A DNA stretch of 64,000 bases from contig NZ_MUKN01000014.1 in the NCBI RefSeq assembly GCF_001995175.1, forward strand, positions 1 through 64,000, in the 5' to 3' direction. Under the pieces are notes generated by a model. That model did no database searches. It saw only the letters and a list, made by a program, of their open reading frames with translations, and was not told where the DNA came from. The position numbers were made by a program, and so were the translations under genes. The stretch comes from Rathayibacter rhapontici. Its GTDB lineage: Bacteria; Actinomycetota; Actinomycetes; Actinomycetales; Microbacteriaceae. Of this stretch, positions 1 to 64,000 are shown in pieces; positions within the stretch are counted from its first letter, which is position 1; each line of letters begins with the position of its first letter.

Positions 1-875
1 TCCTCGTCTGGGTCGAGGGGGCCGCCGAGCTGCGCGCCGCCGCCTCCGCCGAGGCCGCCCGGCACGGCGTCTGGACCGTCGACGAGGCCGGCGCCCCGCA
101 CCGCCCCCTCGGGCACGTGAGCATCGTCGGCGGGGGCCCCGGCGACTCCGAGTTGATGACGCTCGCCGCGCACCGCGCCCTCCGCGAGGCCGACGTCGTG
201 CTCTACGACCGCCTCGGCCCGCACGACGGGCTCGCCGCCTGGGCGCCCGGGGCCGAGCTCATCGATGTGGGCAAGACCCCGGGCCACCACGCCGTGCCGC
301 AGCACGAGATCGAGCGGCTGATGGTCGCCCGCGCGCTCGACGGGCTCGACGTCGTCCGCCTCAAGGGCGGCGATCCGTTCGTGTTCGGCCGCGGCTCCGA
401 GGAGGTGCGCGCCTGCCGCGTCGCCGGCGTGCCCGTCACGGTCGTGCCCGGAGTGACGAGCGCCATCTCGGTGCCGGCCGCCGCGGGCATCCCGGTCACG
501 CACCGCGAGGTCAGCCGCGCGTTCACCGTGGTCTCGGGCCACGCCCCCTTCAGCGAGGAGGAGCTCGGGCACCTGGCCGGGCTGGGCGGCACGCTCGTCG
601 TCCTCATGGGCGTGAACACCCTCCCGCACCTGGTCGCCGGGCTGCAGCGCGCGGGCATGACCGCCGGGATGCCGCTCGCGATCGTCGAGCGCGGCTGGTC
701 GCACGCCCAGCGCACCACGATCACCTCCGTCGGCGAGGTGATGGGGCTGCTGGCCGACCTCGCCCCGCGCTCTCCCGCGGTCATCGTCATCGGCGAGGTC
801 GTGCGCCAGGCCTCGTGCGATGATTCTCAGGATCCCGAGAGCATCGCCCGCGCGGTCGATGCGCTGACGACGTGA
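1..875 (+). CDS. cobA: Uroporphyrinogen-III C-methyltransferase (5' end outside window)
   Basis: SAM-dependent methyltransferase that converts uroporphyrinogen III to precorrin-2 for siroheme/cobalamin synthesis. The frame is open from base 3, so the gene starts before the window. The methyltransferase domain begins near base 117 and shows the family motifs VGGGPGD, RLKGGDPFVFGRG and VPGVTSA. About 38 residues upstream in the same frame (WVEGAAELRAAAS and onward) suggest a preceding domain, as in CysG-like fusions, but it is cut off. The next gene, hemD, makes its substrate and starts 19 bp downstream, so the two probably form one operon. A GTG at 117 could be taken as the start, but the upstream frame has coding-like composition and runs off the edge. 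Confidence 0.88.
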   Translation, partial: LVWVEGAAELRAAASAEAARHGVWTVDEAGAPHRPLGHVSIVGGGPGDSELMTLAAHRALREADVVLYDRLGPHDGLAAWAPGAELIDVGKTPGHHAVPQHEIERLMVARALDGLDVVRLKGGDPFVFGRGSEEVRACRVAGVPVTVVPGVTSAISVPAAAGIPVTHREVSRAFTVVSGHAPFSEEELGHLAGLGGTLVVLMGVNTLPHLVAGLQRAGMTAGMPLAIVERGWSHAQRTTITSVGEVMGLLADLAPRSPAVIVIGEVVRQASCDDSQDPESIARAVDALTT

Positions 876-894
876 GAGCCCGAGGGGGCCGCCG

Positions 895-2040
895 ATGAGC
901 ACCACCGACGCACCCGACTCCGACGCCGCATCACCGGGGTTCCGGCCCGACCAGCTCGTCGGCTTCCGCATCGGCGTCACCTCCGACCGCCGCTCCGAGG
1001 ACCTCATCGCCGCCTTCGAGCGCCGCGGCGCCGACGTCACCCACGCGCCCACCATCCGGATGCGCGGCATCGACACCGAGGGAGTCCTCGAGGACGAGAC
1101 CCGCGCGATCGTCGCCGCACGGCCCGATGTTCTGCTCGCCACGACCTCCTACGGCATGCGCCGCTGGCTCGAGGCGGCCGACGCCGCGGGCCTGGGCGAC
1201 GAGCTCACCGACGCGCTCTCGGCCGCGCGGATCCTCGTCCGGGGCCCGAAGGCCCGCGGAGCCGTCCGCGCCGCCGGCCTCGACGACCACGGCATGAGCG
1301 AGCGCGAGACCACCACCTCCCTCGTCGACCTGGCCCTGCGCGAGGGAGTGGACGGCCGCACGATCGCGGTGCAGCTGCACGGCTTCACCGACCCGCACCA
1401 GCTCGAGCGACTGACCGAGGCGGGCGCGACGGTCCTCACCGCCGCCCCCTACCGCTGGAGCGTGCACGAGGACTCGGCACGGGTCCTCCGCCTGATCGAG
1501 GCGATCTGCTGCGGCGGGATCGACGCCGTCACCTTCACCAGCGCCCCCGCCGTCGAGGCCCTCTTCACCGTCGCCGAGGCCGCGGGCCGGCTCGACGCCC
1601 TGCAGGCCGCGTTCCGCGAGACGGTCGTCGCGGCGGCGGTCGGCCCCGTCACTGCGGCACCGCTCGTCGAGGCGCAGATCCTGCCCATCGTCCCCGACCG
1701 GTTCCGGATGGGCGCGCTCATCCGCCTGCTCTGCGAGCACCTCGAGCAGAGCGCGCCGCGCATCGAGACCGAGTACGGCCCCCTCGAGCTGCGCGGCCGC
1801 CACGCCGTGCTCGCGGGGGAGCGGGTGCCGCTGACCCCGGTGGCGCTGGCGCTGTTCCGCACCCTGGTCGCCGCCGAGGGCGCCACGGTCGCGCGCGGCG
1901 TGCTCGCCGCCTCCGCCCCCGAGGCGCTCGACGACCACGCGGTCGACGTCGCGATCAGCCGCCTGCGCCAGGCGCTCCCGGAGCCGCGCCTCGTCGCCAC
2001 GGTCATCAAGCGCGGCTTCCGCCTCGCGACCCCGCTCTGA
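895..2040 (+). CDS. hemD: Uroporphyrinogen-III synthase with C-terminal winged-helix domain
   Basis: HemD cyclises hydroxymethylbilane to uroporphyrinogen III, the branch point to heme, siroheme and cobalamin. Residues about 20-270 are the HemD fold (GFRIGVTSDRR near the start, VTFTSAPAVEALF in the second lobe). Residues about 295-380 match an OmpR/PhoB-type winged-helix DNA-binding domain: the LTPVALALFRTLV helix, then AVDVAISRLRQAL and a KRGFRL wing. HemD with a response-regulator-type DNA-binding tail is known in actinobacteria, but whether it binds DNA is not established here. The ATG is preceded by GAGGGGG at a good distance. The gene follows cobA closely. Confidence 0.87.
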   Translation: MSTTDAPDSDAASPGFRPDQLVGFRIGVTSDRRSEDLIAAFERRGADVTHAPTIRMRGIDTEGVLEDETRAIVAARPDVLLATTSYGMRRWLEAADAAGLGDELTDALSAARILVRGPKARGAVRAAGLDDHGMSERETTTSLVDLALREGVDGRTIAVQLHGFTDPHQLERLTEAGATVLTAAPYRWSVHEDSARVLRLIEAICCGGIDAVTFTSAPAVEALFTVAEAAGRLDALQAAFRETVVAAAVGPVTAAPLVEAQILPIVPDRFRMGALIRLLCEHLEQSAPRIETEYGPLELRGRHAVLAGERVPLTPVALALFRTLVAAEGATVARGVLAASAPEALDDHAVDVAISRLRQALPEPRLVATVIKRGFRLATPL

Positions 2041-2077
2041 CGTCGCCCTCGTTCGCGCCCCGTGACCGGCCGCGAAC

Positions 2078-2350
2078 CGGGGTCTGCGCGAGGTGGAGGG
2101 CCCGCTTCGCGTCGTCTCGTGTCTCCTGCTGATCGCGAGTGGTCGTGTGTCGGGGTCTGCGCGGGGTGGAGTGCCCGTTTGGCGTCGTCTCGTTTTTCCT
2201 GCTGTTCGCGAGTGATCGCGTGTCGGGGTCTGCGCGGGGTGGAGTGCCCGTTTCGTGTCGTCTCGTTTTTCCTGCTGATCGCGAGTGGTCGCGTGCCGGC
2301 GCCTGCGTGGTGAGCAGCACCTGCTTCGCGTCCACTCGCTGCTCGCGCCC
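2078..2350. repeat. 73-bp tandem repeat, three copies plus a degenerate fourth
   Basis: Copies start at 2078, 2151 and 2224, exactly 73 bp apart, each opening with CGGGGTCTGCGCG and containing GTCGTCTCG and a CTGCTGWTCGCGAGTG block. A diverged fourth copy starts at 2297. The unit is not a multiple of three, so the open frames across it are not repeated peptides. It fills the convergent gap between hemD and the DUF559 gene. No other gene is visible in this gap. Confidence 0.85.
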
Positions 2351-2359
2351 GTGCCGCTG

Positions 2360-3292
2360 TCACGACGAGGGATGCCAGCCGCCCGCGACGCGCGCTCGCC
2401 GGACTCGGTGGGCGCAGCCGACCGGATCCGCGTCGAAGGACGCCGAGGCGATGCGCACCACCGTCCAGCCGGCTGCTGCGAGCCTCTCGTAGCGGATCAG
2501 ATCGCGATCCCACTGCTCGCGTTCGGTGCGGTGGTGGTCGCCCTCGTACTCCACGACGACGCGCCACCTCCGGTAGAGCAGATCGACCCGGCCGATCTTC
2601 CCGAGTGCGTCGAACAGCTCGACCTGCAGTTCGGGCTCGGGGAGTCCCGCTGTCACGAGGACGAGGCGGAGCCGGGTCTCGCGCCGCGACTCCGCTCCCT
2701 CGCGGACGAGGGCGATCGCGCGACGAACGGCGCGCGATCCACGGCCCTCGAGGCGCTCGACGCGGCGCTGCAGCTCGTGCAGGGGGACCCACGGTCGGGG
2801 ATCGTCCGTCAGTGGCTTCGCTGGGGAGAGGACGAGCGCATCCCCGACCGCGACCATGTCCTCCAGCCGGAGCACGTCGCCGAGCTGGCAGAAGACGCTC
2901 GCGCCGTCGGCGAGGAGCAGTCCGCCCCGCCGCACGCCGGTCAGCTCGGGGTCCGCGAGCGAGCTGCCCACGAGCCCGCGCCCTCGCGGAGCGCGCGCCG
3001 GATGCCGGACCGCGACGTGCAGCGGTTCGTCCGGAGGCTCGCCCGGAAGGTCCAGCGGCCAGAGCCGAGCCGCAGTCAGCCCGCAGAACACCGAGCGCCG
3101 CATGATCGTCGCGTAGGCCGTGGCGCGCTCGAGGACGCTCGTCACCTCTCCGGCCGGCGCCCGCACTCCGCGGAAGGGGATCACCAGATCGGACGCGCGG
3201 AGGCGGTCCTCCGTCACTCCGGCGGACCGCGCCTCCTCCACGGAGAAGGCGCGTCCGCGCAGTCCGAGAGGAAGGGGTGCGGGTCGGGGCAT
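2360..3292 (-). CDS. DUF559 / AbiEi-antitoxin-like domain protein
   Basis: A 310-residue protein. The N-terminal part (GRAFSVEEARSAGVTEDRL, then PFRGVRAP) resembles the AbiEi-type winged-helix region common in actinobacterial proteins of this kind. The C-terminal part carries the DUF559/Vsr-like endonuclease fold signature VDLLYRRWRVVVEYEGDHH, then RDLIRYERLAAAGWTVVRI, with acidic residues placed as in restriction-like nucleases. No partner toxin is adjacent, so a toxin-antitoxin role cannot be claimed. The ATG at 3292 was chosen because similarity starts just after it; the open frame continues upstream without similarity. The biological role is unknown. Confidence 0.75.
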   Translation of the reverse strand: MPRPAPLPLGLRGRAFSVEEARSAGVTEDRLRASDLVIPFRGVRAPAGEVTSVLERATAYATIMRRSVFCGLTAARLWPLDLPGEPPDEPLHVAVRHPARAPRGRGLVGSSLADPELTGVRRGGLLLADGASVFCQLGDVLRLEDMVAVGDALVLSPAKPLTDDPRPWVPLHELQRRVERLEGRGSRAVRRAIALVREGAESRRETRLRLVLVTAGLPEPELQVELFDALGKIGRVDLLYRRWRVVVEYEGDHHRTEREQWDRDLIRYERLAAAGWTVVRIASASFDADPVGCAHRVRRARVAGGWHPSS

Positions 3293-3436
3293 CGCGTCAT
3301 CGTGCCCGATGTCCCGTTCCGGCGAGCGGGTTCTCCACAGGTCGGCGCTGATCCGCCGCGAATCGGGCTGTGCGAGGCGTACGGAGCCCGATTCCTGCCG
3401 AGTGGCGGCGCGAGCACGGCTGCCAGAATGGGGCGC

Positions 3437-4530
3437 ATGAGCAGTGCAGCCCTCCGTGTCGTGATCGCCCCCGACTCCTTCAAGGGGTCCGCGAGCGCGG
3501 TCGAGGTCGCGGAGGCGCTCGCCGAGGGCTGGCGCGAGCAGCGTCCCAGCGACGAGGTGGTGCTCGCTCCTATGGCCGACGGCGGGGAGGGGACGGTCGA
3601 CGCGTTCGAGGTCGCGGTCCCCGAGGCGGCGCGGCACGCGCTCACCGTGACCGGGCCCGACGACGGGCCCGTCGAGACCTCGTGGCTGCTGCTGCCGGAC
3701 GGCGCGGCGGTCGTCGAGCTCGCCTCCGCCAGCGGCATCACCCTGCTCGATCCGCTCCGCCCCCTGACCGCGCACACCCGGGGGTTCGGGCAGGCGATCG
3801 CGGCCGCTCTCGACGCCGGGGCCCACTCGCTCCTGCTCGCGATCGGCGGGAGCTCCTCCACCGACGGCGGAGTCGGGGCCCTCCGCGAGCTGGGTGCCCG
3901 CTTCCTCACCGTGTCCGGGCACGACATCGGAGACGGCGGAGGCGCCTGCACGACCTCGCGGCGGTCGACCTGCACGCGCTGCGGCGGGTGCCGGCCGGCG
4001 GCGCGCTCATCCTGAGCGACGTGACCAACCCGCTGCTCGGCGACTCCGGAGCCGCGCACGTGTTCGGCCCGCAGAAGGGCGCCTCGCGCGACGACGTCCT
4101 GCGGCTCGACGACGGGCTCCGGCACCTGGCCGCGCACCTCGACGCCGATCCGGAGGAGGCGGGCACGGGGGCCGCCGGCGGCACCGGATTCGGGCTGCTC
4201 GCCTGGGGCGCCCGGCTCGCGCCCGGCTCGGCCGCGGTGGGCGAGGCGCTCGGGCTCCCGGCGCTCATCGACGGCGCGGACGTCGTGCTCACGGGCGAGG
4301 GGCGGTTCGACGCCCAGTCGATGGCGGGGAAGGTGCCCTCCTACCTCCTGGGGCTGGCGGAGGCGGCCGGTGCGCGCACGATGCTGGTCGCCGGAGCGAT
4401 CCAGGCGCCCACCGCGGGCTTCGCCGCGGCGGGCTCGCTGATCGAGGCCGCGGGGTCGGCCGCGGCCGCGATCGCGGACCCGCTGCCGTACCTGCGGGCA
4501 GTGGCGCGGGACCTGGCGCGCCTGGCCTGA
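3437..4530 (+). pseudogene. Glycerate kinase (single-base frameshift)
   Basis: Type-1 (GlxK/GarK) glycerate kinase, which phosphorylates D-glycerate with ATP. The first part reads well from ATG 3437 (VVIAPDSFKGSASAVEVAEAL, APMADGGEGTVDAF, LLLAIGGSSSTDGG). Near 3945 the frame breaks, and the rest (LILSDVTNPLLGDSGAAHVF, VVLTGEGRFDAQS) continues in another frame. Adding one C to the GCGCC run at 3943-3946 restores a full-length protein ending GALHDLAAVDLHAL and onward. The gene is otherwise intact, so a consensus error is likelier than decay. A CAGAAT -10-like box 7 nt before the ATG suggests a leaderless transcript. Confidence 0.85.
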
Positions 4531-4601
4531 GCGCCTCCGGCCGCGCTTCCGGTGTCGGTGGTGCGGCCTACCGTTCGAGCATGATCACGGACGTGCGACG
4601 A

Positions 4602-4617
4602 CCCCTACATGTGGTGG
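4602..4617. promoter_or_regulatory. Orphan NrdR-box-like palindrome
   Basis: The 16-mer CCCCTACATGTGGTGG resembles the NrdR box (CTACAT...TAG core) but has a weaker right half. It lies about 200 bp upstream of the paired boxes in front of nrdH. Support is by motif only. Confidence 0.35.
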
Positions 4618-4670
4618 TCCGCCCCTGCCTCCGACCCCGGATGTCGGGAACAGCGACACGCCGACGAGCG

Positions 4671-4790
4671 TTGTACACAGGGAACGCCGGGAGCTCCTCC
4701 ACAGCGGTGGATAACTCCGGGCGATCCGCGTCCTCGCGCGGATCCGCAGGCCTCGGCCTGTGGATGAACGGGGGAGGAACCGGTGGATAA
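4671..4790. promoter_or_regulatory. Cluster of DnaA-box-like 9-mers upstream of nrdH
   Basis: Five 9-mers lie within one mismatch of a DnaA box (TTATCCACA, or the high-GC form YYNTCCACA): TTGTACACA at 4671, TCCTCCACA at 4695, GGTGGATAA at 4706 and again at 4782 (TTATCCACC on the other strand), and TGTGGATGA at 4759. They precede the paired NrdR boxes. DnaA control of ribonucleotide reductase genes is known in E. coli; a role here is inference. There is no dnaA, dnaN or AT-rich unwinding element nearby, so this is not proposed as oriC. Confidence 0.5.
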
Positions 4791-4804
4791 CTACACGAAT
4801 GTAA

Positions 4805-4852
4805 CTACTAGCCCTAGTGGGCTCCCGCCGGGCGCCCCCCTATATGTAGTAT
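4805..4852. promoter_or_regulatory. Tandem NrdR boxes controlling nrdHIEF
   Basis: Two 16-bp palindromes, CTACTAGCCCTAGTGG (4805-4820) and CCCCTATATGTAGTAT (4837-4852), have centres exactly 32 bp apart, about three helical turns. This is the usual layout of paired NrdR repressor boxes in front of ribonucleotide reductase operons. They lie 145-190 bp before the nrdH start. The nrdR gene itself is not in the window. Confidence 0.75.
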
Positions 4853-4996
4853 TGCTGAGCAGGTCGGGGCGAGCGCCCCTCCGGCGCCCAGCACCACCCC
4901 AGACGTACCATTCACGACCGTCTCCCACCCCGATCGGCACGCCGACGGGACGCCTCGGAGCCGGCCCAGGACACCCTCCCGGAAAGGACGACACGC

Positions 4997-5221
4997 ATGG
5001 CCGTGACGGTCTACACCAAGCCCTCCTGCGTTCAGTGCACGGCGACCTACCGCGCCCTCGACAGCAAGGGCATCGACTACGAGGTGTTCGACCTCTCCGT
5101 CGACGAGAAGGCCCTCGAGGCCGTCAAGGCGCTCGGCTACCTGCAGGCGCCCGTCGTCATCACCGACGACGACCACTGGAGCGGCTTCCGCCCCGACAAG
5201 ATCGCGACCCTCGGGGCCTGA
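4997..5221 (+). CDS. nrdH: Glutaredoxin-like protein NrdH
   Basis: A 74-residue redoxin that delivers electrons to the class Ib ribonucleotide reductase NrdEF. It has the redox motif CVQC after VYTKPS, the cis-proline region [21 protein letters not shown] typical of NrdH, and the short length of the family. A purine-rich AAAGGA sits about 10 nt before the ATG. It is the first gene of nrdH-nrdI-nrdE-nrdF and lies behind the paired NrdR boxes. The 169 bp between it and nrdI hold no other gene. Confidence 0.95.
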
Positions 5222-5390
5222 CACCCCTCGCCGCCCGCGTCCCACCCCGACGCGGCGGCCCCACCACTCCGCCGGTCCGGGTGGGCAGGTTCTGCCCCGG
5301 GCCGGCGGAGGATCCGAGTCGCGAGGCTCGGGTCCTCACCGGAACGACCGCCAACGACGCCCGGCAGGGCACCCGGAGGAGGAGCACGCG

Positions 5391-5791
5391 ATGAGTGAGC
5401 TCGTCTACTTCTCCAGCAGCTCGGGCAACACGCACCGGTTCATCGAGAAGCTCGGTCGTCCCGCGCAGCGCATCCCGCTGCACTCGCACCGCGACGGGGC
5501 GAAGGCCGACACGCTCCACGTCGACGAGCCCTACGTGCTCGTCCTGCCGACCTACGGCGGCGGGATCGACGGGGGAGCGGTGCCCAAGCAGGTCATCCGG
5601 TTCCTCAACCAGCCCCGCAACCGCTCCCTGCTCCGCGGCGTCATCGGCGCCGGCAACACGAACTTCGGCGAGGCCTACTGCCTCGCCGGCGACATCATCG
5701 CGAGGAAGTGCGCCGTGCCGCACCTCTACCGCTTCGAAGTATTCGGAACCCCCGACGACGTCCGCGCCGTCGATGAAGGATTGGACACGTT

Positions 5792-5807
<16 letters not shown>
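5391..5807 (+). CDS. nrdI: Flavodoxin-like NrdI
   Basis: NrdI is the flavoprotein that supplies the oxidant for assembling the dimanganese-tyrosyl cofactor of NrdF. The 138-residue product shows the FMN phosphate-binding loop [17 protein letters not shown], then LPTYGGG and [17 protein letters not shown], as in the family. GGAGGAGG lies just upstream of the ATG. Its end overlaps the nrdE start by 16 bp, indicating translational coupling. Confidence 0.95.
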
Positions 5808-8981
<3,174 letters not shown>

Positions 8982-9012
8982 CGTCGACACCACGTCCGGT
9001 CCTCCACGGCGA

Positions 9013-9046
9013 ACGGCCCCTCCCCGACACGGGTGAGGGGCCGTTC
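9013..9046 (+). terminator. Terminator after nrdF
   Basis: Perfect 11-bp stem AACGGCCCCTC / GAGGGGCCGTT with a 12-nt loop, about 30 bp after the nrdF stop. No long U run follows, as is common in high-GC actinobacteria. It also lies just beyond the 3' end of the convergent HEPN gene. Confidence 0.75.
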
Positions 9047-9071
9047 CTCGTTCGCGGGGACGGCGCGCTGG

Positions 9072-9482
9072 TCAGCCGTCGAGGAGCGCGGCCCGGATCG
9101 TGCGGAGCAGAGCGGGCGCGTGCACGGTCACGGTCGCCCACAACCGCCCGTTGTCGAGGGCGGAGTAGTTGTGCGCGGCGATGTTCCGCGTCGCTCGCAG
9201 CCCTTCGACGGCGTCGCCGGGCAGCTGAGCGACGACAGCGGCCGGCAGGTCGCGGTGCACGAACTCGGCGAGAGTGATCAGAGCGAGCGCGCCGATGTCC
9301 CTGCTGTCCGACACGGGGCGGACGAACTCGTCCTCCCCGTCCCGGGCGGCACGATCGAGGCGGGAGAGGAGTCGATCCGCCTCGAGGATCAGCCGGGAGC
9401 GCTTGTCGGCGTCGTCCGCGGAGCGGCGGGGGCGGGCAGTGAAGCGGCCGGGCGTCGTCGCTCCGTCCTCCGGCCCGGTCAC
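9072..9482 (-). CDS. HEPN-domain (HepT-like) toxin
   Basis: A 136-residue, mostly helical protein. The motif RNIAAHNY fits the HEPN RNase signature R(x)4H with the downstream Tyr seen in HepT/DUF86 proteins. Its start overlaps the end of the upstream nucleotidyltransferase gene by 4 bp (ATGA). That arrangement is the type VII HepT/MntA toxin-antitoxin layout, in which the antitoxin AMPylates a Tyr next to the HEPN catalytic site. The first ~30 residues have no counterpart in short HepT proteins. Function is inferred from motif and partner. Confidence 0.78.
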   Translation of the reverse strand: MTGPEDGATTPGRFTARPRRSADDADKRSRLILEADRLLSRLDRAARDGEDEFVRPVSDSRDIGALALITLAEFVHRDLPAAVVAQLPGDAVEGLRATRNIAAHNYSALDNGRLWATVTVHAPALLRTIRAALLDG

Positions 9483-9946
9483 AGCGGCACCGCCTCGCGG
9501 CGGATCGCGGCCACGACGTCGTCGTCCGGGCTGTCGATCACGACGTCCACCGGGAATCCGAGGAGCTCTTCGGCGCGACCCCGGAAGGCGGCCAGGCGGA
9601 GGAAGTCGACGGACGGATCCGCCGCGACGAGCAGATCGATGTCGCTCCGCTCGTCGTCCGAGCCGCGGGCGGCGGAGCCGAACACCCGGACGTCGCTCAG
9701 ACCGTGCTCCGCGGCGAGCTGCCGGACGTCATCGGCGAGGTACTCCAGAACGATCGACGGGCGGAGCCGGGCGGCCCGGAGAAGGCGCTCGAGCAGTTCC
9801 GGGCTCGGACGGCGCGCTCCGGCTTCGATCGCGGCGATGTTCGGCTGACGCAGGCCGGTGGCGGCCGCGAGAGCCGTCTGCGACATCGCGACGTCCTCGC
9901 GGGCACGCCGCAGAACGGCGCCGAGGGGCAGGTGGTCGAGCATCAC
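9479..9946 (-). CDS. MNT nucleotidyltransferase antitoxin with N-terminal XRE helix-turn-helix
   Basis: Residues about 6-60 form an XRE-type helix-turn-helix (SQTALAAATGLRQPNIAAIEA). Residues about 70-150 form a minimal nucleotidyltransferase with the catalytic signature VFGSAARGSDDERSDIDLLV. This is an antitoxin of the MntA type fused to its own DNA-binding domain; it likely modifies and silences the HEPN protein and represses the operon. The GTG start (with an ATG as codon 2) lies 6 nt after a TATGAT -10 box on this strand, so the mRNA is probably leaderless. Confidence 0.8.
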   Translation of the reverse strand: MMLDHLPLGAVLRRAREDVAMSQTALAAATGLRQPNIAAIEAGARRPSPELLERLLRAARLRPSIVLEYLADDVRQLAAEHGLSDVRVFGSAARGSDDERSDIDLLVAADPSVDFLRLAAFRGRAEELLGFPVDVVIDSPDDDVVAAIRREAVPL

Positions 9947-9966
9947 GACCGCATCATATCGTCGTG
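9944..9966 (-). promoter_or_regulatory. Leaderless promoter and operator of the HEPN/MNT operon
   Basis: Minus-strand -10 hexamer TATGAT (9953-9958) lies inside the inverted repeat CACGAC (9944-9949) / GTCGTG (9961-9966). The repeat overlaps both the -10 element and the start codon, as expected for autorepression by the XRE domain of the antitoxin. Confidence 0.55.
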
Positions 9967-9971
9967 GTATG

Positions 9972-10544
9972 TCAGAGCGGCAGGCGCATCAGCACGCGCG
10001 GAAAGCCGTACAGCACGGAGGTCGTGTCGGCCGCCCACGAGAAGCCGGCGCGCTCGAAGAGGGCGCGGGTGCCGACGTAGGCCATCGTCTGCTCGACCTT
10101 CGCGCCGCGGTTGTCGACCGGGTAGCCCTCGATCGCCGGAGCGCCGTGCGACCGTGCGAAGTCGACGGCTCCGGCGAGCAGGGAGTGCGAGATGCCGCGC
10201 TTGCGGAAGCCGGGGCGGACCCGGATGCACCAGACCGTCCACACATCGAGGTCGTCGACGTGCGGGATCCTGCGGTTCTTCGCGTAGCTCGTGTCGGCGC
10301 GGCGGTGCACGGCGGCCCAGCCCGCCACCTGGTCGCCGTCGTAGGCGAGCACGCCCGGCGGGGGATCCTGCGCCACGAGTTCGCGCATCCGCTCGCCCCG
10401 TGCAGGACCGCGGAGGGAGGTGTTCTCGGTGGAGGAGAGCAGCCGGTAGCTCAGGCACCAGCAGACGCTCGCATCCGCTCGCTTCGGCCCGTTCATCGTC
10501 GCGACGTCCTCGAAGACGGACGCCGGGCGCACCTCGATCGTCAT
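9972..10544 (-). CDS. GNAT-family N-acetyltransferase
   Basis: A 190-residue acetyltransferase. The acetyl-CoA-binding strand and loop are visible as VWTVWCIRVRPGFRKRGIS (R-x-x-G-x-x pattern), followed by LLAGAVDFARSHGAPAIEGY and ALFERAGF, the usual GNAT end. The N-terminal region has WCLSYR. The substrate cannot be predicted. It lies just upstream of the toxin-antitoxin pair on the same strand, 25 bp away, but that pair has its own promoter. Confidence 0.8.
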   Translation of the reverse strand: MTIEVRPASVFEDVATMNGPKRADASVCWCLSYRLLSSTENTSLRGPARGERMRELVAQDPPPGVLAYDGDQVAGWAAVHRRADTSYAKNRRIPHVDDLDVWTVWCIRVRPGFRKRGISHSLLAGAVDFARSHGAPAIEGYPVDNRGAKVEQTMAYVGTRALFERAGFSWAADTTSVLYGFPRVLMRLPL

Positions 10545-10801
10545 GACGGCACCCTCTCACCGGGCAGTCTCCTGGGCAAGACGCTCACGACTCAGGCTGA
10601 GACCGCTGAAACCGCCGCGGATTCGACAGAAGAGGCTGCCAGCCTTACTTCTGTGGGCTCTGGGGTGCGGCACTGGGAATCGCGGGGTGGACGAGACTCC
10701 GGATTGACCACTCCGTCGCATGAATCGCACCAGCACCCGCTGTTGGACGCCACTCAGCCGGCCCCCCTACCGTGGGTGAGTACCCGACGAAGGAGTCCCT
10801 C

Positions 10802-11734
10802 TTGAAGCACGTCCCCCTCGGCGCCTCCGGCATCGAATCCCCGAACGTCGTCCTCGGCCTCATGCGCATCCCCGACATGACCGACGACGCGATCCGCGAC
10901 CTCGTGCGCACCGCGCGCGACTCCGGCATCGACTTCTTCGACCACGCCGACGTCTACGGCAACGCCGTGCACCACTGCGAGGAGCGCTTCGCCGAGGCGA
11001 TGCAGCTCACTCCGTCCCAGCGCGACGAGATGGTGCTGCAGACCAAGTGCGGCATCGTCGGCGACGGCCCCTACTTCGACTTCTCCTACGAGCACATCAT
11101 CGAGTCGGTGGAGGGCTCGCTGAAGGCTCTGCAGACCGACCGCATCGACGTGCTGCTCCTGCACCGCCCCGACGCGCTGGTCGAGCCCGACGAGGTCGCC
11201 CGCGCCTTCGACGAGCTGCACGCGGCCGGCAAGGTGACGCACTTCGGCGTCTCGAACCACACGCCGTACCAGATCGAGCTGCTGAAGAAGTCGCTGAACC
11301 AGCCGATCGTGGCGAACCAGCTGCAGCTGTCGGTGACGCACGCGCCGCTGATCGCGCAGGGAGTCGCGTCGAACATGGCGGCGCTGGATCAGTCGATCAT
11401 GCGCGACGGCGGCATCGTCGACTACTGCCGCCTCAACGACATCACCGTGCAGGCGTGGTCGCCGTTCCAGGCGGGTTTCTTCACCGGCGTCTTCCTCGAC
11501 AACCCGGCATACACCGAGCTCAACGCCGTGATCGACCGCCTCGCCGGGCAGTACGACGTGCCCGCGATCGCGATCGCCACCGCGTGGATCACGCGCCACC
11601 CCGCGAACATGCAGGTCGTGCTCGGCACCACCAACGAGCAGCGCGTGCACGACGCCGCACTCGGCTCCGACATCCCCCTGACCCGGGCCGAGTGGTACGA
11701 GATGTTCCGCGCCGCCGGCTACACGGTCCCCTAG
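10802..11734 (+). CDS. Aldo/keto reductase, YdhF-like
   Basis: A 310-residue NAD(P)H-dependent oxidoreductase with an AKR TIM barrel. The catalytic Asp and Tyr lie in FFDHADVYG, the Lys in LQTKCGI and the His in LLLHRPDA. The cofactor-binding end includes VLGTTNEQRV. TTG at 10802 was chosen because AAGGAG sits 6 nt upstream; an in-frame GTG at 10772 would add residues that contain the Shine-Dalgarno sequence. Substrate unknown. A strong terminator follows. Confidence 0.85.
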   Translation: MKHVPLGASGIESPNVVLGLMRIPDMTDDAIRDLVRTARDSGIDFFDHADVYGNAVHHCEERFAEAMQLTPSQRDEMVLQTKCGIVGDGPYFDFSYEHIIESVEGSLKALQTDRIDVLLLHRPDALVEPDEVARAFDELHAAGKVTHFGVSNHTPYQIELLKKSLNQPIVANQLQLSVTHAPLIAQGVASNMAALDQSIMRDGGIVDYCRLNDITVQAWSPFQAGFFTGVFLDNPAYTELNAVIDRLAGQYDVPAIAIATAWITRHPANMQVVLGTTNEQRVHDAALGSDIPLTRAEWYEMFRAAGYTVP

Positions 11735-11772
11735 AGCTCCCACCCCGGAGGAAATGCGCGTCGGCGCACATA

Positions 11773-11802
11773 GAGAGGGCACGGCTCAGGCCGTGCCCTC
11801 TC
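11773..11802. terminator. Bidirectional terminator
   Basis: Perfect 13-bp stem GAGAGGGCACGGC / GCCGTGCCCTCTC with a TCAG loop. It lies between the aldo/keto reductase (plus strand) and the convergent DUF1905 gene. Confidence 0.85.
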
Positions 11803-11817
11803 GCACGTCCGGCGTCG

Positions 11818-12099
11818 TCAGAGGCGCAGGCGCACCGTGACGGCTGAGTCGACCTCGACGCCCTCCGCCCGCCGCACCGCGGTCTTGAGCGGCACGAGGT
11901 AGCCGCCGTCCTTCGGCCAGAGCGACGTGCTCCAGGTGCTCCCGCCGAGCACGACCGTCGCGGGGATCATGCCCCAGCCGTACGACACGTGGGCCGCGGC
12001 GTCGGCGATCGCCGGGATGTGCTCCTCCGGCACCCGCACGAAATGCCAGGGCGCCGGCCCGCGCCAGAAGACGACGACGGCGTCGAACTCGATCTCCAC
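11818..12099 (-). CDS. DUF1905 domain protein
   Basis: A 93-residue protein matching the DUF1905 pattern: an FDAVVVFWRGPAPWHFVRVP opening, YGWGMIPATVVLGGSTWSTS in the middle, and KDGGYLVPLKTAVRRAEGV near the end. Function is unknown for the family. GTG at 12099 was chosen because a TACCCT -10-like box lies 6 nt upstream on this strand (leaderless pattern) and similarity starts immediately; the open frame upstream is not conserved-looking. It is divergent from the Clp ATPase gene. Confidence 0.8.
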   Translation of the reverse strand: MEIEFDAVVVFWRGPAPWHFVRVPEEHIPAIADAAAHVSYGWGMIPATVVLGGSTWSTSLWPKDGGYLVPLKTAVRRAEGVEVDSAVTVRLRL

Positions 12100-12157
12100 G
12101 TGCCGAGGGTACGACTCGGCGACGACCCGGGAATAGGATCCGCCCCTCCGCGTTGAA

Positions 12158-12178
12158 CTTGAGTGCAAGTGACTCAAC
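12158..12178. promoter_or_regulatory. HAIR element (HspR operator) before the Clp ATPase gene
   Basis: CTTGAGT, 7 nt, ACTCAAC. This differs by one base from the actinobacterial HAIR consensus CTTGAGT-N7-ACTCAAG, to which HspR binds. It lies 16 bp before the GTG start, between promoter and ribosome-binding site, suggesting heat-shock control of the downstream gene. Confidence 0.8.
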
Positions 12179-12193
12179 TCTTCAGGAGGACTG

Positions 12194-14739
12194 GTGCCCG
12201 ACAACTTCAACGAGGCCGGAGCGAGCTCGTTCGACGACTTCCTCGCCCGCTACCTCGACGGTGAGCGCGCCCGCGCGGCGCGGTCCATCGACCTCAGCCG
12301 ATTCCTCACCGCCCGTACCCAGAGCATCCTGCAGTCCGCAGGACGCTTCGCCCTCGAGCGCGGCCAGACCGAGCTCGACGCCCTGCACGTCCTGCGCGTC
12401 CTCGTCGACGACGAGGCCGTCGCGCAGGCCGTCCGGCGCATCGGCGTCGACCCCGGCGCGATCGCGACCGCCACGGAGGCGCGCCTGCCGCAGGCCGCCG
12501 AAGGGCAGGCGTCGCCGAACGCCGCCACCATCACGCCCAGCGCCCAGCGGGCGCTGTTCCACAGCTACCAGGTCGCCCGCTCGAGCGGATCGACCTACAT
12601 CGACCCCGAGCACCTCTTCTTCGCGCTCGTGCTCGGTCAGGACGCGCCCGCCGGGCAGGTCCTGGCGCGCGCCGGAGTGACCGCCGAGGCGCTCACCCAG
12701 GGGCTGCGCGAGACCGTGACCACCGGACCGGAGCAGCAGCAGGAGGCCGGCGCCCCCGCCTCCGAGACCCCGATGCTCGACACGTACGGCACCGACCTCA
12801 CGCAGCTCGCCCGCGATGGGAAGCTCGACCCGGTGATCGGCCGCGCCGACGAGATCGAGCAGACCATCGAGATCCTCAGCCGGCGCACGAAGAACAACCC
12901 GGTGCTCGTCGGCGAGGCCGGCGTGGGCAAGACCGCGATCGTGGAGGGCCTGGCCCGCGCGATCGTCGCGGGCGAGGTCCCGGAGCAGCTGCGCGACAAG
13001 CGCGTCGTCTCGCTCGACCTCCCCGGCATGCTCGCCGGCACCCGCTACCGCGGCGACTTCGAGGAGCGCCTGACGAAGACGATGGACGAGATCGCGGCCC
13101 GCTCCAGCGAGCTGATCGTGTTCATCGATGAGGTGCACACCGTCGTCGGCGCCGGTGGCGCGGGCGAGGGCGGCATGGACGCGGGGAACATCCTCAAGCC
13201 GCGGCTGGCCCGCGGCGAGCTGCACCTGGTGGGTGCGACCACGCTCAAGGAGTACCGCACGATCGAGAAGGACCCGGCGCTCGAGCGCCGCTTCCAGCCC
13301 GTCCGCGTGGGCGAGCCGTCCGTCGAGGACGCCGTCGCGATCCTGCACGGACTGCGTCAGGCCTACGAGGAGCACCACCGCGTGAGCTTCACCGACGACG
13401 CCCTGCGCGCCGCCGTGGAGCTGTCGGACCGCTACCTCCCGGACCGCGTGCTGCCCGACAAGGCGATCGACCTGATCGACCAGGCCGGTGCGCGCCTCCG
13501 CCTCTCGCTGGGCGCCGGAGTCGACACCGCGGCCCTGCTCGAGCGCCTCGCGGTGCTCGAGGGCGACAAGAACGCGGCCGTCTCGGCGGAGCACTACGAG
13601 GAGGCGTCGCGACTGCGCGACGAGATCTCGTCGGTGCAGGCTCAGCTCGACGCCGCCACGTCGACCGGACGCGCGACGACCGGGGCCGTGGTGGGCGAGA
13701 CCGAGATCGCCGCCGTCGTGGCCCGCGCCACGGGCATCCCCGTGTCGCGCCTGACGGAGGGGGAGCGCGAGCGTCTCGCGCACCTCGAGGACGAGCTGCA
13801 CCGGCGCGTCATCGGACAGGACGACGCGGTGACCGCGGTCGCCCGCGCCGTCCGCCGCAGCCGGACCGGGCTCGGCGACGCCTCGCGTCCCGTGGGCTCG
13901 TTCCTGTTCCTCGGCCCCACAGGCGTCGGCAAGACCGAGCTGGCGCGCACGCTGGCGGGGTCGCTCTTCGCCGACGAGCAGTCGGTGATCCGCTTCGACA
14001 TGAGCGAGTTCGGCGAGCGGCACACCGTCTCGCGACTGGTCGGCGCCCCTCCCGGGTACGTCGGCTACGACGAGGCCGGCCAGCTCACCGAGCGCGTGCG
14101 GCGGAACCCCTACTCCGTCGTGCTGTTCGACGAGATCGAGAAGGCGCACCCCGACGTGTTCAACCTGCTCCTGCAGGTGCTCGACGACGGACGCCTGACC
14201 GACGGCCAGGGCCGCACGGTCGACTTCCGCAACACGGTGATCATCATGACCTCGAACCTCGGGTCCGAGTTCCTGGCCTCCCGCTCCGGCGCGCTCGGCT
14301 TCGTCGCGCAGAGCGACGCGTCGGCCGAGGCTTCGCCTCGGAGAAGGACCTGCGCGACCGCGTCATGGGCCGGCTCCGCGAGGCGATGCGGCCCGAGTTC
14401 CTCAACCGCATCGACGAGATCGTGCTGTTCCGCAAGCTCGGCCGCGAGCAGCTCCGCGAGATCGTGGGCATCGTGCTCGACGCGACCCGGGCCCGGCTCG
14501 CGCCGCGCGAGGTGTCGCTCGAGGTCACGGAGTCGGCGATCGACTGGCTCGCCGAGCACGGCTACGAGCCGCAGTACGGCGCCCGTCCGCTCCGCCGCCT
14601 CGTGCAGCGCTCGGTCGACGACCGCATCGCGGACCTGTTCGTGAGCGGTGACGTGACCGACGGAGGCGCGGTGCGCGTCGACGCGGTCGGCGGCGAGCTC
14701 GTCGTGACGTCCTCCTCGCGGATGCCGTTGGCGGCCTAG
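12194..14739 (+). pseudogene. ClpC-like Clp protease ATP-binding subunit (single-base frameshift)
   Basis: A two-AAA-domain Clp unfoldase of about 848 residues once corrected. There is a Clp N-domain (residues 1-170), a first AAA module with Walker [10 protein letters not shown] (240-248), and a second with GPTGVGKTE (about 575). The short UVR-like linker ([14 protein letters not shown]) and the GALGF loop, a likely ClpP-docking site, favour ClpC/ClpA over ClpB, although HspR control is commoner for clpB. The frame breaks near 14330: GAGGCTTCGCC should read GAGGGCTTCGCC to give [13 protein letters not shown] and the intact C-terminus. AGGAGGA precedes the GTG start. Confidence 0.87.
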
Positions 14740-14754
14740 TCCGCCGCGATCCGG

Positions 14755-14787
14755 CGCCCCGGCTCCCGCACCTCGGGAGCCGGGGCG
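14755..14787 (+). terminator. Terminator after the Clp ATPase gene
   Basis: Perfect 14-bp stem CGCCCCGGCTCCCG / CGGGAGCCGGGGCG with a 5-nt loop, 15 bp after the stop codon. Confidence 0.82.
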
Positions 14788-14878
14788 TCGTCGTGTGTGG
14801 AATCGGGCGCTCGTGCGACCGCTTGCGCAGGGGAGCGGGGCCGGATAGACACGGGAGAGCACGAGAACCGGAGGCCCG

Positions 14879-15127
14879 ATGTCGAACCCGCGCTACTACG
14901 ATCCGGTCGGCCGCGCGATCCGCGCCCTGCTCTGGATCTCGCTCGTCTGCTTCGGGCTGGCCGTCGGCTTCTTCGCGCTCGACGTCGTCACTCCGGGATC
15001 GATGACCGATGCCGCGCGGCCCTACGCCGAGGCGAGCGGAGCGCTGGCGTGCTTCGGCATCGCGGCGCTCATCGTGCACTTCGCGGTGGTCGCGATCGTC
15101 GGCGCGATCCGGGGGCGCGGGCAGTAG
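14879..15127 (+). CDS. Small two-helix membrane protein
   Basis: An 82-residue protein of unknown function with two predicted membrane helices (LLWISLVCFGLAVGFFAL and ACFGIAALIVHFAVVAIVGA) separated by a short polar loop, and a basic N-terminus (NPRYYDPVGRAIR). GGAGG lies 7 nt before the ATG. It is a single gene flanked by hairpins on both sides. Confidence 0.65.
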   Translation: MSNPRYYDPVGRAIRALLWISLVCFGLAVGFFALDVVTPGSMTDAARPYAEASGALACFGIAALIVHFAVVAIVGAIRGRGQ

Positions 15128-15149
15128 CGCTGCGCTCCGATCGACAGAA

Positions 15150-15194
15150 CACGTCCGGCTCGCAGGGATCCGTGGATCCCGCGAGCCGGACGTG
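15150..15194. terminator. Bidirectional terminator before the PBP 3' end
   Basis: Long hairpin: a 14-bp outer stem CACGTCCGGCTCGC / GCGAGCCGGACGTG, then an inner GGGATCC / GGATCCC stem with a one-base bulge. It separates the convergent small membrane gene and the PBP gene. Confidence 0.85.
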
Positions 15195-15220
15195 GTCTCA
15201 GTGCCTGGGCGTCGTCCGGG

Positions 15221-17773
15221 TCAGGGGCACTTCTTCGCGGTGATCGAGACCTTCAGTGCGGCGTCCGGGGCGACGGAGGAGCCGCCCGCCGGCTCCTGAC
15301 CGGTCACCTTCCCGGTGTCGGGCGCATCGCCCGCCTCGGTGCAGGACAGCGTGATCTGCGTGAATCCGGCGGCCCCGAACGCGGCCTTCGCCGCCTCCAG
15401 GTCCTGACCCGTCACATCCGGCACCGTCTTCTGGTTGCCGCTGCTGGTGAACACCGTGATGCCGGTGCCCGCCTGAGCCGAGCCCGACGGGTCCTGGCGC
15501 GTCACGGTGCCGACCGGAGCGTCGGACGCCTCGGTGCCGCCCTCGATGAGGGGGAAGCCCGCCGCGGACAGCTTGGCCTTCGCGTCGGCGAGGGCGAGCC
15601 CCGTCACATCGGGGATCTCGATCCGCGGCACGACCTGGAGCGAGCCGTTCGCCTTCGGGAACGCCGCTCCGCCGTACTCGGCGTTCGCCGCGGCCATCAC
15701 GGCCGGCCAGATGCGGTGGCGGGCCGTCGCCGCAGGCCCCGAGTTGAAGTTGTACTGGCGGAGCCGCAGGTTGGCGTCGCCCTTCACGTTGAAGACGCCG
15801 ACGACGGTCGCGACCCGGGTGCTCGCGCCGCTCATCCAGGTGGCGGCCGCGCTGTCGGTCGTGCCGGTCTTGCCGATCAGCGGGATGCTGTCGCGGGTGC
15901 GCGACGCGGTCGCCGTGCCGCCCGCGGTGAAGGTCGACTGCAGCGCGACCGCGGCGGTGGCCGCGACGTTCGCGTCGAGGGACTGGCGGCAGTTGGCCGG
16001 CGGCACCGGCTGCTCGGCCCCCGCCGCGTCGGTGATGCGGTCGATCGCGATCGGGTCGCAGGTGATGCCGCCGGAGGCGATGGTCGCGTACGCGCCCGCC
16101 ATCGAGAGCGGCGAGACGTAGTTGGTGCCGAGCACCGAGGACGGGTTGTGCTCGAGCTCGGCGCCGCTGCCCTGCTTCACGCCCATGTCGAGCGCGGTGT
16201 CGCGGATGCCGCAGAGGTCGAGCTTGCGGGCCATGCCGACGAAGCCGGTGTTCAGCGACGTCTTGGTGAAGGAGACGGGCGTGCCCACCTCTCCGGTGCC
16301 GCCCTCGTCGTTCTTGGCGCTCGTCTCGTTGCTCGTGTCGGTCCCGCCGGGCACGCACGAGTCGGTGAAGGTGCCCCAGGTCGACTTGCGCGTCCCGTCG
16401 ACGCGCTCGTTGATGCTGTGCCCCTCCTTCAGCCACTCGACGAGGGTGAAGAGCTTGTAAGTCGATCCGGGCTGGATGCCCGAGGAGCCGCCGTAGGCCT
16501 TGTCGGTGCTGAAGTTGATCGCGCTGTAGGAGGCGTCGGCGTTCAGGACGTCGGGGTCCTGCGAGTACTTCTTGTTCTGCGTCATCGCGAGCACGCGGCC
16601 GGTGCCCACCTCGACGCTGACGGAGACGGCTCCGACGTCGAAGTTCCACGTCTCGGGCACCTGCGCGCTCACGGCGTTCACCGCGGTGTCCTGGAGGGAG
16701 ACGTCGAGCGTCGTGTAGACGTCGAGGCCGCCGCGGCGGAAGTTCGTCCAGCGCGCGTCCTCGTTGTCGCCGAACGTGTCGGAGTTCTTGAGGACGTTCG
16801 TGACGTAGTCGCAGAAGAAGCCCGCGTTGCCGGCGGTCGAGCAGCCGGTGCTGGGCTCGGTGATCGTGGGCTGGACCGGAGTGGCGAGCGCCGCGTCGTG
16901 GTCGGCCTGCGTGATCTTCCCCTCCTCCAGCATCTTTCCGATGATGTAGTCGCGGCGGTCCTTGTTGCGGGCGTACCCGTTCGCGGCGCCGTTGTCGGGG
17001 TTGTCGGGCTGGTCCAAACGGAGGTTCGCCGGGTTGTTCACGATCGCGAGGAGGCTCGCGGCCTGGGCGATCGTGAGGTTCGCCGCGGTGGTGTTGTAGT
17101 AGTAGTTCGCGGCCGTCTCGAGGCCGTAGGTGGTGCCGCCGAAGAACGCGATGTTCAGGTAGCCCTGGAGGATCTGGTCCTTCGTGTACTCCTTCTCGAG
17201 TCCGATCGCGAGCTTCATCTCGCGGAGCTTGCGCTCGGGAGTGGTCTTCGTCGCGCTCTCGATCGCCGCGGCGCGCTCGGCCTCGTCGGTGATGTTGCGG
17301 ACGGCCTTCTCGATGAGCACGTTCTTCACGTACTGCTGGGTGATGGAGGAGCCGCCCTGCACGTCGTTGCCGAGCACGTAGGTCTGGGCGACGGCGCGGA
17401 GGGTGCCGGGGAGGTCGACTCCGCCGTGCTCGTAGAAGCGGGGGTCCTCGCCCGAGACCGCGGCGTCCTTGGCGAACTGCGAGATCTGATCGAGCGGGAC
17501 CTCGACGCGGTTCTCGACGTAGAAGGAGGCGAGCAGCTGGGTCGAGCCGTCGGCGCGCGTGGCGAAGATGTTGCTCTTCTCGGAGAGCTTGTCGACCTCG
17601 AGGTACTCGGGCAGACCGTCGAAGACGCCGATGGACTGGTTCGCGGCGACGCCGGCGATCGCCACGGCGGGCGTCACCGTGGCGGTCACGAGGACTCCGG
17701 CCACGACGCTCATGCCCAGGAAGCCGACGATCGCCTTGATCACGCCGCCGGTGGTCCTTCTGTCCGTGGCCAA
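15221..17773 (-). CDS. Bifunctional penicillin-binding protein with PASTA domains
   Basis: Class A PBP, about 850 residues, making and cross-linking peptidoglycan at the membrane. An N-terminal membrane helix (residues 12-46) is followed by the GT51 glycosyltransferase (catalytic Glu109 in SGEDPRFYEHGG; GGSSITQQYVKN) and the transpeptidase with Ser437 in GSTYK, SLN at 506-508 and KTGTT at 635. Two C-terminal PASTA repeats follow (IPDVTGLALADAKAKLSAAG and VPDVTGQDLEAAKAAFGAAG). TTG 17773 was chosen because GAAGGAGA sits about 6 nt upstream; the upstream GTG in the frame would bury that site. Actinobacterial PonA-type. Confidence 0.92.
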   Translation of the reverse strand: MATDRRTTGGVIKAIVGFLGMSVVAGVLVTATVTPAVAIAGVAANQSIGVFDGLPEYLEVDKLSEKSNIFATRADGSTQLLASFYVENRVEVPLDQISQFAKDAAVSGEDPRFYEHGGVDLPGTLRAVAQTYVLGNDVQGGSSITQQYVKNVLIEKAVRNITDEAERAAAIESATKTTPERKLREMKLAIGLEKEYTKDQILQGYLNIAFFGGTTYGLETAANYYYNTTAANLTIAQAASLLAIVNNPANLRLDQPDNPDNGAANGYARNKDRRDYIIGKMLEEGKITQADHDAALATPVQPTITEPSTGCSTAGNAGFFCDYVTNVLKNSDTFGDNEDARWTNFRRGGLDVYTTLDVSLQDTAVNAVSAQVPETWNFDVGAVSVSVEVGTGRVLAMTQNKKYSQDPDVLNADASYSAINFSTDKAYGGSSGIQPGSTYKLFTLVEWLKEGHSINERVDGTRKSTWGTFTDSCVPGGTDTSNETSAKNDEGGTGEVGTPVSFTKTSLNTGFVGMARKLDLCGIRDTALDMGVKQGSGAELEHNPSSVLGTNYVSPLSMAGAYATIASGGITCDPIAIDRITDAAGAEQPVPPANCRQSLDANVAATAAVALQSTFTAGGTATASRTRDSIPLIGKTGTTDSAAATWMSGASTRVATVVGVFNVKGDANLRLRQYNFNSGPAATARHRIWPAVMAAANAEYGGAAFPKANGSLQVVPRIEIPDVTGLALADAKAKLSAAGFPLIEGGTEASDAPVGTVTRQDPSGSAQAGTGITVFTSSGNQKTVPDVTGQDLEAAKAAFGAAGFTQITLSCTEAGDAPDTGKVTGQEPAGGSSVAPDAALKVSITAKKCP

Positions 17774-18146
17774 TCCGTCTCCTTCGGGTACCCCCGGTCT
17801 CGCGACGGCCGCCACCGACGCCCTGACGCACTCTGCGACAGGTCAACCTCGACAGACTAACCCCAGAGTCTCCGAAGACGAAGGCCCGGTCCGGGGCCTG
17901 AACGGCGGCTGGGACGCGGCTCCGGAGCGGGCGACGGGGCCGGTGCGGAGCAGGACGCGCCGGTGGACGGTGAGCGGGAGGCCGGTGTCGCTGAGCGCGA
18001 CCTGCGAGAAATCACAGGTCGCACGGTTGACGACAGTCGCCCCGATTCCGGCAGAGAGCGCTGTCCGCCCGCCGTTCCGGGGCGGTCTGCGGGTCCTTCG
18101 CGCGGTGCCGGCGCGAGCGGGACGGCTCCTCCACAGGGAGGTCCGG
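17774..18146. other. Intergenic region upstream of the I36 operon with an inverted repeat
   Basis: About 370 bp without a supported gene, between the divergent PBP gene and the I36 operon. The only structure seen is a perfect 8-bp inverted repeat GCGACCTG (17997-18004) / CAGGTCGC (18015-18022) with a 10-nt spacer, which could be an operator or hairpin. Open frames here lack similarity and starts. Confidence 0.45.
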
Positions 18147-18175
18147 TTGCACCATACGGAGGTGCGCCCTACTGT
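18147..18175 (+). promoter_or_regulatory. Sigma-70-type promoter of the I36/exporter operon
   Basis: TTGCAC, a 17-bp spacer and TACTGT, 35 bp before the ATG of the I36-like gene. Spacing and hexamers fit a housekeeping promoter. Confidence 0.55.
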
Positions 18176-18209
18176 CCGAGGAAACCTCACCACTCACGAA
18201 GGAGACCTC

Positions 18210-18595
18210 ATGACCATCCTCCGGCGCGCGGCGCTCTCGCTCTGACCGCAGTCGCCGTCGCGACGCTCACCGCACCGCCCGCCGCGGCAGCGGAGAGCCA
18301 GTGCCCCACCGGCTTCAGCTGCGTCTGGACAGACAAGGACTACTCGAGCAGCTACTCCGGTCGCGGCAACGCGAACTACCACGAGTACTACGCGGTCGGC
18401 GGCCGCATCTTCAACGACTCCATCTCGAGCATCAAGAACCGGTACCCCGGTCAGAAGACCTGGTTCGAGCACATCGACCGCGGAGGCCAGTACCTGAAGG
18501 TGAGGGCGTACGAGAAGATCTCGAACCTCCAGGATCGCTCGCCCGGGGTCTGGTACCACTCCGACTGGAACGACTTCATCTCGAGCGTCGACTGA
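18210..18595 (+). pseudogene. Secreted peptidase-inhibitor I36-like protein (single-base frameshift)
   Basis: A small secreted protein, about 128 residues when corrected. A signal peptide (MTILRRAALSL..., then TAVAVATLTAPPAAAAES) leads into a beta/gamma-crystallin-like domain with two early cysteines (CPTGFSCVWTDKDY), NDSISSIKNRY, and WYHSDWNDFISSVD at the end, as in the I36 (SMI-type) metalloprotease-inhibitor family. The frame breaks inside the signal peptide (18230-18243); one extra C or G restores it. GAAGGAG precedes the ATG. The stop codon overlaps the next start (TGATG), so the gene belongs to the operon that follows. Inhibitor activity is not shown by sequence. Confidence 0.72.
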
Positions 18596-19494
18596 TGGCG
18601 GGGGTCCGCCTGCTCCCACCGCTCGTCCTCGTCCCGGTGCTCGCGCTCTGCGCCTGCACCGGGCCGGGGCCCGACACGACGGGACCCACGATGCCGGAGC
18701 GAGTCGACATCAGCGAGTACGCCGAGGTCAGGGCCGGTCTGGACGCGGCGAACGAGACGATCACGTTCCCGATCGACGCGTTCTTCCTGTCGCCCGCCGC
18801 CCTCGGCCGGATCGGCCAGGCGAACGCGGTGCTCTGGGACGCGTGCATGAGGGAGGGCGGGCGGGCCTACCCGCCTGCCGCCTTCGACCTCACCACCTCC
18901 GGCATGCTGCCCGACACCGTGTACGGGATCTGGAGCCCGCAGAACGCGCGGCAGTGGGGGTACGGAGTCGATCCCGCGGGCGACGCGGTGATGGAGGCGG
19001 CGAACGAGGCCCTGATGGCGGCCGCGGCGGCGGACCCCGGATGGGATCCCGCGTTCGACGTCTGCCTCGAGACGACGCCGAGGATCCCGGAGCCCGGGCG
19101 CGGGTTCAGCGGCGACGAGGAGCTGGCGATCTCCGGTCCGGCCAAGCAGGTCGCCGACGACGCGAAAGTCCTCGCGATGACGGACCCGCGATGGGACGAG
19201 GCCCGGGGCAGGTGGAGCGACTGCCTCGTGGCGAAGGGACTCCGCCTGCGCGAGGGCGAGATGTCGCCCTGGGCCCCCGAGGTGCCCGAGGATCCCGAGG
19301 CGGCGATCAGGACGGCCGTCCTCGACGTGGAGTGCAAGGCCGAGACGGAGCTGGTGGAGACGCTGAGCTCGCTCGAGGCGCAGTACCAGGCGGCGCTCAT
19401 CGATCGGGAGAGAGCGGCTCTGGACGAGGTCGCCGAGAAGGAGCGGGAGATCGTCGAGCGGGCCGAACGGATCCTCGCGGGGAGCGGCCGGTGA
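18595..19494 (+). CDS. Putative lipoprotein of the exporter operon
   Basis: A 299-residue protein with a hydrophobic leader ending in a lipobox-like LALCAC, then a Thr/Pro linker, so probably a membrane-anchored extracellular lipoprotein. The body is acidic and helical with conserved-looking Cys (WDACMREGGR, FDVCLETT, WSDCLVAKG) that may form disulfides. The C-terminal third is a charged coiled coil (ERAALDEVAEKEREIVERAE). No known domain was recognised. It starts on the stop of the I36 gene and ends in a GTGA overlap with the adaptor gene, so it is translationally coupled to both. Confidence 0.7.
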   Translation: MAGVRLLPPLVLVPVLALCACTGPGPDTTGPTMPERVDISEYAEVRAGLDAANETITFPIDAFFLSPAALGRIGQANAVLWDACMREGGRAYPPAAFDLTTSGMLPDTVYGIWSPQNARQWGYGVDPAGDAVMEAANEALMAAAAADPGWDPAFDVCLETTPRIPEPGRGFSGDEELAISGPAKQVADDAKVLAMTDPRWDEARGRWSDCLVAKGLRLREGEMSPWAPEVPEDPEAAIRTAVLDVECKAETELVETLSSLEAQYQAALIDRERAALDEVAEKEREIVERAERILAGSGR

Positions 19495-20753
19495 GCGACG
19501 GACGGCCGTCCCGCGTCCGCCTGCCCGCCGTCGTGCGTCCGCGCGTGCTGGCGGTGTTCGCGGTCGCGGTGCTGCTCGTCGGCACTGCCGGCGTCGCGCT
19601 CGGCGCCTCGATGCGGTCGACGTCGGACGTCGACGACGCGGCGCTCCGGGCTCCTCCGACGGTCGAGGCGGCGGTCGAGAAGCGCTCCATCGATCCGCCC
19701 CGGATGCTCCAGGGCGCCGTCGACGCGGGGGACACGACGGCGGTGGCCTTCGGCGGCGCGGGCGACGAGGACGTGCTGCCGTACGTGACCGAGGTCGGCA
19801 CCGCTGCGGGTGCCGCGCTCGTGAACGGCGGGCTGCTGCTCGCCGTCGCCGACCGGCCCCGGATCGCGCTCCACGTCGCCTCGCCCCTCTACCGCGACCT
19901 CCGCGTCGGCGACGAGGGGAAGGACGTGCAGGCGTTCGAGACCGCGTTGAAGGCCGTGGCCCCCGGGGACTTCGACGTCGACGAGGACTTCACCGCCCGC
20001 ACCCTCGCGGCGGCGGAGCAGCTCTGGCAGCGCCTCGGGTACGACCTGCCGACGCGGGCGGGCGAGGCCGTCGCGCCGGTCCCGTCCTCGCCGGCTCCGG
20101 CGGCGGTGGCGACCGGTGCTCCCGTCGCGGCGGCGTCCGGTGCTCCGTCCGCGGCCGCGGCCGCGGCTCCGGTCGCGACCGCGGCTCCGGAGGCGTACGT
20201 CGACGTGGCGCAGATCGTGCAGCTGCACTCCGACGCGGTCGGCGTGCTGACCGTGCTCGGCGTGGGCGCGATCGCCGAGGCCGGCACGCCGCTCGCGACG
20301 CTGCAGACGAGCCCGCGCCGGGTGGTCGCCCGGGCGAGCGTCCTCGATGCGGACGAGTTCGCCGTCGGGACCGCGGTGACCCTCCAGGCGAGCGGCCGGC
20401 CCGAGCAGAGCGGCACCGTCGCGGGAGTAGGCGGGTTCGTCGTCGCCGACGGGACCGCGCAGAGCGTCTCGGGACGCGACGTGCGCGTGGACCTCCCGGC
20501 CGAGTGGGCCGATCTCGCCGAGAAGTCGACGGTCGTGCTCACGACCGTCGAGGCGGGCGAGCCGGTGCTCGCGGTGCCGCTCACCGCGGTCCACGACGCG
20601 TCCACCGCGCCCTACGTCGTCGCCTCCGCCACCGCCGCCTTCGAGCCGGGAGAGCAGGTGCCGGTCCACCTGCTCGGCTCCGGCGACGGATGGGTGCGCA
20701 TCGACGAGGAGTCCGGGCTCATCGAGGGCGATCGGGTCGAGGTGGGGCCGTGA
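19491..20753 (+). CDS. Membrane-fusion-type adaptor with peptidoglycan-binding domain
   Basis: A 420-residue protein with one N-terminal membrane helix (VLAVFAVAVLLVGTAGVALG), a PG_binding_1-like region (LRVGDEGKDVQAFETALKAV, then FTARTLAAAEQLWQRLGY) near residues 137-185, an Ala/Pro-rich linker, and a HlyD/MacA-like barrel half (VLTVLGVGAIAEAGTPLATL; VLAVPLTAVHDAS). Such adaptors work with MacB-type ABC exporters; in Gram-positives they reach into the cell wall. GTG start on the preceding stop (GTGA), and the next gene starts the same way. Confidence 0.8.
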   Translation: MSDGRPSRVRLPAVVRPRVLAVFAVAVLLVGTAGVALGASMRSTSDVDDAALRAPPTVEAAVEKRSIDPPRMLQGAVDAGDTTAVAFGGAGDEDVLPYVTEVGTAAGAALVNGGLLLAVADRPRIALHVASPLYRDLRVGDEGKDVQAFETALKAVAPGDFDVDEDFTARTLAAAEQLWQRLGYDLPTRAGEAVAPVPSSPAPAAVATGAPVAAASGAPSAAAAAAPVATAAPEAYVDVAQIVQLHSDAVGVLTVLGVGAIAEAGTPLATLQTSPRRVVARASVLDADEFAVGTAVTLQASGRPEQSGTVAGVGGFVVADGTAQSVSGRDVRVDLPAEWADLAEKSTVVLTTVEAGEPVLAVPLTAVHDASTAPYVVASATAAFEPGEQVPVHLLGSGDGWVRIDEESGLIEGDRVEVGP

Positions 20754-22678
20754 CGGCGCCGCTCCTGTCCCTCCGCGGAGTCTCCCGGCGCTACGCGGGC
20801 CCGACCGGCTCTCCCGCGCTCGAGGGGATCGACCTCGACGTCCACGAGGGCGAGTTCGTCGCCGTCGTCGGCCGCTCCGGCGCGGGCAAGTCGACGCTCC
20901 TCAACGTGCTCGGGCTGCTCGACTCGTCCGACGCGGGGGAGTACCGGATCGCCGGGCTCGACGTCGCGGAGCTCGCGGAGCGCGACCGGGACGCCCTGCG
21001 CGCGCGCACCTTCGGCTTCGTGTTCCAGGACTCGTTCGTCCTGCCGGGGGAGAGCGTCGCCCGCAACGCGGCCCTGCCCCTGCGGATGCGGAGGGAGTCC
21101 CACGATGCGCAGACCACCGCCGTCGCCGCGGTGCTCGACCGCTTCGGCCTGCTGCGGCTGGCGGAGCAGGCGGCGGGCACGCTGTCGGGCGGGGAGCGCC
21201 AGCGGGTCGCGCTGGCCCGCGCCGTGGTCGGCCGGCCCGCGGTCGTCCTCGCCGACGAGCCCACCGGGAACCTCGACTCGGCGACGACCGCGGTGGTGAT
21301 GGATCTGCTCGTCGAGCTGCACCGCAGCGGAGTCACGATCGTCCTCATCACGCACTCGGCCGAGGTCGCCGCGGCCGCGGGACGGCGGATCCTGCTCGAG
21401 GACGGGGCGATCACCGCCGACAGCGGGGGAGGGCCCGGCGAGCGGAACGGGCAGGAGTCCGAGGGCCCGCCCGGCGGCGCGGACCTCGGGGCACCGCCCG
21501 AGCGGCGACACCGCGGTCCGGCCTGGGCGCTCGCCGACGCGGTGTCCGCGCTGCTGCTCTCGCCCGCCCGCACCCTGGGCGTCCTGGCCGCCTTCGTCCT
21601 CGCGATCGCCGGACTCGTCTCCTCGGTGGGGATGACCGCCACGGCGGCGCAGCAGGTGTCCGAGCGACTCGACGCCGCGGCGCTCGACCAGGTCACCGTC
21701 CGGATGCCCGAGTCCTCCTCGGACGAGGACCTGCGGCGCGCGGCCACGGCGATCGCCGACCTCGGCGGAGTCGCCGCCGCCGGCCCGAGAGTCCGGCTGA
21801 CGGGAGCGGAGGGACGGCCCGGGCGCCTCCTCGGGCCCGACGGGCTCTCGACGGAGGCGACGGTCCTGGCGGTCGACGAGTCGTTCCTCGCCGTCGAGCT
21901 GGTCGTCGTCGCCCCGGCGACGGCGTCGGCCTGGCTCGACGTCGCCGACGGCGCGCCCGTCGCGCTGCTCGGCGCCGGGGCCGCGGCGGACCTCGGGATC
22001 CCGGTCGGGCGCACGGGGGACACGATCCGCATCGCGGGGCAGTCCGTCGTCGTCGCGGGGTTCCTCACGTCCTCGGAACGGGACCCGGCCCTCACGGAGT
22101 CGATCCTCGTCTCGCTCACCGACCTGACCCTCCCTCCGCGGTCCGAGCGCCAGGTCGTCGCCCGCACGAGTCCGGGGCGTCCGGCGGCCGTGGCCGGATC
22201 GATCCCGCTCGCCGTCGACCCGGGGCACCCTGAGAGGGTCGTCGTCGAGACCGTCGCCGACCTGCGGCTGCTCGCACGCGGGGTGAGCAGTGATCTCGCG
22301 GCGAACCTGCTCGTGGTGTCGGCGGTGCTGCTCCTGCTCGTCTGCTTCAGCAGCGCCACGTCGATGTTCCTCACCGTGTCGGCGCGCACCCGCGAGATCG
22401 CCCTCCGTCGGGCGGTCGGAGCGACCCGGCGCGACATCCGCCTGCTCTTCCTCATCGAGGGTGCGGCGATCGGACTCGCGGGAGGCGTCTCGGGTCTCGC
22501 TCTCGGCGTCCTCGCGACCTCGGTGCTCAGCGGCCTGCAGGGCTGGTCGCCCGTGCTCGATCCGGCCAGCGCCGTCGTCGGCCTCGTCGCGGGAGTGGGC
22601 GCGGGAGCACTGTCGGCGGTGGGACCGGCGCTCCGTGCCGCCCGGATCGAGCCGGCGCTCGCGCTGAGGGCGGGATGA
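20750..22678 (+). CDS. MacB-like ABC exporter, ATPase fused to permease
   Basis: A 642-residue protein. The N-terminal ABC ATPase has Walker A GRSGAGKST, signature LSGGERQR and Walker B VVLADEPTGN. After a Gly-rich linker comes a MacB/FtsX-type permease: one helix near residue 265 (TLGVLAAFVLAIAGLVSSVG), a large extracellular domain, then three helices including LLVVSAVLLLLVCF and the FtsX motif EIALRRAVGATRRDIRLLF. With the adaptor it should form an energy-driven export or mechanotransmission complex rather than an importer. The likely cargo is the small secreted protein of the operon, but this is inference. Confidence 0.88.
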   Translation: MTAPLLSLRGVSRRYAGPTGSPALEGIDLDVHEGEFVAVVGRSGAGKSTLLNVLGLLDSSDAGEYRIAGLDVAELAERDRDALRARTFGFVFQDSFVLPGESVARNAALPLRMRRESHDAQTTAVAAVLDRFGLLRLAEQAAGTLSGGERQRVALARAVVGRPAVVLADEPTGNLDSATTAVVMDLLVELHRSGVTIVLITHSAEVAAAAGRRILLEDGAITADSGGGPGERNGQESEGPPGGADLGAPPERRHRGPAWALADAVSALLLSPARTLGVLAAFVLAIAGLVSSVGMTATAAQQVSERLDAAALDQVTVRMPESSSDEDLRRAATAIADLGGVAAAGPRVRLTGAEGRPGRLLGPDGLSTEATVLAVDESFLAVELVVVAPATASAWLDVADGAPVALLGAGAAADLGIPVGRTGDTIRIAGQSVVVAGFLTSSERDPALTESILVSLTDLTLPPRSERQVVARTSPGRPAAVAGSIPLAVDPGHPERVVVETVADLRLLARGVSSDLAANLLVVSAVLLLLVCFSSATSMFLTVSARTREIALRRAVGATRRDIRLLFLIEGAAIGLAGGVSGLALGVLATSVLSGLQGWSPVLDPASAVVGLVAGVGAGALSAVGPALRAARIEPALALRAG

Positions 22679-22744
22679 GCGCGACCGGCCGCGGGGTGGC
22701 GGGAGGAGTCCGCTCCGAGGAGCCCCGTCTTCTAGGGTGCTGGG

Positions 22745-23206
22745 ATGCCGAGCACCCCTCCCGACCCCCGTCCGGAACACCCGTCGCTCCCGCAGCCCGC
22801 TCCGCCCACCGGAGCGATGCCCTACGCCCTCGGATTCCTCGCGCTGACCGGGATCCCGTTCGTCTCGCTGATCGTCGCGGGCGTCGTGATGGCGGCGGTC
22901 CTCCCGTCGGCGCGGCAGCGCGGGGGAGTGGCCGCCGAGAACGGCCGACGCGCCGCGAACTGGGGCCTGACGACCGTCCTCGTCACCGTCCTCTGCCTCG
23001 TCGGCCACTTCGTGCTGCTCTTCGCGCTGACCGCCGACGCGCCGTCGACGAGCTTCTACCCGATCGGCATCCCGATCACGGTCTTCGCGGTGCTGGCCGT
23101 GGCCCACCTCGTGGTGATCGTCTGCGGCCTCGTCTCGGCGAACCGCGGGAACGTGTTCCGCAACCCGCTCGCGATCCCGTTCCTCCGCCGCCGCACCGCG
23201 TCCTGA
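22745..23206 (+). CDS. DUF4870-like membrane protein
   Basis: A 153-residue protein with a Pro-rich N-terminus and three to four hydrophobic segments. Features like AENGRRAANWGLT and VFRNPLAIPFLR resemble the DUF4870 pattern (an N-F-Q-type helix followed by a Y-P-L-x-I end). Function unknown. A TAGGGT -10-like box ends 6 nt before the ATG, so the transcript is probably leaderless and separate from the exporter operon. Confidence 0.65.
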   Translation: MPSTPPDPRPEHPSLPQPAPPTGAMPYALGFLALTGIPFVSLIVAGVVMAAVLPSARQRGGVAAENGRRAANWGLTTVLVTVLCLVGHFVLLFALTADAPSTSFYPIGIPITVFAVLAVAHLVVIVCGLVSANRGNVFRNPLAIPFLRRRTAS

Positions 23207-23210
23207 GCGC

Positions 23211-23660
23211 TCAGGATGTCGCGACGGGCCAGACGTAGTCGAGGTCGTCGGGAGTGCCGGGGAAGCGCGGCGCGTAGAACTCGGGCGCCTTCGCGAGCAG
23301 CTTCGAGCGGTGCGAGCGGTGCAGGTCCTCCCGGCCCAGCCACGGCGGCACCGGGAAGCCGCCGAGCAGGTACGCCTCGGCGTCCTCCGGCACCGTCTCG
23401 AGCACGGCCATCGTCTTGACGAGGCAGGTGTCGGCGAACCCCCGCTCCGTCCAGACGGCGCAGGTCTCGCGCTGGTACTCCATCAGCGCGGGGCGGTAGC
23501 CCCGCCACATCGCCGTGACCGGGTGGTGCTGCCAGCCGTAGCCCGCCACGGTGAGCGCCTTCATCACCTGCAGCGTCTCGACGCGCTGCTTGCCCAGGCG
23601 CCGGTCGTCGAGGGAGCGGGCACTCGCGTGGAAGTCGGGGAACGGGAGGAACGTCTGCAT
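23211..23660 (-). CDS. MSMEG_6728-like protein (pyrimidine-dimer-glycosylase-like family)
   Basis: A 149-residue protein with MQTFLPFPDFHASARSLDDR, RLGKQRVETLQVMKAL and GYGWQHHPVTAMWRGY, the pattern of a conserved actinobacterial family often annotated as MSMEG_6728-like. Its N-terminal layout recalls T4 endonuclease V-like pyrimidine-dimer glycosylases, but the activity is not established. It is convergent with the DUF4870-like gene, the two stops lying 5 bp apart. Confidence 0.75.
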   Translation of the reverse strand: MQTFLPFPDFHASARSLDDRRLGKQRVETLQVMKALTVAGYGWQHHPVTAMWRGYRPALMEYQRETCAVWTERGFADTCLVKTMAVLETVPEDAEAYLLGGFPVPPWLGREDLHRSHRSKLLAKAPEFYAPRFPGTPDDLDYVWPVATS

Positions 23661-23805
23661 CCGCTCCAGTCAACACGAGGGAGCGGGGCCGCGACGAGCC
23701 CCCGCGGCGACAGCCCCGACGGCAGCAGGTGAGCACGACCGCACGTCTCCTCCCCGCCACCCGGACGACACGTCGAGGACGCCTGCGCCCCGTACCGTGC
23801 GGTCC

Positions 23806-24440
23806 ATGACCGGACTCCCCCTCCTCGCCACCGACGACGTCCAGTTGCGCTGGGCGCGCCCCGAGGTGCTCGACTCCTCGCGGCACCGGATGCTCCGCCT
23901 CCTCACCCTCGCCGAGCGCCTGCGCTTCGAGGCCACCGGTCGCCGCGAGGCGCGCGACAGCTTCCTCCTGGGCCGGGTGCTCGTGCGCGAGCTCGCCGCC
24001 GAGACGCTCGGCATCGATCCGCTCGAGATCGCGGTGGAGGCCCGGTGCGCGCGCTGCGGCGGACCGCACGGCCGCCCCGTCCTCGCCGGGGAGCACCCCG
24101 CCCTCGGGCGGATGCGCATCAGCATCGCCCACTGCGAGGGGGCCGTCGTGGCGGCGCTCGCCACGGGTCGCGACGTCGGCATCGACGCCGCCCGCACCCG
24201 CGTCGTGCGCGAGCGCATCGCCTCCGGGCAGGAGAGCGCCGAGCAGGTGCTCGAGGGTCTCCGCGCACAGGCCGTCGCCAAGGCCGACGGTCGCGGCACG
24301 GACATCGACGAGGCGGTGCGCTTCCGCACCCGCGAAGGCGCGACCGAGGCCTGGATCGACGCTCCGAGCGCTACTTCGCGGTCTCGGAGCCGACGGTCCA
24401 CTCGGCGCTCGTCGTCACGCTGGCGCTCGCCGAGGCCTGA
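23806..24440 (+). pseudogene. 4'-phosphopantetheinyl transferase superfamily protein (frameshift, degenerate active site)
   Basis: Resembles Sfp-type transferases that load carrier proteins: RLRFEATGRREARDSFLLGR at the start, CARCGGPHGRPVL, then ISIAHCEGAVVAALA and VGIDAAR. The Mg-binding and catalytic motifs look eroded: family DxE appears as DAA, and the WxxKEAxxKAxGxG helix reads RAQAVAKADGRG. The frame breaks near 24364; one C added to CTCCGAG gives PERYFAVSEP and the normal end. A TACCGT box 7 nt before the ATG suggests a leaderless start. No carrier-protein or PKS/NRPS gene lies nearby. Confidence 0.68.
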
Positions 24441-24459
24441 GCGGCGCGCCGGCGGCGCG

Positions 24460-25335
24460 TCAGAGGTGCGGGGCCACGTGCTCCGCGAAGCCCGCCGCGA
24501 CCTTCGCCGCGACGTCCGCGTACGCCGTGTCCCAGACCTCCTGGTGGAAGATCTCGACCTCGATGTCGCCCGTGTAGCCGGCCTCGACCACCGTCCGCGT
24601 GAGCAGGCCGAAGTCGATGACCCCCTCGCCCACGTAGTGGCGCGAGAGCAGCACGTCGGCGGCGAGCGGAGTCGCCCAGTCGCACACCTGGTAGGAGGCG
24701 ATGCGCCCCTCCGCGCCGGCGCGCAGGATCTGCGGCACCACCTGCGGGTCCCACCAGACGTGGAACGTGTCGACCACGACGCCGACCGCGGCCGCCTCGA
24801 AGGGGGCGGCGAGGTCGAGCGCCTGCCCGAGCGTCGAGACCACGGCGCGGTCGGACGCGTACATCGGGTGCAGCGGCTCGATCGCCAGCTGCACTCCGGA
24901 GCCGCGCGCGTAGTCGGCCAGTTCGGCCAGCGCCTCCGAGACCCGGGCGCGCGCGCCGACGAGGTCGCGAGAGCCGGCAGGCAGGCCGCCCGCGACGAGG
25001 ACCAGCGCCGGTGCCCCCAGCGCGGACGCCTCGTCGACGGCCCGGCGGTTCTCGTCGAGGGCGGCGCGTCGGTCCGGTCCCTCCGGCACGGTGAAGAAGC
25101 CGCCCCGGCACAGGCTCGAGACCCGCAGGCCGCTCTCGGCGACCAGGCGCATCGCCTCCGCGACCCCCGCCTCGGCCACGGGCTCGCGCCAGAGGCCGAT
25201 CGAGGAGTAGCCGGCCCGCGCGGTCACGTCGAGCGCCTCGCGCAGGTCCGCGTACTTGATGGTCGCCTGGTTCAGCGAGAGCCGCGGATGAACGGTGGTC
25301 GCGTCGGCGCGCAGCACCGGGTCGAGCGCGGTCAT
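24460..25335 (-). CDS. Sugar phosphate isomerase/epimerase family protein
   Basis: A 291-residue TIM-barrel protein of the xylose-isomerase-like superfamily: LSLNQATIKYADLREALDV at the start, AGYSSIGLWREPV, LAIEPLHPMYASDRAVVSTL with a metal-binding Glu, VVVDTFHVWWDP, and IEVEIFHQEVWDTAY at the end. The substrate is unknown. Its start overlaps the DUF993 gene stop (ATGA), making it the third gene of the Gfo/Idh-DUF993-epimerase operon. Confidence 0.85.
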   Translation of the reverse strand: MTALDPVLRADATTVHPRLSLNQATIKYADLREALDVTARAGYSSIGLWREPVAEAGVAEAMRLVAESGLRVSSLCRGGFFTVPEGPDRRAALDENRRAVDEASALGAPALVLVAGGLPAGSRDLVGARARVSEALAELADYARGSGVQLAIEPLHPMYASDRAVVSTLGQALDLAAPFEAAAVGVVVDTFHVWWDPQVVPQILRAGAEGRIASYQVCDWATPLAADVLLSRHYVGEGVIDFGLLTRTVVEAGYTGDIEVEIFHQEVWDTAYADVAAKVAAGFAEHVAPHL

Positions 25336-26525
25336 GCGAGCACCGTCCGGAGCGCGTCGACGCCGTTCACGGCGAGCAGGCCCGTCCAGCGGGCGGCGGC
25401 GAGCTCCGGGCGCTCGAGCGCTCCGGCCTCGTCGGCCAGCCGCACGATCTCGGAGAGGTGCGGCAGCGACCGCGCCGAGTGCAGTCCGCCGACCATCGCG
25501 AACGCGGTCTGGTGGCCGTTCAGCCACGAGAGGAACGCCACTCCGGTCTTGTAGTACTGCGTGGGCGCCGCGAAGACCTGGCGCGCGAGCGCCTCGGTGG
25601 GCTGGAGGATGCGGCGGTAGGCCTCGACGTCGTCGGCGTCGAGCGCCTGGATCGCGGCGGAGGCGTTGGGTGCGAAGGCGGCGAACGCGCCGAGGAGGGC
25701 GTCGGAGTGGCGCACCTCGCCGTCGGCGTCCTGCCCGCCCTCGATCAGGCCGACGTAGTTGAAGTCGTCGCCCGTGAAGAGCGTCGCGCCGAACGGGAGG
25801 CGCGCGCGCACGGCGATCTCGGCGTCCGCGTCGAGCAGCGACATCTTGATGCCGCGCACCTTCGCGAGGTTGTCCTCGATGATGCGGACGACCGTGTCGG
25901 ACGCGGTCGCGACGTCCTCGCTGCCGAAGTAGCCGGTGAGAACGGAGTCGAACGCCGGTCCGAGCCAGTGCAGCACGACCGGGCGCGACGCCCGCTCGAG
26001 CACTGCGCGGTAGACGCGCTCGTAGTCCTCGCCCGACTGCGCGGCGCGGGCGAGGTGGCGGCTGGCCATCAGCACCACGCCGACCCCGGCGTCCTCCGCG
26101 ACCTCGAGCTGCTCGAGGTACGCGTCGATGACGCGCTCGAGCGGCACGACGTCGTCGGTCAGCTGGTCGGTGTTCACGCCGACCACGACGTCGCCGCCGA
26201 CCGAGGCCGCCTCGGCGCCGCTGCGGCGGATGAGCTCGGTGGTCGCGGCCCAGTCCATGCCCATGTTGCGCTGGGCGGTGTCCATCGCGTCGGCGACTCC
26301 GAGGCCCCACGACCAGACGTGGTGCCGGAACGCGAGCGTCGCGTCCCAGTCGACGCGCGCGGGGCTCCCGGGAGTGTTCTCGGCCCAGGTGACCGGGACG
26401 ACGTGCGCGGCCGCGTAGGCCACCCGCGCGCCCAGCGGACGGCGGGGGCGCACGAGGTCCGGCGCGGGTGAGACGGTGTGCGTGCGGAGCGATCCGTCCG
26501 CGGCGAGCAGGGTGACGTCGGTCAC
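25332..26525 (-). CDS. DUF993 family protein (dihydrodipicolinate-synthase-like barrel)
   Basis: A 397-residue protein. GVGVVLMASRHLARAAQSGE, VVLHWLGPAFDSVLTGYF, KVRGIKMSLLDADAEI and FTGDDFNYVGLIEGG suggest a class-I-aldolase-like barrel with a central Lys (GIKMS) placed like the Schiff-base Lys of DapA relatives. The reaction is unknown. The GTG start overlaps the upstream oxidoreductase stop, and the end overlaps the downstream epimerase start, so the three are tightly coupled and likely act in one sugar-catabolic route. Confidence 0.82.
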   Translation of the reverse strand: MTDVTLLAADGSLRTHTVSPAPDLVRPRRPLGARVAYAAAHVVPVTWAENTPGSPARVDWDATLAFRHHVWSWGLGVADAMDTAQRNMGMDWAATTELIRRSGAEAASVGGDVVVGVNTDQLTDDVVPLERVIDAYLEQLEVAEDAGVGVVLMASRHLARAAQSGEDYERVYRAVLERASRPVVLHWLGPAFDSVLTGYFGSEDVATASDTVVRIIEDNLAKVRGIKMSLLDADAEIAVRARLPFGATLFTGDDFNYVGLIEGGQDADGEVRHSDALLGAFAAFAPNASAAIQALDADDVEAYRRILQPTEALARQVFAAPTQYYKTGVAFLSWLNGHQTAFAMVGGLHSARSLPHLSEIVRLADEAGALERPELAAARWTGLLAVNGVDALRTVLA

Positions 26526-27754
26526 GGAGCGACCTCGGCGGACGTGGCGGCGAGGGCCTGCTCGTCGGCCTCGGCGTCGAGCGCGGCGACGTCGATGCGG
26601 CGGCCCTCGCGAGCCGACTCGAGGCCGAGCTCGGCGAGGCGGACGCCGCGGGCGCCGGCGAAGAAGTCGTAGGGGTGCGGGCCGTTCTCGACCACGTGGC
26701 GGATGAACTCCTCCCACTGCGTCTTGAAGCCGTTCTCGAAGACGTCGTTGACGGGCAGCTCCTGCCAGTCCCCGGCGTAGTCGTGCTGCTCGGGCAGGTC
26801 GGGGTTCCAGGTCGGCTTGGGCGTCGCGACTCGCGGCTGCACCTTGGCGCCGAAGAGTCCGACGACCGCGCTGCCGAGGGTGCCGTCGACCTGGAACTCC
26901 ACGAGCTCCGGCCGGTTCACGCGCACGGCCCAGGAGGAGTTCAGCTGCACGGTCGCGCCGCCCGCGACGTCGAAGATCGCGTAGGCCGCGTCGTCGGCGG
27001 TGGCGGTGTACTCGTCGCCGTTCTCGTCCACGCGCACCGGGATGTGGGTCGCGGCCTTGGCGTAGACGCCCTCGACGGCGCCGAACAGGTTCTCGAGCAC
27101 GTAGTTCCAGTGCGGGAACATGTCGACGATGATGCCGCCGCCGTCCTCCTTGCGGTAGTTCCAGCTGGGGCGCTGGGCGTCCTGCCAGTCGCCCTCGAAG
27201 ACCCAGTAGCCGAACTCGCCGCGGACCGAGAGGATGCGGCCGAAGAAGCCGGAGTCGATCAGGCGCTTGAGCTTCTGCAGACCGGGCAGGTAGAGCTTGT
27301 CGTGCACGACGCCGTTCTTGATGCCGGCCTCCTTGGCCAGCTCGGCGATCTCGAGCGCCTCGGCGTAGCTCTCGGCGGTGGGCTTCTCGGTGTAGATGTC
27401 CTTGCCGGCGGCGATGGCCTTCTTCAGCGCGGGGACGCGGGCCTTGGTGACCAGGAAGTCGGCGTAGATCTGCCACTTCGGGTCGGCCAGCGCGGCATCG
27501 AGGTCGGTCGTCCAGTGCTGCAGGCCGTGCTTCGCGGCGAGCTCGGCGAGCTTGGCCTCGCTGCGGCCGACGAGCAGCGGCTCGAGCTGCACGCGGGTGC
27601 CGTCCGAGAGCAGCACGCCGCCCTGCTCGCGGATCGCGAGGATCGAGCGGACGAGGTGCTGGCGGTATCCCATGCGGCCCGAGACGCCGTTCATGATGAT
27701 GCCGAGGGTCCGCGGTTCGGCGGAGGTGGTGGCGGGGGTGGTCGACTCTGACAC
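26522..27754 (-). CDS. Gfo/Idh/MocA family oxidoreductase
   Basis: A 410-residue NAD(P)-dependent sugar oxidoreductase. The Rossmann start is the unusual LGIIMNGVSGRMGYRQHLVR, followed by the family EKP motif (KDIYTEKPTAESYAEALEIA) and the C-terminal substrate domain (EDGGGIIVDMFPHWNYVLEN). It is the first gene of the three-gene operon with DUF993 and the epimerase; a LacI-type operator lies about 50 bp upstream. It probably oxidises a sugar or sugar acid released by the polysaccharide-degrading enzymes encoded upstream. Confidence 0.87.
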   Translation of the reverse strand: MSESTTPATTSAEPRTLGIIMNGVSGRMGYRQHLVRSILAIREQGGVLLSDGTRVQLEPLLVGRSEAKLAELAAKHGLQHWTTDLDAALADPKWQIYADFLVTKARVPALKKAIAAGKDIYTEKPTAESYAEALEIAELAKEAGIKNGVVHDKLYLPGLQKLKRLIDSGFFGRILSVRGEFGYWVFEGDWQDAQRPSWNYRKEDGGGIIVDMFPHWNYVLENLFGAVEGVYAKAATHIPVRVDENGDEYTATADDAAYAIFDVAGGATVQLNSSWAVRVNRPELVEFQVDGTLGSAVVGLFGAKVQPRVATPKPTWNPDLPEQHDYAGDWQELPVNDVFENGFKTQWEEFIRHVVENGPHPYDFFAGARGVRLAELGLESAREGRRIDVAALDAEADEQALAATSAEVAP

Positions 27755-27802
27755 GGGAGGCCCTTCTGCTGTGCGGTGCCCCGATCGGCCGACGGGCCGG
27801 GC

Positions 27803-27816
27803 GGAAAGCGTTTACC
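27803..27816. promoter_or_regulatory. LacI-type operator upstream of the Gfo/Idh operon
   Basis: GGAAAGCGTTTACC, a LacI-family-type palindrome, 48 bp before the start of the Gfo/Idh gene. It shares the 11-mer AAGCGTTTACC with all but one base of the site in front of the GH42 gene (58650), suggesting a common regulator. Confidence 0.55.
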
Positions 27817-27908
27817 AGAGTGTAGGACCGCGGGTCGACCGGGGGCAAGCGCATTCCCGACCGGTGACGCCGAACGTCCGTCCCGACCCGGGCGGCCGTC
27901 CCGAGCGC

Positions 27909-29786
27909 TCAGGCCACCGACGCCGTGACGAGCAGCGAGCCCTCGAAGACCTCCGGACCGCTGGAGGGCACGGTCAGCGTGAGCCGGGTCAGCCGCTCCC
28001 CCCAGCTCGCCTCCAGCAGCGGGTCCTCGAGCAGCCACTCCTCGGTCTCCGCCTCTGCAGGGGTCCACTCCAGCCTCAGCCGCCGCGTCCCCTCGAGCGG
28101 AGTCACGACCGCGGCGCCGTCCCGCAGGTCCACCCGGCCCGCGATCAGCAGGTGCACGGCGACACCGTCGACCTCGGCGGTCGCGGGGCGCGGCAGGCGC
28201 CACTCGTCCTCCACGAGCACCTGCGCCCCGTCGCGCCGGGCTCGGCGTCTCAGGCTCGATCCGGCCGGCAGAGGGTAGGCGGTGGCGAGCTCGAGCAGCA
28301 GCCCGGCCGGCCCCGACGAGACGTCGGACGCGCCGTAGCCGCGGCCGACCCCCTGCTCGAGTCCCCACGGTGCGGGAGCGGAGTGCCACCGGCTCTGCAT
28401 CGCGCGGATCCCGTAGCGCTCGGGGCCGAAGGTCTGCGACGTGTACGTCGGCTGGCCCGCGTCGACGAGCACGGGCACGCCGTCCAGCGCCACGATCACG
28501 CTGCCGACGTCGAGGTGGTTGTGGTGCTCGCCGTTGTGCCCGCCCTTGACGACGAGGCCGAGCCCCTCGACGCCGCCGGGGTGCTCGCGCGTCAGGAGGA
28601 CCTGCACCGACGGCAGCCAGGTGGGGGAGACGAGCGGCGCGGGCCCCGGCTCCGCCGCGATCCACTGCCGGTCTAAGAGGGCGCGGACGAGGCGCCCGAG
28701 TCCGGCCGCCGGATCGGCCAGCGGCTCGGCCGGCCGGCGCTGCGCGGCCGCGTGCGCGATCACGTCCCGGTCGCCGATCCGCCGACCCCAGCGGTGCAGC
28801 ACGTGCCAGGGCAGGGTGTCGGAGGCGCGCGCCGGCCCGTCGGCGACGTTCGCGTACCACGCACCGCCGAGGTGCATCCGGTGGGGGAACCGCACGGCCT
28901 GCCGCACGACGGGCAGCTCGGAGGCGTCGAGGACGCCGTCGGTCGCCTCGGCGAGCAGCTCCAGGGTCTCGAGGGCGCGACCGGCGCCGTTCCACCAGTA
29001 GGCGAACCCCTCGTCGATCGCGCCGTCCGCCGGCAGCGAGTCGAGGAACCGGTCGAGCCCCTCGAGCACCAGCGCGACGACGTCGGCCCGCTCCTCCGGG
29101 TCGTCGACGAGCGCGACGGCGGCGAGCAGCACGTTGCCGTGGATCCAGGGGTTCCAGTTGTGCACGTCGCCGTCGAGCCCGAGCCAGTGCCAGTCCCGCC
29201 GGTCGAGGAACGGCCGGATCACGCGCGCGCGTGTCTCGGCGCGCATCCGCTCGCGCAGGCCCGGGGCCCGTCGGGCGAGCGCCTCGCCGAGCAGGGCGTC
29301 GATCCACGCCAGCTGCCCGACCACCTCGCCCGCCCCGAGGTCCAGGTAGGGGCGGTCGATCGGAGGGACGACCCGGCCGAGCAGGGGCAGCGCGTCGTCG
29401 TGCGCCGCCCAGCTCCAGCTGCTCTGCTCGCACAGCAGCTGCACGCCGTCGGCCGTCTCGTCGAGCCAGTCCTGCTCGCCGGTGGCCGCCGCGAGCACCG
29501 CGGCGCGGGTGAGGCGGCGCTGGCGCTCGCCGACGCGGCCCTCGTAGTCGGTCCGGTTGCCGTCGCGGGCGTAGCGCGCGGAGTGCGAGAGCAGCGGCTG
29601 CGGCCAGGGCGTGCCGAGGTCCTCCTCAGCACGGTGCCGCAGCGCCTCGAGGGTCGGCCCGTGCTCGAGCGACCCCAGGGGGAGTCGGGCGGCGGCCAGG
29701 AGGGGGACCAGTGCCTGCGCTTCGAGGGCGGCGCCGAAGCGGCGGCGGAGGGGGCCGGTGAAGGGCTGGGCGGTCGTCGTCGACAT
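27909..29786 (-). CDS. Heparinase II/III-family polysaccharide lyase
   Basis: A 625-residue protein. The N-terminal two-thirds is an alpha/alpha barrel-like region (HNWNPWIHGNVLLAAVAL, DEGFAYWWNGAGRAL). The C-terminal part has the heparinase II/III beta-sandwich signature KGGHNGEHHNHLDVGSVIV with clustered His, then VLVDAGQPTYTSQTFGPERY. No signal peptide, so it may act on imported oligosaccharides. The polysaccharide is unknown; neighbouring genes for a GH43 galactanase-like enzyme and sugar oxidoreductase point to an acidic plant or microbial glycan. Confidence 0.8.
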   Translation of the reverse strand: MSTTTAQPFTGPLRRRFGAALEAQALVPLLAAARLPLGSLEHGPTLEALRHRAEEDLGTPWPQPLLSHSARYARDGNRTDYEGRVGERQRRLTRAAVLAAATGEQDWLDETADGVQLLCEQSSWSWAAHDDALPLLGRVVPPIDRPYLDLGAGEVVGQLAWIDALLGEALARRAPGLRERMRAETRARVIRPFLDRRDWHWLGLDGDVHNWNPWIHGNVLLAAVALVDDPEERADVVALVLEGLDRFLDSLPADGAIDEGFAYWWNGAGRALETLELLAEATDGVLDASELPVVRQAVRFPHRMHLGGAWYANVADGPARASDTLPWHVLHRWGRRIGDRDVIAHAAAQRRPAEPLADPAAGLGRLVRALLDRQWIAAEPGPAPLVSPTWLPSVQVLLTREHPGGVEGLGLVVKGGHNGEHHNHLDVGSVIVALDGVPVLVDAGQPTYTSQTFGPERYGIRAMQSRWHSAPAPWGLEQGVGRGYGASDVSSGPAGLLLELATAYPLPAGSSLRRRARRDGAQVLVEDEWRLPRPATAEVDGVAVHLLIAGRVDLRDGAAVVTPLEGTRRLRLEWTPAEAETEEWLLEDPLLEASWGERLTRLTLTVPSSGPEVFEGSLLVTASVA

Positions 29787-29818
29787 GTCTCGTCCCGAGT
29801 GCTCGAGTGTGATCGAAG

Positions 29819-29840
29819 CGGATCGATCGTGACCGATCCG
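29819..29840. promoter_or_regulatory. Inverted repeat upstream of the heparinase-like gene
   Basis: CGGATCG, 8 nt, CGATCCG. It lies 33 bp upstream of the heparinase-like start on the minus strand and could be a repressor site or the stem of a short hairpin after the WxL-like gene. Confidence 0.35.
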
Positions 29841-29894
29841 CCTGCAGCGGTCGGATCAGCCTACGACTCGATCACGGGCGGCGGCGAGCCGCGC

Positions 29895-30784
29895 TCACTC
29901 GAAGAGCGAGAGGGTGACGACGGAGGCGTAGCCGCCCGGGCGGACGGACGCCGCGGTGCGCAGCACCAGCTCGGCGTCCGCGGTCCACCGTCCGGGCCGC
30001 GCGGAGGCGCCGTCGGCCAGCGCGAGCAGCGGGGCCGAGACGAGGCCCGCGCGGGAGCCCTCCGGACCGCCGTCGAGCGCGGTCCGGGTGGCCGGCCCGG
30101 CGACGACGGGTCCCTCGCCCTCGAGCAGGCGGGGCGCCCAGCCCAGGTGCTCGACCCCGAGCGCCGGCTGCCCGTCCTCGCCCGCGAGATCGGCGGCGGT
30201 GCCGAGCACGGACCAGTCCGCTCCCTCCGGGACCGCGGCGGGATCGCGGGTGTCGCGCACCGTGACGGTCGGCAGCGTTCCGAGGAAGCGGCGCACGCTG
30301 GCGGTCGAGCCGGACTCGACCAGCGCGGCCGCGTCGCCCGCGACGGTCATGGTCAGTGCGCCGCCGTCGACCGGGGGATCGATCGCGACGCCGACGTCCA
30401 CTCCGCCCGACGACTGCTCCTCGGGTTCCGGCGCAGCGGAGGAGGGGAGGGGGGCCGGCGCGTCGGAGGGCAGCGGCGCGGATCCCTGCGGCGCGGACCC
30501 CTGCGGACCCGGGCCCTCCTCGGGGCCGGCGACCTCGAGGCGCTCCGCCGAGACGCCGCCGACGGCGTCGGCCGAGCCCGAGCGCTTGCTCCGGGTCGGC
30601 TCGATCGCGCCCGGCGTCGCCGTCGGGGCGGCGGTCGGGGTCGGGACGGCTCGGCCACGGCCGTCTCGGGGGTCTGCGGCGCGGCCTCCGGAGCGGCCGC
30701 GGCAGTGGCGAAGAGGAGCGCCAGCACCAGGCCGGCGGTCGGGGCGGCGGCGGCGAGGGCGGCCGTGCGGGCGGAGCGGATCAC
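29895..30784 (-). pseudogene. Secreted WxL-like domain protein (single-base frameshift)
   Basis: About 296 residues when corrected. GTG start, signal peptide (TAALAAAAPTAGLVLALLFA, then TAAAAPE), a Pro/Ser/Glu-rich linker, and a C-terminal domain with VTVRDTRDPAAVPEGADWSV, GVEHLGWAPRLL and GGYASVVTLSLFE. This matches the layout of WxL-like surface domains (V-x-D-x-R, W, G-W-x-P, Y-x-x-x-x-T-L-x-L), which can associate with the cell wall. The frame breaks near 30646; one base added (coding strand GAGCCGTCCC to GAGCCGGTCCC) restores it. It lies between the GH43 and heparinase-like genes. Confidence 0.65.
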
Positions 30785-30957
30785 GCGTGGTTCCTGGTTC
30801 TGCCGAGCGGCACTGCGAGCGGCGAGTCCTTCGTACCAGCGCGGAGGTCGTCTCCGAGACCCCTCGTCCGGTGCACGCCGATCGCACCGGAACGCACGGG
30901 AGCCCCGGTCGGGGGACGACGTCCACCCGACCGGGGCTCCCTGTGCACGTGCCCGGC

Positions 30958-33804
30958 TCAGCAGCTCCGCGCCGGGTAGGCGACGGTCTGCTCGAGCGTC
31001 TGACCGCCGCCGACCGCGGTCACGACCACCTGACCGGCCGGTGCGGTGGCTTGGCGCGTCGAGAACGCGTGGGTCGCGTTCGCTCCGACGGCGACCTGGG
31101 TGAACGCCTTCTCGCCGTAGGCGGAGCGGACGGTCACGTCGATCGGCATCGCCGAGCCGTTCGCCGTGGTGACCGTCAGGACCGCCTTCTTCGCGACGCA
31201 GCGGCTGGTGACGCTGACAGGGGCGACGACCGCCGGCGCGGCGGCCTCCGGCACCACGATCTCGGTGATCTTCACGAACGAGTCCGGAGTCGCGAAGGTG
31301 ATCCGCAGCCCCGTCGCCGCGACCGCGCCGAACGTCAGCGTGGTGGCCGCCCCGTTCGCCGCGACCGGAGCGGTCTGCGCGGTGGTCGGGCGCCACACGC
31401 CGTCCGTCCCGCGGTACGCCACGCTCGCCGAGGCGATCGTGCCCTCGATGTTGGTGAACGTCACCCGGTCGACGCGGTGGGACGCCGCGGTGGTCAGCGT
31501 GAAGTCGGCGCTGCTCCGCAGCGGTGCACTCGACCACGTCGACCAGGCGGTCGCCGCGTTCCCGTCGCAGGCGTTCGCCGCGGGCAGGGTCGCCCACTCC
31601 GTCTGGCTGAACGACGCGCTCACGCTCGAGCCCGGCATCCGGCACAGGTTGACCGGGGGCGCGTCGCCCCAGATCTCGACCTCCGAGATGGACTGCCAGG
31701 TGTTCGCCGCACTGGTGAGGTGCAGGCGCACGGCCGCGGTGTCGGGGAGGGACGAGAGATCCAGCGCCACGGTCGGAGCCGCGTCGGTCGCGACCTGGGT
31801 CAGGGTCGCCGCGACGGTCGACGTGCGCCAGGCGCCGTCGACCTGGTACTCGACCTCGATCCGCGAGGGCCAGCTCGCCGCGCCGTCCTTGTAGGTGTGC
31901 ACGGTGAGCGAGTCGAGGTCCTGCGGCGAGCCCCAGGTGAAGGTCAGGCGGCTGTCGCGCGGGTACCCGGTGGAGGTCCAGTCGTCCCAGCCCTTGCCCT
32001 TCAGGTCGCCGTCGACGAGCTTCGGAGCGAGGTCCGACCGGCTCGTCGTCGTCACGGTCGCCAGGCGCGCGAGGTTCGCGATCCCGGGCTCGGCCACCTC
32101 GATGGTGCGGGTGAAGCGGCGCCCGTCCGAGTACTCGGCGTCGCCGGCCAGCACTCCCGTGACGCGGAGGGTGCCCAGGACGTTGGGCCCCGTCGGCTCC
32201 CACTCGACGGCCACGTCGCGCGTGCCGCCGGGGGAGCGGACCGAGACCGTCGCAGGCAGCTTCGCGCCGATGTCGGCCGCGCGGGTGACGGTGTCGGGGA
32301 GGCGGTCGTCGACGACCGACCAGAGGCCGGCTCCGACGCCCTTGTCGTCCCAGTAGGACGCGTCCCAGCCGTCGGCCCAGCGCGCCGGGTCCTCGACGGC
32401 GGGATTGCGCATCTCGAGGCGCCCGTTCTCGCCGATGGTCATCGGCAGCCAGACGTAGTTCGAGTCGGCGGCGCCGTCGTTCCACCGGTCGCCCATGTAC
32501 ACGTGCTTCCCGGCGCCGAGGGTCAGGACGTCCGTCGACTGCGAGCCGAAGGTGGTCTTGCGGCCGTCGCCGACCGAGAGGAGGCCGTCGCCGCCCTCGG
32601 GGATCTGGTTGTACGGCACGTTCTCGTAGGGGTCGCCGGCCTGGACGCCGCGGATCCACGGCCCGAGCACGCTGTCGGCCGTGTAGTAGGTCTGCGGGTT
32701 CGGCGCCCATCCGGTCGCGCCCGAGGCGAGCGTGTAGTACTTCCCGCCCTCGGCGAAGATCGCGGGCGCCTCGAGCACGCCGCACTCCTTCACGATCTGG
32801 AAGTCGGTCCCGCGCACCGGAGCGCCGGGGGTCCCGTCGGCGAAGACGTACGGGTACCGCCCGTCGGCCGAGTACTGGTTCGCGTCCAGGGTGTCCGTGG
32901 TCGTCGTGCGCTCGACGTTCGTGTAGTCGGCGTCGAGCTTGGCGATGTACAGGCTCCGGTTCTCCTCGGAGGAGTAGGAGATGTACGCGGTGCCGTCCTC
33001 GTCCTGGAAGACGGTCATGTCGCGGGCCTGACCCGGCACGGCAGCCGAGATGCACGCCTTGTAGTCGGTGCGGTTGTAGAGGCGGTAGGCGCCGGTCATC
33101 GTGAACGGACCGGTCGGGCTGTCCGACACCGCGACCGCGGCCATCGAGCGCGCGTAGGTGCTGCCGCCCGGCGTGATGCGGCCGTCGGAGTGCCACCACA
33201 TCACCCACTGGTCGTTCGCCTCGTTGTAGAGCACCTTCGGGCGCTCGAAGATCGCGGTGTTGGGCGAGGTCTGGTTCGTGTCGAGGTGGTAGTCGATCTC
33301 GGCGATGCGGTCGGCGCGCGGCACTCCCTGGTCGTCGACGGTGTCGTAGAGGGCGTCGAAGTAGGGCTGCTCGAGCTCCTCGGGTGCCTGGACGCTGCGC
33401 AGCGCCGTGCCGCGGTTCTCCCAGTTCATCCCGTCGGTCGAGCGGTACACGGCGACTCCGGGGGAGTTGTAGTAGCCCTTCGTGCGGTCCTCGCCGTACC
33501 AGTAGTGCACGTCGGCGCCGTCCTCCTGCACCGTGACGATCTGCCCGCCGTGCGCCTGGATGTGGCGTCCGTCGGTGTCGTACCAGCTCGGCTGGAAGTA
33601 GCCGGCCGCGCTCCGGCCCGGATCCTGGATCGCGGGGAAGGAGTCGTACACGGGCGGCGGATCCGCGCGCGGCACTCCGTCGGCGGGATCGGTCACCACC
33701 GCGCTCGCGAGCGGCGCCGCGACGGCGGGCGCTCCTGCTCCCAGGAGACCGGTGACGACGAGTGCCGTCACCGCCCATCCGAACGGTCTGATTCGAGACG
33801 TCAT
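30958..33804 (-). CDS. Secreted GH43 (subfamily-24-like) glycosidase with Ig-like and discoidin domains
   Basis: A 948-residue exported enzyme. Signal peptide (residues 1-30), then a five-bladed GH43 propeller: SYYD-like FQPSWYDTDGRHIQAHGG, VHYWYGEDRTKGYY, FERPKVLYNEANDQWVMWWH, ARDMTVFQDEDGTAYISYSS and GWAPNPQTYYTADSVLGPW. Ig-like and two F5/8-type-C (discoidin) carbohydrate-binding domains follow (residues about 540-690 and 700-840), ending in a small beta domain with two Cys. This resembles exo-beta-1,3-galactanase-type GH43 enzymes, which degrade arabinogalactan; specificity is inference. AAAGGAG precedes the ATG. Confidence 0.83.
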   Translation of the reverse strand: MTSRIRPFGWAVTALVVTGLLGAGAPAVAAPLASAVVTDPADGVPRADPPPVYDSFPAIQDPGRSAAGYFQPSWYDTDGRHIQAHGGQIVTVQEDGADVHYWYGEDRTKGYYNSPGVAVYRSTDGMNWENRGTALRSVQAPEELEQPYFDALYDTVDDQGVPRADRIAEIDYHLDTNQTSPNTAIFERPKVLYNEANDQWVMWWHSDGRITPGGSTYARSMAAVAVSDSPTGPFTMTGAYRLYNRTDYKACISAAVPGQARDMTVFQDEDGTAYISYSSEENRSLYIAKLDADYTNVERTTTTDTLDANQYSADGRYPYVFADGTPGAPVRGTDFQIVKECGVLEAPAIFAEGGKYYTLASGATGWAPNPQTYYTADSVLGPWIRGVQAGDPYENVPYNQIPEGGDGLLSVGDGRKTTFGSQSTDVLTLGAGKHVYMGDRWNDGAADSNYVWLPMTIGENGRLEMRNPAVEDPARWADGWDASYWDDKGVGAGLWSVVDDRLPDTVTRAADIGAKLPATVSVRSPGGTRDVAVEWEPTGPNVLGTLRVTGVLAGDAEYSDGRRFTRTIEVAEPGIANLARLATVTTTSRSDLAPKLVDGDLKGKGWDDWTSTGYPRDSRLTFTWGSPQDLDSLTVHTYKDGAASWPSRIEVEYQVDGAWRTSTVAATLTQVATDAAPTVALDLSSLPDTAAVRLHLTSAANTWQSISEVEIWGDAPPVNLCRMPGSSVSASFSQTEWATLPAANACDGNAATAWSTWSSAPLRSSADFTLTTAASHRVDRVTFTNIEGTIASASVAYRGTDGVWRPTTAQTAPVAANGAATTLTFGAVAATGLRITFATPDSFVKITEIVVPEAAAPAVVAPVSVTSRCVAKKAVLTVTTANGSAMPIDVTVRSAYGEKAFTQVAVGANATHAFSTRQATAPAGQVVVTAVGGGQTLEQTVAYPARSC

Positions 33805-33840
33805 GCTGTGCTCCTTTGCACGGGGACTTCACGGGTGTTC

Positions 33841-33858
33841 ACGCAAACATTCCTGCGT
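33841..33858. promoter_or_regulatory. Inverted repeat upstream of the GH43 gene
   Basis: ACGCA, 8 nt, TGCGT, 36 bp upstream of the GH43 start on the minus strand. It could be an operator for substrate-dependent control, with weak evidence only. Confidence 0.3.
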
Positions 33859-33916
33859 TCCACCGTACATGGCGACGTCAACACGCACGAGGGGGGGGAG
33901 TCGGTCCCTCTCGACC

Positions 33917-35301
33917 TCAGCGCGGCGCGCGGAGCTCGCGCAGGGGACCGCCGTGCAGCGGCTCCGTCGCCCAGCGCGCGGTGAACGTCGCGGCGTCGGC
34001 GTCGAGCACGAGGTGCAGCCGGTGCGGCGTCTCGAGGAACAGCACGTCGACGAGCAGCCCGCCGTCGCTGCCGCGGCCGGCGCTCGCCGCGAGGACGTCC
34101 GTCGTCGTCCACTCCCCGGATCCCGGTGCGACGAGCAGCCGGTCCTCGCCCTCGATCAGCGCGAGCGTCCAGCCCGCGCCTCGACCGAGAGCTCGAGGCC
34201 GGTCAGCGAGAGGACGTCCGAGTGCGACGGCCGGTAGCGGCCGGGCGCGACGTCGACGGCGGCAGGGGCGAGCGGAGGGAGGCCGAGAGCGCCGAGGCGC
34301 GTCGCGAGCGCCTCCTCCGCCCCGGTCGGGGCGACGGCGCCCTCCGGCAGGAGCGCCGGCAGCAGGTGCTCCCACACCCGCGCGAGCAGGCCCTCGGTGC
34401 CGGTCGTCTGCCCGGTGATCGCGAGCACCGCGTCGTGCTCGGGCAGCACGAGGCCGAACTGCCCGTAGGCGCCGTCGGCCCGGTAGCCGTGCGTCGAGCG
34501 CCAGAACTGGAACCCGTAGCCCCCGCTCCAGTCGGCGCTCTCCTCCTGCGAGGTCGGGACCTGCGCGGTCGAGGCCTCCGCCACCCACTCGGGCTGCAGC
34601 AGCTGCTCCGAGTCCCAGCGCCCCTCCTGCAGGTAGAGCAGTCCGAGCGCCGCAGCGGCCTCGGTCGTGGCGTGCAGCCCGCTGTAGCCGATCTCGCGAC
34701 CGGAGGCGTCGCGCAGCCAGGCGACCTCGCCGATCCCCAGCGGATCCAGCAGCCGCGGCCGGAGGAAGTCGACCAGCGACTCGCCGCTCACCCGCTGCAC
34801 GATCGCGGCCGCCGCGAAGGTGCACGGCTGGTTGTAGGCGAAGAGCCCGCCCGGCTCCTCGTCGGGCGGCACCAGGAGGAAGCCCCGGACCATGTCGACC
34901 GGATCGATCGCCCGCGCGCGGTCGATCGTCTCCTCGCGGTGCCCGCTGGCCATCGCGAGCACGTGGCGCACGCGGATCGCGCGCGAGCGCGGATCCGTCA
35001 CCTGGGCGTCGAGCTCGGGGAAGTACGAGAGCACGGTGGCGTCGAGGTCGACGAGCCCCTCGGCGACGGCCAGGCCGACCGCCGTCGCCGTGAAGCTCTT
35101 CGAGTAGGAGTAGAGCAGGTGCAGCCGCTCGGCCGAGTAGGGCGCCCACCAGCCCTCGGCGACGACGCTGCCGCCGCGCACCAGCACGAGCCCGTGCAGC
35201 TCGATGCCGGGCGCCTCCTCGAGGGAGTCGATGAGCGCGAGGACGCCGGCGGCGTCCACTCCGCGGGCGGACGGTGAGCTTCTCGGCAGCGAGCGGTTCA
35301 T
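33917..35301 (-). pseudogene. Beta-lactamase-family serine hydrolase (single-base frameshift)
   Basis: About 461 residues when corrected. The class C beta-lactamase/esterase fold is seen from LLYSYSKSFTATAVGLAVA (catalytic SxxK: S-Y-S-K), AYNQPCTFAAAAIV (YxN) and YGQFGLVLPEHDAVLAITGQ. No signal peptide. Near 34174 the frame breaks; one more C in the plus-strand CCAGCCCGCG run gives VEARGWTLALIEGEDRLLV and the true end. Such proteins in sugar-utilisation islands are often esterases or peptidases of unknown substrate. The upstream side is the 19-bp repeat locus. Confidence 0.8.
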
Positions 35302-35383
35302 GCCCCGATGCTACGGGCGCGGTCCGACGTCCTGGTCTCCGGGCCGGAGGTCGGCCGTGTGCGGGCTCGGAGCGGTCGGTGCA

Positions 35384-35872
35384 CGATGTGCAGGGGATCC
35401 GGGCCGGCAAACGGATTCCTCCGCCTGCTGCCGTCGCGCCGAGCGCACATCCCCTGCAGACCGCACATTCCCCTGCAGACCGTGCGGAGGCCCGCAGACC
35501 GTGCAATCCCTTCGGGCCTGCCGGAATGAGCCGCGAGACGGGAGGGACGGTGCACGATCTGCAGGGGATCCGGGCCGGCAAGCGGATTCCTCCGCTTGAG
35601 ACCGCCGCGCGGGGCGCAGATCTCCTGCAGATCGGACACTGCCCTGCAGATCGGACAACCCCTCCCTCCGGGCCCGCTGGAGCAAGGCGCGAGACCGGAG
35701 AGGAAGGGTGCACGATTCGCAGGGGATCCGGGCCGGCAAGCGGATTCCTCCGCTTGACGCCCTAGCGCCGGGCGCACATCCCCTGCAGATCGAACACTGC
35801 CCTGCGAATCGCACAGTCCCCTGCAGATCGTGCGCGGGCCTGCAGATCGTGCGGAGGCCTGCAGATCGTACG
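35384..35872. repeat. Modular repeat locus 1: three ~80-bp cores with 19-bp-period CTGCAGATCG satellites
   Basis: Three modules. Each opens with CGATNTGCAGGGGATCCGGG (35384, 35555, 35713; the first bases vary) and ends in an inverted copy CCCCTGCAGATCG starting exactly 70 bp later (35454, 35625, 35783). After each core the terminal motif recurs at an exact 19-bp period: 35454/35473/35492, 35625/35644, and 35783/35802/35821/35840/35859. Each core holds a hairpin, in two copies perfect as CAAGCGGA-TTCC-TCCGCTTG. The modules repeat every 171 and 158 bp. Open frames across it are translations of the repeat, not genes. It fills the gap upstream of the serine hydrolase gene. Confidence 0.9.
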
Positions 35873-35906
35873 GGGGAGTTCGCGGCGAGGGGCGGACGGC
35901 TCCGCC

Positions 35907-36536
35907 CTACGCGTCGGCAGGCGGTGCGTCCGGGAACGGACCGAGCCCGAGGAGGAAGCGCAGCAGCACCTCGGCCGGCGCGCGGACGGCCGGGCCGAGG
36001 CCCAGCTCCCAGCCCGCGTCGGTCGCGACGAGCGAGCGGCCGCGGATCGCGGCGCGGATCGGGAGCGGCGCGCGCTGCATCCGCTCCATCGCGATCGCGC
36101 CCGAGACGCGGGGCGGCAGGTCGACACCGGTGACGAGGCTCAGCTCGACCCGGACGACGTCGACCAGGTCGGCCACGCCGCGGGAGCCGGAGCCGGAGCG
36201 CCGCGCCGACGCGAGCGCCGCGAGAGCACGGGGGATCTCCTCGGCCGGGGGAGGGGTGCTCGCCTCCCGAGCGCCGACGCGGGTGGCGAGGCGCTGGCCG
36301 GTGCTGCTCGAGAGCCGCACGACGAGCTCGCCGAGCACGGCGGCGGCGGAGGGAGGAGAGGCGGACGGGGCGGAGACGGCACCGGCCGCCTCCTCCTCCA
36401 GGAAGGAGGGGGAGGCGGCCAGTACCGCGAGGCGATCGAGCCGATCGGCGACGAGGGGGCGCCAGTCGTTGCTGACCCCCGACTCGTCGACGTCGGGCCG
36501 AGCGCTCAGCGGGAGGAACCGCGACCAGTCGGGCAC
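35907..36536 (-). CDS. Hypothetical protein at the end of the sugar ABC operon
   Basis: A 209-residue protein without a recognised domain. It starts (GTG) 11 bp after the stop of the permease gene with CGGAG upstream, so it is probably co-transcribed. Visible parts are [20 protein letters not shown], an Ala/Ser/Pro-rich middle, VADLVDVVRVELSLVTGVDL and an end rich in Leu and Pro. No signal peptide or membrane helix is clear. Composition is Ala-rich as in neighbours; the reading could still be spurious, but position and Shine-Dalgarno support it. Confidence 0.5.
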   Translation of the reverse strand: MPDWSRFLPLSARPDVDESGVSNDWRPLVADRLDRLAVLAASPSFLEEEAAGAVSAPSASPPSAAAVLGELVVRLSSSTGQRLATRVGAREASTPPPAEEIPRALAALASARRSGSGSRGVADLVDVVRVELSLVTGVDLPPRVSGAIAMERMQRAPLPIRAAIRGRSLVATDAGWELGLGPAVRAPAEVLLRFLLGLGPFPDAPPADA

Positions 36537-36546
36537 GGGACTCCGA

Positions 36547-37782
36547 TCAGCGTCCGCCTGCGCGGCGCTTGTTGTAGACGTCGAAGGCGACCGCGAGCAG
36601 GAGCACGAGGCCCTTGACCGCCTGCTGCCACTCGATGCCGATGCCCATGATCGACATGCCGTTGTTCAGGACGCCGATGATCAGACCACCGAGGATCGCG
36701 CCGCCGATGGTGCCGACGCCGCCCTGGACCGCCGCGCCGCCGATGAAGGCGGCCGAGATGGCCTCGAGCTCGAAGCCGTCTCCGGCCTTGGGGCCGGCGA
36801 GGTTCAGGCGGGCGGTGAAGACGAGTCCGGCGAGCGCAGCGAGGACGCCCATGTTGACGAACAGCCAGAAGGTCACGTTGCGGGTCTTGATGCCCGACAG
36901 CTCCGCGGCGTGCAGGTTGCCGCCGATCGCGTAGACGTGGCGGCCGAAGACCGAGCGGTTCATCACGACGCCGTAGACCAGCACGAGCACGGCCAGCACG
37001 ATCAGGGTCACCGGGATGCCCTTGAAGGTGGAGAGCGCGAAGGCGAAGGCGCCGATGACGAGCGCGACGAGGACGAGCTTGGTGACGAACCAGACGCCCG
37101 GCTCGACGCTCTGGTTGTACTTCTGGCGGCCGCGGCGGGTGCGCAGCGACTGCACGGTGAACGCGATGATCGCCAGCGCGCCGACGCCGAGCGACAGCGG
37201 GTCGAGCGCGGTCTCGCCGAACAGGTCGGTGAGGAAGCCGTTGCCCAGCGCGCGGTACTCGATCGGGAACGAGCCGATGTTCGCGTTGCCGAGGACGACG
37301 AGCGCGAGGCCGCGGAAGATCAGCATGCCCGCCAAGGTCACGATGAACGCGGGTATGCCCACGTACGCGATCCAGAAGCCCTGCCAGGCGCCGACGAGGG
37401 CGCCGATGCCGAGCGACAGGATGATCGACAGCCACCACGGGAGGCCCATGGTGACGGCGAAGACGCCCGAGACGGCTCCGACGAACGCGGCGACCGAGCC
37501 GACCGACAGGTCGATGTGCCCGGCCACGATGACCATCACCATGCCGATGGCGAGGATCAGGATGTAGCCGTTCTGGACGATCAGGTTGGAGATGTTCTGC
37601 GGGCGCAGAAGGATCCCCTCGGTCATGATCTGGAACAGCAGCACCACCACGATGAGGGCGATGAAGATGCCGTTCTTGCCGAGGTCGCCCAGCACGTGGC
37701 TGAGGCGCTTCGTGAACGCGTTCTCGGTGGGGTTCACCTGCGCACCCGCCGCCGTGGGCGGGGTGTTCTGCAGATCGGTCAT
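36547..37782 (-). CDS. mmsB: Multiple-monosaccharide ABC transporter permease (MmsB/GguB type)
   Basis: A 411-residue permease of the ribose/xylose (XylH/RbsC) family with about ten membrane helices. Typical parts are [20 protein letters not shown] followed by [25 protein letters not shown], and [20 protein letters not shown]. It forms the channel with the MmsA ATPase, whose gene overlaps it by 4 bp (ATGA), and the ChvE-like binding protein. Sugar specificity (xylose, arabinose, galactose or glucose in relatives) cannot be read from sequence. Confidence 0.9.
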
Positions 37783-39308
37783 CGTTGCTTCTCCTGGGTC
37801 ATGAGGGTGAGGACCGCCTCGGGGGTCGCCTCGGCGATGGGCAGCTCGCCCGTGATGCGGCCCTCCGACAGCGCGTAGACGCGGTCGCAGATGCCGAGCA
37901 GCTCGGGGAGCTCGGAGGAGATGACGATGATCCCCTTACCCGCCGCCGCCAGCTTGTTGATGATGGTGTAGATCTCGTACTTCGCTCCCACGTCGATGCC
38001 GCGGGTGGGCTCGTCGAGGATCAGGACGTCGGGGTCGGAGTAGATCCACTTCGACAGGACGACCTTCTGCTGGTTGCCGCCCGAGAGCTTGCCGGTCTTG
38101 GCGAGCACGGTCGGCGACTTGATGTTCATGCTGCCGCGGTACTCGTTCGCGACCTCGAACTCGCGGTTGTCGTCGACGAGTCCGCCCTTCGACACCTTCT
38201 CGAGCGAGGCGAGCGAGATGTTCCGCTTGATGTCGTCGATGAGGTTGAGGCCGTAGTGCTTGCGGTCCTCCGTGGCGTAGGCGAGCCCGTGGGCGATCGC
38301 CTCCGACACGTTGCGCATCCTGATCTCCTTGCCGGCCTTGAAGACCTGGCCCGAGATGCGGCTGCCGTAGGAGCGGCCGAAGAGGCTCATCGCGAACTCG
38401 GTGCGACCCGCGCCCATGAGGCCGGCGATGCCGACGATCTCGCCGCGGTGCACCGTGAGGTTCACCTTGTCGACCATGACGCGAGTCGGGTCCTGCGGGT
38501 GGTGAGCGGTCCAGTCCACGACGCGGAGGATCTCCTCGCCGATGTGCGGGGTGTGGTCCGGGTAGCGGTGGTCGAGGTCGCGGCCGACCATGTCCTTGAT
38601 GATCCGGTCCTCGGTCACGTCGTCGTGAGCGATCGTCTCGATCGTCTTGCCGTCGCGGATGACCGTCACGGTGTCCGCGATCTTCTTGATCTCGTTCAGC
38701 TTGTGGCTGATGATCAGCGACGTGATGCCCTGCTCCTTGAGGTGCAGGATCAGGTCGAGCAGGTGGTCCGAGTCCTCGTCGTTGAGCGCCGCGGTGGGCT
38801 CGTCGAGGATGAGCAGCTTGACCCGCTTGGAGAGCGCCTTGGCGATCTCGACGAGCTGCTGCTTGCCGACTCCGATCTCCTGGATCTTCGTCGTGGGGTT
38901 CTCCTTCAGACCCACCCGGGCGAGCAGCGCGGCCGCCTCCTGGTTGGTCTTGTTCCAGTCGATCAGCCCCGCGAATCCGCGGACCTCGTTGCCGAGGAAG
39001 ATGTTCTCGGCGATCGAGAGGTAGGGGCTGAGGGCCAGCTCCTGGTGGATGATGACGATGCCCTTGGCCTCCGAGTCGCGGATGCTGCCGAACTGCATCA
39101 CGTCGCCCTCGAAGACGATGTCGCCCTCGTAGGTGCCGTGCGGGTAGACCCCGGACAGGACCTTCATCAGCGTCGACTTGCCGGCGCCGTTCTCGCCGCA
39201 GATCGCGTGCACCTCGCCGCGCGCGGCGTTCAGGGTCACGTCCTGCAGCGCTTTGACACCCGGGAACGTCTTGGTGATCCCGCGCATCTCGAGAATGTTG
39301 GTGCTCAC
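37779..39308 (-). CDS. mmsA: Multiple-monosaccharide ABC transporter ATPase (MmsA/GguA type)
   Basis: A 509-residue double ATPase of the sugar CUT2 family. The first half has Walker [10 protein letters not shown], a [13 protein letters not shown] signature and Walker [13 protein letters not shown]. The second half has the usual degenerate Walker [10 protein letters not shown], an intact LSGGNQQKV and [19 protein letters not shown]. It energises uptake through MmsB. About 400 bp separate it from the upstream binding-protein gene, filled by a hairpin array. Confidence 0.93.
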
Positions 39309-39364
39309 TACGCCTCACTCCTTCAGGGAGCCGGGCCCCCTCTCGGGGACCCGGCTCGGATCGT

Positions 39365-39640
39365 TCAGTACCGACTCGCGACCCGCACCCTCTCGGGCAC
39401 CGATCCGGTCACGGCCCCTCGGGGGAGGCCTCGCTCGCTTCCACGCCTCCTATAAGAGGAGTGACGCGTCCGTTCCTCCCGCAGAGAGGAAGTCCCCGTC
39501 GGCTCTTCCTCAGAAGGCCTGACGGTGATCTCTCTCCGTGAGGGCGTCCGCGGCTGCTCCTCCTCCGGGAGGGCTGTCGCGGAGCTCCTCCTCCGGGAGG
39601 GCGGTCGCGGTTCTCGGTGGGGTGAGCTGCAAGGCGGAGG
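39365..39640. repeat. Tandem array of 28-30-bp hairpin units between the sugar-binding-protein and ATPase genes
   Basis: About eight degenerate units, each a small stem such as CTCCTCC-TCC-GGGAGG followed by a GTCGCGG-like spacer. The two best copies (near 39553-39608) are 28 bp apart and nearly identical; others include CCTCCTATAAGAGGAG and TTCCTCCCGCAGAGAGGAA. It occupies the ~400-bp gap inside the operon. Multiple stem-loops here could protect the binding-protein mRNA from 3' decay and lower ATPase/permease expression. No gene is seen in this gap. Confidence 0.75.
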
Positions 39641-39707
39641 AGGGCGCGATACCGGAGGTATCGCAACCGACGACAACGCCGCAGATCACCCCACCGAGGT
39701 TCGCGAT

Positions 39708-40838
39708 CTAGCCGTTGATTTCGGCGTCGGTGTAGTAGCCGCCGTCGACCAGGACCGACTCGATGTCGTCCTTGGTCACGATGACGGGCTCGAGCAGGTA
39801 CGACGGGACGACCTTCTCGCCGTTGTCGTAGGTCTCGGTGTCGTTGACCTCGGGCTCGGTGCCCTCGAGGACGGCCTGCGCCATGGTGACGGCCTCGGCC
39901 GCGAGCTCGCGGGTGTCCTTGTAGATGGTCGCGTACTGCTCACCCGAGATGATCGCCTTGACCGAGTCGAGCTCGGCGTCCTGGCCGGTGATGATCGGGA
40001 AGTCGGTTCCGACGGTGTAGCCGGCGTCGGTCAGGGCCGAGATGATGCCGCGGCTGAGGCCGTCGTAGGGCGAGAGGACGCCCTGGACCTGGGATCCGTC
40101 GGAGTACGACTTGGTCAGGATGTCCTCCATGCGGCTCTGGGCGACCTCGGGGTCCCAGCGCAGCGTGGCGACGGTGGTGAACTCGGTCTCGTCGCTCTTG
40201 ACGACGAGGGTGCCGTCGTCCATGAAGGGCTTGAGGGTGTCCATCGCGCCGTTGAAGAAGAACGTGGCGTTGTTGTCGTCGGGGCTTCCGGCGAACAGCT
40301 CGATGTTGAACGGGCCGGCCGGCGCGTCGGCGGCGGGGGCTCCGGTCAGGTCGGTCAGGCCCAGGCCCGCGAGGAGCGAGGTGGCCTGCTGCACGCCGAC
40401 CTTGTAGTTGTCGAAGGTCGCGTAGTAGTCGACGTTGGCCGAGTCGCGGATGAGGCGGTCGTAGGCGATGACCGGGATGTCGTTCGCGGCCGCCTCCTCG
40501 AGCACGCTCGTGAGGGTGGTGCCGTCGATCGAGGCGATGATCAGGGCCTTGGCGCCCTTGGTGATCATGTTCTCGAGCTGCGAGACCTGGGTGGGGATGT
40601 CGTCCTCGGCGTACTGCAGGTCGACCTCGTAGCCGGCCTCCTCGAGCTGCGACTTGACGTTGTCGCCGTCGGCGATCCAGCGCTCGGAGGACTTCGTCGG
40701 CATCGCGACGCCGACCAGTCCGCCTTCGCCGCCGCCGTCGCCGCTGCCCGAGTCGCCGCCGCTGGAGCAGGCTGCGAGGGAGAGGATCATCGCTCCGCCG
40801 GCGAGGCCGGCGAGGAGGGAGCGCTTCATAGTGGTCAC
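39708..40838 (-). CDS. ChvE-like sugar-binding lipoprotein of the monosaccharide ABC transporter
   Basis: A 376-residue periplasmic-binding-protein type 1 lipoprotein. Leader with lipobox LSLAACSS, a Gly/Ser linker, then [49 protein letters not shown] and [14 protein letters not shown], as in ChvE/MmsE proteins that bind several aldoses. GTG 40838 was chosen because GAAGGA lies 6 nt upstream; an ATG three codons later (40829) is the alternative. It is the first gene of the transporter operon, behind two LacI-type operators. Confidence 0.9.
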
Positions 40839-40899
40839 TGTGATTCCTTCGTCATTGAATGCAGTGGGAGGGGCCGCTCCCGGATGCGGGGCGGGGATG

Positions 40900-40924
40900 T
40901 GAGCGCTCATGTGAGCGATCACAT
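40900..40924. promoter_or_regulatory. Two adjoining LacI-family operators before the sugar transporter operon
   Basis: A perfect palindrome TGAGCGCTCA (40900-40909) adjoins ATGTGAGCGATCACAT (40909-40924), whose 6-bp arms are perfect. Both carry the TGAGCG half-site. They lie between the LacI regulator gene and the operon it probably controls. Confidence 0.6.
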
Positions 40925-40933
40925 GGAGTGATG

Positions 40934-42043
40934 CTAGACCCGCGGATCGCTTTCGTGCCACCGGGAAAGTTGCGACTCGGTAACGGCACGTCCGGAGGGA
41001 CGCTCTGCGACGCCCACCGGGCGCAGGGTGCGGGGTACCGCGGTGGACCCCCGTACGACCAGCTGCGGCTCGATGGGCGCCGCCGGGTCCGGCCGCTCGC
41101 CCTCGATCAGGCTGAGCAGCGTCGCCATGCAGCGGCGGCCCAGCTCGGCGAAGTCCTGGCGCACGCTCGTGAGCGGCGGCCAGTAGAACGCGGCCTCGGG
41201 GATGTCGTCGTAGCCGATCACGCTGACGTCCTCGGGCACGCGGACCCCGCGCTCGTGGAACGCGCTCAGCAGGCCCAGCGCCATCTGGTCGTTCGCGGCG
41301 AAGACGGCGGTGAAGTCGAGGAAGCGGGAGAGCTCCAGGCCCACGCGGTGGCCCCGCTCCGCGCTCCAGTCGCCCAGGAGCGGCGGCCGCATCGCGATGT
41401 CGCGGTCGTCGAGCTCGGCCAGGAAGCCGCGCATCCGCGCCTCCGCCTCGATCCAGTCCTGGGGGCCTGCCAGGTGCACGATCTCGGTGTGCCCGAGGTC
41501 GATCAGGTGCGCGGTGGCCAGGCGCGCCCCCGCCATCTGGTCGACGTAGAGCGCGTCGTCGCGGGAGTCGTCCGAGGTCTGCAGGGTCACGTGGGGGATC
41601 CGCAGCGCGGCTCCCGAGAGGATGTCGAACACGCGGATCTGGGGCGCGATGACCACGAGACCCTCGACCGCCTGGTTCAGCAGGTGGCGGATCCCCGCCT
41701 GGATCGACTCGCCGTCGGTGCCGTCGACGTTGGCGGTGACGACGAGGTAGCCGGCGTCGCGCGCGGCGACCTCGATCGCCTGGATGCTGGACGCCGGGCC
41801 GTACTGGAGGCTCTGCGAGGACAGCACGCCGATGGTGCGCGTGCGGCTGGTGACCAGCGCGCGGGCGGCGAGGTTGGGCCGGTAGTCGAGCTCCGACATC
41901 ACGGCGAGGACGCGGCGCTTGGTCTCGGCGCGCAGGCTCGGGTGGTCGTTCAGGACGCGCGAGACGGTCTGGTGCGAGACCCCGGCGGCGCGCGCGACGT
42001 CGTAGATGCTGGGAGCCCGGGGCGCGGGCTTGTCTTCCGGCAT
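40934..42043 (-). CDS. LacI-family regulator of the monosaccharide transporter operon
   Basis: A 369-residue repressor. Residues 12-32 form the LacI helix-turn-helix [20 protein letters not shown] with the ND hinge that follows; the rest is a type-1 periplasmic-binding fold ([60 protein letters not shown]). It is transcribed in the same direction as the transporter operon and separated from it only by the two operators, so it is the likely local regulator. The inducer is presumably a transported sugar. Confidence 0.9.
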
Positions 42044-42147
42044 CGGGGCACCGTGGCTCTCTGTGATCGGCGGCGCCCTGTCGCAGGGACCGTCCGAGCC
42101 CGCGTCAGCGCGGGACCCGCCCGTCCGCGGGCGCGTGTGAGCACACC

Positions 42148-43191
42148 TTACGTCGCTCGGGGCCCCGGAGTGCTCGCTCGCAGGACCACCGAGGTCGCGA
42201 CGGGCTCGGCGGGAGCGTCGTCGTCGCCGAGCGCGACGGCGAGGGAGCGCTCGCCCAGCTCGCGCAGCGGCACGGCCACGGTGGTGAGCGCGGGGTGCAC
42301 GTCGCGCACCGTGGGGATGTCGTCGAAGCCCGCGACGCCGAGGTCGGCGCCCGGCTCGATCCCGGCCGCGCGCAGGGCGGAGGAGACGCCCATCGCCATC
42401 ACGTCGCTCACCGCGAAGACGAGGTCGATCTCGTCGCGGTGCTCCGCGATCAACCGGGTGGCGCCGTCGAATCCGCCGTCGCGCGAGAACGGCGCCTCGA
42501 CGACGAGGGCGTCGTCGAGGGCGATGCCGTGCGCCTCGAGCCCCTCGCGGAACCCCTGCACGCGGTCGTGCGACGTGAGGATCGCGGGGCTGCCGGAGAC
42601 GACTCCGAAGCGCCGGTAGCCCTGCTCGACGAGGGCCTCGGCGAGCGCTCGCGCACCCGCGCGGTTGTCCAGCACGACGGTCGGGAACGGCAGGCCGCCC
42701 TGGCTGATCAGCACGACCCGACCGCCGGCGTCCTCGAACGACGTGAGCTCGGCGATGAGCGCGTCGCGCTCGTCCTCGCCGGCGAAGCGGCTGCCCGCCA
42801 GGATCATCACCCGCGGCCGCGCGCCGCGCAGGGCGCGCACGATGGCGAGCTCCCGAGCGGAGTCGCGGCCGGTGACGGCCATCGTGACGACGAGGCCGAG
42901 CTGCTCCGCCGCTCCGGCGACGCCCGCGGCGATGGTCGAGAAGTAGGGGTCGGCGATGTCGCTCACGATCAGGGCGACCGTGCTGGTCGAGCCCTTGGCG
43001 ACGGCCTGGGCCGAGAGGTTGGGGGAGTAGCCCAGGCGCTGCGCTGCCGCGAGCACGCGGACGCGGTACTCCTCGGCGACCTTGCGCTGACTGCCGTTCA
43101 GCGACCGGGAGGCGGTGGCGAGCGAGACTCCGGCTTCGCGCGCGACGTCGTGGAGGGTCACTCCGGAGCTGCGTCCTGATCGTGTCGGCAC
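42148..43191 (-). CDS. LacI-family transcriptional regulator
   Basis: A 347-residue repressor with N-terminal helix-turn-helix VTLHDVAREAGVSLATASRS (residues 10-29) and a ligand-binding domain (TVALIVSDIADPYFSTIAAG, FAVSDVMAMGVSSALRAAG, VAGFDDIPTVRDVHPALTTV). GTG 43191 was chosen because the HTH begins ten residues later and GAAGG lies upstream; the longer open frame is not similar to anything. Its target is unclear. Several short GC hairpins (for example CCCGCG-TCAG-CGCGGG at 42099) follow its stop. Confidence 0.88.
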   Translation of the reverse strand: MPTRSGRSSGVTLHDVAREAGVSLATASRSLNGSQRKVAEEYRVRVLAAAQRLGYSPNLSAQAVAKGSTSTVALIVSDIADPYFSTIAAGVAGAAEQLGLVVTMAVTGRDSARELAIVRALRGARPRVMILAGSRFAGEDERDALIAELTSFEDAGGRVVLISQGGLPFPTVVLDNRAGARALAEALVEQGYRRFGVVSGSPAILTSHDRVQGFREGLEAHGIALDDALVVEAPFSRDGGFDGATRLIAEHRDEIDLVFAVSDVMAMGVSSALRAAGIEPGADLGVAGFDDIPTVRDVHPALTTVAVPLRELGERSLAVALGDDDAPAEPVATSVVLRASTPGPRAT

Positions 43192-43354
43192 AGGCGCGTC
43201 CCTTCGGTCCCGGTCATTCTGGCACAGGGGGTGCGCGCGGGCCGGGAGCCGTGGCCCTGCGCCGAGGGAACCCTCGATCGTCGAGACCGCCCGGTGCGGC
43301 GGGCTCCCTCGACGGTCCAGGATTCCCCGGATGCGCGGCGGGTAGCGTGGACGG

Positions 43355-44005
43355 ATGCGCCTGATCCTCATCCGCCACGGCCAGACGCCCTCGAACGTCG
43401 CCGGGCTCCTCGACACCCGCATCCCCGGACCCGGGCTGACCGAGCTCGGACGCACGCAGGCGGAGCTGCTGCCCGAGACGCTCGCCGGCGAGGGCATCGG
43501 CGCGCTCTACGTCTCGACGATGCGGCGCACGCACGAGACGGCGGCACCGCTCGCCGCGGCCCTGGGGCTCGAGCCGATCGAGCGCGACGGGATCTGCGAG
43601 ATCGCGGCCGCCGGTCTCGAGATGCGCGGCGACGAGGCCGCGGTCGAGGAGTACATGGGCACCGTGTTCCGCTGGGCCGGCGGCGAGACGGGCCTGCAGC
43701 TGGCCGGCGGCGAGACGGGTGAGGGGTTCGCGGCGCGGTACGACTCCGTCGTCGCGGAGGCGGAGTCGTCGGGGCACGGCACGGTCGCGCTGGTCAGCCA
43801 CGGAGCGGCGATCCGCTGCTGGGCGGGGCTGCGCTCGAAGGATCTCGATGCGCGCTTCATCGCCGATCACCTGCTCGACAACACGGGCGTCGTCGTGCTC
43901 GTCGGCGGCGGTTCGGAGTGGGTCCTCGAGTCGTGGCAGGGCGAGCCGGTGAGCGGGGTGGGCGCGGCCGCTCCCTCCGGTCCCTCGGGGGACACGACAG
44001 CCTGA
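43355..44005 (+). CDS. Histidine phosphatase family protein
   Basis: A 216-residue phosphoglycerate-mutase-like phosphatase. The catalytic His is in LILIRHGQTPSN, the second conserved Arg in YVSTMRRTHETAAPLA, and the second His in VALVSHGAAIRCW. The physiological substrate is unknown. A TAGCGT -10-like box lies 6 nt before the ATG, so the mRNA is probably leaderless. Confidence 0.87.
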   Translation: MRLILIRHGQTPSNVAGLLDTRIPGPGLTELGRTQAELLPETLAGEGIGALYVSTMRRTHETAAPLAAALGLEPIERDGICEIAAAGLEMRGDEAAVEEYMGTVFRWAGGETGLQLAGGETGEGFAARYDSVVAEAESSGHGTVALVSHGAAIRCWAGLRSKDLDARFIADHLLDNTGVVVLVGGGSEWVLESWQGEPVSGVGAAAPSGPSGDTTA

Positions 44006-44008
44006 TCC

Positions 44009-44036
44009 GGAGCGGCGGTCGGTTTTCCGCGGCTCC
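44009..44036 (+). terminator. Probable terminator after the histidine phosphatase gene
   Basis: GGAGCGGCGG / CCGCGGCTCC, a 10-bp stem with one mismatch and an 8-nt loop containing TTTT, just after the stop codon. Confidence 0.5.
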
Positions 44037-44432
44037 TCCGATAACGATCGCGCAACGAAGAGAAATCGCTGCTGACCGGCAGTTCTGCTGCGCGGATGCC
44101 GACGGGGCCGTGCGGTTCCGCCGCTCTTCCAATCGTCGGACATTTGCCGGATCGGGGGTCCGCGGCTACCGTGGACGGCGGTCTTCGAGACCCCGATGAA
44201 CCGGTCCGCGCCCGCGCCCCGTCCTCCGTGACGGCGAGCCGCGAGCGTACGGTCAGCGGGAGCGGAGGCGGCCCCGAGGCCGCCTCGGACACACCCCGGA
44301 CGCCTCCATCCCCCGCTCGCGACGCGCGGCGGGCAGCACGCGGAGGCTCGTGCCGGGGAGTCCCACGCGCCCCGACCCGGCACCACGAGATGAGAGAGCG
44401 CGGGATCCGTCCCGCGCCCCGACGGAGCGTAC
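44037..44432. other. Intergenic region upstream of the glycine betaine transporter
   Basis: About 400 bp with no supported gene. It starts with a relatively AT-rich stretch (44041-44085) that may hold promoter elements for the osmoprotectant operon. No clear operator palindrome or riboswitch fold was recognised; open frames here appear to be shadows. Confidence 0.4.
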
Positions 44433-45800
44433 GTGCAGCAGAACCAGAACGACATCAGCGAGCCCGCGGGCGGAGTGGTCCTCGAGGACCTCGCCGTCCC
44501 CGCCCTCGAAGCGAGAGGGCTGTTCAAGGTCTTCGGACGCCGTCCGGACGAGGTGGTGAGGCGTCTGCGGGCGGGAGCCGACCGGGGCGACCTCAGCGCC
44601 TCCGGGACCGCGGCGGTGATCGACGCCTCGTTCGCCGTGCGCCGCGGCGAGATCTTCGTGGTGATGGGGCTCTCGGGCTCCGGCAAGTCGACGTTGATCC
44701 GCATGCTTAACGGCCTGCAGGAGCCGACGGCGGGCGAGGTCCTGATCGACGGGTCCAGCATCACGGGAGTGCCGGAGGCGGAGCTGCGGCGCGTGCGCCG
44801 CACCTCCGTCTCGATGGTGTTCCAGCACTTCGCGCTGCTGCCGCACCGCACGGTGCTCGACAACGTCGCCTACCCGCTCGAGATCCAGGGAGTGCCGGTC
44901 CAGGAGCGGCGCGAGCGCGCACTGCTCGCCGTCGAGCGCGCCGGACTCGCCGGCTGGCACGACAAGACGCCCGACGAGCTCTCGGGAGGCATGCGCCAGC
45001 GCGTCGGCCTCGCCCGCGCGCTCGCGGCCGACACCGGCATCGTCCTGATGGACGAGGCGTTCTCGGCGCTCGACCCGCTCATCCGCCGCGAGATGCAGGA
45101 GCAGCTGATCGAGCTGCAGCAGGAGCTCGGGAAGACGATCGTCTTCATCACCCACGACCTCAACGAGGCGATGCTCCTCGGCGACCGCATCGCGGTCATG
45201 CGCGACGGCCGCATCGTGCAGATCGGGACCCCGGAGGAGATCCTCACCGACCCGGCGAACGACTACGTCGCCCAGTTCGTCCAGGACGTCGACCGCGCGC
45301 GCGTGCTCACCGCCGCCGCGGTGATGGAGCCGCCGCGCTCCGTCGTCACCCTCGCCGCAGGACCGCGCGCCGCGCTGCGCGGGATGCGCGACCTGCAGAC
45401 GTCCGCGGCGTTCGTGGTCGGCGCCGGACGCCGCCTGCTGGGCACCGTCCGCGACCGCGATGTGATGGGGCAGGTGCGCCGGAGCGAGGTCGACCTCGCG
45501 GCCGTCGTCACCTCGGCCGTCGTCACGGTCGGCCCGGACACCGCGCTGAGCGAGATCATCGAGCCCGCCGTCGAGTCGGAGCTGCCCGTCGCCGTCGTCG
45601 ACGCGAGCGGACGGCTGCTCGGAGCGATCCCGCGGGTCACCCTGCTGGCCGCGCTCGGCAACATCGGCGCGCACACCGGGGAGCAGCCGGTGATCGAGCC
45701 GCCGGCGACGATCCCGACCGATCTCGTCACCGCGACCCTGCACGCGACGGGCGGTCCCGTCGACGACGCCGTCCTCGCGAGAGAGGGGGGAGTGCGATGA
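44433..45800 (+). CDS. Glycine betaine/proline ABC transporter ATPase
   Basis: A 455-residue ProV/OpuAA-type ATPase. Walker A GLSGSGKST, signature LSGGMRQRVGLARALAADT, Walker B IVLMDEAFSAL, and the family stretch KTIVFITHDLNEAMLLGDRI. The C-terminal ~130 residues are a tandem CBS region (AFVVGAGRRLLGTVRDRDVM, ESELPVAVVDASGRLLGAIP) that in relatives senses ionic strength. GTG start with ACGGAG upstream. Its stop overlaps the permease start (ATGA). Confidence 0.92.
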   Translation: MQQNQNDISEPAGGVVLEDLAVPALEARGLFKVFGRRPDEVVRRLRAGADRGDLSASGTAAVIDASFAVRRGEIFVVMGLSGSGKSTLIRMLNGLQEPTAGEVLIDGSSITGVPEAELRRVRRTSVSMVFQHFALLPHRTVLDNVAYPLEIQGVPVQERRERALLAVERAGLAGWHDKTPDELSGGMRQRVGLARALAADTGIVLMDEAFSALDPLIRREMQEQLIELQQELGKTIVFITHDLNEAMLLGDRIAVMRDGRIVQIGTPEEILTDPANDYVAQFVQDVDRARVLTAAAVMEPPRSVVTLAAGPRAALRGMRDLQTSAAFVVGAGRRLLGTVRDRDVMGQVRRSEVDLAAVVTSAVVTVGPDTALSEIIEPAVESELPVAVVDASGRLLGAIPRVTLLAALGNIGAHTGEQPVIEPPATIPTDLVTATLHATGGPVDDAVLAREGGVR

Positions 45801-47543
45801 TCCGCCTGCCCCTGGGCGACGCCGTCGAGAACGGCATCGACGCCCTGACGAGCACCTTCCAGCCCGTCTTCGACCTGATCAGGACCGTCTTCGGCGCGCT
45901 CTACGACGGCGTGGACGTCGTGCTCGCCACCCCGCCCTTCTGGGTGATCATCGCGTTCCTCGCGGTGCTCGCCTACGCCGCGCGCGGCTGGATCCTCGCG
46001 ATCGGCACCGCGGTCGGACTGCTGGTCGTCGTGAGCGTGGACCAGTGGGAGAACGCGATGGACTCGCTCGCGCTGGTGCTCGTCGCCTCCGTGATCGCCA
46101 TCGCGCTGAGCGTGCCGCTGGGCGTGCTCGCCGCGCGCAACCGGACGGCGTCGACGATCATCCGCCCGGTGCTCGATCTGATGCAGACGATGCCGGCGTT
46201 CGTGTACCTGATCCCGGCGCTGATCTTCTTCCGCGTCGGAGTCGTGCCGGGCATCGTCGCGACCATCGTGTTCGCGATGGCGCCGGGAGTGCGCCTGACC
46301 GAGCTGGGCATCCGCGGAGTCGACCCCGAGCTCGTCGAGGCGGGCGAGGCGTTCGGCTCCTCGAAGTGGCGGATCCTGCGCCAGATCCAGCTGCCGCTCG
46401 CGCTGCCGTCGATCCTGGCCGGTCTGAACCAGGTGATCATGCTGTCGCTCTCGATGGTGGTCATCGCGGGCATCGTCGGGGCCGGGGGACTGGGCGGCGA
46501 CGTGGTCGCGAGCCTGAACCGGATCGACGTCGCGCTCGGGTTCGAGGCGGGGATCTCGGTCGTGATCCTCGCGATCGTGCTCGACCGGATGACGGGGGCG
46601 CTGGGGAAGCCCTGGCCCGCCCGCGCCGCCCGCGCGGCCAGTCGCCGCGCCGTGGTCCTGACCCGCTCGGCCGTCGCCGCCGTCTCGATCGCCGTCGTGG
46701 CCTCCCTCGGCGCCTCGGCCGTCGCGGGGCCGGCGAGCACCGCCTCCGTCGACAACGGCGACCGCACCGACGTGCGCCTGGCGGTGTTCCAGGGCTGGGA
46801 CGAGGGCATCGCCGTGTCGGCGCTCTGGGGTGCCGTGCTCGAGGAGCAGGGCTACGACGTCGAGCTCTCGGACATCGACGTGGCACCCGCTTCGCGGGGC
46901 TCGCGGCCGGGAGCTACGACCTGGCATTGGACACCTGGCTGCCGACCACGCACGGCAGCTACCTCGAGCGGTACGGCGACGACCTCGTCGACCTGGGCGC
47001 CTGGAACGACGAGGCGAAGCTGACCATCGCGGTCAACGAGGACGCTCCGATCGACACCCTCGAGGAGCTCGCCGCCAACCCGGACGCGTCGGCAACCGGC
47101 TGATCGGCATCGAGCCGGGCTCGGGGCTGAACACCGTCACGACCGAGGAGGTCATCCCCGGGTACGGCCTGGAGGGGATGGAGTACCTGACGTCGTCGAC
47201 GCCGGCGATGCTGCAGGAGCTCGAGACCGCGACGGCGAACGGCGAGGACATCGCGGTGACGCTCTGGCGCCCGCACTGGGCCTACGACGCGTTCCCGGTG
47301 AAGGACCTCGAGGACCCGAAGGGCCTGCTCGGCGAGGCCGAGGACATCCACTCGTTCGGCTCGAGCTCCTTCGAGGGCGATTTCCCGACGCTGAGCAGCT
47401 GGATGCGCGACTTCCGGATGGACTCCGAGACGCTCTACTCGCTTGAGAACGCGCTGTTCAACGACGGCGCCGACGACCGCGACGCGGCGCTCGCGGCCTG
47501 GATGGACGAGAACCGCGAGTACGTGGATTCGATGACGTCCTGA
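45797..47543 (+). pseudogene. Glycine betaine transporter permease fused to substrate-binding domain (two frameshifts)
   Basis: About 582 residues when corrected. The N-terminal part is a ProW/OpuAB permease with about six helices (LALVLVASVIAIALSVPLGV, MQTMPAFVYLIPALIFFRVG, EAGEAFGSSKWRILRQIQLP). The C-terminal part is an OpuAC-type binding domain (SYDLALDTWLPTTHGSYLER, AVTLWRPHWAYDAFPVKDLE with the Trp box for betaine). Such fusions tether the receptor to the transporter. The frame breaks near 46889 (CCCGCTTC, expected CCCGGCTTC) and near 47088 (GCGTCGG, expected GCGGTCGG). Both are single-base losses, so the gene is probably intact in the cell. Confidence 0.87.
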
Positions 47544-47555
47544 CCTCGGCTGCCC

Positions 47556-47618
47556 CCGCGAGATGCCACTCCGGTTCGCGACACGCCGTCGAAGGCGTAC
47601 CGGAGTGGCATCTCGCGG
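47556..47618. terminator. Long perfect hairpin, bidirectional terminator
   Basis: Perfect 20-bp arms (47556-47575 and 47599-47618) starting CCGCGAGATGCCACTCCGGT, with an inner ACGCC-GTCGAA-GGCGT stem in the 23-nt loop. It lies between the convergent betaine-transporter and xylB genes. The stem is longer than most terminators here and may be a dispersed element. Confidence 0.82.
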
Positions 47619-47624
47619 ACGGCG

Positions 47625-49010
47625 TCAGGCGCGGGCCGCCGCGTACTGCGCGCGGATCGCCGGGCGGTGGTCGGCCGCCGGCTCAGCGACCGAGGTGACC
47701 TCCCACTCCGGGCGCGAGCCCGTGAGCGCCCACGCGGCCTGCACCGCGGCTCCGTCGGCCACGTACTCGCCGGGAGTCGGCACCACCACGGGCACGTCGA
47801 ACACCTGCGAGGCGGCGAGCTGCACGGCGCGGTTCTGCGCGGCTCCGCCGATCAGCAGGATGCGGTGCGCCTCCACTCCGAGGCCGCGCACCGCGTCGAG
47901 ACCGTCGGCCAGTCCGCAGAGCATGCCCTCGATCGCCGCGCGCGCCAGGTTCGGGCGCGTGGTCGAGGCGATGGTCATGCCGTGCAGGCTCGCCGTCGCA
48001 TCGGGGAGATTCGGGGTGCGCTCGCCCTCGAAGTACGGGACGAGCACGAGGCCGTCGGCGCCCGGCTCGGCCTGCAGCGCCAGGTCGGCGAACTCGTCGA
48101 AGCCGGCTCCGAGCAGGGCGGCGGTCGAGGAGAGCACCCGGGCGGCGTTGAGCGTCGCGACGAGCGGCAGGAAGCTCCCGCTCGCGTCCGCGAAGCCGGC
48201 GACGGTCCCGGAGGGATCGCGCACCGGGTCCTCGGTCACGGCGAAGACGGTGCCGCTGGTGCCGATGCTGACGACCACGTCGCCGGGCCCTGCGCCGAGA
48301 CCGAGGGCGGCGCCCGCGTTGTCGCCGGCACCGGGTCCGACCACGAGGCCCTCCGACGTCCGTCCCGCCTCCTCCGACGGCCCGAGCACGCGGGGGAGCG
48401 CCGGACGGTGGCCGAGCGCGTGCTCGAGCAGCTCGAGGTCGTAGCCGTCGGCGCCCCAGTACGAGGTGCCGGAGGCGTCCGAGCGGTCGGTCGTCAGAGC
48501 GTCCAGGTCGACGCCGCGAGGCGCACCGGGGCCGTAGCCCAGCAGGCGCCAGGTCAGCCAGTCGTGGGGGAGGGCGACCGCCGCGACGCGGGCCGCGTTC
48601 TCGGGCTCGGCGTCGCGCAGCCAGCGGAGCTTCGTGGCCGTGAAGGAGGCGACCGGGACCGTGCCCGTGCGGCGCGCCCACTCCTCCGCCCCGAGCTCGG
48701 CGACCAGCGCCTGGGCGGCACCCGCGCTGCGCGTGTCGTTCCACAGCAGCGCCGGCCGGATCACCTCGCCGTCGGCGTCGAGCACGACCATGCCGTGCTG
48801 CTGCCCGCCGATCGAGATCGCGGCGACGTCGTCGAGTCCGCCGGCGTCCGCGATCGCCTCGGTCAGCGCGTCCCACCAGGCCGAGGGGTGCACCTCGGTG
48901 CCGTCGGGGTGGCTCGCGCGGCCGGTGCGGACCACCGCTCCGCTCTCGAGGTCGCGGACGACCACCTTGCAGCTCTGGGTCGACGAGTCGACTCCTGCGA
49001 CCAGCGTCAT
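47625..49010 (-). CDS. xylB: Xylulokinase
   Basis: A 461-residue FGGY-family kinase that phosphorylates D-xylulose for entry into the pentose phosphate pathway. Phosphate-binding start [36 protein letters not shown] with the QHG typical of xylulokinases; [17 protein letters not shown]; and the C-terminal [17 protein letters not shown]. It lies downstream of xylA on the same strand with a strong hairpin between them. Confidence 0.93.
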
Positions 49011-49066
49011 CGCCGTGTCCGTTCCTCCCGCAGCGGCGGGATGCGTGTTCGTGGGGGTACGAGGGA

Positions 49067-49108
49067 ACGGACGAGACCCCGTGCCGGAGGGCAGGGGGTC
49101 TCGTCCGT
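49067..49108 (-). terminator. Intercistronic hairpin between xylA and xylB
   Basis: 14-bp perfect stem ACGGACGAGACCCC / GGGGTCTCGTCCGT with a 14-nt loop, 20 bp after the xylA stop. It may end most xylA transcripts or protect their 3' end, giving more XylA than XylB. Confidence 0.6.
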
Positions 49109-49127
49109 CAGGGGAGTGCCGGGCGGG

Positions 49128-50318
49128 TCAGCGGGCGCCGAGCAGGTGCTCGGTCGCGAGCTGCTGCAGGCGCACGAAGCCGAAGCCCTTGCCGCCGAGG
49201 TAGGCGTCGGCGTCGAACGACTCGTACGACGCGGTGTCGGCGAGAAGGTCGTCGTACGACTCGCCCTCGTTCAGCGTCGGGGTCTGCAGCTCGGCGACCT
49301 TCGCGGCGGCGAGCGCCTCCTGCACCTCGGGGTCGGCGCGGAAGGCCGCGGCGCGCTCCTTCAGCAGCAGGTAGGTGCGCATGTTCGCGGCGGCCGAGTC
49401 CCAGACTCCGGTCTCGTCCTCGGTGCGCGAGGGCTTGTAGTCGAAGTGGCGCGGGCCGTCGTAGGAGGGGACTCCGCCGGGGCCGCCGTTCTCGAGGAGG
49501 TCGACGAGCGAGAACGCGTTGTGCAGGTCGCCGTGGCCGAAGACGAGGTCCTGGTCGTACTTGATGCCGCGCTGGCCGTTGAGGTCGATGTGGAAGAGCT
49601 TGCCGTGGTACAGCGCCTGGGCGATGCCGGCGGTGAAGTTCAGGCCCGCCATCTGCTCGTGGCCGACCTCGGGGTTCACGCCCACGAGCTCGGGGCGCTC
49701 GAGCGAGTCGATGAACGCGATCGCGTGACCGAGGGTCGGCAGGAGGATGTCGCCGCGGGGCTCGTTGGGCTTGGGCTCGATGGCGAAGCGGATGTCGTAG
49801 CCCTTGTCGGTGACGTAGTCGCCGAGCAGGTTGACGGCCTCGCGGTAGCGCTCGAGGGCGGCGCGGATGTCCTTGGCGGAGTCGTACTCGGCGCCCTCGC
49901 GGCCGCCCCACATGACGAAGGTCTGGGCGCCCAGCTCGGCGGCGAGGTCGATGTTGCGGAGGACCTTGCGCAGCGCGAAGCGGCGGACGTCGCGGTCGTT
50001 GGAGGTGAATCCGCCGTCCTTGAAGACCGGGGCGCTGAAGAGGTTGGTGGTGACCATCGGCACGACGAGGCCGGTCGACTCGAGCGCGCCCGTGAGGCGG
50101 TCGATCTGGGTCTGGCGCTCGGCGTCGGTCGAGCCGAACGCGAAGAGGTCGTCGTCGTGGAAGGTGAGGCCGTAGGCGCCGAGCTCGTCGAGCTTCTCGA
50201 CGGCGTGCACCACATCGAGGGGCTCGCGGGTCGGGCCGCCGAAGGGGTCCGTGCCGTTGTAGCCGATGGTCCAGAGGCCGAACGAGAACTTGTCGGCGCG
50301 GGTGGGGGTCAGGGACAT
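49128..50318 (-). CDS. xylA: Xylose isomerase
   Basis: A 396-residue class I (actinobacterial-type) xylose isomerase converting D-xylose to D-xylulose. [17 protein letters not shown] at the start; the catalytic His in LTFHDDDLF; the metal ligands in [25 protein letters not shown] and [25 protein letters not shown] precedes the ATG. It is divergent from a LacI regulator; the shared region holds several operator-like palindromes. Confidence 0.95.
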
Positions 50319-50353
50319 GGATCCGATCCTTTCCGGCGACGTCGCCGAATTGT

Positions 50354-50367
50354 TGTTGCGGCCAACA
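50354..50367. promoter_or_regulatory. Inverted repeat upstream of xylA
   Basis: TGTTG-CGGC-CAACA, 36 bp before the xylA start. The arms differ from the LacI-type sites nearby, so another regulator, for example the ROK protein at 57426, may bind. This is inference from position only. Confidence 0.45.
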
Positions 50368-50455
50368 TATCGGGAGCGCGGGTCTCGCGCAATGCGGATC
50401 GAGGGTGGAGGCCTCGCCGGGCGCCCGATATGTCGGGGGCCGCGACAAACCTGTT

Positions 50456-50514
50456 GCGGAAGCGCTTCGACTCTGCGTACAGTGCTCAGCACAGCCCCGT
50501 CGAAGCGTTTCGAG
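50456..50514. promoter_or_regulatory. Two LacI-type operators in the xylA/LacI divergent region
   Basis: GCGGAAGCGCTTCGAC (50456-50471) and GTCGAAGCGTTTCGAG (50499-50514). With the site before the binding-protein gene (51613) they share the consensus GTCGAARCGYTTCGAC. The second lies 40 bp before the LacI gene, suggesting autoregulation. Confidence 0.68.
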
Positions 50515-50554
50515 CGTCGGAGGGGTCCGACGACGAGGTCCGGCAGGAGGAACG

Positions 50555-51565
50555 ATGGCGACCATCCACGACGTCGCTCGCGCTGCCGGAGTGTCGATCA
50601 GCACCGTCTCCTACGCACTCTCGGGCAAGCGCTCGATCGCGGCCACCACGCGCCAGCGGGTCGACGACGCGGTGCGCGAGCTCGGCTACCGGCCGCACGC
50701 CGGGGCGCGGATGCTCGCCGGAGCGCGGACCCACATCCTCGCCCTGTCGGCGCCGCTGCACGAGGACGGCCACCTCCCGACGCACATGCGCTTCGTGACG
50801 GCTGTCGTCGAGACGGCACGCAAGAACGACTACGACGTCCTCCTGCTCGCCACCGACGACGAGGTCAGCGGGATCCGCCGCGTGGCCTCCAGCTCCCTCG
50901 TCGACGCGGTCGTGGTGATGGGCGTCAACGAGGTCGACGAGCGCGTCGACCTGGTCGATGCGCTGTCGCTTCCCGCCTCCTTCATTGGCGTGCCCCGCAA
51001 CGGCGGTGCGATGTCGTGCGTCGACCTCGACTTCGAGCAGGCCGGCTTCACCACCGTCGAGTCGCTCGCCGCGCTGGGGCACCGGTCGATCGGCATCATC
51101 GGCCACCCGCACTCCTACCTCGATCGCGAGACCAACTTCATCCGCCGCTTCAACGACGGAGTGGAGGCTGCCTCGGCGGCGCACGGTGTCGAGATCGCCC
51201 GCGTCTGGCCCGAGATCGGCCGGATCCCCGCGCAGGACGCGTTCGACGAGCTGCGCGAGACCCTCCCCGGCATGACCGCACTCGTCTTCCACTGCAACGA
51301 GCCCGTCGTGGAGGCGGTGCTCGGCCGGATCCGTCAGCTCGAGCTCGACGTCCCGGGCGACCTGTCCGTCTTCGCTGCGTGCGCCAGCTACGCGACCGAT
51401 CTGCTCGAGGTCCCGCTCAGCTCCATCCCCTTGCCACTCGACGACATGTGCCGCATCGCCGTCGAGAACGTGCTGCGCCTCGTGCGCGGCAGCGACGAAC
51501 ACGGCGTGACGCTCCTTGCGCCTGTGTACGTCGACCGCGGCTCCGTCGCCGCAGTCGGCGCCTGA
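50555..51565 (+). CDS. LacI-family regulator of the xyloside import operon
   Basis: A 336-residue repressor with helix-turn-helix [20 protein letters not shown] at residues 2-21 and a ligand-binding domain ([60 protein letters not shown]). CAGGAGG lies just before the ATG. Matching palindromes occur in its own upstream region and in front of the ABC importer operon that follows, so it probably controls both. The inducer is likely a xyloside or xylose. Confidence 0.9.
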
Positions 51566-51612
51566 CCCCTCCCCGCCCACCGCACCCTCCGACCCGCTCG
51601 CCCCTCTCCACT

Positions 51613-51628
51613 GTCGAAACGCTTCGAC
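51613..51628. promoter_or_regulatory. LacI-type operator before the xyloside ABC operon
   Basis: GTCGAAACGCTTCGAC, arms perfect over 6 bp, 84 bp before the binding-protein start; same consensus as the two sites upstream of the LacI gene. Confidence 0.7.
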
Positions 51629-51712
51629 TCTGTGACGTGGGGAACTCCGCACCGCACCGACCGGATCACCGCGATCCCTCACCACAGCACTGTTTTACAG
51701 AGAGGTAGAACC

Positions 51713-53002
51713 ATGAGAATCACCCGTGGCCTCAGCGCCATCACCGCATTCGCCGTCTCGGCGGCACTGCTCACCGGCTGCTCTGCCGGCGCATCGTCGG
51801 ACCCCGACACCCTGAAGCTCTGGCACTTCGAGGGCACCGACAGCGATGTCGGACTCGCCTGGGAGAGGGCGATCGAGATCTTCGAGGAGGAGACCGGAGC
51901 CACTGTCGAGTACGAGGACAAGAGCTTCGAGCAGATCCGCTCCACCGCGAGCCAGGTCCTCAACTCCGACGAGGCCCCCGACGTGATGGAGTCGCCGAAG
52001 GGCAACGCGACGGCCGGCCTCCTCGCGAGCCAGGGCCTGCTCGCCGACATCACCGACGCCGTCGAGGAGAAGGGCTGGGACGACCTGCTGGCTCCCTCGC
52101 TGCAGACCACGGCGCGCTACGACGAGAACGGCATCATGGGCTCCGGGCCCTGGGTCGGCGTCCCCAACTACGGCGAGTACGTGACCGTGTATTACAACAC
52201 CGAGATGTTCGCCGAGAACGGCGTCGCTGTCCCGACGACCTACGAGGAGTTCGAGGCGGCGATGGACACCTTCGTCTCGAAGGGCATCACCCCGCTCGCC
52301 GAGGCCGGTGCCGAATACCCGCTCGGGCAGCTCTTCTACCAGCTCGCCCTCTCCGAGGCCGACCGCCAGTTCGTGAACGACTACCAGCTCTACGAGAACC
52401 CGGTCGACTGGACGAGCGGCCCGCTCGCCTACGCGGCGGACAAGCTCAAGGAGTACACGGACAACGGCTGGATCTCGACCAACGCGACCGGTCTCAAGGC
52501 CGAGGACATGGGCGTCGCGTTCATGGCCGGCGGCGAGTACCCGATGATGGTGTCCGGCTCGTGGTGGGCCGGACGCGTCCTCAACGAGGCGACGTTCGAC
52601 TGGGACACCTTCCTGTTCCCGGGCTCCGAGCTGGTTCCCGGCTCGTCCGGCAACATCTGGGTCGTCCCCGAGCGCGCGGCGAACAAGGACCTCGCCTACG
52701 AGTTCATCGACATCACGATGCGCCCTGAGATCCAGGCCATGATCGGCAACAACGGCTCGATCCCCGTCGCGGCGAACCCCGACGACATCACCGACGAGAA
52801 GTCGAAGAAGCTCATCACCGACTTCAACTCGATCGTCGAGCGCGATGGTCTCGCGTTCTACCCCGACTGGCCCACGCCGAACTTCTACGACCAGCTCGTC
52901 GGCGCGACCCAGGAGATCGTGAACGGCACCCTCACGCCCGACGCTGCTCTCGAGCAGCTCGGCACCGAGTACGAGGACGGCGTCGCCGACATCACCGGCT
53001 GA
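51713..53002 (+). CDS. Sugar ABC transporter substrate-binding lipoprotein (CUT1 type)
   Basis: A 429-residue solute-binding protein of the oligosaccharide (CUT1) class. Lipobox LLTGCSAG after a short hydrophobic leader; LKLWHFEGTDSDVGLAWERA, PDVMESPKGNATAGLLASQG, VPNYGEYVTVYYNTEMFAEN and FMAGGEYPMMVSGSWW are typical. AGAGAGG precedes the ATG. It is the first gene of a binding protein-permease-permease-alpha-xylosidase operon; the ligand is probably a xylosyl oligosaccharide. No ATPase gene is present; CUT1 systems often borrow a shared MsmK-type ATPase encoded elsewhere. Confidence 0.9.
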   Translation: MRITRGLSAITAFAVSAALLTGCSAGASSDPDTLKLWHFEGTDSDVGLAWERAIEIFEEETGATVEYEDKSFEQIRSTASQVLNSDEAPDVMESPKGNATAGLLASQGLLADITDAVEEKGWDDLLAPSLQTTARYDENGIMGSGPWVGVPNYGEYVTVYYNTEMFAENGVAVPTTYEEFEAAMDTFVSKGITPLAEAGAEYPLGQLFYQLALSEADRQFVNDYQLYENPVDWTSGPLAYAADKLKEYTDNGWISTNATGLKAEDMGVAFMAGGEYPMMVSGSWWAGRVLNEATFDWDTFLFPGSELVPGSSGNIWVVPERAANKDLAYEFIDITMRPEIQAMIGNNGSIPVAANPDDITDEKSKKLITDFNSIVERDGLAFYPDWPTPNFYDQLVGATQEIVNGTLTPDAALEQLGTEYEDGVADITG

Positions 53003-53061
53003 CGCCGGCCACAGGCTGACACCGCTCTCGCCCGAGCGCCGGTACCGGCCGATGCCGGGAT

Positions 53062-53092
53062 GGGAGGCGGCGACCGATCAGTCCCGCCTCCC
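53062..53092 (+). other. Intercistronic stem-loop after the binding-protein gene
   Basis: GGGAGGCGG / CCGCCTCCC, a 9-bp stem with a 13-nt loop, 60 bp after the stop. It probably stabilises the binding-protein mRNA relative to the permease genes; partial termination is possible. A second short GGCGGC-TGCT-GCCGCC hairpin lies just before the next gene. Confidence 0.5.
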
Positions 53093-53157
53093 GTCCCTCC
53101 TCCACGACCCGACCCAGGGGAGGGGCGGCTGCTGCCGCCCCCTGCGAAAGGACTTCC

Positions 53158-54117
53158 ATGGCAACGACGCTTCCCGCGGTGCGACGCACCCGGCGATCTG
53201 ATGGCCGCAGCGCCATCCCCGGAATCGGATCCGCCGGCTTCTGGTTCTACCTGATCCCCGGGCTGGTCCTGTTCACCGCGATCATCCTCGTTCCGCTGCT
53301 GTGGAACGTCTACCTGAGCTTCACCGACTGGCGCGGCATCCGCCCGCCGGAGTTCATCGGGCTCGCGAACTGGATCGAGCTCTCCCAGGACGCCAAGTTC
53401 TGGACCTCGTTCCGCAACTCGATCGCCATGATCGTCGCGATGGTCATCGTGCCGACCCTGCTCGGCCTGGTGCTGGCGGCACTGCTCTTCGACGTGATCG
53501 GCCGCAAGTTCGGCGGCCGCGTCGCGAGCTTCCTCCGCGCGACCTACTACCTCCCCCAGATCCTCCCGGTCGCCATCGCGGCGATCGTCATCGGCTGGAT
53601 CCTCCGGCCCGAGAACGGTGCGCTGAACACGGTCCTCCAGGGCATCGGCCTCGGCGACCTGCAGCGGAACTGGCTGGGCAGCCCCGACACCGCCCTGCTC
53701 TCGATCATGTTCGTGATGGTCTGGGTGCAGCTCGGCTACCCCGTCGTGATCTTCATGGCCGCGCTGCAGCGGGTCGACCCGGAGATGTACGAGGCGGCGG
53801 AGCTCGACGGCGCGAACTGGTACCAGCGCTTCCGCTTCATCACGATCAGCGCGATCCGCCCCGAGATCTTCGTCGTGACGCTGACCTGCACGATCGCCGC
53901 CCTCAAGGTCTTCGGCCCCATCTACGCCCTGACCGGCGGCGGTCCGGGGACCTCGACGATCGTTCCCAGCTACTACTCCTACATCCAGTTCTTCCAGAGC
54001 CAGCAGGTCGGCTACGGAGCGACGATCGCGACCGCTCTGACGATCGTCGTCGTCATCGTGGCGATGGTGTTCCTCCGCTTCCAGGCCCGCTTCGAAAACG
54101 CAGAAAGCGAGCGCTGA
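53158..54117 (+). CDS. Sugar ABC transporter permease (CUT1, MalF-like)
   Basis: A 319-residue inner-membrane permease with six helices. The EAA loop that docks the ATPase is YEAAELDGANWYQRFRFITI. Other parts: FWFYLIPGLVLFTAIILVPL at the start, FLRATYYLPQILPVAIAAIV, GPIYALTGGGPGTSTIVPSY. GAAAGG lies before the ATG. The stop overlaps the next permease start (TGATG). Confidence 0.92.
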   Translation: MATTLPAVRRTRRSDGRSAIPGIGSAGFWFYLIPGLVLFTAIILVPLLWNVYLSFTDWRGIRPPEFIGLANWIELSQDAKFWTSFRNSIAMIVAMVIVPTLLGLVLAALLFDVIGRKFGGRVASFLRATYYLPQILPVAIAAIVIGWILRPENGALNTVLQGIGLGDLQRNWLGSPDTALLSIMFVMVWVQLGYPVVIFMAALQRVDPEMYEAAELDGANWYQRFRFITISAIRPEIFVVTLTCTIAALKVFGPIYALTGGGPGTSTIVPSYYSYIQFFQSQQVGYGATIATALTIVVVIVAMVFLRFQARFENAESER

Positions 54118-55031
54118 TGTCCACGATCGCTCCCGCCACTCCGGCCGACGAGGGCACCACCCCCCTCCCGATCACGCCCGCAGGACCGCGACGCCGCGCC
54201 TCCGGAGCCCGTCGGACGCCCGGTGACTGGCTCTGGCTCGTCCTGGCCTGCGCGATCGCGGTCCTCATCGCGATCCCGTTCGTCATCATCCTGATCAACT
54301 CGTTCAAGTCGCCCGAGGACTACAACAGCTCGGGCCCCCTCGTCCTGCCGCGCGAGCTCTACTTCGACGGCATCGTCAACTTCTGGAACCGGGTGAACTT
54401 CCCGGAGAAGCTCGGCAACAGCATTCTGATCTCCGGCTCCGTCGCGATCCTCGCGGTCGTCGTCTCGGTGCTGAACGCCTTCGCCATCGGGATCGGCAAC
54501 GTGCGCTTCCGCTCGTGGATGCTCCTGCTGTTCCTGCTCGCCGACCTCATCCCGCAGGAGGCGCTCCTCTACCCCCTGTACTACATGTTCAAGGAGATCG
54601 GCCTCTACGACTCCAAGCTGGCGATCGTGATCATCTTCACGGTGATCCAGAGCGCCTTCGGCACCTACCTGCTGTCGTCGGTCTTCGCGACCTTCCCGAA
54701 GGAGATCCTCGAGGCCGCCGTCATCGACGGAGCGAGCCGCCTGCGCATCCTGCTGCGCGTCGTCCTGCCGATCAGCAAGGGGACTCTGTCGGTCCTCCTG
54801 ATCTTCTTCTTCATCTGGACGTGGAACGAGTTCCTGATCCCGCTGACCTTCCTGGTCTCGAACGAGAACCAGACCGTGCCGGTCGCGATCACGACCCTGC
54901 AGGGCGACCGCCTGATGGACGTCACCACGACGAGCGCCTCGGCGCTGCTCGGTCTCGTCCCGACCCTGCTGTTCTTCCTCTTCTTCCAGCGCACCCTCAC
55001 CCGCGGCATCACCGCGGGCGCGGTCAAGTGA
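54117..55031 (+). CDS. Sugar ABC transporter permease (CUT1, MalG-like)
   Basis: A 304-residue second permease. LWLVLACAIAVLIAIPFVII is the first helix; the EAA loop is LEAAVIDGASRLRILLRVVL; WTWNEFLIPLTFLVSNENQT and a C-terminal helix (LLGLVPTLLFFLFFQ) match the MalG family. Coupled to the first permease by a one-base overlap and followed 25 bp later by the alpha-xylosidase gene. Confidence 0.92.
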   Translation: MSTIAPATPADEGTTPLPITPAGPRRRASGARRTPGDWLWLVLACAIAVLIAIPFVIILINSFKSPEDYNSSGPLVLPRELYFDGIVNFWNRVNFPEKLGNSILISGSVAILAVVVSVLNAFAIGIGNVRFRSWMLLLFLLADLIPQEALLYPLYYMFKEIGLYDSKLAIVIIFTVIQSAFGTYLLSSVFATFPKEILEAAVIDGASRLRILLRVVLPISKGTLSVLLIFFFIWTWNEFLIPLTFLVSNENQTVPVAITTLQGDRLMDVTTTSASALLGLVPTLLFFLFFQRTLTRGITAGAVK

Positions 55032-55056
55032 CGACCGCGACGACGAAAGGACCCCT

Positions 55057-57269
55057 ATGAAGTTCACCGACGGCTTCTGGCAGCTGCGGCCCGGTGTCGA
55101 CGCTCTCTACGCCCGGGAGGCCTACGACATCTGGCCGGAGGGGGAGCACGGGCTGCGCGTCACAGCGCCGACCGCGGTGATCACCCGGCGCGGCGACACC
55201 CTCAACCGCCCGGTCATCACGGTGACCCTGACCTCTCCGCTGCCTGATGTGATCGGCGTGCGCGTCGAGCACCACGTCGCAGCGGAGGACCGCGGCTTCC
55301 AGCTGGTCGGCGCGGAGGAGGGGCACGGTGTCGTCGTCATCGACGAGACCGGTGGCGCCCTGACGTCCGGTCGGCTGACCGCTCGCATCGCCCCCGGGGC
55401 TCCGTTCGAGCTCGTCTTCGAGGCCGACGGGCGCGTCCTCACCACCGCGGGGGAGAAGTCGATCGGGTACGTGCGCGTTCGCCCCGATGCCCAGGTCGAC
55501 GGCGCACCGGTCGGCAACGCGCGCGCCGGCTCCGGCCGCGCTCTCGCGCCCGCCTACGTCCACCAGCAGCTCTCGCTCGGCGTCGGCGAGCTCGTCTACG
55601 GTCTCGGCGAGCGCTTCGGACCGCTCGTCAAGAACGGTCAGACCGTCGACATCTGGAACGCCGACGGCGGCACCTCGTCGGAGCAGGCCTACAAGAACGT
55701 GCCCTTCCACCTGACGAATCGCGGCTACGGCGTCCTGGTGAACGACTCCTCGCACGTCTCGTACGAGGTCGGCTCGGAGTCGGTGGAGCGGCTGCAGTTC
55801 TCGGTCGCGGGTGAGGCGCTCGAGTACTTCGTCATATACGGCGGCGATCCCGCGGGGACCCTCGAGCGCTACACCGCGCTCACCGGGCGACCCGCGGAGG
55901 TGCCCGCCTGGTCGTACGGTCTGTGGCTGTCGACCTCGTTCACCACCGACTACGACGAGGAGACCGTCACCTCCTTCATCGACGGGATGGCCGAGCGCGA
56001 CCTCCCGGTCAGCGTGTTCCACTTCGACTGCTTCTGGATGCGCGAGTTCAACTGGTGCGACTTCGAGTGGGACCCGCGGGTCTTCCCCGACCCCGAGGGC
56101 ATGCTCGCCCGCCTCCGCGCCAAGGAGCTGCGGATCAGCCTCTGGATCAACCCTTACATCGGTCAGCGCTCGCCGCTGTTCCGCGAGGCGTCGGAGGCCG
56201 GCTACCTGGTTCACAACCGCGACGGCTCCGTGTGGCAGTGGGATCTCTGGCAGGCCGGTATGGGACTCGTCGACTTCACCCACCCGGGAGCGAAGGCCTG
56301 GTACCAGGAGAAGCTGCGCGGCCTGATCCGGCAGGGCGTCGACTGCTTCAAGACCGACTTCGGCGAGCGCATCCCGCTCGACGTCGTCTGGGCGGACGGG
56401 TCGAGCCCTGAGCGCATGCACAACTACTACGCGCAGCTCTACAACGAGGCGGTGCACGAGGTGCTGGTGCAGGAGCGCGGAGAGGGCGAGGCCGTACTCT
56501 TCGCCCGCTCGGCCACCGCGGGTGGTCAGCGGCTCCCGGTGCACTGGGGCGGGGACTCGACGTCGACCTTCGAGTCGATGGCGGAGTCGCTGCGCGGCGG
56601 GCTCTCGCTCGCCCTCTCCGGCTTCGGCTTCTGGAGCCACGACATCGGCGGGTTCGAGGGCACGCCCGATGCCGCGGTCTACAAGCGCTGGACCGCGTTC
56701 GGGCTGCTGTCGTCGCACTCCCGCTTCCACGGATCGAGCTCGTACCGGGTGCCGTGGGCGTTCGACGAGGAGGCGGTCGAGGTGACACGCGTCTTCACCC
56801 GGCTGAAGTTGAAGCTCATGCCCTACCTCCACGGGGTGGGGCTCGAGGCTTCGGCGACGGGCGTGCCCGTCATGCGGCCGATGCTCCTCGAGTTCCCCGA
56901 GGACCGCACGGTGGCGCATCTCGACACGCAGTACATGCTCGGTCCCTCGCTCCTCGTGGCCCCCGTCTTCTCGTCCGACGGCTCCGTCGAGTTCTACCTT
57001 CCGCGCGTCGGTGGGTCTCGTGGTGGGACGGCAACGTCGTCGACTCGGTCGGCGAGTGGCGCACCGAGACGCACGGCTTCGAGACGCTCCCGCTCTACGT
57101 GCGCGAGGGCACCCTCCTGCCGGTCGGAGCGCGGGAGGACCGACCCGACTACGACTACCTCGACGGTCTCGAGGTGCGCTCCTATCCCGACGCGAGCGGC
57201 TCGATGCCCGAGGGCGCCTCGGTCACCGTCGTCACCCCCGATGGACGGGTCGGGCGCTTCACGGCCTGA
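55057..57269 (+). pseudogene. GH31 alpha-xylosidase, YicI-like (single-base frameshift)
   Basis: About 737 residues when corrected. Hydrolyses alpha-xylosyl ends, for example isoprimeverose from xyloglucan. The nucleophile is Asp434 in CFKTDFGERIPLD and the acid/base Asp500 in HWGGDSTSTFESMAESLRGG; their 66-residue spacing equals that of E. coli YicI. Other marks are PVSVFHFDCFWMREFNWCDF and GFGFWSHDIGGFEGTPDAAV. Near 57007 the frame breaks; adding one G (GCGCGTCGG to GCGCGGTCGG) gives LPRGRWVSWWDGNVVD and a normal C-terminal domain. AAAGGA precedes the ATG. Last gene of the importer operon. Confidence 0.9.
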
Positions 57270-57292
57270 TCGCGCCCGGCGGTGGTGCAGAA

Positions 57293-57351
57293 CATCAGCT
57301 GAGAAGGGCGGCTCGCGCACCATCGCGCGCGAGCACCCTTCTCAGCTGATG
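57293..57351 (+). terminator. Long terminator hairpin after the alpha-xylosidase gene
   Basis: Perfect 16-bp outer arms CATCAGCTGAGAAGGG / CCCTTCTCAGCTGATG plus an inner GCTCGCGC / GCGCGAGC stem. It ends the importer/alpha-xylosidase operon. Confidence 0.85.
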
Positions 57352-57425
57352 CTCCGCGCGGCCGCGGCCCAGGCCTCCGGACCGCGCGCCGGTAGGCTGG
57401 CCCGGCACGCAGAGGAGACCGCCGA

Positions 57426-58625
57426 ATGCCCGACCACGCGACGCGCGGCAACACCCTCGACCGGGTCAGGCGCCACAACCTCGCCGCGATCCTCCGCCTC
57501 GTCCACCGCGGCGGGCCCCGCTCCCGCTCGCAGCTCACACGCGCGACCGGGCTCAACCGGTCCACCATCGCCGCCCTCGTGGGCGAGCTGGTCGAGCTCG
57601 GCATCGTGCGCGAGCGCGAGCCCGACACGCTGAACCAGGTGGGGCGGCCGAGTCCGATCGTCGAGGCCGATCCGCGGGTCGTCGCCTTCGCCGTGAACCC
57701 CGAGATCGACGCCGTGACGGTCGCCGTGGTCGGCTTCGACGCCGAGGTGCGCCGCCGCCTGCGCCGCACGGCGAGCGTGCCGACCGCCGAGGCGGCCGCC
57801 GAGCTGGCCGCCGGCGCGATCGCCGAGCTCCGCGCCGAGCTCCCGGCCGATGCCCGCACGGTCGGTATCGGCGTCGCCGTGCCCGGCCTCGTCCGCGACG
57901 CCGACGGTCTCGTCCGCACCGGCCCGCACCTGGGCTGGAGCGACGAGCCGTTCTCGCGGATGCTCGCCGACGCGACCGGGCTCCCGGTCCTCTCGGCGAA
58001 CGACGCCAACCTCGGCGCCCTCGCCGAGAGCGCGCTCGGGGCCGGCCGCGACGTCTCGCACCTGATCTACCTCAACGGCGGCGCGAGCGGCGTCGGCGCC
58101 GGCGTGATCGTCGGAGGCGCGCCGCTGCACGGCATCGACGGCTACGCGGGCGAGATCGGCCACACCCTGGTGAACAGCGCGGGCGTCGACTGCCACTGCG
58201 GCGCGGTCGGCTGCCTCGAGACCGAGGTGGGCCGCGCCGAGCTTCTGCGCGTGCTGGGCCTGGAGGAGAGCGAGCGGCTGGAGGAGGCGCTCGCCGCCTC
58301 CGAGGATCCGGCCGTCCGCGCGGAGGTCGAGCGCCAGCTCGGCCACCTGGCCGTGGCCCTGCGGAACGTCGTCAACATCTTCAACCCGCAGCTGGTCGTG
58401 CTCGGCGGGTTCCTCGGCGCCCTGGTGGGCGTGGCCCCCGGGTTCCTCGAGGAGCGCCTCACGCACGGCGGTCCGTTCCGGGTGGCGCTCGACTCGGTCC
58501 GCATCGCGCGCACCGAGCTCGGCGGCGACCTGCTGATGATCGGCGCGGCCGAGCTGGCGTTCGAGCACCTGCTCGCCAATCCGCTGGCCGCGCCGCTGCA
58601 TCCGCTCGCCCCGCCCGCCCCGTGA
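57426..58625 (+). CDS. ROK-family transcriptional regulator, XylR-like
   Basis: A 399-residue protein with an N-terminal winged helix (GPRSRSQLTRATGLNRSTIA, ALVGELVELGIV) and a ROK domain (GVAVPGLVRDADGLVRTGPH, LSANDANLGALAESALGAGR). The ROK zinc site GHTLVNSAGVDCHCGAVGCL is intact. The winged helix makes it a repressor rather than a kinase. Its place between the alpha-xylosidase and GH42 genes suggests control of xylose or xyloside genes, possibly including xylA; the site bound is not proven. Confidence 0.87.
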   Translation: MPDHATRGNTLDRVRRHNLAAILRLVHRGGPRSRSQLTRATGLNRSTIAALVGELVELGIVREREPDTLNQVGRPSPIVEADPRVVAFAVNPEIDAVTVAVVGFDAEVRRRLRRTASVPTAEAAAELAAGAIAELRAELPADARTVGIGVAVPGLVRDADGLVRTGPHLGWSDEPFSRMLADATGLPVLSANDANLGALAESALGAGRDVSHLIYLNGGASGVGAGVIVGGAPLHGIDGYAGEIGHTLVNSAGVDCHCGAVGCLETEVGRAELLRVLGLEESERLEEALAASEDPAVRAEVERQLGHLAVALRNVVNIFNPQLVVLGGFLGALVGVAPGFLEERLTHGGPFRVALDSVRIARTELGGDLLMIGAAELAFEHLLANPLAAPLHPLAPPAP

Positions 58626-58649
58626 CCGCCGGGGCTTGGGCACGGCGGA

Positions 58650-58663
58650 GGTAAGCGTTTACC
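58650..58663. promoter_or_regulatory. LacI-type operator before the GH42 gene
   Basis: GGTAAGCGTTTACC, with perfect GGTAA/TTACC arms, 83 bp before the GH42 start. It is nearly identical to the site upstream of the Gfo/Idh-DUF993 operon, linking the two under one regulator. Confidence 0.62.
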
Positions 58664-58745
58664 CTGCTGGAGGACCACCGGGATCGGGCACCACCGTCGG
58701 CGCCCCGACCCGCACCACCGCTGCGGCGGTCGAAGGAGAGAGCAC

Positions 58746-60722
58746 ATGCCCGTTCGCTACGGAGGCGACTACAACCCCGAGCAGTGGCCGAAGGAGGTGT
58801 GGCCCGAGGACGTGACCCTGATGAACCGCGCCGGAGTGAACCTCGCGACGGTCGGCGTCTTCTCGTGGGCGCACCTGGAGCCGCGCGACGGCGAGTTCGA
58901 CTTCGCCTGGCTCGACGAGGTCCTCGACGGCCTGCACGCCGGCGGCGTGCGCGTCGACCTCGCCACCGCCACCGCGTCGCCGCCGCCGTGGCTGAGCCAC
59001 GAGCACCCCGAGATGCTGCCCGTCACCGCCGACGGCGTGGTCCTCGGAGTCGGCTCGCGCCAGCAGTACGCGCCGTCCTCGCCTGTGTACCGCCGCTACG
59101 CCGCGCGCCTGGTGCGCACGCTGGCCGAGCGCTACGCCGGCCACCCCGCGCTCGAGATGTGGCACATCGGCAACGAGTACGGCTGCCACGTCTCGCACGA
59201 CTACTCCGAGTCGGCCGTCCTCGCGTTCCGCGAGTGGCTCAGCGCCAAGTACGGCAGCATCGAGGCGCTCAACGAGGCCTGGGGCACCGCCTTCTGGTCG
59301 CAGCGCTACTCGAGCTTCGAGGAGGTGCGCCCGCCCGCCGCGATGCCGACCCTGCCGAACCCGACCCAGCGCCTCGACTTCGACCGCTTCTCCTCGCGCC
59401 AGCTGCTCGAGTGCTACCTGGCCGAGAAGGAGATCCTGCGCGAGTACTCGCCCGAGACCCCGATCACCACGAACTTCATGGGGCTCTTCAAGCCGGTCGA
59501 CTACTGGGCGTGGGCGCCGCACGTCGACATCGTGTCCGACGACCTCTACCCCGACCCCGCCGATCCGGAGGCGCCCTTCACCGCCGCGGTCGCCCGCGAC
59601 CTGATGCGCTCGCTCGGCGAGGGCCGACCGTGGCTGCTGATGGAGCAGGCCACCAGCGCCGTCAACTGGCGCCGCAGCAACGCGCCGAAGAAGCCCGGCC
59701 AGATGCGCGCCTGGAGCTACCAGGTGCTGGGCCGCGGTGCCGACGGCATCCTCTTCTTCCAGTGGCGGCAGTCGCGCGCGGGCGCCGAGAAGTTCCACTC
59801 CGGCCTGGTGCCGCACGGCGGCGCCGAGACGCGCGTGTTCCGCGAGGTCGAGGAGCTGGGCGCGGAGCTCGGCCGCCTCGACGAGATCGTCGGCACCGAG
59901 GTCGCCGCGCGCGTCGCGATCGTCTTCGACTGGGACAGCTGGTGGTCGATCGAGCAGGACGCGACTCCCGGGGCGATCGACTACGCGGCGCACGTCACCG
60001 CCTGGCACCGCGAGTTCACCCGCCGTCACGTCACGGTCGACTTCGTGCGCGCCTCCGGCCCGTTCGACGGCTACGACCTGGTCGTCGCCCCGGCGCTGTT
60101 CACCGTGCGAGCGGAGGATCTGGCCGGCCTCGCCGCGTACGCGGAGGGCGGCGGGCACCTCGTCACCACGTTCCAGAGCGGCATCACCGACGAGGACGCG
60201 CACATCACCGAGGGCGGCTACCTCGGCGCGCTGCAGTCGACGCTCGGCGTGCGCGTGGAGGAGTTCGCCCCGCTCGCCTCCGCCGACGCGTTCTCGGACG
60301 ATCTGCCCGACTCCACCGTGACCGGGTCGCTGGCGGGTGCGATCACCCGCTGGCGCGAGTACCTGCACGCCGACGGCGCGGAGGTGCTCGCGCGCTTCAC
60401 CGACGACCTCGACGGCTGGCCCGCGATCACCCGGCGCGAGACGGCGAGCGGCGGCTCCGCCTGGTACGTCGCGACCTGGCCGGCGCCGGAGCTGCTCGGC
60501 ACGGTCGTCGAGCGCGCGCTCGCCGACGCGGGTGTCGAGGGGATCCTCGCCGAGCCGCTCGAGGGAGTGGAGCTCATCCGCCGCGGTGCGATCGTCTTCG
60601 CGATCAACCACGGGCGCTCGGACGCCGTCGTGCCGATCGCGGGGGTCGACGTGCTGACCGGCGGGCGCGCCGACTCCGTCACCCTGGCCCCCCAGGGGGT
60701 CGCGCTGCTGCGGGTGGAGTGA
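58746..60722 (+). CDS. GH42 beta-galactosidase
   Basis: A 658-residue cytoplasmic glycosidase. VRYGGDYNPEQWPKEVWPED is the GH42 opening; the acid/base Glu144 lies in MWHIGNEYGCH and the nucleophile Glu300 in WLLMEQATSAVNW; LGRGADGILFFQWRQSRAGA is typical. The C-terminal part is a trimerisation domain and a small beta domain. GAAGGAGAG precedes the ATG. No signal peptide, so it would act on imported galactosides, such as those freed from xyloglucan or galactan. Related GH42 enzymes also cut alpha-L-arabinopyranosides. Confidence 0.92.
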   Translation: MPVRYGGDYNPEQWPKEVWPEDVTLMNRAGVNLATVGVFSWAHLEPRDGEFDFAWLDEVLDGLHAGGVRVDLATATASPPPWLSHEHPEMLPVTADGVVLGVGSRQQYAPSSPVYRRYAARLVRTLAERYAGHPALEMWHIGNEYGCHVSHDYSESAVLAFREWLSAKYGSIEALNEAWGTAFWSQRYSSFEEVRPPAAMPTLPNPTQRLDFDRFSSRQLLECYLAEKEILREYSPETPITTNFMGLFKPVDYWAWAPHVDIVSDDLYPDPADPEAPFTAAVARDLMRSLGEGRPWLLMEQATSAVNWRRSNAPKKPGQMRAWSYQVLGRGADGILFFQWRQSRAGAEKFHSGLVPHGGAETRVFREVEELGAELGRLDEIVGTEVAARVAIVFDWDSWWSIEQDATPGAIDYAAHVTAWHREFTRRHVTVDFVRASGPFDGYDLVVAPALFTVRAEDLAGLAAYAEGGGHLVTTFQSGITDEDAHITEGGYLGALQSTLGVRVEEFAPLASADAFSDDLPDSTVTGSLAGAITRWREYLHADGAEVLARFTDDLDGWPAITRRETASGGSAWYVATWPAPELLGTVVERALADAGVEGILAEPLEGVELIRRGAIVFAINHGRSDAVVPIAGVDVLTGGRADSVTLAPQGVALLRVE

Positions 60723-60924
60723 GAGCGCTCCCGGTGTCGGATCGCGCCGATCACGTCCCCGCATGGACTGATAGTCGAATCAATTCGACCGAGGGGGAGT
60801 GCAGGGGCGTCCTCGGCGGTTAGCGTGAGGAGCGGTGCACGGATCCGAGGGTCCGGCGCCGCTCCTCGCGGCCGTTCGAGCCGCTCCCTATCCGCTCCCC
60901 GCGCTCCTGCGCAGGAAGGCCTCC

Positions 60925-62187
60925 GTGACCACCGTCGCCTCGACGCCCACCGGCTCCGTCCCCGTCCACCGCCACCCCGGCGACGCCCTCACCGCGCGCC
61001 AGCGGCTCGTCTACATCATCGTTCTGGGAGCGCTCACCGCGCTCGGCCCGTTCACGATCGACCTCTACCTCCCCGCGTTCCCGGTGCTGCAGAGCGAGCT
61101 GAACGTGTCCGAGGCGGCCGTGCAGCTGACCCTCACCGGCACGACGCTCGGCTTCGCCCTCGGTCAGCTGATCGTGGGGCCGTGGAGCGACGCCGTCGGG
61201 CGGCGCCTGCCCCTGATCCTGGCCACGGCCGTCCACGTGCTCACCTGCATCGGCGCCGCCTTCGCGCCCGACATCCTCTGGCTCGGCGTGTTCCGCGTGC
61301 TGATGGGCGCGGGCGCCGCGGCGGGCGGAGTCGTCGCCATGGCGATGGTCCGCGACCTCTTCGGCGGTCGTCCGCTCGTCAAGATGCTCTCCCGCCTCGC
61401 CCTGGTCTCGGGCCTCGCACCCGTCCTCGCCCCGGTGATCGGCTCGCAGCTCCTGCTCGTCATGGACTGGCGCGGCGTCTTCGTCTTCCTCGCCGCCTAC
61501 GGCCTCGTCGTGATGATCGCCGTGGCGCTCCTCATCGTCGAGACCCGCCCGCGCAGCGCGCGCGACGACCGCGACCGCCGCTCCCTCGCGCAGCGCTACG
61601 GCTCGGTGCTCGGCGACCGCCAGTTCGTCGGCGTCGCGGTCATCGGAGGCATGACCTTCGCCGGCCTCTTCACCTACCTCTCCAGCTCCTCGTTCCTCTT
61701 CCAGGGGCTCTACGGCTTCGACGCGCAGCAGTACGGGCTGCTCTTCGCGGTCAACTCGCTCGGAGTCGTCTTCGGCGTGCAGGCGTCCTCGCGCCTCAGC
61801 CGCCGGGTCGGCCCGCAGTGGATCCTCGCGATCACCACCGTGTCGCTGTTCACCACGGCGGGCCTCATCGCGTTGTTCGACGTCCTCGGCTTCGGGCTCT
61901 GGGGCACGCTCGTGCCGCTGTGGCTGTTCATCGCCTCCTGCGGCTTCAGCTTCCCGTGCGTGCAGGTGCTGGGCCTCGTGAACCACGGCAGGGAGGCGGG
62001 CACCGCCGCATCGCTGCTGGGTGCGGTGAACTTCGGAGTCGCGGGCCTGCTCTCGCCGATCTCCGGCGTCTTCGGCGCCTCCTCGGCCGTGCCGATGGCC
62101 CTCGTGATGATGGCGACCGCGTCCGTCTCGATCGTGGCGCTCTGGCTGATCGTCCGTCCGCGCACCGTCGCGGCCCTGCAGGACTGA
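60925..62187 (+). CDS. Bcr/CflA-family MFS drug-efflux transporter
   Basis: A 420-residue twelve-helix exporter. LGALTALGPFTIDLYLPAFP is the Bcr/CflA first helix; GQLIVGPWSDAVGRRLPL is the MFS motif A; WRGVFVFLAAYGLVVMI and GTAASLLGAVNFGVAGLLSP match later helices. GTG 60925 was chosen for its GGAAGG site 6 nt upstream. An in-frame GTG at 60835, 8 nt after a TAGCGT box, could be a leaderless alternative with 30 extra residues. Substrate unknown. Confidence 0.88.
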   Translation: MTTVASTPTGSVPVHRHPGDALTARQRLVYIIVLGALTALGPFTIDLYLPAFPVLQSELNVSEAAVQLTLTGTTLGFALGQLIVGPWSDAVGRRLPLILATAVHVLTCIGAAFAPDILWLGVFRVLMGAGAAAGGVVAMAMVRDLFGGRPLVKMLSRLALVSGLAPVLAPVIGSQLLLVMDWRGVFVFLAAYGLVVMIAVALLIVETRPRSARDDRDRRSLAQRYGSVLGDRQFVGVAVIGGMTFAGLFTYLSSSSFLFQGLYGFDAQQYGLLFAVNSLGVVFGVQASSRLSRRVGPQWILAITTVSLFTTAGLIALFDVLGFGLWGTLVPLWLFIASCGFSFPCVQVLGLVNHGREAGTAASLLGAVNFGVAGLLSPISGVFGASSAVPMALVMMATASVSIVALWLIVRPRTVAALQD

Positions 62188-62210
62188 CGCTCGGGCCGCC
62201 TCCCTCGGTG

Positions 62211-62634
62211 CGATCTGCGGGGCCCTGGTGCGATCTGCAGGGCCCCGCACGATCTGCAGGCCCCGCACGATCTGCAGGGCCCCGCACGATCTGCAGGCCC
62301 CGCACGATCTGCAGGCCTCGGTGCGATCTGCAGGTGTTCGCGCGATCCGCAGGTGCGATCTGCAGGGGATCCGGGCGATCCCGACGCCGTTGTCCGGAGG
62401 GAAGCGCGTTCCGGCGCAGAACCCCTGCAGATCGCACCGACCTGCGCGCCGTAGTCCGATCTGCAGGCCTCCGCACGATCTGCAGGCATCTGCACGATTC
62501 GCAGGGGATCCCGCTGTCCGCGAGGAGTCCACGCGGAGGAAAGCGAGTTCCCCTCCGGAACCCCTGCAGATCGCGCAATCCCCTGCAGATCGTGCGGAGG
62601 CCTGCGGATCGCACCAGCCCCTGCAGATCGCGCA
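62211..62634. repeat. Modular repeat locus 2: two inverted ~80-bp cores with 19-bp-period GATCTGCAG satellites
   Basis: Nine left-hand motifs CGATCTGCAGG (62211, 62231, 62250, 62268, 62287, 62305, 62324, 62343, 62356) lead into a core closed by CCCCTGCAGATCG at 62425 and a weak copy at 62442. A second set of left motifs (62457, 62476, 62495) leads into a second core closed by right-hand motifs at 62564, 62583, 62602 and 62621. Steps are 18-20 bp, mostly 19. Last-left to first-right distance is 69 bp in both. The cores align with those of locus 1 only when reverse-complemented. It fills the gap between the exporter and PAP2 genes; no gene is seen inside. Confidence 0.9.
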
Positions 62635-62713
62635 CAGCACCGCCCGGACCCAGCGCCCCTCGCTCCCGCGCAAGCCCCCGCGAGGCGAACAGCGGGCGCG
62701 GCATCATGTCCAC

Positions 62714-63505
62714 ATGGTGAACCGCGAGAACCGCCCCACGACCGAGCCCGCCACCGCGAGCCCCGATGCGGTGCAGCGCGAACGGATGAACGCGGCCTCG
62801 CCGTCCGCGGATCCCGCGGCGACCAAGGTCCTCACGCAGGAGGTCGCCCACCGCGTCTCGCGCCGCTGGCCGCTCATCTCGGCCTCGATCGCCCTGCTGA
62901 TCACCGTCGTGCTCGCGATCATGATCGCCTACCGCCCGACCACCGCCTTCGGCTTCGATGTCGAGTGGATGGACGAGGTCGTCGAGCACCGCTCGAGCGT
63001 CTGGGACATCCCGGCGCTGGTCATGAACACGGTCGGCGCGGGCATCACCGGCACCGCGATCATCCCGCTGGCCATCGTGGCCGTCCTGCTCGTGTTCCGG
63101 AGGCGCTGGGCGGCGCTGTACTACGCCGTCGCCGCCCTCGTCAGCGTCGGCCTGACGCAGCTCGTCAAGGAGCTCGTCGGCCGTGCCCGCCCCGAGGACA
63201 TGCTGGTGACGAGCGACTACGGCTCGTTCCCCTCCGGCCACACCGCCAATGCGGCGACGACCGCGATGGTGCTGGCGTTGATCTTCCCGCTGATCTGGGT
63301 CTGGATCGCCGGATTCCTTTACTCGATCGCCATGATGGCGAGCCGCACCTACCTCGGCGCGCACTGGCTCAGCGACACGATCGGCGGCCTGCTCCTGGGC
63401 ATCGGAGTCGCACTCGTGGTCTGGGCGCCGCTCGCCGGGCGCCTGCGCAGCGAGAGCGAGCTGCCGCATCCGCCGATCTGGGTGAAGCGCTCGGACGTGC
63501 GCTAG
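62714..63505 (+). CDS. PAP2-family membrane phosphatase
   Basis: A 263-residue membrane protein with a ~55-residue cytoplasmic N-terminus and about six helices. The three phosphatase motifs are intact: KELVGRARP, YGSFPSGHTAN and SRTYLGAHWLSD with catalytic His. It may recycle undecaprenyl pyrophosphate or dephosphorylate a lipid phosphate. The ATG was chosen because the upstream frame runs into the repeat array. Its stop overlaps that of the convergent MetF-like gene by a few bases. Confidence 0.85.
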   Translation: MVNRENRPTTEPATASPDAVQRERMNAASPSADPAATKVLTQEVAHRVSRRWPLISASIALLITVVLAIMIAYRPTTAFGFDVEWMDEVVEHRSSVWDIPALVMNTVGAGITGTAIIPLAIVAVLLVFRRRWAALYYAVAALVSVGLTQLVKELVGRARPEDMLVTSDYGSFPSGHTANAATTAMVLALIFPLIWVWIAGFLYSIAMMASRTYLGAHWLSDTIGGLLLGIGVALVVWAPLAGRLRSESELPHPPIWVKRSDVR

Positions 63506-64000
63506 GAGCCGAACGCGGCGAGCCCGTCGAGCTCGTTGAAGGTGTAGACGTGCAGTCCGTGGAGCCGGTCGCCCGCCGCCGCCTCCAGCCGCCCGACGAA
63601 GGCGGTCGGGTCGAACCGGCGGCCGCGCAGCAGCCCGCCCGCGACGGACGAGCTGCGGGTCAGGAACCCGAGCGACGAGCCCACGCCGATCTTCGCGCCC
63701 AGGCTCAGCAGCTTCGCGCGCTCGACCGGTCCGGGTATCCCCGCCCACAGCTCGGCGTCGATGCCCTCGGTGCGCAGCGAGTCCGCGTAGCGGGCGACGG
63801 CGTCGACGTCGAAGCACATCTGCGTGACGATCGAGCGGATGTAGGGCGCCCGCTCGCGCAGGTGCTTCAGGATGCTCTCGTCCGAGAGGTGCGGGTGACC
63901 CTCCGGGTACCCGGCGATGCCGACGGCCAGGTCGGGCATGATCTCGACGGCGTCGCGGAGGAGCTCGAGGCTCGTCGAGTAGGTCCCGCTCGCCTTCTTC
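63502..64000 (-). CDS. Methylenetetrahydrofolate reductase-like protein (5' end outside window)
   Basis: The C-terminal ~165 residues of a MetF-like TIM barrel: the hallmark VGIAGYPEGHP, then RSIVTQMCFDVDAVARYADS, ELWAGIPGPVERAKLLSL and a LHGLHVYTFNELDGLAAF end. MetF reduces 5,10-methylene-THF for methionine synthesis. The open frame continues past base 64000, so the start lies beyond. The C-terminus is somewhat unlike E. coli MetF, and a related folate-linked reductase remains possible. Confidence 0.78.
   Translation of the reverse strand, partial: KKASGTYSTSLELLRDAVEIMPDLAVGIAGYPEGHPHLSDESILKHLRERAPYIRSIVTQMCFDVDAVARYADSLRTEGIDAELWAGIPGPVERAKLLSLGAKIGVGSSLGFLTRSSSVAGGLLRGRRFDPTAFVGRLEAAAGDRLHGLHVYTFNELDGLAAFGS

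Follow-up and report, generated by a model that had tools for sequence, protein, structure and literature searches.

The window analysed here is a stretch of 64,000 nucleotides of Rathayibacter rhapontici DNA. Near its end, an MFS_1 transporter gene (60835..62187, + strand) is followed by a PAP2 gene (62714..63505, + strand; 62714 is the start used in searches and not a mapped start), and the gap between them is occupied by an array at 62211..62634. This array consists of two palindromic modules with extra copies of the same words outside. In module 1, nine GATCTGCAGG-type words lie on the + strand at 62212..62366, with starts at 62212, 62232, 62251, 62269, 62288, 62306, 62325, 62344 and 62357. 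The last of them is the left arm of a palindromic element (62357..62433, +) made of arm GATCTGCAGG, a 57-bp core and arm CCTGCAGATC, which the family model described below matched with E 4.9e-16. The right arm word (62424..62433, − strand) is the sole clear right copy. Module 2 has left words at 62458..62505 (+; starts 62458, 62477 and 62496), of which the last reads GATTCGCAGG, a palindromic element that again has a 57-bp core (62496..62572, +; model match 62501-62572), and right words at 62563..62629 (−; starts 62563, 62582, 62601 and 62620). Start-to-start distances are 20, 19, 18, 19, 18, 19, 19, 13 and 67 bp in module 1 and 19, 19, 67, 19, 19 and 19 bp in module 2, and in both modules the outer words share the orientation of the nearest arm and mostly follow at 19-bp steps. 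Each core contains a conserved one-sided motif on the + strand, at 62394..62412 in core 1 (family consensus GCGGnGGnAAGCGCnTTCC) and at 62533..62551 in core 2 (GCGGAGGAAAGCGAGTTCC). A second locus of the same family on the − strand (35385..35867) has three modules with right-hand satellites and cores facing the opposite way; its elements lie at about 35385-35462, 35556-35633 and 35714-35791. Tandem Repeats Finder (TRF) also detected 18/19-bp arrays in the window.

This anatomy agrees in outline with the initial annotation. All left-hand copies point one way and all right-hand copies the other, as first described. The two cores are indeed equal in length, with the correction that the inner motif starts are 67 bp apart in both modules rather than 69 bp. 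The reported recurrence every 18-20 bp describes most of the steps and fails for one left spacing of 13 bp. The satellite counts of nine and then three on the left and four on the right of module 2 were reproduced; on the right of module 1 one clear word was found instead of two. The array was also correctly distinguished from CRISPR. A CRISPR array would have direct repeats of 20-40 bp in one orientation with unique spacers of like length, and here a 10-bp word with spacers of 3-10 bp (nearly all 8-10 bp) is arranged in two opposed orientations around a core.

GATCTGCAGG within one mismatch was found 37 times in the window compared to 5.4 expected, and the maximum in 100 shuffles was 12. In the whole genome there are 113 exact copies (66 + 47) and none of the reversed control. 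Paired and 19-bp-spaced copies recur, although single words also exist, so the motif is not found at random spacing throughout, the outcome named initially as a refutation. We profiled 100 tandem units, chosen at three or fewer mismatches to the 10-mer, a choice that inflates the conservation of the 10-mer (0.9-1.9 bits per position) and not that of the four bases before it. These four bases are G-Y-R-C, with 1.1 bit for the G and 0.9 bit for the C, and each of the five bases preceding GYRC carries at most 0.35 bit. The view that the bases between motifs vary is thus right for the five near-random bases and wrong for GYRC, with its conserved G and C. The word seems to be read, or used for copying, by something. 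In the 52 genus cores, GCGGnGGnAAGCGCnTTCC is positioned near one end, with constant spacing to the arm, and as it is one-sided the element has a direction; the arms tend to extend as nGATCCG. These 52 cores come from 53 exact pairs, the omitted one (G011:C4:190971) being a near copy of its neighbour. The core also contains a AAGCGCTT-like internal palindrome (e.g. 62394-62412), which we take to resemble LacI-family operators, a likeness that may be a coincidence.

Comparison of the PAP2 gap across species revealed differences in copy number. In the G001 gap the left words number seven, two being degenerate, compared to nine in the window, and the right words of module 2 number two compared to four. 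Since orthologous arrays in other genomes differ in satellite number, an assembly artefact, which had been raised as a possible objection, is unlikely. A comparison of the gap between strains had been proposed to look for copy-number change or clean absence; the former was observed and the latter was not, as the array-free PAP2 site of the sister species G013 aligns poorly and does not provide a clean empty site. Neither an insertion event nor a target duplication was seen in the genomes compared. By eye, the PAP2 gap of G003, G004, G006, G008, G010 and G011 holds a different array built on GGCTCGnnGAA, which where long (G006 and G011) shows 19-bp steps inside 92-bp modules. As the arrays differ between species, a single gap can host different repeat families. 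The GGCTCGnnGAA arrays are inverted and are found at L130-L133, L135 and L128 (G010, G011, G008, G003, G006 and G004). Further long palindromes, TCGAGTAGCCCGCGCAGCGGGCGTATCGAGA-like and GAGATGCCACTTGTGAGC-like, are present at L129 (G005, downstream of PAP2) and at L130-L132 (G010, G011 and G008) and may represent additional families of this type.

The elements are widespread in the genus. In a search for contigs with GATCTGCAGG-N57/58-CCTGCAGATC, 26 of 31 stretches were from Rathayibacter and the other five were single hits in unrelated genomes or MAGs. The exact pair is present in 10 of 15 genus genomes and, in the family sample, in 4 of 299 genomes, all of them Rathayibacter (one of 85 genera). 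A sequence-only model was built from an alignment of 39 of the 52 profiled cores, all of them from GATCTGCAGG elements. It matched all 15 genus genomes at E 0.01, with 2 to 58 matches each; these counts derive from at most 150 scored candidates per genome, and some elements are counted on both strands. At E 0.001 there are at least 24 distinct elements in G001, at least 29 in G003, at least 11 in G006 and at least 14 in G008. One locus, L207 (G011:C4:187800-194100), has a tandem run of eight elements at intervals of about 113-127 bp, some of its cores facing one way and some the other. At several unlinked loci (G000:C14, G000:C100, G004:C1:1371365 and G008:C1:84615) a PAP2-like gene is located no more than about 1.5 kb from an element, which may be a chance association.

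Clustering of the proteins encoded near elements led to one locus, at which a gene of ~1 kb is bracketed by two elements in several species. In the source genome, this gene is on another contig (G000:C15:46831-47682). Its neighbours are Thy1 and DHDPS genes, named thyX and dapA here. The protein combines an AbiEi_4 domain (PF13338) with a DUF559/Vsr-type nuclease domain (PF04480; PF18741 is below the cut-off), and PF13338 is above the cut-off in four proteins. Other candidates for a 'mother' gene were considered and rejected. Only 5 of 128 near-element protein clusters have more than one member per genome, and the largest of these, the family of the window's GH42 beta-galactosidase with seven loci, is not bracketed on both sides. 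GH42-type beta-galactosidase genes occur near elements at L046, L162, L170, L171, L248, L249 and L253, apparently three different sites. The window itself has another nuclease-like gene (2360-3229), encoding a DUF559/MTES_1575-type nuclease with PF04480 above and PF18741 below the cut-off and no AbiEi domain; as inverted repeats do not bracket it, it was not taken as the partner. A 73-bp unit is repeated 3.2 times at 2078-2307, just downstream of this gene. The initial annotation had suggested looking for a RAYT/IS200-type gene elsewhere in the genome. The Y1 transposase domain PF01797 was detected in 0 of 15 genus genomes and in 5 of 14 control genomes, and the apparent partner is instead the AbiEi_4 plus Vsr/DUF559 gene.

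Homologues of the partner protein give 54 matches in the genus, some of which are pieces of one gene, and are present in 14 of its 15 genomes. They also occur in 80 of 120 Microbacteriaceae genomes and, class-wide, in 80 of 148 genomes (53 of 82 genera). G012 and G009 have nine and seven AbiEi-Vsr homologues, respectively, which may represent co-resident repeat systems with different words. Words like GGCTCGnnGAA adjoin another AbiEi-Vsr homologue in G006 and G014 (L297 and L301). A homologue adjoins dapA in 17 genomes from several genera, in inverted orientation in G110. A single query protein matched 0 of 50,697 phage records and 2 of 72,556 plasmid records, both of the latter annotated as AbiE-type, and the partner gene therefore looks chromosomal. 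Close homologues are absent from G004, G005, G010 and G013, which have distant ones only, and from G008, which has none; the model nevertheless had 40, 19, 25, 9 and 25 matches in G004, G005, G008, G010 and G013, respectively. In these element-rich genomes the gene was either lost, or missed by the assembly, or is not needed.

An alignment of 25 homologues shows no variation at E214, D240 and D262 and hardly any at E250, D252 and H257. By sequence, the candidate active site thus has the catalytic residues of the EDxHD type in a Vsr-like domain. Among solved chains, the profile matched 3hrl, an endonuclease-like protein (6e-9), and 3r3p, a mobile intron protein (1.3e-4), which we take to be I-Bth0305I. 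This EDxHD homing enzyme is described as a dimer acting on a target of nearly 60 bp (PMC3943268), a length similar to the spacing of the inverted words.

We then compared the sequences on either side of the partner gene. GATCTGCAGG-type elements lie on both sides of the thyX-dapA gene in G000, G001, G002, G006, G007 and G011, some with mismatches. The flanking word at the G003 gene is mostly GGTTTGCAGG. The G009 and G012 proteins share 43 and 41% identity with the query, respectively, and their genes are flanked by a word of the GGAAATGCAGG type. Homologues elsewhere in genus genomes have other words, AACCGAGG at L292 and L304 and AAGGCTGG at L299. No pairs of AACCGAGG, the word of another homologue in the source genome, were found in the window. 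A flank test was defined as inverted repeats within 450 bp upstream and within 450 bp downstream that share at least eight arm bases. It was passed at 28 of 59 loci, 9 of 30 in Rathayibacter and 19 of 29 in other Microbacteriaceae genera, compared to 1 of 290 shuffles and 3 of 130 control genes. The control genes were from four Rathayibacter genomes, and other taxa were compared with shuffles. Of 261 genes near elements, one passed, and this was the partner itself (L206). Outside the family, 10 of 25 loci passed, in seven families, compared to 1 of 125 shuffles; both sets, the 59 and the 25 loci, were taken as the best-matching ones in each genome rather than at random. Four further family loci all failed (0/4; shuffles 0/20). 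The failures comprise 31 of the 59 loci, including L288 with 8 bp of upstream DNA, and 15 of the 25 outside the family. L275, L280 and L281 failed through mismatches alone, so the test undercounts; at other failing loci, however, the flanks look bare, and bracketing is therefore not universal.

Among 29 partner loci with arm spacing listed, 15 have equal gaps on both sides (e.g. 57/57, 58/58, 59/59, 51/51 and 38/38, figures that vary with how much of the arm is called word), three have unequal gaps (L305, L307 and L313), and 11 have an exact pair on one side or none. Extra words 19 bp further out are present at L276, L283, L316 and L319, the last two being in other genera. At the dapA-adjacent bracketed loci (L305, L306, L307, L309 and L313) the words differ, as expected of a long-kept enzyme with drifting specificity; the dapA-adjacent loci L324, L331/L339 and L341 failed the flank test. 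The link between gene and repeat is well supported.

The word at the gene was also compared with the dispersed words. AAATGCAGG was read at the gene beforehand in G009, G012, G023, G061, G089 and G120, and inverted AAATGCAGG pairs were then counted in each genome, giving 9, 13, 7, 20, 5 and 13, respectively. The counts for G009, G061, G089 and G120 each include the two pairs that flank the gene itself. A single pair, in G088, was found among 14 other genomes, the remaining 13 having none (Fisher p 2e-4), and the reversed pattern gave 0 pairs. All 68 pairs had gaps of 57-60 bp, with 45-70 bp allowed. A similar match was observed within the genus. At the G003 gene, 9 of 10 tandem units have T as the fourth base of the word, as do 11 of 15 dispersed units of that genome, compared to 19 of 287 dispersed units of eight other Rathayibacter genomes; as the loci were picked with a model having C at this position, selection works against this result. 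Near-identical elements lie 1.7 kb apart at G061:C1:2445160 and 2446828, a spacing that would be expected if the partner gene or a remnant of it lies between them. Since the word and its presumed binder change together, the proposal of a protein-binding array, one of those made initially, is likely to be right as far as binding goes.

The match between word and gene bears on whether the elements could be MITE-like, that is, miniature elements with iterated end sites that are moved by an unseen DDE or other transposase, with the nuclease gene as a passenger or landmark. Inverted, iterated end words around a fixed core are reminiscent of multi-site transposon ends such as those of Tn7-like elements. 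The word at the nuclease gene, however, predicts the dispersed word both in other genera and within the genus, and neighbour clustering, in its larger clusters, placed no transposase beside the elements. We therefore regard this explanation as very unlikely.

Relatedness among cores was then assessed. In G012, inner cores at distinct sites had a median identity of 72% and a maximum of 89%, compared to 51 and 63% for shuffled cores. Cores at different sites in five GATCTGCAGG Rathayibacter genomes had medians of 55-66% compared to 48-55% when shuffled. For the G012 cores, the sequences are best explained by copying by descent. At sites common to several species, the cores appeared by eye to be related in near species and were hardly alignable in distant ones. 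Elements lie between a histidine kinase and an oxidoreductase gene in seven genomes, and six genomes have them between genes for an M23 peptidase and an alpha-amylase. With several sites common to multiple species, most copies may be old.

To place the elements relative to genes, 145 elements were scored in 117 stretches (109 with elements and 8 without). Predicted ORFs are overlapped by 31 of the 145, and the other 114 are outside them. By gap type, these 114 sites comprise 66 same-strand, 37 convergent and 11 divergent gaps; 107 control gaps of at least 100 bp from 14 other stretches comprise 52, 27 and 28, respectively. One explanation for such intergenic palindromes is that they are transcription terminators or structured RNAs, the latter having been among the initial proposals. 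In its favour, 51 of the 145 elements lie between convergent genes, and three window elements fold better as single-stranded DNA than shuffles do (z -3.9, -2.5 and -4.8). Convergent gaps are, however, not clearly enriched (37/114 vs 27/107, p 0.30). Rfam at the gathering score gave 0 matches in the 64-kb window, and no compensatory change was detected inside the 39 aligned cores, where the RNAalifold consensus helix consists of the fixed arms only; these arms were picked as exact and are hence unable to covary. The explanation also leaves the bracketing of one gene family and the inverted satellites unaccounted for. We give hardly any credence to terminators or structured RNAs as the source of the array.

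A stronger competitor is that the elements are sites of a global regulator or chromosome organiser. According to this explanation, AbiEi-Vsr or another protein binds the words, selection keeps them, bracketing reflects autoregulation and no copying occurs. AbiEi antitoxins are described as binding inverted repeats at their own promoter and thereby repressing it (PMC3985639), the kinase/oxidoreductase and M23 peptidase/alpha-amylase gaps have kept their elements across species, and the words are conserved whereas the cores are variable. Against it, elements avoid the promoter-bearing divergent gaps (11/114 vs 28/107, p 0.0014), and the neighbouring genes tested do not form a regulon: eight element-adjacent proteins at five loci were mostly unrelated in function, one of them being the partner nuclease and two the alpha-amylases of one site. 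Also against it are the conserved nuclease residues, the PAP2 site that is without an array in a sister species and has a different array in others, and the copy families formed by the G012 cores. On balance, binding and selection without copying seem rather unlikely, and we favour the reading in which the nuclease copies or maintains the elements.

The closest known arrangement is that of REPINs, which are described as inverted REP words at a set distance that occur extragenically in many copies and in tandem arrays, with a matching chromosomal enzyme gene alongside (PMC3116915). The array family is likewise made of dispersed, extragenic inverted word pairs, and its repeats bracket a cognate enzyme gene (28/59 and 10/25 loci), although the enzyme is a different one. 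In contrast to REPINs and RAYTs, no Y1 (HUH) transposase is found in the 15 genus genomes, where the partner is an AbiEi-headed Vsr/DUF559 nuclease, and 19-bp satellites lie outside a core of 57-60 bp. By form alone the family is a REPIN variant, and it is the unrelated enzyme together with the lack of a RAYT that sets it apart. Palindromic repeats without a dedicated transposase are described as CGTC-tagged REPs (PMC3733652). They differ in their tag, and the available part of that description has no Actinobacteria, Microbacteriaceae or partner nuclease. The nuclease domain is related by profile to that of the EDxHD/Vsr homing enzyme I-Bth0305I (3r3p, E 1.3e-4); unlike the latter, the partner is located beside thyX/dapA rather than in an intron or target gene, and has an AbiEi head and dispersed palindromes. 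Among the best matches in a mainly open-access literature, which is not proof of absence, there was no report of this pairing of nuclease gene and palindromes.

The AbiEi_4 domain raises the question of whether the gene belongs to an AbiE type IV toxin-antitoxin system or serves in defence. The resemblance to AbiE lies in the N-terminal domain, and the two plasmid homologues are so annotated. In contrast to AbiE, the C-terminus of the partner is a nuclease and not part of an antitoxin, and at the thyX-dapA locus the gene is flanked by Thy1 and DHDPS genes, with no AbiEii nucleotidyltransferase toxin beside it. The AbiE toxin-antitoxin label therefore fits only the N-terminal domain. In a genome defence or marking role, the nuclease would cut foreign DNA and the palindromes would be protected sites, decoys or storage sites. 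Such a role would be in keeping with the annotation of the AbiEi domain as abortive infection and with a nuclease domain group that is described as named from defence-type fusions (PMC3710099). However, there is no defence cluster around the gene, which lies between thyX and dapA without a toxin partner, and the AbiEi matches from PADLOC were all weak (best 3.5e-7), with no match to the other nuclease gene of the window. Defence or marking is accordingly a reading that we hold to be highly improbable.

Collectively, we consider it probable that the array represents the cis component of a bipartite, REPIN-like system in which a homing-type nuclease acts in trans to copy and spread the elements. 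The cis component is a palindromic element in which two inverted words, the presumed recognition sites, keep a constant spacing of 57-58 bp in this family around a conserved internal site; extra words often follow outside at 19-bp steps. The trans component would be the chromosomal, element-bracketed gene, whose product joins a winged helix of the AbiEi_4 type to an EDxHD-like Vsr/DUF559 nuclease. Two protomers may each bind one of the inverted words and contact one another over the core, where the nuclease may nick or cut. Repair synthesis would then duplicate the element, and 19-bp satellites would be gained or lost through slippage or renewed cutting at the arms. Copies would spread into intergenic DNA and persist there, with word and protein changing together in each lineage. 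That the nuclease copies or maintains the repeats, including the steps of binding, cutting and copying, is what we infer, and copying or upkeep by the nuclease best accounts for the satellites, for the families of similar cores and for the agreement of word with gene. The initial proposal of a mobile palindromic element whose ends amplify is borne out insofar as the elements are dispersed and palindromic, with a fixed core and variable satellites, and their mobility is presumed. More broadly, we lean towards the view that genome-colonising palindromes driven by AbiEi-headed Vsr/EDxHD nucleases occur across the Actinomycetes. They would represent an independent, second solution of the RAYT-REPIN kind, in which each gene lineage has its own word and elements and the nuclease copies or polices them.

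To our knowledge, the Y1 transposases are the one enzyme class with which REP-like palindromes have been associated until now. Should the palindromes described here be written or maintained by the nuclease, they would represent an independent origin of a long-lived repeat population in bacterial genomes, and a function would be suggested for a large family that is labelled as AbiEi antitoxin or DUF559. The birth of satellites, in 19-bp steps beside a fixed core, would likewise become testable in a small system. The many pairs of gene and word provide a ready set for examining how a DNA-reading head shifts its specificity.
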